A program made the translations under genes and the position numbers. A DNA stretch of 25,646 nucleotides, taken from a virus. The DNA is taken from positions 1 through 25,646 of the IMG/VR virus record IMGVR_UViG_3300035698_005670; one strand, 5' to 3'. Below, one piece after another: positions 1-25,646 of this stretch (position 1 is the stretch's first letter; each line of letters opens with the position of its first letter). The notes under the pieces are model-generated. The model ran no database searches. It saw only the letters and a list, made by a program, of their open reading frames with translations, and was not told where the DNA came from.

Positions 1-204
1 CCCCAGTTAGGTTAGCCTCAAATAGGTTAGCCCCAGTTAGGTTAGCCTCAGTTAGGTTAGCCTCAAATAGGTTAGCCCCAGTTAGGTTAGCCTCAGTTAG
101 GTTAGCCTTAGATAGGTCAGACTCAGATAGGTTAGCCTCAGATAGGTTAGCCTTAAATAGGTTAGCCCCAGTTAGGTTAGCCTCAGTTAGGTTAGCCTTA
201 GATT
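1..204. repeat. 15-bp tandem repeats coding for pentapeptides
   Basis: Thirteen 15-bp units in register, for example cctcagttaggttag, cctcaaataggttag and ccccagttaggttag, with few substitutions. A higher-order 45-bp unit (three repeats) is exactly duplicated at 16-60 and 61-105 and appears once more with one mismatch at 151-195. The unit length is five codons of the leftward pentapeptide-repeat gene, so the array is explained by coding. Such near-identity suggests recent expansion by slippage or recombination. Confidence 0.95.
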
Positions 205-355
205 CTATTGCTTCAATAACAGCATCCCTTACATTATCTTTAGTAGATACATAAATTTCACTTTCATCATACCTATTGCGAATAATATAACCTTTCTCTT
301 TTGTTTCTTCATCAGAAACATATTTTTTAAGAGCTTCTTTTTTACTTAGTTTCAT
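1..355 (-). CDS. Pentapeptide-repeat protein, 3' end cut by window edge
   Basis: Open from the ATG at 355 leftward off the window with no stop. About 50 charged residues (start [12 protein letters not shown]) lead into at least 13 perfect five-residue repeats of the form A-(N/D)-L-(T/S/F)-(E/G/K), such as [10 protein letters not shown] and ANLFE. This is the A(D/N)LXX signature of the pentapeptide-repeat family, which folds as a right-handed quadrilateral beta-helix with the Leu side chains stacked inside. Some family members mimic DNA and bind gyrase (Qnr, MfpA); most have no known role, and nothing here decides the function. An in-frame ATG at 409 would add 18 residues. I prefer 355 because it is preceded by the A-rich ACT context seen before several other genes here. 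It is the last gene seen of the leftward early block. Confidence 0.88.
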
Positions 356-413
356 AGTTTTTTTTAATTTATAATTTACTTTCTTTTGTGTTGGGTTAGG
401 GTTATTCATTGTC

Positions 414-665
414 TTAAGCTATAGCTAAAAAGATTAGTTTTACTATTAAATAAGCTAAAAGGATTCCTGAAGTACCCATTAAAATACCAATAGAAACTTC
501 ATACCTATTTCTTCTCTTAAGGTCAGATCTTCCTTGAATACATCCTCGTTTAAACCACTTGTAGCTTTCTTCTATATCACCCATACCAAGTTCTTTATAC
601 ATCTGTTCTAATAATCGGTCAATAGAACTTTTTGCTGGTCTACCAGCTTTTTTTGTTTTGGTCAT
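414..665 (-). CDS. Small predicted membrane protein, unknown function
   Basis: An 83-residue protein when started at the ATG at 665. This ATG overlaps the stop of the upstream gene as ATGA, a classic coupled start, so I prefer it to the in-frame ATG at 677. The N-terminal part is basic and hydrophilic ([12 protein letters not shown], later [17 protein letters not shown]). The last roughly 27 residues are almost wholly hydrophobic (from [11 protein letters not shown] to the end), so one C-terminal membrane helix is expected with the basic part in the cytoplasm. The layout is that of a tail-anchored protein. No family recognised; a role at the host membrane during early infection is only a guess. 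Confidence 0.7.
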
Positions 666-907
666 AATTTTTTCCATTTGAAATAATAAATTTTATAATC
701 TGAATCCTTTTTAAATTTGTCTTTAAAAGTAGTCTCATGTTCTTTGTCTGATTCTTTAAAGGTTTTACTAGCACCGTTGTAAATTACTTGAACAGCATCA
801 TAAGCCTTAAAGTATTTACTAGCCACAGCAATATAGATATCATCATTGTTAAGTCCAAGCTGATATCCGAACATTTGTGATTTAGTCTTGTATATCTTTG
901 TTTTCAT
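662..907 (-). CDS. Hypothetical early protein
   Basis: 81 residues, rich in Lys, Asp, Tyr and Phe, with no membrane segment, Cys motif or recognised domain. The ATG at 907 is preceded by AAAAAGGAAAAAA, a fair Shine-Dalgarno site lying inside the end of the upstream gene. Its TGA stop overlaps the ATG of the next gene, so the two are probably translationally coupled. The overlap at both ends shows that it is a real member of the leftward operon. Function unknown. Confidence 0.75.
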   Translation of the reverse strand: MKTKIYKTKSQMFGYQLGLNNDDIYIAVASKYFKAYDAVQVIYNGASKTFKESDKEHETTFKDKFKKDSDYKIYYFKWKKL

Positions 908-1070
908 TTTTTTCCTTTTTATCCTGATGATATTTAGCTTTTTTCTTAGCCTTAATATTCTCAGCGTTGTTTCTATATCTTCTCAACCATTGTTCTCTAA
1001 ATCTTTCTGGATTGTCTTGTCTCCATTTTTTAGTTCTTTCATGGGGAGTTATTGTTTTTTTATTTTTCAT
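882..1070 (-). CDS. Small basic protein, possibly nucleic-acid binding
   Basis: 62 residues with a very high content of Lys and Arg, and Trp at spaced positions (HERTKKWRQDNPERFREQWLRRYRNN, described here by its R/K/W pattern rather than a known motif). It looks fully helical and soluble. This is the first gene downstream of the promoter at 1173-1201, after a leader of about 100 bases. Its ATG follows AACAAACT. Its end overlaps the next gene by 26 bases. The charge pattern suggests nucleic-acid contact, but no family is recognised. A longer opposite-strand frame in this area is a shadow. Confidence 0.65.
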   Translation of the reverse strand: MKNKKTITPHERTKKWRQDNPERFREQWLRRYRNNAENIKAKKKAKYHQDKKEKNENKDIQD

Positions 1071-1172
1071 AGTTTGTTAGTGGTGAAAGAAGAGGGAGTG
1101 AAGCTTAAGCTTTTACTTAAACCTCACAAACCTTCTTTGGCTAATAATATACTTCCACCTACTTCAATTAAC

Positions 1173-1201
1173 ACTATACCAAGAACAAGTTTAATTGTCA
1201 A
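1173..1201 (-). promoter_or_regulatory. Early promoter for the leftmost block
   Basis: On the minus strand: TTGACA (1201-1196), exactly 17 bases, then TATAGT (1178-1173), with TG one base before the -10 box (TGGTATAGT, an extended -10). It starts just past the stop of the SSB-like gene and points at the gene starting at 1070. The 15 bases TATACCAAGAACAAG on the plus strand (1175-1189) recur exactly in the promoter at 5948-5976, so these two promoters share more than the core elements. Confidence 0.85.
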
Positions 1202-1204
1202 TGA

Positions 1205-1591
1205 TTAGAAAGGCAATTCTTCTTTTTTGGTTTTCTTTTTAGGTGACTCCTCTTTCTTTTCTTCTTCTTCTGCTTCACCTTTACCATCGTCAACATCAAC
1301 AGTAAAACGATTAAGGTCTCTTCCACCTTTAATCTTTTCTTTACCGACAAAGGTAATTTTTACTTGGCTACCAGTTTCAATGGTGGCAAAGTAATCTTCT
1401 AACATTTTAGAAGACCAGACAGCCCATTTACCTTCATCATTCTCAATGACGAAAAGGTTTGACCCTGACTTTCCTTGGATATCTACTTTCTTCTCTATGT
1501 AGATTCCTTCAATAACTTTTCCTGGTTCTTTTGTCCAGGTCTGAGTATCGTATTCCTCAGATTTTCTTTGTTCTGCTCTTTTATAAGCCAT
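1205..1591 (-). CDS. SSB-like single-stranded DNA-binding protein
   Basis: 128 residues. The middle part (about 18-100) reads as a small beta-barrel: alternating strands with PGKVIEGIYIEKK, LFVIENDEGKWAVWSS and GSQVKITFVGKEK. After it comes a long acidic/basic low-complexity tail and the C-terminal tip EELPF. An OB-like barrel plus an acidic tail ending in a hydrophobic Pro-Phe is the layout of SSB proteins, whose tip recruits replication partners. The ATG at 1591 has a good site (AGGAG, spacing 9). It sits 12 bases after the nuclease gene at the end of the replication block and before the next promoter. Assignment rests on layout and context; I see no decisive SSB motif. Confidence 0.62.
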   Translation of the reverse strand: MAYKRAEQRKSEEYDTQTWTKEPGKVIEGIYIEKKVDIQGKSGSNLFVIENDEGKWAVWSSKMLEDYFATIETGSQVKITFVGKEKIKGGRDLNRFTVDVDDGKGEAEEEEKKEESPKKKTKKEELPF

Positions 1592-1603
1592 AGTTTTTTA
1601 CTC

Positions 1604-2308
1604 CTATTTAATTTTTAATTTAATATTAATCTCTTCTTGGGTTAACTTAGCAAATGCTGGATAGTTATTATACTTAGGGTTGTTGTTCCAATCTTCTTCT
1701 GGAATAAATTCTGGAATTATTTCAGTTTCTTTTTGTTTATAAAACCTATCAATTATTCCATCAACCTCTTCTTTATAATCAGCAGTTTCAAAAACCATAG
1801 TAAAAATTCTATAATCATCAGCAGCAATATAATCAATAGCAAAATGGCTACTACCAAAAGCTAGAGCATAAAAACAAGCTTGAAGTTTGTGGCTTCTATC
1901 AGCATCATTATCTCTTTTAATATTTGCATATTTCATATTGGTAACAGATTTACATTCGTGTGGAATTACACCGAAGTTAAGATCGTGTCTTGCTGTGTCA
2001 ATAGTACAATCAGCGTAACCAACAGTATTTCTATATTCACCAAATTTTTGCTTTTCAACAAGATTTGGAACAACAGAAATAAACCATTTTTCAACATCAT
2101 TACCTCGTTGAAACTTCCTTAAAGTATAAGCATCAAATGGTTTAGCTTTAACTCCACTTATTTTTAAACATTGCCATTGAAGTGGCATCCCCAACATACT
2201 GGCTGAAAGTTTTCCAGAAGATTTATGTTCTTTTTCTTTTTTCTTATTATCTTCCTCCATTTTCTTAGAGATAGATTTATCAATGTAAGTATCTTTTATA
2301 TAGTTCAT
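1604..2308 (-). CDS. PD-(D/E)XK nuclease (Cas4/RecB-type exonuclease-like)
   Basis: 234 residues from the ATG at 2308, chosen because AAAAAAGGAAAA precedes it; the frame stays open to 2362 but that would overlap the upstream gene. The centre has GYADCTID (about 97-104) followed by PHECKSV (E118, K120), matching the D...ExK core, and QACFYALAFG (Q143...Y147), the Q-x3-Y motif of Cas4/RecB-like nucleases. RGNDVEKWF (about 68-76) fits the helix before the core. No four-Cys iron-sulfur signature is seen, unlike Cas4. Phages use such enzymes for recombination or for trimming replication intermediates, and the placement beside SSB-like and helicase genes fits. The metal-binding Asp (D100 or D104) is not certain. 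Confidence 0.75.
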   Translation of the reverse strand: MNYIKDTYIDKSISKKMEEDNKKKEKEHKSSGKLSASMLGMPLQWQCLKISGVKAKPFDAYTLRKFQRGNDVEKWFISVVPNLVEKQKFGEYRNTVGYADCTIDTARHDLNFGVIPHECKSVTNMKYANIKRDNDADRSHKLQACFYALAFGSSHFAIDYIAADDYRIFTMVFETADYKEEVDGIIDRFYKQKETEIIPEFIPEEDWNNNPKYNNYPAFAKLTQEEINIKLKIK

Positions 2309-2348
2309 TTTTCCTTTTTTAATATTAACATAGTACATATCTACTATA

Positions 2349-2579
2349 TCAAGAATAATCATCTATGTCAATAACATCCTTTAAACTATAACCTATTTCC
2401 CATTTGGTCATATCCCCTATGGCTATATGGGGGGTTGGTATGTCAAAGGATACTTTAGGAAAGCCCAAGTACCAAGCTCTTAGTATTAAAGAGTTTAGTA
2501 TCTCGGACTTTTTCTTATCTTCAGGGTGGTAATAGCAATAAGCTATTCCCTTATAGCATTGTCTAATTACTTGATTCAT
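2349..2579 (-). CDS. Hypothetical protein in replication block
   Basis: 76 residues from the ATG at 2579 (a TTG just before it is the only longer start). It begins inside the last codons of the upstream gene, sharing 17 bases in a different frame, which supports coupling. The sequence has IRQCYKGIAYCYYHPEDKKKSEILNSL, a helix-rich start with two Cys, then a hydrophobic stretch RAWYLGFPKVSFDIPTPHIAIG. No domain recognised. The position between helicase and nuclease suggests a replication accessory role by association only. Confidence 0.62.
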   Translation of the reverse strand: MNQVIRQCYKGIAYCYYHPEDKKKSEILNSLILRAWYLGFPKVSFDIPTPHIAIGDMTKWEIGYSLKDVIDIDDYS

Positions 2580-2760
2580 CAATTAGACCTATGATATTTC
2601 CACCTTTTTTAGATGGATTAAGAATATAAATTTTACCCAAATCCCATTCCTTAACTCTTGCTAATTCTTTTGGGTCAAAGACTAGCTTTTGCATTGGTTC
2701 ACCTTTACCAGAGAAACCAAAAGTATAAGTTCCTATTTTCTTCATTTTAAAATTTGACAT
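2563..2760 (-). CDS. Hypothetical protein in replication block
   Basis: 65 residues, basic, with a likely beta-rich start (KKIGTYTFGFSGKGEPMQKLVFDP) and GNIIGLIDESSN at the end. It starts 20 bases after the helicase gene's stop, with no clear Shine-Dalgarno site (AAACAAAAAT before ATG). It overlaps the next gene by 17 bases. It could be a small barrel protein, but no family is recognised. Confidence 0.62.
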   Translation of the reverse strand: MSNFKMKKIGTYTFGFSGKGEPMQKLVFDPKELARVKEWDLGKIYILNPSKKGGNIIGLIDESSN

Positions 2761-2780
2761 ATTTTTGTTTAACTAATAAC

Positions 2781-4412
2781 TTATTCAAAATCTTCAACTT
2801 CTCTAATTCCAGCTTTCATAGTTCCAAAGATAATTGGAATAGGTCCAGTCATTCCACTCTTAGATTTAGCTACAATCAAATTTCCACTATTCAAATAAGT
2901 TGAATGAGTTTCATCTTCTGGGTCAGGTTCTTTGTAGACAATCCAAACATCAGTAGCATCTTGCTTAAATGATCCAGAACCAGAAATGTCATTTAGAGTA
3001 GGTATTCGTTCTTTACCTCTGTTTTGTGGCTTTCTAATATGAGCTATTACTACAACTGAAGTTTTATTTTCTTTAGAGATACCAGCTAATTGTTTCATTA
3101 CATTTGATTGGTCTTGATTAGTATTAGATTTATCTTTAACGAAATATCCAATATGGTCTATTACTATTAAGTCATATCTATCTTCTCTTTTAACAGCTTT
3201 CATTAACTTCTCTATATTGTTTATTTGGTCACTGGTGTAAACATCAATATTAAGTCCAGTGAAATCATAATCAGTTCCTCTGTTCAATTCATCAAATCTC
3301 TTATTGTGAATAATAGAAGCCATATATTCAACAACACTGGTATCTGGTTCTAAAGCTAGATAAAGAACTCTTCTACCTTGAGAAGCTACAGCACAAGTAA
3401 ATGAACAAGCTAATGAAGTTTTACCAACATTAGTATCACCAGTTAAAACATAAGTATGCTTTGGAACGAACCCTTTGACCATTTTATCTAGGGTTCCAAA
3501 ACCAGTGGAAGGACAATCTTTTTCTAGTATCCATTCAGCTCTTCTTTCATTAACAATATCTGCTATTTTCTTTGGAACAGGGATGACTTCATCAGAGGAC
3601 TCAGGAGGTGTCTCTTTTGGGTTGTCGGTTACAAAGACCTTTGCTTGATTAATAATGACAGACAACTCATTTGACGGTAATGGATTAGGGTTTCCCTCAT
3701 CATCTTTACAGCGAGTTTCATTGAGCCACTTAATTTGGTCAATCTTTTCAACCTCAGACATTTTTTCATTATTCCAAACAGAACAAGCAAGTTTGTGAAG
3801 AGTTACATTTCTTTCACCATCTTTTATTACTTCGTGGTCTGATAAATTTATTTTGTTTCCTGTTTTGTTTTTCTTTCCTTGAAGAAATGTTCTAATTTTT
3901 TCTTCTAAGATTGGAAGATTATCCATATTCTCTTTAGTTGGAGGGCTTATCCATTCATATCCATTTTCTAAAGGAAGAACACAATAACCACCTTCACCTC
4001 TTACATCAATCATTAAGTCAGCATTAGCACTATTTGAAATTGGTCTATCATATTTAAAGTAATAGTGAGTTCCACCTGATTTTGTTTTAGCAATAACAGT
4101 TGTCTTAATTGAAGTTGCTGGTTTCAGTCCATGCTTAATCCTATCGTCATCAACAATTACTATTCCAGTTGTTCTTCCAGTGATAATTCCTAAGAACCAT
4201 CCTCTGTTAAGCCAACTATAAACTTCATCTAAAGTTGGAGGTAGCATTTGATAATCCTTCCACTTAACCATTGGTTTCTTGGCAATTCTTCCATCTTCAG
4301 CCTTAACAAAATTCATAGGAAGTAATGACCAACCAAGGTCGTGATACTTTTTTGCTAATGCTTTAGTTTTTTCTAACTTTGCTAAAGTCAAAGATTGGTT
4401 TTCCTGTTCCAT
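2781..4412 (-). CDS. Primase-polymerase / DnaB-type helicase fusion
   Basis: 543 residues with two domains. Residues about 15-165 form an archaeo-eukaryotic-type primase-polymerase (bifunctional primase/polymerase family): IVIVDDD (84-90) supplies the acidic metal ligands, SGGTHYYFKYD (112-122) the His motif, and DVRGEGGYCVLP (136-147) the third motif. Residues about 300-540 are a RecA-fold helicase of the DnaB/gp4 class: Walker A GDTNVGKTS (325-333), Walker B DLIVIDH (414-420), then SVVVIAHIRKP and a GSGSFKQDATDVW segment, usual in DnaB-like ATPases. One protein can thus unwind DNA and lay primers, as in the T7 gp4 logic but with an unrelated primase. It starts within the end of the DnaD-like gene, 50 bases of overlap, behind a very strong ribosome site. 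Confidence 0.9.
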   Translation of the reverse strand: MEQENQSLTLAKLEKTKALAKKYHDLGWSLLPMNFVKAEDGRIAKKPMVKWKDYQMLPPTLDEVYSWLNRGWFLGIITGRTTGIVIVDDDRIKHGLKPATSIKTTVIAKTKSGGTHYYFKYDRPISNSANADLMIDVRGEGGYCVLPLENGYEWISPPTKENMDNLPILEEKIRTFLQGKKNKTGNKINLSDHEVIKDGERNVTLHKLACSVWNNEKMSEVEKIDQIKWLNETRCKDDEGNPNPLPSNELSVIINQAKVFVTDNPKETPPESSDEVIPVPKKIADIVNERRAEWILEKDCPSTGFGTLDKMVKGFVPKHTYVLTGDTNVGKTSLACSFTCAVASQGRRVLYLALEPDTSVVEYMASIIHNKRFDELNRGTDYDFTGLNIDVYTSDQINNIEKLMKAVKREDRYDLIVIDHIGYFVKDKSNTNQDQSNVMKQLAGISKENKTSVVVIAHIRKPQNRGKERIPTLNDISGSGSFKQDATDVWIVYKEPDPEDETHSTYLNSGNLIVAKSKSGMTGPIPIIFGTMKAGIREVEDFE

Positions 4413-5133
4413 CTTCCTCCTCCTTTTTAATTTTTAACATAGCAGCTATCATCTTTGGATTATTCTTTTGTTCCATTATTTTTAATTCTATTGCAGTTAA
4501 ACAATCAATTCTTTTCCAATTAACAGCGTTCTTGATCCATTGGTCCAATGCTCTAACATAATCTTTATAAGGTTTAGCTCCCTCAGATATTTTAAAATCC
4601 ATCTCTTCAACTATTTTAGTTACATCCTCAAAAGATACTTTATTTTTTATTGCTAATTTTATCAACTCATTTTTCGGAACTCTTTTCACAGAAGAATATC
4701 TAATAAGAAATCTCTCTTTCTTTTCTTTCTTTGTATTACCTTCTTTAGTTGTTGTTAGTTTTGAAGGGTTCGTTTGTTGGTCGTTTGTTAAAACATTTGT
4801 TAACCCTTGATAGTCTTCATATTTTTTTATGGTAATTAAGGTGTATTTTGTAGTAGTATAGATTGTTATTTCGTTTGTTGATTTTAGCTTATTTAATCCA
4901 GTTCTTATGTTTTGGTTTGTTAGCACTGGTTTCTTAGGGTTCTCATTAAGTTCAAACACCAGACTTTTAAGACTTGTCACTAACTGTCCTCTTTTAATAA
5001 GAATACCCTCAAACTTCTTGTCTTCATAGTTCGCTAAAAGTAGTAAATGTAAGAAAATATCTTTCACATTAGAGTTCTTATACCACTCCCAATCTGTTAG
5101 TTTTTTGTGTAGTTTAATAAAACCACCAACCAT
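4363..5133 (-). CDS. DnaD-like / phage replisome organiser protein
   Basis: 256 residues from the ATG at 5133, seven bases after the upstream stop; the frame is open to 5175 but that would overlap the previous gene by 35 bases. The N-terminus GFIKLHKKLTDWEWYKNSNVKDIFLHLLLLANYEDK followed by GILIKRGQLVTS and a winged-helix stretch (LTNQNIRTGLNKLKSTNEITI) is the typical replisome-organiser/DnaD-type start. A Lys/Thr-rich linker leads to a C-terminal helical part with KPYKDYVRALDQWIKNAVNWKRI, close to the YxxW-type end of DnaD-family domains. Such proteins bind the origin and load the helicase, here encoded by the next gene. Exact family not confirmed. Confidence 0.78.
   Translation of the reverse strand: MVGGFIKLHKKLTDWEWYKNSNVKDIFLHLLLLANYEDKKFEGILIKRGQLVTSLKSLVFELNENPKKPVLTNQNIRTGLNKLKSTNEITIYTTTKYTLITIKKYEDYQGLTNVLTNDQQTNPSKLTTTKEGNTKKEKKERFLIRYSSVKRVPKNELIKLAIKNKVSFEDVTKIVEEMDFKISEGAKPYKDYVRALDQWIKNAVNWKRIDCLTAIELKIMEQKNNPKMIAAMLKIKKEEEDGTGKPIFDFSKVRKN
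4416..4426 (-). promoter_or_regulatory. Strong Shine-Dalgarno site for the primase-helicase
   Basis: On the minus strand AAAGGAGGAGG ends three bases before the ATG at 4412, giving two stacked AGGAGG registers with spacings of 3 and 6. It lies inside the coding sequence of the upstream gene, where it is read as KKEEEDG. It fixes the start at 4412 despite the 50-base overlap. Confidence 0.85.
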
Positions 5134-5140
5134 ATTATTC

Positions 5141-5416
5141 TTATGAATTATTAATCTCTTCAGCAAGGTCAACAAGTTTTGCTTCTATAATTGAGTAAGA
5201 CCTTAAAATAGCTTCAGCGATATCAGCTTGATACATATTATCTGGATATCTTCTGTCAACTTCTCTTAATTCATAACTTAGCTGAGATAAGGTTTTCATC
5301 CTTATTCTAGCTCTCAATAATTCTTCAGCTACTTCTGAAGGAGCTTCCAATACAGACCCTGTTGCTGTTGGTCCTGGAATTCCCATAGACACTACATCTT
5401 CTCCAATATCTTCCAT
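5141..5416 (-). CDS. Hypothetical helical protein
   Basis: 91 residues. A short Gly/Pro/Thr-rich start (VSMGIPGPTATGSV) precedes a long helical region with a heptad-like rhythm (VAEELLRARIRMKTLSQLSYELREVDRRY... AEAILRSYSIIEAKLVDLAEEINNS). The ATG at 5416 has a strong site (AAAAGGAGGACTA). It overlaps the previous gene by one base. Unknown function; the coiled-coil-like build and position just before the DnaD-like gene suggest a partner protein, by context only. Confidence 0.72.
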   Translation of the reverse strand: MEDIGEDVVSMGIPGPTATGSVLEAPSEVAEELLRARIRMKTLSQLSYELREVDRRYPDNMYQADIAEAILRSYSIIEAKLVDLAEEINNS

Positions 5417-5643
5417 TAGTCCTCCTTTTCAATATTTAATTTGTTTATCTGATTGAATATTTGAGCTAAGTCATTGAGTTCTTCTGAGCTTTCAATATTG
5501 ATATAGGTTCTACTACTAGAATCCTCATCATTCTTTTTGATCCAAAGGTCAATCTCCTTTGTATCCTTATTAAACTCTACGTTTACTAACAATGTGTTAG
5601 TTTCAATTTTGTAGCTTTCAACTACTTTTTCAATTGTTATCAT
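5416..5643 (-). CDS. Hypothetical small acidic protein
   Basis: 75 residues, acidic, with beta-like stretches at the start (ITIEKVVESYKIETNTLLVNVEFNKD, EIDLWIKKND) and a helical end (SEELNDLAQIFNQINKLNIEKED). The ATG at 5643 follows AAAAGGAGAATAAA, a good ribosome site. No Cys, membrane helix or known motif. It begins one base after the upstream stop, as part of the replication operon. Confidence 0.7.
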   Translation of the reverse strand: MITIEKVVESYKIETNTLLVNVEFNKDTKEIDLWIKKNDEDSSSRTYINIESSEELNDLAQIFNQINKLNIEKED

Positions 5644-5644
5644 T

Positions 5645-5923
5645 TTATTCTCCTTTTAAATGTGTAATTAATTCGCTTTCATCGGTTGATTCTCCTCTGT
5701 CTTCTTGAAGCTCTATAGTTTTTTTAATTTCTTCTATTGTGAATCCACCTATCTCTTTAACTTTCATTATTGAACATTCAGCACACCATTCAGCAAAATC
5801 CCAATCAACATCATCGTGACCATCTGGAATCATAAAAGAGTGATAGACATATAAACCTCCGCAATCTTTACACTTTCCAAAAGTAAAACTTCCATCTATT
5901 GATTTTATTTCAAATTTTTTCAT
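5645..5923 (-). CDS. Small Cys4 (zinc-ribbon-like) protein
   Basis: 92 residues with CKDC (C18, C21) and, about 25 residues on, CAEC (C47, C50). Two CxxC knuckles at this spacing are typical of small zinc-binding domains. Between them lies an acidic, aromatic segment (YHSFMIPDGHDDVDWDFAEW). A helical acidic tail follows. It is the first gene after the early promoter at 5948-5976, with a leader of about 20 A/T-rich bases and no Shine-Dalgarno site. A role in binding nucleic acid or host protein is possible but unproven. Confidence 0.75.
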   Translation of the reverse strand: MKKFEIKSIDGSFTFGKCKDCGGLYVYHSFMIPDGHDDVDWDFAEWCAECSIMKVKEIGGFTIEEIKKTIELQEDRGESTDESELITHLKGE

Positions 5924-5947
5924 TTTTATTTTAATTAACTATAATCT

Positions 5948-5976
5948 AATATACCAAGAACAAGAACTTATGTCAA
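5948..5976 (-). promoter_or_regulatory. Early promoter of the replication block
   Basis: On the minus strand: consensus TTGACA (5976-5971), exactly 17 bases, TATATT (5953-5948), with an extended -10 (TGGTATATT). It is the best-matching sigma70-type promoter in the window. The expected start of transcription is about 18-20 bases before the ATG at 5923. Its core TATACCAAGAACAAG (plus strand, 5950-5964) is identical to that of the promoter at 1173-1201. Confidence 0.9.
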
Positions 5977-6168
5977 TGGTTTGTTTTGTTGTTTCAAGAG
6001 GACAGCAATTCTAAGATGATTTTCTCTACTAAAAGAAGAAGAAAAAAATAAAGGTTATCTCTCAAGAGTATATCCGCGTAAACTACTTTTCTTGGGTGTC
6101 TTCTTAGGGATATTTTTTTTAGGTGTATCCCTCCCTAAATCAATCCTATTATTTAAGGTTAAATTATA
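5977..6168. other. Non-coding stretch with an imperfect inverted repeat
   Basis: No frame longer than about a dozen codons was found on either strand between the early promoter and 6169. The clearest structure is at 6104-6138: TTAGGGATA on the left arm and TATCCC-TCCC-TAA on the right, giving a nine-pair arm with a four-base bulge around a T-rich loop. A short purine-rich run (AAAGAAGAAGAAAAAAA) lies near 6034-6052. It could be a 3' leftover of the upstream block, an operator or a small RNA; nothing decides this. Confidence 0.4.
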
Positions 6169-6240
6169 CTAATGACATTTAATCATCAGTTTAAGAGCCT
6201 CTAATGAGCTTATTTTTTTACTTCTTTTATTGTTATTCAT
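6169..6240 (-). CDS. Possible 23-residue peptide
   Basis: A short frame (MNNNKRSKKISSLEALKLMIKCH) with an ATG at 6240 preceded by ATAACT, the same A-rich ACT context seen before 355, 1070, 1591, 6498 and 6794. It is very basic at the start and could be a leader or regulatory peptide. It lies just past the terminator at 6278-6303, and no promoter of its own is evident. It may be chance in AT-rich DNA. Confidence 0.25.
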   Translation of the reverse strand: MNNNKRSKKISSLEALKLMIKCH

Positions 6241-6270
6241 AGTTATTATTTAGCTTAGGTTTAAAACACC

Positions 6271-6303
6271 AAAAAAAACCGCTAGGAGCTAATCGCTAGC
6301 GGT
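6271..6303 (-). terminator. Rho-independent terminator of the first early block
   Basis: In the leftward direction ACCGCTAG (6303-6296) pairs with CTAGCGGT (6285-6278) around a ten-base loop, followed at once by a run of eight T (to 6271). It lies 25 bases past the stop of the gene ending at 6328 and closes that transcript. Read rightward, the same stem is followed by TGTTTTATTG, so it could act weakly in both directions. The flanks 6263-6270 and 6301-6308 (AAAACACC/GGTGTTTT) could also pair and compete with the terminator stem. Confidence 0.88.
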
Positions 6304-6327
6304 GTTTTATTGTATTTTAAATACTTG

Positions 6328-6498
6328 TTACTTCTTTTTTATTTTAAGAATTAAATTGATAGACTCATTGCTAAAAGTAAACCTTTGGACTTCTTTATCT
6401 TTATTAATATTATTAATAGTTGAATGTTTAAAATTGTAACCATAAGTTTTTAAAACTTTTTGGAGGTCATTGAGTAGAGCTGGAGATATTTCAATCAT
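6328..6498 (-). CDS. Small hypothetical early protein
   Basis: 56 residues from the ATG at 6498 (MIEISPALLNDLQKVLKTYG...LKIKKK). A helical start is followed by a Lys/Asn-rich, beta-like end. The ATG is preceded by AATCAACT and no Shine-Dalgarno site. About 75 bases separate it from the upstream gene, and a weak promoter-like pair (TTGAGC, 17 bases, CTAAAT five bases before the ATG) is visible. A strong terminator lies just downstream, which supports a real gene. Function unknown. Confidence 0.6.
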   Translation of the reverse strand: MIEISPALLNDLQKVLKTYGYNFKHSTINNINKDKEVQRFTFSNESINLILKIKKK

Positions 6499-6575
6499 AG
6501 TTGATTTAGTAAATAAATAATAAATAGCTCAAAGTAGACAAGGGCAAAAAGGGGTATTATTGCTTTGTTGGTCAT

Positions 6576-6794
6576 CTATTCCCCTTTTAGTAACTTTTTA
6601 AGCGAATATAAAAACTCTGGGTTGCTCCAATTCCTACTGTTTGAAATATTCCAGCTTTTTTCGTCATATCTGTAGGGATTGTTTTGAGTATGGGTTTTAA
6701 ATAGTCTTATTCCGCCCTTAACTGTTTCTAGTGAAGTGTAGATAGTATTTAAGCCCCCGGTTTCTGTTTTTTGTTTGATTGTTATACCTGTCAT
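6576..6794 (-). CDS. Hypothetical early protein
   Basis: 72 residues (MTGITIKQKTETGGLNTIYTSLETVKGGIRLFKTHTQNNPYRYDEKSWNISNSRNWSN...). Two beta-like stretches with Gly turns precede an aromatic, polar segment and a short helix at the end. The ATG at 6794 comes two bases after the upstream stop in the context TAACTATG, so it is probably translated by coupling. No domain recognised. Confidence 0.66.
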   Translation of the reverse strand: MTGITIKQKTETGGLNTIYTSLETVKGGIRLFKTHTQNNPYRYDEKSWNISNSRNWSNPEFLYSLKKLLKGE

Positions 6795-6796
6795 AG

Positions 6797-7300
6797 TTAA
6801 TTAAAATAGTAATGAAAAACTAATTTATTTCTTTTATTCTCCAACACTCTTATTTTCTCATTGAGTTCTTGATACTTTTTATGTGATACTTCTATCTGTT
6901 TTTTGGTTGGGCATTCTCTTTTAGTGTTGTAGCATTTTTTAATGTCATCAACTGATATTTTTCCAGTATCACTATTTAGATAAAGTGTTTTGGTATCACT
7001 TGGAATATAATTACAACCAAAATCACCAGTTCTAACACTTCTGTCCCTAGCATTTATAACAAGAGTTTTTAAATTATATATGTCATCCTTCCAAACCATA
7101 TAAAATGACTCTTTATTAATAGTGCCATCATCTCTTTTATATGTTTTTAAAATACCAAACTTATTCAAAAGGGCTTGATTTGCCTTGTCTATTTCTCTTT
7201 TGGTTATTTTTTTGTCGCATATAATTGGGCTAATAGTATCAAGTATTAAATTAATATCCTTGTTAAACTTGCTTTGTTTTTCTAATAGTTCTAAATTCAT
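6797..7300 (-). CDS. Hypothetical early protein with C-terminal coiled coil
   Basis: 167 residues, basic. The N-terminal third is helical (KQSKFNKDINLILDTISPIICDKKITKREIDKANQALLNKFGI), the middle is mixed (DGTINKESFYMVWKDDIYNLKTLVINARDRSVRTG), and the C-terminal part (VSHKKYQELNEKIRVLENKRNKL) is a likely coiled coil. Four scattered Cys do not form a CxxC pair. The ATG at 7300 has a good ribosome site (AAAAAAGGAGAAAAATAAA). No family recognised; it is the longest gene of the first early block, a position where phages often keep host-takeover genes. Confidence 0.75.
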   Translation of the reverse strand: MNLELLEKQSKFNKDINLILDTISPIICDKKITKREIDKANQALLNKFGILKTYKRDDGTINKESFYMVWKDDIYNLKTLVINARDRSVRTGDFGCNYIPSDTKTLYLNSDTGKISVDDIKKCYNTKRECPTKKQIEVSHKKYQELNEKIRVLENKRNKLVFHYYFN

Positions 7301-7301
7301 T

Positions 7302-7409
7302 TTATTTTTCTCCTTTTTTAATTAAATAATTTATAATTTGCTTACTCTTCCACTTTGGGTGCTTCTCTTTTAATTGCTTCCAAACTAGATAGATTGCTGG
7401 GCTAATCAT
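7302..7409 (-). CDS. 35-residue early peptide
   Basis: MISPAIYLVWKQLKEKHP...KGEK, 35 residues, below the usual length cut-off. Its ATG at 7409 sits inside the end of the upstream gene (overlap of eight bases) and its TAA is one base before the next ATG; this close packing on both sides argues for a real gene. Basic, with aromatic residues and an amphipathic KQLKEKHPKWKSKQIINYLI helix. The end AAAAAAGGAGAA doubles as the ribosome site of the next gene. Function unknown. Confidence 0.6.
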   Translation of the reverse strand: MISPAIYLVWKQLKEKHPKWKSKQIINYLIKKGEK

Positions 7410-7563
7410 TGTTATGATCTCCAAAAATATCAAAGTTGCTAAATTCATTCGGAGCTAACCAACCGCATTTATTGAGGGTTGATAGTTCTTCCAGTTCTGA
7501 TTCATTGATAACTTGAGGACTGCTAACAGCTTCGGGGTTATATGGTCTTACTTCTTTTTTCAT
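7402..7563 (-). CDS. 53-residue acidic early protein
   Basis: MKKEVRPYNPEAVSSPQVINESELEELSTLNKCGWLAPNEF... ending FGDHNND, 53 residues, acidic. It is the first gene of the leftmost-reading block after the divergent region, about 47 bases downstream of the promoter at 7611-7639. No clear Shine-Dalgarno site precedes the ATG at 7563 (AATTAAATAAT). As the promoter-proximal early gene it may be an anti-host factor or regulator, but no family is recognised. Confidence 0.6.
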   Translation of the reverse strand: MKKEVRPYNPEAVSSPQVINESELEELSTLNKCGWLAPNEFSNFDIFGDHNND

Positions 7564-7610
7564 ATTATTTAATTAATAGGTAAATAGTTAATGGTTCAAC
7601 CTATTGATTA

Positions 7611-7639
7611 AATATAGCATGATTATATATCAATAACAA
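7611..7639 (-). promoter_or_regulatory. Early promoter, first leftward block
   Basis: On the minus strand: TTGTTA (7639-7634), exactly 17 bases, TATATT (7616-7611), with an extended -10 (TGCTATATT). It lacks the 15-base core shared by the promoters at 1173 and 5948, so it may be controlled differently. It lies at the left edge of the divergent region next to the 22-bp repeats. Confidence 0.75.
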
Positions 7640-7650
7640 GGGGTATATAT

Positions 7651-7716
7651 TATCTATGTTAATAGCTTCTATTATCTAGGTTAATAGCTTCTATTATCTA
7701 GGTTAATAGGTTGTAT
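7651..7716. repeat. 22-bp direct repeats
   Basis: Units at 7651-7672 and 7673-7694 differ by one base (tatctatgttaatagc... versus tatctaggttaatagc...), and a third at 7695-7716 keeps the first 14 bases before diverging. Not in a gene. A 22-bp period is two helical turns, which would place a bound protein on one face of the DNA. Candidate iterons or operators beside the early promoter. Confidence 0.85.
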
Positions 7717-7961
7717 GTCCTATGGGGTCTATATCTCTATGGCTCTATGTCTATAGTAAATACAATCTAGTTACTCTATTTTATAGCTATCGTTTCTCTA
7801 AGGTCTTATTAATAGGGTGATTATCTAATTATATGATAGTAGGAGAGGGGAGAGAGTGCCTGAATTAGTTTGGGTTGACCCCCTCTCAATCATATGATCC
7901 CTATTTATTGATCCCTAGAAACATATTACCCTTATTTTTATTGATATATAACCATATGACC

Positions 7962-7989
7962 CCTTATGATATGTACATATGACATAAGG
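7962..7989. repeat. Long dyad (inverted repeat)
   Basis: CCTTATG (7962-7968) is the reverse complement of CATAAGG (7983-7989). Between them lies the perfect ten-base palindrome TATGTACATA (7970-7979), slightly off centre. Candidate protein-binding site or cruciform within the divergent region; no T-run follows, so it is not a terminator. Confidence 0.7.
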
Positions 7990-8007
7990 ATAGTAATAAA
8001 CGGTTCA

Positions 8008-8036
8008 GGGGTCAAAGGGTTTGGGGTAAAAATAGG
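8008..8036 (+). other. Four-run G motif (possible G-quadruplex)
   Basis: Runs GGGG (8008-8011), GGG (8017-8019), GGGG (8023-8026) and GGG (8034-8036) with loops of 5, 3 and 7-8 bases on the plus strand. Such a motif is striking in DNA this AT-rich. The loop of 7-8 bases makes it a borderline match to the standard quadruplex pattern. Confidence 0.55.
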
Positions 8037-8169
8037 GTTGGTTTAATAATTCATCTCTAACTCACCCGTATAAATGAAGTTAATATGCCACTAGGGGTCC
8101 AAGGTTTGAAAGGAACCAGGTACCAGTACCTTAACTGTTATTTTAGGTATATTCTTTTTCCATATTTAG

Positions 8170-8178
8170 TGATATAGT
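8170..8178 (+). promoter_or_regulatory. Late promoter before the small terminase
   Basis: Extended -10 TGATATAGT (TG at 8170, TATAGT at 8173-8178), with no good -35 box. Only six bases separate it from the ATG at 8185, so the start of transcription would fall on or next to the start codon. This is the same arrangement as before 13549, 18142, 19086, 20203 and 23913. Confidence 0.6.
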
Positions 8179-8184
8179 TGATTA

Positions 8185-8709
8185 ATGACCTTTCAACCAG
8201 TGAAGCTAAAATACAAGGTTAAGAATTATGATTACCCCAATAAGGATGCTAGATGGATTGATAAGGATAGTGGATTGAGAAAGAATATGGATGGAACTCT
8301 TGAACGCCCTAAGTTTTTAAAACAGAACCATAAAGGTGCTTTGACTAAAACCAAGAAAAAGATTGCAGCTAAATTAATGTATGAAGCTGGATGGGGAAGC
8401 AGAGATTTAAAGGACTGGTTTAAGACTTCACAACCAACTATTGTTAATTGGTCTAAGCTTCCTACCCCTGAAGCATTAAAAGAATGGGAAACTAACTTCA
8501 AAGCTGCAATGATGGATTACGATATGGAAGCTCATTATAAGATTAAGAGTAGAATTATGGAGATTGTTCCTGAAGAGAAGAATATAGATAAGCTAGTTAA
8601 AGCTGGTGAATTCTTTCGTGGGGAGAGTACCAAGAGAAGTGGAAATAATACCCAAGTTAATATTTATGCCGATATGCTTAAGAAGTATCGGAATGTGGAG
8701 GACCAATGA
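8185..8709 (+). CDS. Probable terminase small subunit
   Basis: 174 residues. A basic N-terminus (KTKKKIAAKLMYEAGWGSRDLKDWFKTSQPTIVNWSKLP, about 55-92) reads as a helix-turn-helix DNA-binding domain. A helical middle (about 95-150) fits the oligomerisation part, and the end NNTQVNIYADMLKKYRNVEDQ resembles the C-termini of many phage small terminases. TerS binds the packaging site and hands DNA to the large subunit. It is the first late gene, although five sugar-modifying genes separate it from the large terminase, an unusual split. The DNA-binding class is clear; the terminase call is mainly from position and layout. Confidence 0.65.
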   Translation: MTFQPVKLKYKVKNYDYPNKDARWIDKDSGLRKNMDGTLERPKFLKQNHKGALTKTKKKIAAKLMYEAGWGSRDLKDWFKTSQPTIVNWSKLPTPEALKEWETNFKAAMMDYDMEAHYKIKSRIMEIVPEEKNIDKLVKAGEFFRGESTKRSGNNTQVNIYADMLKKYRNVEDQ

Positions 8710-9446
8710 GAACAACAATAATAATCCTCAATTATAATGGTGACAAATGGATGCCAGAACTGATGAAGGCTTTAAAGAAAGAAGATTGTAGAGTTCTAGT
8801 TGTAGACAACGGTTCTTCTGATGATTCAAGGAAGTTTGCTGATGCTGACCTTGGTGTTAATTGGGGTTATGCAATGGGAAACAATATCGGTGCTGCTTTG
8901 GCTAATTCTGAGAATTTACTCTTTATGAATAACGATATGCTTCCGAAGACTAAAGGCTTTGTCAAAATACTAGAAGGTGTCTGTAATAGTAGTTACCCGA
9001 TTGTAGGAGTTAAACTAATATTCGGAGAAACTAAGAAAATAGATGTTAATGGTCTTGAATATATAACTACTGAAAATAAGGTTCAACACGCTGGTATTGG
9101 TATTACTAGAAACTTCTGTCCTACTGAGATTGGAAAAGGTTTTGATATTGATTATCCTCCAGTTAATATTCCTAAAGAAGTTCCTGGAGTTACTGGAGCT
9201 TGTATGATGATAAAAAAAGACCTATTCGTTAAGTTGAGGGGTTTTAATAATCAGTTCTTCAATGGTTATGAAGATGTTGACCTATGTTGGAGAGCTAAAG
9301 AGATGGGTTACAAGATTTGGTATGAACCAACTGTTGAACTTCTCCATTACTGTTCTTCCTCAAAAGGAAGATTTGATAACGAAGTAGAAAACCAAAAATT
9401 ATTAAAAGACCTCTGGTCAGAGGAGAGAGTTAAAAAAATATTATGA
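8706..9446 (+). CDS. Family-2 glycosyltransferase
   Basis: 246 residues with a GT-A fold: IIILNYNGD at the start, LVVDNGSSDDS (31-41) for nucleotide-sugar binding, NND (75-77) in the DXD position, GVTGACMMIKKDLF and NGYEDVDLCWRAKEMGYKIWYEP near the C-terminus (acceptor/catalytic region). This combination is that of rhamnosyltransferase-like GT2 enzymes, which move a sugar from an activated nucleotide to an acceptor. No membrane segment or signal, so it acts in the cytoplasm. It has a good ribosome site (GTGGAGGACC) and its ATG overlaps the upstream stop as ATGA. Sugar and acceptor cannot be told. Confidence 0.88.
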   Translation: MRTTIIILNYNGDKWMPELMKALKKEDCRVLVVDNGSSDDSRKFADADLGVNWGYAMGNNIGAALANSENLLFMNNDMLPKTKGFVKILEGVCNSSYPIVGVKLIFGETKKIDVNGLEYITTENKVQHAGIGITRNFCPTEIGKGFDIDYPPVNIPKEVPGVTGACMMIKKDLFVKLRGFNNQFFNGYEDVDLCWRAKEMGYKIWYEPTVELLHYCSSSKGRFDNEVENQKLLKDLWSEERVKKIL

Positions 9447-10276
9447 TTTCAATAATTATCCCCACTTACAATAGAAAGACAAACCTTAGAAGAGTATTCG
9501 CTTCACTAGATAAACAATCCTTTAAAGACTTTGAGGTAATAATCTCTGACGATGGTTCCACTGATGGAACTATGGATGTTGTAAATGAGTATCAAGATAA
9601 GTTAAATATTCGTTACTATTGGAAACCTAACCATGGATTTATGGCTCCAGTAGTTAGAAACATGGGAGCTAGGTTAGCTATAGGAGATTTCTTCTTATTC
9701 CTAGATTCTGATGTTATGTTAAATCCAGCTGCACTTTCTCATTACAGTGCTTTTGCTGTTGCCAATCCAGATGCAGTAATCATTGGAAGATATGATTGGC
9801 TAGAACCAATGGATTTTTCTGTTCACGATGTTTATTCCAGTTGGGATAAGTTAATCAAAAACGATCTTATGAAAGTTAATGTTACTCAATTAAAAGGAAT
9901 AGTTGGACCAGACCCAAGAGCAATAGCTTTTAATGACCAATTAGTTGAACATTATTGTTTGGGGATGTTCAGCGGTAATGTTTTAATTCCAAAGCAAGTA
10001 TATGACGATTTAGGTGGGTTTGATGAAGCTATGGTCGGACATGGTGGTGAAGACTGTGAGTTTGCTATGAGAATTGAACAAGCTGGTTATAAAGCTATTT
10101 TTACTGAAAAAACTATTGGGTATCATATTTACCATGATAGAAACCAAGAGAGAAATCAAGAAGAGGTTACTAAAAATTTAAAATATATTTATGAGAAACA
10201 TCATGACTTCATGGTCAAGGTTGGTATTCTTCCAGGGAATATAAATAAGGGGGAGTTACCATTAGTGCAGAATTGA
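9443..10276 (+). CDS. Family-2 glycosyltransferase
   Basis: 277 residues. IIIPTYNRKTNLRRVFASL opens a GT-A domain; SDDGSTDGT (35-43) and the metal-binding DSD (88-90, FLFLDSDVML) are intact. A C-terminal part with GGFDEAMVGHGGEDCEFAMRIEQAGYKA resembles the galactosyltransferase-type C-terminal motif found in GT2 polymerase-like enzymes. Cytoplasmic, no membrane helix. The ATG overlaps the stop of the preceding glycosyltransferase as ATGA, so the two are coupled. It is distinct in sequence from its neighbour, so they probably add different sugars. Confidence 0.9.
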   Translation: MISIIIPTYNRKTNLRRVFASLDKQSFKDFEVIISDDGSTDGTMDVVNEYQDKLNIRYYWKPNHGFMAPVVRNMGARLAIGDFFLFLDSDVMLNPAALSHYSAFAVANPDAVIIGRYDWLEPMDFSVHDVYSSWDKLIKNDLMKVNVTQLKGIVGPDPRAIAFNDQLVEHYCLGMFSGNVLIPKQVYDDLGGFDEAMVGHGGEDCEFAMRIEQAGYKAIFTEKTIGYHIYHDRNQERNQEEVTKNLKYIYEKHHDFMVKVGILPGNINKGELPLVQN

Positions 10277-10764
10277 TACTACTAGATTTAGGTGGTGGAA
10301 ACGAACCACATATGGAAGAGGGTTATAAAACTATCTCAACTGATAGATATGACTTCAGCAAAGACTTTGAGAAGTTAGATGCTAGTTTTATTCAACATGA
10401 CATTCTTACTCCTATTCCTTTGGTCTATGATTCTGTTGATAAAATCTGGTGTCACCATGTCTTTGAACATTTACCCCATCAATTACCAACTGGTGAAGAT
10501 GCTCTAGTATTCGCAATGAATGAAATAGGTAGAGTTCTTAAAAAAGATTGTGAAGCTCACATTATTGTTCCTTGGGTAGAACATACTAATGCTTGGAGAC
10601 ATCCAGGTCATTACCGTTACTTTAACTATGATATTTTTAATTGGTTTGACCATAGGAACCCTACTCCTGACCATGAAGCCTATGGCTATGTTCATAAAAT
10701 GGAACTAATTAGAAACGAAGTTGTGGATGACTGCCACATTTATACTATTTTTAAAGGATTATGA
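10273..10764 (+). CDS. SAM-dependent methyltransferase (class I)
   Basis: 163 residues. It starts at a TTG overlapping the upstream TGA, since no ATG lies before the motif-I segment ILLDLGGGNEPH (about 2-13). An acidic strand end (STDRYD) fits motif II, and IWCHHVFEHLPH (about 58-69) with MNEIGRVLKK and EAHIIVPW fits the type-11 methyltransferase pattern. Phage relatives of this kind sit beside glycosyltransferases. The likely substrate is a sugar or glycan; a DNA or protein substrate is not excluded. The protein is short, with little beyond the core fold, so a partner may supply specificity. Confidence 0.82.
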   Translation: MILLDLGGGNEPHMEEGYKTISTDRYDFSKDFEKLDASFIQHDILTPIPLVYDSVDKIWCHHVFEHLPHQLPTGEDALVFAMNEIGRVLKKDCEAHIIVPWVEHTNAWRHPGHYRYFNYDIFNWFDHRNPTPDHEAYGYVHKMELIRNEVVDDCHIYTIFKGL

Positions 10765-11321
10765 TAAAAGACGAAAGAGCAATCTGCGATAAGAAAGCTA
10801 AATGGGATAAAGACTGGGAGGGAGTTAAAGACATCTACTTCTGGAGATTAAGATGGCATTATTTTGCTGTTGCTGAAAAATTAAAAGGTGAAGTTTGTGA
10901 TTTAGGTTGTGGACTAGGATTCTTAGCTGGATTCACAAAGCCAGATGAATCATTTTATACTGGCGTAGACATTTCTAAGGTTGGAACAGACCATGGAAGG
11001 ATGCTTTTTCCAGCAGCTAGGTTCTTTGAAGCAGATTTATCCAAAGAAAGAACAACTTTTGATGATAATTCCTTTGATACTGTAGTTATGAGTGAAATTA
11101 TTGAGCATTTAGAAGATTTTTCCTTATTATTAAAGGAAGCTAGAAGAATTACCAGAGATAGAATCGTTATCACCGTTCCAACTAATATGTATCAAGAGGA
11201 TCATGTCTATCCTGTTTGGACTGAACAAGACATTAGAAGAGAGTTTAAAGAACTTGGCTTCATTGAATCAATAGAAACTGATAAAACTTATAAATTTCAC
11301 CTAATATGTATCAAAAAATAG
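10761..11321 (+). CDS. SAM-dependent methyltransferase (class I)
   Basis: 186 residues. VCDLGCGLGFLAGF (about 45-58) is motif I, YTGVDIS gives the acidic residue after strand 2, FEADLSKERTTFDDNSFDTVVMSEIIEHLED covers motifs post-I to IV, and ARRITRDRIVITVP is the strand-5 region. It is a full ubiE/type-11-like fold. The ribosome site AAAGGATT precedes an ATG that overlaps the previous stop. It carries its own N-terminal helix (KWDKDWEGVKDIYFWRLRWHYFAVAEKL). With the neighbouring glycosyltransferases, sugar O-methylation is the likeliest reaction, but this is inference. Confidence 0.88.
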   Translation: MIKDERAICDKKAKWDKDWEGVKDIYFWRLRWHYFAVAEKLKGEVCDLGCGLGFLAGFTKPDESFYTGVDISKVGTDHGRMLFPAARFFEADLSKERTTFDDNSFDTVVMSEIIEHLEDFSLLLKEARRITRDRIVITVPTNMYQEDHVYPVWTEQDIRREFKELGFIESIETDKTYKFHLICIKK

Positions 11322-11968
11322 CATCTCTAATCGTTTTAGCTTATGAAAGACCTGAATTTCTCCATAAAACTATGGAATCACTACTTTCAGTTCCAATGGG
11401 ATTTCCAGCAGAGATAATTGTCCACAATGATGGCTCTACTAACCCAGAAGTGTTTGACTATTTGGTTCATTTAGCTGCTGAAAAGAAGATTTCAATGTTT
11501 ATTAACAACTGTGGACCTAATCAAGGTATTGAAAAAGCAATTAAAAGGTCAATCGCCTGTTCTTCTGGTAAATATATTGTAAAACTTGATTGTGATTTAG
11601 AATTTACCCCAAATTGGTTGAAGAAAGCTGTTTATACGATAGAAGAAGGTAAATTTGCAACAGTAGGACTTGTTGATTATAGAAGATATGACCCAGATGA
11701 TGAAAGATTTTATGGAGTTACTGAAAAAGATGGATTTTTAGAAGTTACTGACTTTATTTCTTCAGCTTACATCTTCACTAGAAAGATTTTTGATACTTGG
11801 GGTGATTATATGGCTCACGATGGTTGGCATCTTTTTCTCCTAGAAGAAGGGTATACACTTGGTTTAATAGATGTAGTTAATAATTATGGTTTTGGACTAG
11901 GAAAATCAATTTATGTCGGAGAAGACGGAAAAGCGATTAAAATGGACCACGAATCACTAAAATTCTAA
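11306..11968 (+). CDS. Family-2 glycosyltransferase
   Basis: 220 residues, GT-A fold. IVLAYERPEFLHKTMESLL at the start, VHNDGSTNPE (39-48) for nucleotide binding, and KLDCDLEF (93-100) with DCD as the metal motif. It lacks a large C-terminal domain, so it is on the short side for GT2. The ATG lies 16 bases inside the end of the methyltransferase gene and has no clear ribosome site. It ends in TAATG, which also starts the large terminase. This tight packing puts the sugar genes in the same transcript as packaging genes. Confidence 0.88.
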   Translation: MYQKIASLIVLAYERPEFLHKTMESLLSVPMGFPAEIIVHNDGSTNPEVFDYLVHLAAEKKISMFINNCGPNQGIEKAIKRSIACSSGKYIVKLDCDLEFTPNWLKKAVYTIEEGKFATVGLVDYRRYDPDDERFYGVTEKDGFLEVTDFISSAYIFTRKIFDTWGDYMAHDGWHLFLLEEGYTLGLIDVVNNYGFGLGKSIYVGEDGKAIKMDHESLKF

Positions 11969-13527
11969 TGGATAATAAAAAACTTAAAATAAAAGAAGTA
12001 ATAGAGACCTCTTTCCCTATTATTAACAAAGAATCGCAAGAAGTTCCTTTTCTTCTTAATAAAGCACAGCAAAGATTCATGGAAAATATGACTGGATGGG
12101 ATGAGATTCTAAAAGCACGACAAGAAGGGTTTTCTTCTTTCATTATTGCGTTGTTTACTTACGATTTCCTTTTTAAACCGAACTCAATTTCAATGTCTTT
12201 ATCTTATGAGAGTGGAGCAGCTGAAAAACTACTTGATAAAGCAAAGCTCTACATTAAAAAAATAGGAGTTCCTCTAAAATACAACTCTCGTAACGAAATG
12301 TATAACGAAGCTATTGGATCAACTTTCTATATTGGAACAGCAGCAGCAGTTACTACAGGGCGAGGACAGACAATAAACAATCTTCATGCTTCTGAGGTAG
12401 CTTTCTATCGTGATGCCGACAAACTAATGACTGGTTTACTACAATCTGTTCCTAAAAGTGGAAGAGTAATACTAGAATCAACCGCTAATGGAATGGGAGA
12501 CTATTTCCATAGGAATTGGGTTGAAGGTGTAAATGGAAATGGAGCTTTTGCTCCTCACTTCTTCTCTTGGAAAGACCACGAAGAATACCAGCTTCCTGTT
12601 GATAGACATTTCAAACCTAATTCTGAAGAAACTCAAGAAATGATTGAATACGGATTGAGTAAAGAACAAGTTGCTTGGAAAAGAGAAAAGGTAAAACAAT
12701 TCAAGACTATTGACGAATTTAATCAAGAATACCCAATGACACCAGAAATTGCTTTCATTTCTTCTGGAAACCCAGCATTTGATGTCAAAGTCTTAACTTC
12801 AATGTTAAAGATTGCTGACAAACCTATAAAAACTGGAAACTTAATCGGAACTAGAACAAGATTGATGTTAGAAGAAAATGCTAAAGGTTATTTAGATATA
12901 TGGAAAATGCCTGACAGCAATGACAGTTATGTTATCGGAGCTGATGTTGCTCAAGTTAATGACTATTCTGTGGCAGAAGTTCTTAGTAGAAACAAAATGG
13001 AAGTGGTAGCAAGATTTAGAGCAAGACTACCAGTTGATGCTTTTGCGAAAGAACTAGAACGGTTAGCCTATTTCTACAATACTGCTCTCCTCGGTGTAGA
13101 AAGAAATAACCAAGGTATAGCCGTTCTTGTTGTTTTGAATAAGCTTTACTATCCAAATATGTATTACCGAGAAGATGTTAATGATGTCGGAGAAAGTTCA
13201 GCATCAAAACTTGGTTGGGATACTAATATTAGAACCAGACCTATCTTAATCTCTGACCTTGGAATGTATATTAGAAACAGAGATATTGTTATTCACGATG
13301 AAATTACTTTAAGAGAATTAACTACTTTTGTTAGAACTGATAAGAAACCAGATGGAGAAGCTCAACCAGGAACTCACGATGATTGTGTCATGGCTTTAGG
13401 AATTGCTGTCCAAATGTATCGTAGGTTTCCAGATGCTAATAAAAATGAATACGTCACCCATGCTGGTGGCACCAACAACATTGCAAATAATTATGATACT
13501 AGAAGCAGTAGTTTTGATAATTATTAA
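11968..13527 (+). CDS. Terminase large subunit
   Basis: 519 residues. The N-terminal ATPase has a Walker-A-like LKARQEGFSS (about 49-58) and Walker B with catalytic Glu in NNLHASEVAFYRD (E143). The C-terminal RNaseH-like nuclease has its acidic residues in VIGADVAQ (D326), GVERNNQG (E378) and THDDCVMAL (D471/D472). This is a complete terminase motor that packages DNA into the prohead and cuts it. The start overlaps the upstream stop in TAATG with no ribosome site. The family branch (headful or cohesive-end) cannot be told by eye. Confidence 0.95.
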   Translation: MDNKKLKIKEVIETSFPIINKESQEVPFLLNKAQQRFMENMTGWDEILKARQEGFSSFIIALFTYDFLFKPNSISMSLSYESGAAEKLLDKAKLYIKKIGVPLKYNSRNEMYNEAIGSTFYIGTAAAVTTGRGQTINNLHASEVAFYRDADKLMTGLLQSVPKSGRVILESTANGMGDYFHRNWVEGVNGNGAFAPHFFSWKDHEEYQLPVDRHFKPNSEETQEMIEYGLSKEQVAWKREKVKQFKTIDEFNQEYPMTPEIAFISSGNPAFDVKVLTSMLKIADKPIKTGNLIGTRTRLMLEENAKGYLDIWKMPDSNDSYVIGADVAQVNDYSVAEVLSRNKMEVVARFRARLPVDAFAKELERLAYFYNTALLGVERNNQGIAVLVVLNKLYYPNMYYREDVNDVGESSASKLGWDTNIRTRPILISDLGMYIRNRDIVIHDEITLRELTTFVRTDKKPDGEAQPGTHDDCVMALGIAVQMYRRFPDANKNEYVTHAGGTNNIANNYDTRSSSFDNY

Positions 13528-13542
13528 TTATTAGTTTATTAT
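13514..13542 (+). promoter_or_regulatory. Late promoter, predicted leaderless
   Basis: TTGATA (13514-13519), exactly 17 bases, TATTAT (13537-13542), then six bases to the ATG at 13549. The -35 box lies in the last codons of the large terminase. Transcription would begin at or within a base or so of the start codon. Confidence 0.65.
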
Positions 13543-13548
13543 ATTTTT

Positions 13549-13761
13549 ATGACAGAAATTATTTTAATCATCGTTATTTTCCTTCTTTTATTGAACACTT
13601 TTTCCACACAAAGACAATTCTTATCTCATTTAAAACAGCTAGAAAACAAGTTAGCTAAGATTGACACACAAGATGGAGTTGATTCTCCTAACGAAATAGA
13701 AGAAAATAAATACAGAGACATTGATAATGTTTCACCAAACGAAATTAATAAAAACAAATAA
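13549..13761 (+). CDS. Small membrane protein between terminase and portal
   Basis: 70 residues. Residues 2-18 (TEIILIIVIFLLLLNTF) are a clear N-terminal membrane helix or uncleaved signal anchor. A short amphipathic/coiled segment (RQFLSHLKQLENKLAKI) and an Asn/Glu/Asp-rich tail with two PNEI motifs follow. One N-terminal helix plus a charged tail could be a holin-like, spanin-like or membrane-anchored assembly protein; none is confirmed. It overlaps the portal start by one base (TAATG). Confidence 0.7.
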   Translation: MTEIILIIVIFLLLLNTFSTQRQFLSHLKQLENKLAKIDTQDGVDSPNEIEENKYRDIDNVSPNEINKNK

Positions 13762-15620
13762 TGGCAACAAAAGAAGAACAACTAGCACAAGATTTAATTC
13801 AAGCAGAAACTGTTGATGAAGGCTTAGTAATAGAAGGTGATGAAGTAATTGATTCAAAAACCGAGAAACTTGAGAAGAAATTACCTATGGGTTTTTTAGA
13901 CTTAGCTGAATTCCAAAGAAACTTCTCTACAGATAAAGACAATAGACAATATGTTGATTGGGCTTGGTTTATTTACGATAACTATGTAAAAGGAAACCAT
14001 TTCATTAAATACAATGACATTACTCAAATGGTTGAAGCTGTTAAGGCTGGTAGTAGCTCTCGCTTTGCTATTAACAAGATTTGGACAACTTTAAGGTCAG
14101 TCCGAGGATTCGTTACTAAATATGACCCTAAGTGGTATATTTATCCTGAAAATGTTTCAAAAGAAGCCATAGATAAAGCTCACTACAAACAAAAGGTTTT
14201 AGATGACAGATGGATTTTTGGAAAGCTTAAAATGTTAACCAAACAATCTGTTTTTCAAGGATTAAAGTATTCAATCGGTATTATTGAGATTGTCTGGAAC
14301 CCTGAAGAAAGAGATGTTAATTATGTTGTTTTAGACCCATACGAAGTTTATTTTGGTGGTCCAGCTTATCCAAACTGCACTAGAGTAACTAAAACTGTTT
14401 GGAGAACTCAAGATGCTATTGAAAATGATCCTAAGTATAAAAAACAAGTTGGTGATTTAGGAACTACTGACAATGAATATGTTTCCACTTGGAGACAAAC
14501 ATTAGATGATACTACTTATGGACACCAGAACCGTTCAGAAAATGACAAAGGAACTATTGTTTATGAACAACACTATTACACTTCAAAAGAAAACTCTGTT
14601 GGTGGTCATGTAAATATTGCCACTTATACTAATTCTGCGTTCTTAAGACACGTAGAAACTAAAGAAAAATCTCTATGGGATACGTTCCATCTTTATAAGA
14701 CTGACGATAATCCTGGCGAGACTTACGGCGAGGGTTGGGTTAAGAATCTTATACCACCTCAAAAGATGTTAGACATCTTAGAAAGTGTCACTTCTGAGTA
14801 CCATTTCACCTTTGCAAAAGGGAGATACGTTGTCTCCAAGAACTCTGGTGCAAAAATCATTAATAATGAAAATGGAACTATAATTGAACACAACCCTGGT
14901 CGTAGACCTATAGTTGAAAATGCTCCTTCAATGGCAGCATCAGTTGATAATCAAATTAATCGTATAAATGTTTATCTTGAGGATATCGGCGGGCAGCACG
15001 ATGCTTCACTTGGAAGAATCCCAACAGGAGCAACTGCTGGAGTAGCTATTGAAGCTCTACAAGAAGGTGATGCCAATAACTTAAAAGACTTAGTTGAAAA
15101 CTACAATATGTTCTTAACTGGACTTGCTTATGGAACTTTTAAGAAATATGCAAGGAATTTAACTGAAACTAAAATATTCACTACTGATGACAAAGATAAA
15201 GATGGTATTCCAGATTTCTTTGCTATTGTCGGTGAAATCGGAGCTGAAAATGCTCCAGAAGAAGTTACCCATCAAGGTAAACTAATTCCTGTTTGTGTAA
15301 TTAGAGAAAACGAAAAAGTCAGAATAACTATTGATAGTTGGTTAGCTTATACAAGAGAAGCAAGAGAAGCTAGAATTTATAAGCATTATACTGCTGGAAT
15401 GATTTCACGAAGAGCTGCATTAGAAGCACTTGAATATGGTGACGTTGACAGAATTATAGGAGATGCCATTAAAGAAGAAGTTGTTTCTAAAATGATAAAA
15501 GAAGGTCCAGCCGAACAAGAACCAGTTAATAATGAAGGTGCGGAACAGGTAGCACCTCCAGAAACCGATACTGCTGGAGCTATGAGTGAAGGTGCTGGAA
15601 TTCCTATGCCTGGTATTTAA
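13761..15620 (+). CDS. Portal protein
   Basis: 619 residues. The gene directly follows the terminase and precedes scaffold and coat genes. The sequence shows the stem/wing-type pattern of phage portals: SRFAINKIWTTLRSVRGFVTKYDPKWYIYPE, YKQKVLDDRWIFGKLKMLTKQSVFQGLKYSIGIIEIVWNPE, YVVLDPYEVYFGG, then a long helix-rich C-terminal half with GATAGVAIEALQEGDANNL and an acidic, Pro/Gly-rich tail. The dodecameric portal is the DNA channel of the head. Length is in the normal range for large portals of short-tailed phages. No catalytic motifs are expected. Confidence 0.88.
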   Translation: MATKEEQLAQDLIQAETVDEGLVIEGDEVIDSKTEKLEKKLPMGFLDLAEFQRNFSTDKDNRQYVDWAWFIYDNYVKGNHFIKYNDITQMVEAVKAGSSSRFAINKIWTTLRSVRGFVTKYDPKWYIYPENVSKEAIDKAHYKQKVLDDRWIFGKLKMLTKQSVFQGLKYSIGIIEIVWNPEERDVNYVVLDPYEVYFGGPAYPNCTRVTKTVWRTQDAIENDPKYKKQVGDLGTTDNEYVSTWRQTLDDTTYGHQNRSENDKGTIVYEQHYYTSKENSVGGHVNIATYTNSAFLRHVETKEKSLWDTFHLYKTDDNPGETYGEGWVKNLIPPQKMLDILESVTSEYHFTFAKGRYVVSKNSGAKIINNENGTIIEHNPGRRPIVENAPSMAASVDNQINRINVYLEDIGGQHDASLGRIPTGATAGVAIEALQEGDANNLKDLVENYNMFLTGLAYGTFKKYARNLTETKIFTTDDKDKDGIPDFFAIVGEIGAENAPEEVTHQGKLIPVCVIRENEKVRITIDSWLAYTREAREARIYKHYTAGMISRRAALEALEYGDVDRIIGDAIKEEVVSKMIKEGPAEQEPVNNEGAEQVAPPETDTAGAMSEGAGIPMPGI

Positions 15621-17218
15621 TGAGTAAAGAAGAACTTCAAATACTTATTCAAAAATATTTTGGGAGTTATTCTGATGAAGCATATTTAACTGTTGATGGT
15701 GAAAATGGTGGATGGAATCCTACTGTTAAAGATAATATCAATAGCGATGGAACTTCAGATAGAGGTTTATTCCAAATAAATGAAGAAACATTCAATGATT
15801 TAAAAAAGAGAAAACCTACTCTTTTCGCTAAATATGGAATTAACACATACCAAGAGATGTTTGACCCTGAAAAGAACATCATTGTTGCTAGAATAAATTT
15901 TAATGAAGGTGGTTGGGATAGATGGTATGGTTCACCTGAAGAACAAAGAACTGGTAGACCAGATGAACCTTATTACACAAATAATACTGAAAGCATAGAA
16001 GCTCCTTCTGTTTTAGGTGCTAATGAAACAACACCAACACCAACTCCAACTCCACAAGAACAAGATATTAGAGAGGTTGCTCCTGGAGTAACTGTGAATA
16101 TGGCAACTGAAGAAGGAAGAAGGATTGCTGAAAGAGAAAGTTCAAAAGAAAAACCTGAAGATTCTTCATATAGTGCCGCTAAAGGAATACAGGAATCTTA
16201 TAACAAATCTATAAAAAACATTATCCCTTGGGCTAGACCTATCGCTAAATTATTTAAACCTAAACCAGCTTTTAGTGCTGAAGCTGAAGTAACGGAGCCA
16301 GAACTTGAAGGAATTAACTTAAATTTTCTTGAAAAAGTTAAAGTAACCCAAAAGTTTGGAAACAAAGCATTTGAGTTTTATGGACCTAATGGACACGAAG
16401 GTACTGATTTCAGAGCAGCTATTGGAACACCTATTAAAGGTTTCGCTGGTTGGGTAGTTGATTTTGCTGGTGTTGCTGAAGGATATTATGGAAATAAAAT
16501 AGTATTAAGAAATCCTAAAACAAATGAAGCTATTGAATATGCTCACTTAAAAGACTTAGGTGTCAAGAAAGGTGATGTTTTAACTTCAGGACAAATAATA
16601 GGAACAAGTGGAAATAGTGGTAGAAGACCAGATGGAAAAACTCAAGATGCTCATTTACACGTAAACTATTATTCTCCAGACCAAAAGAAAGGAAATATTT
16701 TAGCTGTTGCAGACAAAGAGTTTGGACAGTTCCCAATGGTTCCATCATTCAGTTCAGTAATGGGTAAAGCTAAAGAAATAGTGACAGGTACTTTTATTCC
16801 TAAAGAAGCTAAAGCTGAAGGTGAACCATCACCAAGCCCAGTTCCAACACCTACACAACCTCAGGATATTCCTGTTGGTGCAAATGTTGATTCTTATATT
16901 GGGAAGAACATCGGAACTTATCAAATAAAATCTGGTGATACTTTAAATGCTCTTGCTAGACAATTTAAAACAACTGTTGCTGACTTTCAAAGACAAAACC
17001 CAAACATCACTAACCCAAATCTAATTAGAGCTGGTGAATCATTAAAGATTCCATCTGCTCCTACTGAAACAAACAAAAGCTCTGGTTATAGAATAAGAAG
17101 TGGAGACACTTTAACCTCTATTGCTAGAAATCTTGGAACCTCTGTAAATGACCTTGTAAGAAAGAATGATATTCAGAACCCTAACTTAATAAGGGCTGGA
17201 GATTCACTTAAGATATAG
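15620..17218 (+). CDS. Three-domain peptidoglycan hydrolase (transglycosylase-like, M23 peptidase, two LysM)
   Basis: 532 residues. (1) About 1-115: lytic-transglycosylase/lysozyme-like, with VDGENGGWNP (E28 the probable catalytic acid) and SDRGLFQINEETF. (2) A PT-rich linker and spacer to about 235. (3) About 240-355: M23 zinc endopeptidase, with ligands H259 and D263 in GHEGTDF and H345/H347 in AHLHV. (4) Another PT/PS-rich linker, then LysM repeats at about 431-477 and 488-532 (QIKSGDTLNALARQF, RIRSGDTLTSIARNL). It can thus cut both glycan and peptide and bind the wall. No signal peptide, so it would need a holin or be packaged in the virion; position between portal and scaffold favours a virion-associated enzyme, but an endolysin is also possible. 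Confidence 0.9.
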   Translation: MSKEELQILIQKYFGSYSDEAYLTVDGENGGWNPTVKDNINSDGTSDRGLFQINEETFNDLKKRKPTLFAKYGINTYQEMFDPEKNIIVARINFNEGGWDRWYGSPEEQRTGRPDEPYYTNNTESIEAPSVLGANETTPTPTPTPQEQDIREVAPGVTVNMATEEGRRIAERESSKEKPEDSSYSAAKGIQESYNKSIKNIIPWARPIAKLFKPKPAFSAEAEVTEPELEGINLNFLEKVKVTQKFGNKAFEFYGPNGHEGTDFRAAIGTPIKGFAGWVVDFAGVAEGYYGNKIVLRNPKTNEAIEYAHLKDLGVKKGDVLTSGQIIGTSGNSGRRPDGKTQDAHLHVNYYSPDQKKGNILAVADKEFGQFPMVPSFSSVMGKAKEIVTGTFIPKEAKAEGEPSPSPVPTPTQPQDIPVGANVDSYIGKNIGTYQIKSGDTLNALARQFKTTVADFQRQNPNITNPNLIRAGESLKIPSAPTETNKSSGYRIRSGDTLTSIARNLGTSVNDLVRKNDIQNPNLIRAGDSLKI

Positions 17219-17224
17219 TTAGTT

Positions 17225-17254
17225 TTGACTTTCACTACCATTGTGTTACATAAT
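17225..17254 (+). promoter_or_regulatory. Candidate promoter for the scaffold/capsid transcript
   Basis: TTGACT (17225-17230), 18 bases, CATAAT (17249-17254). If used, it gives an untranslated leader of about 150-160 bases that contains the hairpin at 17285-17347. It is unlike the other late promoters, which sit right against their ATG. Confidence 0.45.
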
Positions 17255-17284
17255 CAATTAAGCACTTTAACTTGTCGTTCAGTT

Positions 17285-17347
17285 CGTAGGTTGGATCCTA
17301 GGTAATATTTTAACTCCTTTTTAATATTTCCTAGACTTTAACCTACG
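17285..17347 (+). other. Structured leader with competing hairpins
   Basis: CGTAGGTT (17285-17292) pairs with AACCTACG (17340-17347). Inside, CTAGG (17298-17302) pairs with CCTAG (17330-17334) and AATATT (17304-17309) with AATATT (17323-17328), leaving a T-rich loop. The right outer arm (ACCTAC, 17341-17346) can instead pair with GTAGGT (17359-17364), so two structures exclude each other. No immediate T-run, so not a plain terminator. Candidate RNA switch, processing site or mRNA stabiliser upstream of the capsid genes. Confidence 0.6.
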
Positions 17348-17418
17348 AAAGGGAAATAGTAGGTCATTAATAATTTTTCCACCGCCACCCAGCTGCGTTA
17401 ATGAGGGTAAACAAAATT

Positions 17419-18105
17419 ATGAAAGATGTAAAAAACAAAGAGGAAACAGTAATCCTAATTGACCCATCAGTCAAAAAAGAAACTGATTTAGAAGAAGGTA
17501 AGACAACTCCTCTCAGTAATGAAGAGAAAGAAGGTCTGTTAAAAGAAATCAAGCTTGAACGCGATAAGCGTCACGCACTTGAAGATAAAGTAACAGCTCT
17601 TGAGAACAAACCAGAACCTGAAGTAACTCCCAAATCCAACCAAGAAGAAAATTATGATGTTGAAACAGCCGTTGATAATCTTACTCCTATTCTTAAAAGG
17701 CGTGGTTTTATTACCAGGCAAGAACAGGAAGATGATAAAAGAGCCGACCAATACGCCAAAGACTTGAAAGTTTTATCTGACAAGTATGATGGTAAAGATG
17801 GTAGACCCGTATTTGATTCTAACGAGATTGCTAATCACGCTAAGAAAACATCTAATTTTAATCTTGAAGCTGTTTATCGTGACCTTCACTGGAAGGAACT
17901 TGTTGACTTTGAAAAGAGACAATCTGGTTCCGAAAGTATTGAGACCGAAAGACCGTCTTCTACACGTACTATTCATGAGGGTGAAAGAGTTCCTTTAACT
18001 AGAGAATTCTTGAAAAAGCGACTAGCTGATCCTGATGGTAAAGAATGGTATGAAAAGAACCGCGATAAAATAAAGGCTGCTATGGCTAAAGGACAATTAC
18101 AATAA
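17419..18105 (+). CDS. Probable capsid scaffolding protein
   Basis: 228 residues from the ATG at 17419; the frame also has an ATG at 17401. I prefer 17419 because TAAACAAAATT before it resembles the A/T stretch before the coat gene. The protein is highly charged, with a coiled-coil segment (EEKEGLLKEIKLERDKRHALEDKVTALENK), a Pro/Glu linker, and a basic C-terminal end (REFLKKRLADPDGKEWYEKNRDKIKAAMAKG). Position just before the coat gene, charge and helical build are those of scaffolds that guide shell assembly and then leave; the basic C-terminus would contact the coat protein. No protease motif is visible. Confidence 0.78.
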   Translation: MKDVKNKEETVILIDPSVKKETDLEEGKTTPLSNEEKEGLLKEIKLERDKRHALEDKVTALENKPEPEVTPKSNQEENYDVETAVDNLTPILKRRGFITRQEQEDDKRADQYAKDLKVLSDKYDGKDGRPVFDSNEIANHAKKTSNFNLEAVYRDLHWKELVDFEKRQSGSESIETERPSSTRTIHEGERVPLTREFLKKRLADPDGKEWYEKNRDKIKAAMAKGQLQ

Positions 18106-18135
18106 TTGCTTTTTTCATAGAATATTATTTAAAAT
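18106..18135 (+). promoter_or_regulatory. Late promoter of the major capsid gene, predicted leaderless
   Basis: TTGCTT (18106-18111), 18 bases, TAAAAT (18130-18135), then six bases to the ATG at 18142. The box TTAAAATAAA(A)TTATG is nearly the same as before the gene at 23913 and, more loosely, at 20203. It would allow separate, high expression of the coat protein. Confidence 0.6.
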
Positions 18136-18141
18136 AAAATT

Positions 18142-19014
18142 ATGACAGATATAAATCCTATCAGTCCAACAACCGCTGCCGTCTTCATTCCAGAAGTATG
18201 GTCAGCTGACATTTTAAGAGCAACTGAGGCTAACTTAGTTTTTGCTACTAAAGTGAAAAGATATGACTCTGATGTTTCCAAATTCGGAGACATTATTCAT
18301 ATTCCAAATTTATCAAATTTAACCGCTAACAACAAAGTTGTCGGTGACTCTGTAACACCTCAGTATCCTACTGAGAGTGAAAAGACAATCACCATCAACC
18401 TTCATAAAGAAGCTTCCTTCTATATTGATGACGTAGCCAAGGTCCAATCAAAATACGACCTTATGGGTGAATATACCTCCAAAGCTGGATATGCTATTGC
18501 GAAAGCAATTGACACTTCCGTTGCTGGTCTATACGCTGGTCTTACTCAATATGTTGGAGATGGTTCCACTGATGTCACTGACGCAAACATCATAACAGCT
18601 ATCAAATATCTTGATGAAGCGGATGCTCCTGAAAGTGATAGATTTTTCGTTATTAACCCAGCGGCTAAAGCTGACCTCATGGCAATTGATAAATTCGTGC
18701 TAAGAACAGGTCCAGGTTGGTCCACAGATAATTCTCCTATACTTCACGGTGCTAAAGAGAATGGTTTCTGGGGTGACATTTATGGTGTAAAGGTTTACGT
18801 CTCTACTAACGTAGTTACTGAATCAGCATCTCCAAATGTTGTTCACAATTTACTTTTTCATAAAGAAGCTTTCGGTTTAGCTATTCAGCTTAACCCAAGA
18901 ACTCAGTCAGACTACGAACTAAAGTATTTGGCTCATCTTGTTGTTTGTGATGTCCTTTACGGATTAAGCGAACTTAGAGACGATTTTGCTGTAGACTTCC
19001 GAACAGCTGCTTAA
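18142..19014 (+). CDS. Major capsid protein
   Basis: 290 residues. The sequence has the pattern of a HK97-fold coat protein of the P22/phage-coat type: FIPEVWSADILRATEANLVFATKV, then a segment like the E-loop (GDIIHIPNLSNLTANN...), KTITINLHKEASFYIDDVAKVQSKYDLMGEYTSKAGYAIAKAIDTSV for the spine helix region, RFFVINPAAKADLMAIDKFV, then NGFWGDIYGVKVYVSTNV and FHKEAFGLAIQ. Position after a scaffold and before a strong terminator, plus its own promoter, fit a highly expressed shell protein. No separate head-maturation protease is seen nearby. The start has an A/T-rich lead and no Shine-Dalgarno site. Confidence 0.88.
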   Translation: MTDINPISPTTAAVFIPEVWSADILRATEANLVFATKVKRYDSDVSKFGDIIHIPNLSNLTANNKVVGDSVTPQYPTESEKTITINLHKEASFYIDDVAKVQSKYDLMGEYTSKAGYAIAKAIDTSVAGLYAGLTQYVGDGSTDVTDANIITAIKYLDEADAPESDRFFVINPAAKADLMAIDKFVLRTGPGWSTDNSPILHGAKENGFWGDIYGVKVYVSTNVVTESASPNVVHNLLFHKEAFGLAIQLNPRTQSDYELKYLAHLVVCDVLYGLSELRDDFAVDFRTAA

Positions 19015-19038
19015 GTAAAGTTTTAAGAGAACCTCAAG

Positions 19039-19066
19039 CCCTCCACTATTGAAGTGGAGGGTTTTT
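19039..19066 (+). terminator. Rho-independent terminator after the capsid gene
   Basis: CCCTCCACT (19039-19047) pairs perfectly with AGTGGAGGG (19053-19061) around a five-base loop, followed by five T. It is 24 bases past the coat stop and would end the capsid transcript or reduce read-through into the following sugar genes. Confidence 0.92.
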
Positions 19067-19071
19067 GTATA

Positions 19072-19080
19072 TGCTATAGT
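19072..19080 (+). promoter_or_regulatory. Promoter for the second sugar-gene pair, predicted leaderless
   Basis: Extended -10 TGCTATAGT (TG at 19072, TATAGT at 19075-19080), five bases before the ATG at 19086. The position of a -35 box is occupied by the stem and T-run of the terminator, so the promoter must rely on the extended -10. Confidence 0.6.
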
Positions 19081-19085
19081 TAATT

Positions 19086-19757
19086 ATGAAAGAGAAGATT
19101 GGAGTGGTCCTTCCTTCCAGAGGGCTTGTCTTTTCCAAGACCATGGAAAGTGTTTTTACTAATACTGTTGGTAAAAATTTTCACCTCTACATGGCTCACG
19201 ACTTACCTCTTCCTGAATGTTTCAACGAACCCCTTAATAGAGCTTTAGATGATGATTGTGATTTAATTTGGTTTGTTGAAGAAGATATGCTTATTCCTGA
19301 AGGAACTTTAGATAAAATGCTTGAGGAGTATAGAAATGGATTTATGGCTGTCTCTAGTGAATATGCTGACAGGAGAACTGGTAAGACTTTAGTTCAAAGA
19401 ACCAGAAAAGGAAAAGTTCTATATTCTGGGATGGGTTGTCTCTTAATCCATAAGGATATTCTTAAAAAGATAGGTCATCCAATAATAAGAAGATGTGTCT
19501 TTTGGATTAAAGAAGATGAAGAGACTGGAGAAGTTTTCTTTGAACCACATCCAGAAATCAAAAGCAGTAGCTATGGAACTCAAGATGTTTGGTTGAGCCA
19601 CAATATCACTAAACAAGGTCATGAGATAAAGTTAGTTGAGGTAGAGATAGGACACATGATGCTAGAAAAAATGTCTAAAGATATAGTGAACAATGGTCAA
19701 CACAAAATAAAAACTGTTTACATTTTAGATAAATTTAAACCAAATGGAGAAAAGTAA
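19086..19757 (+). CDS. Glycosyltransferase-like protein (GT-A fold)
   Basis: 223 residues. It starts like a GT-A enzyme (KIGVVLPSRGLVFSKTMESVF), with LIWFVEEDMLIPEGTLDKML (about 60-79) carrying EED in place of the DXD metal motif. Later come AVSSEYADRR, SGMGCLLIHKDILKKIG and SSYGTQDVWLSHNITKQGHEIKLV, which fit the acceptor region of small GT2-like enzymes found in phages. It differs from the three glycosyltransferases upstream. It is placed after the capsid terminator and has its own promoter. EED rather than DXD is a mild oddity that could still bind metal. Confidence 0.78.
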   Translation: MKEKIGVVLPSRGLVFSKTMESVFTNTVGKNFHLYMAHDLPLPECFNEPLNRALDDDCDLIWFVEEDMLIPEGTLDKMLEEYRNGFMAVSSEYADRRTGKTLVQRTRKGKVLYSGMGCLLIHKDILKKIGHPIIRRCVFWIKEDEETGEVFFEPHPEIKSSSYGTQDVWLSHNITKQGHEIKLVEVEIGHMMLEKMSKDIVNNGQHKIKTVYILDKFKPNGEK

Positions 19758-19758
19758 T

Positions 19759-20199
19759 ATGGATACTGCCATCCAGAAGAAGATTACTGAATATAAACAA
19801 AAACACATACCAAAGCCACTATATGTAGTAGAAATAGGTTCCCACAATTATGACGGAGTTAAGAGAAGTATGTTTGATGATGCTGATAACTTTTGTGAAA
19901 TAAGTAATGAGAGAGGACCAGGAATAGATATTGTTCATGGCTACGATGATATTGATAGACTTTTTGACTTTAACCCTGATGTAATAATTTGCTTAGATGT
20001 TCTCTGTAAAAAAGCAAATTGTAAGAAGATAATAAACGCAGTAAGAGAGACACTTATGCCTGGAGGGTATCTAATATTGAGCTTTAAAAATGAAGGAGAA
20101 GGATCATACATTGATGCCTTTTTTAATGGATATGAAGTTTTTGACGTAAGTACCGTAGAAAGAACCATTTGCGGAATAGCTAGAAAACCACTAAAATAA
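19759..20199 (+). CDS. Small SAM-dependent methyltransferase
   Basis: 146 residues from the ATG at 19759, just after the upstream stop and behind GGAGAAAAG; the alternative ATG at 19744 overlaps the previous gene. YVVEIGSHNYDG is motif I, although the usual GxGxG is reduced to GSHNYDG. FCEISNERGPGIDIVHGYDDI follows, then DVIICLDVLCKK and MPGGYLILSFKNEGEG, which match a class-I fold. It pairs with the preceding glycosyltransferase, repeating the theme of the first sugar cluster. Weakened motif I could mean low or no activity, or a divergent substrate. Confidence 0.75.
   Translation: MDTAIQKKITEYKQKHIPKPLYVVEIGSHNYDGVKRSMFDDADNFCEISNERGPGIDIVHGYDDIDRLFDFNPDVIICLDVLCKKANCKKIINAVRETLMPGGYLILSFKNEGEGSYIDAFFNGYEVFDVSTVERTICGIARKPLK
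20169..20197 (+). promoter_or_regulatory. Late promoter, predicted leaderless
   Basis: TTGCGG (20169-20174), exactly 17 bases, TAAAAT (20192-20197), five bases before the ATG at 20203. It overlaps the end of the methyltransferase gene. The -10-to-ATG layout is the same as at 23902. Confidence 0.55.
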
Positions 20200-20202
20200 G
20201 TT

Positions 20203-20829
20203 ATGACACTAAAAACCATAAGAGATACAATCATTGCTATTGTCGGTCCAGACACAGAACTTCAAAATGCAAACTATGATGTTTTTATCAATGAAGGGTA
20301 TAAAAATACAATCGCTAAGATAATGGATGAAAGAAAAGACTTCTTTCCAGACAATGAAACAACTGCTAGTCAGGCTTCTGGAACAATAAGTGTTACTCCA
20401 ACAAAAGAATTTACCAATATAACTTTAATTAGAGTTAACTTTGATGATTCCAGTGGTTCTCATATTTTAGTTAAATCAGATTTAAACACTGTTCTAGGTG
20501 TAAACTCCACAGAAGAAAATGGAAGCTATATCTTTCACATCTGGGGAGATGAGATTAAGTTACCAAACTGGGGTAAAGCTTTTACTCTTGAAGTTTATGG
20601 TTATGTAATTCCATCAGATATGTCTACTGATACTGAAAGTCCTGATTACAGCACACTTCTACATGGTATTCTTGTTACTTGGGGAGTTAGTCGTGCTGTT
20701 GAATCACACTCTGCTTCTGAAAATTTCCTTGACGGTGGTAGAAAAAGAGCTGAGTTCTGGGATACTATGGAACAGATACTTCCAACCGTAATGTCTAAAG
20801 ATTCCACTAATGTTAGAAGTTTAGTTTAA
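20203..20829 (+). CDS. Head-tail adaptor-like protein
   Basis: 208 residues. The N-terminal helical part (LKTIRDTIIAIVGPDTELQNANYDVFINEGYKNTIAKIMDE) resembles portal-adaptor (gp4/gp6-type) proteins, in which INEGYK-like helices dock on the portal. A beta-rich middle (ASGTISVTPTKEFTNITLIRVNFDD) and a C-terminal helix (TWGVSRAVESHSASENFLDGGRKRAEFWDTMEQIL) follow, also typical of these adaptors. Place after the coat gene and before the tail protein supports it. The assignment is structural and positional, without a unique motif. Confidence 0.65.
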   Translation: MTLKTIRDTIIAIVGPDTELQNANYDVFINEGYKNTIAKIMDERKDFFPDNETTASQASGTISVTPTKEFTNITLIRVNFDDSSGSHILVKSDLNTVLGVNSTEENGSYIFHIWGDEIKLPNWGKAFTLEVYGYVIPSDMSTDTESPDYSTLLHGILVTWGVSRAVESHSASENFLDGGRKRAEFWDTMEQILPTVMSKDSTNVRSLV

Positions 20830-20831
20830 CA

Positions 20832-21027
20832 ATGACTATTCAAGAAGAAATTGATTCTTTAAGAGAAAGTATCACTGGGCAACCTTGTCGCACAGATATT
20901 AGCAATTTGCTAGATATTCTTGAAGAAACTGAAGACCCAGAAAAACACGAATATATTATCAATTTCTTAGACTTTTACCCTACTTCTAAAGATAAAATAT
21001 TAAAAGATTTAAACAGCTACCCTAATT

Positions 21028-21038
<11 letters not shown>
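20832..21038 (+). CDS. Small hypothetical protein between adaptor and tail hub
   Basis: 68 residues, acidic, probably helical (MTIQEEIDSLRESITG... SNLLDILEETEDPEKHEYIINFLDFYPTSKDKILKDLNSY). It starts two bases after the adaptor stop with no ribosome site, and its end overlaps the next gene by 11 bases. Both junctions argue for a real gene. It could be a tail or assembly accessory; no family recognised. Confidence 0.65.
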
Positions 21039-23897
<2,859 letters not shown>

Positions 23898-23901
23898 ATG
23901 T

Positions 23902-23907
23902 TAAAAT
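23902..23907 (+). promoter_or_regulatory. Late -10 box, predicted leaderless
   Basis: TAAAAT five bases before the ATG at 23913, after the stop of the collagen gene. The -35 region is poor (TTCAAG at 23881-23886, spacing 15). The surrounding TTAAAATAAATTATG resembles that of the capsid gene. Confidence 0.45.
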
Positions 23908-23912
23908 AAATT

Positions 23913-24272
23913 ATGGCAACAATAGTAAAAAGAAAACTATCAGGAAGCACAGATGGAATGCCTATTAAAGTTGTGCAAACTGCAACAGCAGGAACAACAA
24001 TCCATACTGCGGTAGCTGGTACTACTGCTGGAACTTTTGATGAGGTTTGGCTATATGCTTATAACGGGCATACTGCCGCTGTTACTCTTACCATTGAATA
24101 TGGTGGAGCAACCGTGCCTGACCAAAATATAATTGTAACCTTGGCTGCTAAGTCTGGTTTACAACTTCTAGTTCCTGGTCTTATACTTCAAAACACACTT
24201 GTCGTTAAAGCATTTGCTTCTACAGCAAACGTTGTAACACTAAGTGGTTGGGTTAATAGTATTACAGACTAA
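23913..24272 (+). CDS. Small beta-rich structural protein
   Basis: 119 residues, beta-rich with many Thr, Ala and Val (GTTIHTAVAGTTAGTFDEVWLYAYNGHTAAVTLTIEYGG, LVPGLILQNTLVVKAFASTANVVTLSGWVN). No Cys or membrane helix. Proteins of this kind next to fibre genes are usually tail-tip or capsid-decoration subunits; which one cannot be told. It has its own predicted -10 box. Confidence 0.65.
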   Translation: MATIVKRKLSGSTDGMPIKVVQTATAGTTIHTAVAGTTAGTFDEVWLYAYNGHTAAVTLTIEYGGATVPDQNIIVTLAAKSGLQLLVPGLILQNTLVVKAFASTANVVTLSGWVNSITD

Positions 24273-24274
24273 CA

Positions 24275-25474
24275 ATGGCAGTATTAAATGCCTGGCAAAG
24301 AATAGATAGAGTACTTAATGGATTACCTTTTGGTGACGGAACTGATGGAAATGCTACTATTTCTAGTAATCCTAATACTAGGGCAACTGCTACTGGTTCA
24401 GCAGCTTCTACTTCTTTAACTGCTGGTTCAACTGCTTTTGCTGATGGTGATATTGTTGTAATTATTCAAGTTCAAGGAACAGGTCCAGGAGAATGGGAAA
24501 TAAATGAGGTTTCTAGTGGTGGGGGAACTACCAGTTTAACAATGTCTGAAGCATTGCATTATTCATATACGACTGGTTCTCAAATAATTAAAGTTCCAAT
24601 GTACGACGAAGTTACTGTAAATGCTCATACTATAACTGCTTGGGGCGGTTCTACTGGAGGTGTAGAAGTAATTTGTGGAAGAACAAGTGTAACTATAAAT
24701 GGAGCAATAAATGGTAATGGAGCAGATGCTAATGGTAATGGTGGTGGTGCTCGTATTTATGCCTCTAATGGTGGTGGTTTTATAGGTGGATGGTCAGATG
24801 ATAATTTGAATAGTTTAGGGTTACAAGGTGAAAGTTATGACGGAACAGAAGCTCAATCCGCATCCGCAAATGGTGGAGGAGCTGGAGCTGGTGGTGGAAA
24901 TTCTAACTTCAATGCTGGAGGTGGTGGTGGTTATGGAGGTTCTGGTCAAGCTGCTACTGGTAGCGGTGCTACAAATGGAGCTGGTGGAGGAACTTATGGT
25001 TCTGCAGATTTAACAGCACTTCATCTTGGTTCTGGTGGTGGAGGAGCCACTGGTATTGCTAGTTCTAATCAAAATACTGGTGGTAATGGTGGTGGAGCAA
25101 TTATAATAATTTCAAAATCTATTACTTGTTCTTCTAATGTCTATTCAAAAGGTGGTGGTTGGTATACAACTAATTATCGTGTAACTGGTGGTGCTGGTTC
25201 AGGTGGTTCTATTTTATTCGTTGGTGAAGATGTTGACCTAGGAACTTCAAAAGTTTATGCCAGTGGTGGAACTTCCGTTAATGATGGAAGTGAAGAACCT
25301 GGAGATGGTGGGGTTGGTCGTGTTGCTGTTCATTATGCAACATCTGTAACAGGAACATCATCTCCTAGTGCTACTGAAGTAGAAAACGAAGATTTAATAG
25401 AAGCTGTTGTAACTACAAATTACTTAAAAAAATATAGACGTTCAAGAATTACTGGTTCACTGACAGGAAGATAA
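24275..25474 (+). CDS. Glycine-rich fibre/adhesin-like protein
   Basis: 399 residues. About 1-120 is a beta-rich N-terminal domain (GDIVVIIQVQGTG... SYTTGSQIIKVPMYDEVTVNAHT). A Gly-rich region follows (about 120-330) with GGGAGAGGGNSN, GAGGGGGYGGSG and GGGGATGIA stretches, then a Ser/Thr/Gly beta region. The basic end KKYRRSRITGSL stands out. Gly-rich runs like these form polyglycine-II sandwiches in phage adhesins such as the T4-like gp38. A receptor-binding role is therefore likely but inferred. Two bases separate it from the preceding stop. Confidence 0.75.
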   Translation: MAVLNAWQRIDRVLNGLPFGDGTDGNATISSNPNTRATATGSAASTSLTAGSTAFADGDIVVIIQVQGTGPGEWEINEVSSGGGTTSLTMSEALHYSYTTGSQIIKVPMYDEVTVNAHTITAWGGSTGGVEVICGRTSVTINGAINGNGADANGNGGGARIYASNGGGFIGGWSDDNLNSLGLQGESYDGTEAQSASANGGGAGAGGGNSNFNAGGGGGYGGSGQAATGSGATNGAGGGTYGSADLTALHLGSGGGGATGIASSNQNTGGNGGGAIIIISKSITCSSNVYSKGGGWYTTNYRVTGGAGSGGSILFVGEDVDLGTSKVYASGGTSVNDGSEEPGDGGVGRVAVHYATSVTGTSSPSATEVENEDLIEAVVTTNYLKKYRRSRITGSLTGR

Positions 25475-25475
25475 T

Positions 25476-25646
25476 ATGGCAAGCATAAAAGTATTAGTAG
25501 TTGCTGGTGGTGGTGGTGGTGGTTCTGGTAAAGGTGGTTGGGGTGGTTCAGGTGGTGGTGGAGGTGGTGGTGTTCAATATAATGCTGCTTATTCTGTTCC
25601 TGCTGGAAATTTTACTGTAACTGTCGGAGCTGGTGGTGCTGGTAGG
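25476..25646 (+). CDS. Glycine-rich structural protein, cut by window end
   Basis: 57 codons are visible from the ATG at 25476. The start ASIKVLVVAGGGGGGSGKGGWGGSGGG and later VQYNAAYSVPAGNFTVTVGAGGAG are typical of Gly-rich phage tail or adhesin proteins, where a strand (KVLVVA) leads to a Gly-rich sheet. AGGAAG six bases before the ATG serves as a ribosome site, one of few on the late strand. Likely a second adhesin or fibre protein related in style to its neighbour. Confidence 0.78.
   Translation, partial: MASIKVLVVAGGGGGGSGKGGWGGSGGGGGGGVQYNAAYSVPAGNFTVTVGAGGAGR

Follow-up and report, generated by a model that had tools for sequence, protein, structure and literature searches.

To our knowledge, virion glycosylation in tailed phages has been demonstrated mainly for a few actinobacteriophages. 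In the Mycobacterium siphoviruses of cluster J (Omega, Thibault and Wanda), Pope et al. 2013 (PMC3706429) described 8-10 genes of unknown role between the major capsid protein (MCP) gene and the connectors, many of which encode glycosyltransferases (GTs) or methyltransferases (MTs); a GT-kinase-MT-GT-GT-GT cluster fills this gap. The window, i.e., the whole 25.6 kb stretch of DNA analysed here, which is an IMG/VR virus record and a metagenome fragment, likewise has a GT gene and a SAM methyltransferase gene immediately downstream of its MCP gene. The first inserted gene of cluster J (Wanda gp15) is a distant homologue of the window enzyme GT_D, and the chondroitin-synthase-like GT of Omega (gp16) parallels window GT_B. 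Cluster J phages, however, have one cluster only, after the MCP gene, with no cassette between the terminase genes, and they carry kinase and Zn-protease genes which are absent from the window.

Further systems are comparable. According to the passages of PMC11256854 and PMC12363180 that cite Freeman et al. 2023, phage GTs of Che8, Corndog and Myrna glycosylate capsid and tail-tube proteins; in Che8 the capsid protein carries glycans, for which gp110 is reported to be essential. One of the Che8 GTs (gp108) is fused to a methyltransferase domain. The GT genes of Che8 lie at the genome end, outside the head operon, whereas the GT and MT genes of the window lie in or beside the head operon, as they do in cluster J. 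The chlorovirus PBCV-1 (A064R, Vp54 glycans) also employs virus-encoded cytosolic GTs, with predicted O-methylation of the capsid glycan, although it is a eukaryotic virus with early expression and other enzyme families (PMC5408694). Between its MCP and stabilization genes, the Manatee Spring podophage ctQWt234 (MW202801) has a set of sugar-type genes that includes a GT and a methyltransferase, but it has radical SAM, PhyH and NodB-like genes in addition, and no GT_D orthologue was detected in it. The window carries a system of a known kind, whose arrangement and host range are new.

On the minus strand the window carries early genes, including those for a Prim-Pol/DnaB-type helicase and a Cas4-like exonuclease. 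The late plus-strand operon starts with a probable small terminase subunit (TerS; 8185..8709), five sugar genes, the large terminase subunit (TerL; 11968..13527; PHROGs phrog_2, E value 3e-25), a P22-type portal (PF16510, E value 3e-9), an SLT/M23/LysM lysin-like protein and a scaffold. It continues with the MCP (18142..19014; phrog_267, E value 4e-51; PF25209, E value 1e-9), GT_D, MT_C, an SU10-like adaptor (PF24175 match below the cut-off), a second structural protein and a collagen fibre. TerS had no match among Pfam, PHROGs or NCBIfam profiles, and its identity is probable only, because it rests on its position immediately ahead of the cassette and on an orthologue (62%) at the same place in the related locus L005. 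The sugar genes lie between this probable TerS and TerL, and the first-pass annotation holds in this respect. Late co-expression by itself does not fix the substrate of the enzymes.

The five ORFs of the cassette run end to end with overlapping starts at 8706-11968, all on the plus strand and up to the first base of TerL, and every coordinate of the first-pass annotation was recovered; its five assignments, three genes as GT2 glycosyltransferases and two as SAM methyltransferases, agree with Pfam (PF00535 three times, PF08241 twice). The product of GT_A (8706..9446) matches PF00535 (E value 2.6e-9; 37.7 bits) and PF02709 (E value 6e-7), has visible NND, ED and H motifs, and shares 54% identity with its L005 orthologue. 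GT_B (9443..10276; PF00535, E value 6.7e-27, 94.9 bits; L005 orthologue 65%) resembles the GalNAc-transferase domain of chondroitin synthase (PDB: 2z87; E value 1.2e-34), with the DSD and GGED motifs aligned. GT_C (11306..11968; PF00535, E value 1.9e-16, 60.9 bits) has a 62% orthologue in L005. All three exceed the curated PF00535 cut-off of 23.3 bits and belong to the GT2 family. The two methyltransferases exceed the PF08241 cut-off of 21.2 bits, MT_A barely so: MT_A (10273..10764; TTG start; L005 orthologue 69%) scores 21.8 bits (E value 3e-4), and MT_B (10761..11321) scores 49 bits (E value 9e-13), with an additional weak match to the mycofactocin oligosaccharide methyltransferase MftM (E value 7e-9).

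The order TerS-GT_A-GT_B-MT_A-MT_B-GT_C-TerL-portal is repeated in L005 at 54-78% identity, so that the placement of the cassette is no assembly accident. Between L005 and the window, the cassette genes share 54-69% identity, and TerL, the portal and the MCP share 78%, 71% and 65%, respectively; the cassette is thus conserved about as well as the adjacent structural genes. Scans of IMG/VR with GT_B and GT_C returned L005 only; either few viruses of this collection have precisely this set of five genes or the pattern search was over-strict.

A second pair of genes, overlooked in the first-pass annotation, is located between the MCP and adaptor genes and brings the sugar-type enzymes of the window to four glycosyltransferases (GT_A-GT_D) and three methyltransferases (MT_A-MT_C). 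GT_D (19086..19757, plus strand) directly follows the MCP gene. It matched no Pfam, PHROG or NCBIfam model, and no Pfam family even at an E value of 10; nor does a PF00535 search over the relatives detect it. Its family profile matches a single PDB sequence, A197 of the archaeal turrivirus STIV (PDB: 2c0n; E value 7e-4). A search with the AF2 model of GT_D (pLDDT 86) returned GT-A glycosyltransferases nearly throughout the list, at Z 14-16.5. STIV A197 again came first (Z 16.5 over 167 residues, 2.8 A, 18% identity), as the foremost of many GT-A folds tied within about 1-2 Z. The invariant residues of the family include E65 and D67 (EED motif), G164, and D167 (G-x-x-D), while H190 is nearly invariant. 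By predicted fold, acidic metal-binding motif, G-x-x-D and His, we assign GT_D as a GT-A glycosyltransferase. STIV A197, like GT_D a small soluble viral GT-A enzyme, is essential, and the STIV MCP is glycosylated; the capsid of STIV is, however, unrelated, and the acceptor of A197 is unproven (PMC10551542). The partner gene MT_C (19744..20199, plus strand) adjoins GT_D in L005, L076 and L153 as well. Its PF13489 match (E value 1e-3) is below the cut-off, and its AF2 model, of moderate confidence (pLDDT 74.5), matches SAM methyltransferases such as NodS (PDB: 3ofk; E value 3e-6); on this predicted fold we count it as a SAM methyltransferase.

Related loci were gathered by MCP, TerL and the second structural protein; TerL relatives in IMG/VR were found with an alignment query, a single-sequence query having returned none. 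Within the clade, defined as loci whose MCP scores at least 331 bits, GT_D is present 72-1000 bp after the MCP gene in 19 loci besides the window, a count that comprises at least two near-identical pairs and L153 with its partial MCP. These orthologues range down to 23% identity with the window copy. Given enough downstream sequence, GT_D is missing in two clade members only (L075/L086, which are one contig, and L082), while five other loci end too early after the MCP gene to be scored. Among more distant MCP relatives, GT_D is in place in L117 only. GT_D distance correlates with MCP distance (rho 0.66; reached in 0/500 permutations; portal-MCP rho 0.85), as expected of co-inherited head genes.

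Outside the clade, GT_D homologues occur directly after the MCP gene, in some cases separated from it by a single small gene, in the isolated Microcystis phage Mel-JY34 and in three complete environmental phages from Manatee Spring (MW202711, MW202496 and MW202462), to whose MCPs the window-clade MCP profile has no match. The same profile does match the MCP of Wanda (E value 2e-10); in Wanda and Thibault the distant GT_D homologue is right after the MCP gene (profile-profile comparison with Wanda gp15, E value 6e-8). The methanogen virus vir323 has a GT_D homologue within its structural module. These phage homologues were found with GT_D copies of the relatives as tblastn queries, the window copy retrieving nothing in phages. 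Two kinds of candidate were set aside: Anabaena phage A-4L, which gave the best MCP match among isolated phages, has no GT after its MCP gene, and the matches in the cyanomyophages S-SCSM2R and DSL-LC03 are near baseplate genes, away from the MCP gene.

The GT_D profile matches neither gp110 nor gp109 of Che8, so the link to a proven system passes through Wanda. Wanda gp20, which belongs to the cluster J insertion, is 70% identical to Che8 gp109, and the latter is located between gp108 and gp110. Sequence comparison thus suggests a chain from GT_D to Wanda gp15, to gp20 of the same cluster, and to Che8 gp109 beside gp110. Neither GT_B nor MT_B matched Wanda gp19 or gp17 significantly. The GT-MT fusions in L104 and in Che8 gp108 tie glycosylation to methylation.

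Glycosylation of a virion protein with methyl capping of the glycan, the MCP being the favoured acceptor, is in our judgement the probable explanation, though well short of certain. It is suggested by the conservation of GT_D after the MCP gene both in the clade and in distant phages and by the cluster J/Che8 link, as well as by the soluble enzymes, the GT-MT fusions and the nearest fold, STIV A197. The first-pass annotation had also proposed virion glycosylation, a view that GT_D and MT_C strengthen; its proposed target, the GPT-rich collagen fibre, gives way to the capsid, beside whose gene GT_D is fixed. In the proposed pathway the seven enzymes would be expressed late with the head genes, would be soluble and cytosolic, and would together build a methylated glycan linked to a virion protein, most likely the MCP, which is proposed as the acceptor by synteny only. 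The nucleotide sugars and SAM would be drawn from the host, as no nucleotide-sugar genes are seen in the available sequence. GT_D would probably catalyse the first step or modify the capsid protein itself. Elongation or branching of the glycan may fall to GT_A, GT_B and GT_C, and its capping by methylation to MT_A, MT_B and MT_C. The benefit could be shielding or altered adsorption.

The cassette between TerS and TerL would then be an exchangeable module which determines the kind of glycan made. Loci L006 and L153, which come from a common sample (3300031227), overlap by 156 bp at 98.7% and probably represent a single virus population. Their GT_D and TerL are 63% and 66% identical to those of the window, yet between TerS and TerL two fusion genes (GT4-GT2 and AAA-kinase/methyltransferase) take the place of the window cassette. 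GT or GT/MT genes are also found upstream of TerL in L007/L099, L079 and L081. The differing contents identify the terminase-proximal slot as a variable GT/MT site, of which GT_D is the constant counterpart.

The neighbours of this slot in two relatives are the reason to retain, for the cassette, another explanation, namely that it hypermodifies phage DNA by placing a glycan on modified bases before packaging, thereby blocking restriction, whether or not GT_D acts on the capsid. Upstream of TerL in L079, and near tandem GT2 and MT genes, are a C5-cytosine methylase (E value 3e-87), two ParB_N proteins, and a radical SAM enzyme, together with a weak TET-associated GT match; in L099, a DNA methylase-ParB protein is followed by GTs. 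A location beside the packaging genes would fit, and DNA glycosylation by phage GTs is known from work cited in a passage of PMC12619734. We nevertheless regard DNA as an unlikely substrate. The window and the L005/L006 fragments have no DNA methylase, ParB, TET/JBP or thymidylate synthase, the TET search having been run with no positive control; no C5 methylase occurs in the GT_D-bearing phages Mel-JY34 and MW202496, both complete, or in G016 (50.9 kb); and the position of GT_D next to the MCP gene is left unexplained.

Alteration of the host surface polysaccharide, with receptor masking or superinfection exclusion as the outcome, would account for the resemblance of the GT2 enzymes to the polysaccharide GTs EpsD, TuaG and WcaA, and for the matches of GT_B and GT_C to PHROGs named for GtrB-like O-antigen conversion. 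Soluble phage GTs such as TarP modify wall teichoic acid, and TarP is among the fold matches of GT_D. We consider such a role quite improbable because, unlike the Gtr O-antigen converters, the seven enzymes have no membrane-like segment (maximum 19-residue hydropathy 1.2), and the late-strand proteins include nothing flippase-like; no polyprenyl-phosphate GT was found. The late operon is, in addition, placed within head genes, and GT_D is fixed after the MCP gene in many distantly related phages. BclA-like glycosylation of the GPT-rich collagen-like fibre (22503-23897; PF01391, E value 1.7e-35) is very improbable, for although the fibre is real and shares the late operon, the GT_D-like gene of vir323 precedes a collagen-like tail gene by two genes, and the collagen GTs LH3/COLGALT1 are among the (generic) fold matches of GT_D, a collagen match is lacking in 6/7 complete GT_D-type phage records outside the clade (Mel-JY34, MW202711, MW202496, MW202462, Wanda and Thibault, vir323 being the exception) and in two 50.9 kb clade members, and GT_D is tied to the MCP; most near-complete genomes of GT_D carriers thus give no support to a co-occurrence with collagen fibres, while in the closest relatives, which bear on the five-gene cassette itself, the contigs end before the fibre.

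Glycosylation of the capsid remains our preferred reading, and it suggests that virion decoration with methylated sugars, proven in some mycobacterium viruses, is far more widespread. The MCP-GT_D pair predicts glycosylated capsids in podoviruses, in the cultured cyanophage Mel-JY34, and possibly in archaeal viruses, and it names the gene to test; if correct, this would be relevant to phage stability, recognition by the immune system, adsorption, and the choice of therapy phages. We put forward tentatively, as possible rather than likely, the broader proposal that GT_D represents a capsid-dedicated GT family, conserved beside the MCP gene in phages whose hosts differ greatly and perhaps in a methanogen virus. 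Were this true, glycosylated capsids would be ancient and common among tailed phages, and swapping the TerS-TerL cassette would switch the glycan type in a serotype-like manner. A host search with TerL gave matches in genome contigs, none of them above 34%, that were scattered among many phyla.

In the related locus L104, the third gene downstream of the presumed major capsid protein (MCP) gene (positions 16176-17522) encodes a single fusion protein, in which a GT-A-like domain is joined to one resembling SAM methyltransferases. This pairing matches both that of GT_D and MT_C, the glycosyltransferase and methyltransferase encoded after MCP in the window, and that of gp108 from mycobacteriophage Che8. 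The MCP gene of podophage MW202801 is followed by radical SAM, glycosyltransferase (GT), PhyH, methyltransferase, NodB-like and GT genes (L002:18315-22978), a further sugar cluster in the head module with a differing composition.

In several relatives, the interval between MCP and GT_D contains a small protein gene (L005:10894-11274, L076:6102-6452, L153:409-756, L021:10375-10707, L017:8041-8274 and L007:10677-10916), whose product is often Zn-ribbon-like, and whose conserved end resembles SRxxxxDGxxLxGxxG. This small protein may be associated with the capsid or serve as a glycan acceptor. Unlike these relatives, the window lacks it between MCP and GT_D.

Upstream of the large terminase gene (TerL), L079:560-4890 contains a possible DNA hypermodification cluster, made up of a C5-cytosine methylase gene, genes for two ParB_N proteins and a radical SAM protein, and one that weakly matches a TET-associated GT.

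The TerL or MCP genes of five relatives are seemingly interrupted. An intein domain (PF14890) lies within the frame at the expected TerL position in L021 (3250-5208), the TerL frame of L099 (7334-9961) is enlarged to 875 aa, and one of the two genes appears split in L117 (2665-5145), L087 (13726-15514) and L027 (3902-5465), which suggests that inteins or introns are present in this phage group.

Elsewhere in the window, a lysin-like protein with SLT, M23 peptidase and two LysM domains (15620-17218) is encoded between portal and scaffold, outside any lysis module, and is perhaps a virion-associated peptidoglycan hydrolase. A pentapeptide-repeat protein with A-N-L-x-x repeats (2-409, minus strand) is represented by its start only, the gene being truncated by the window edge.
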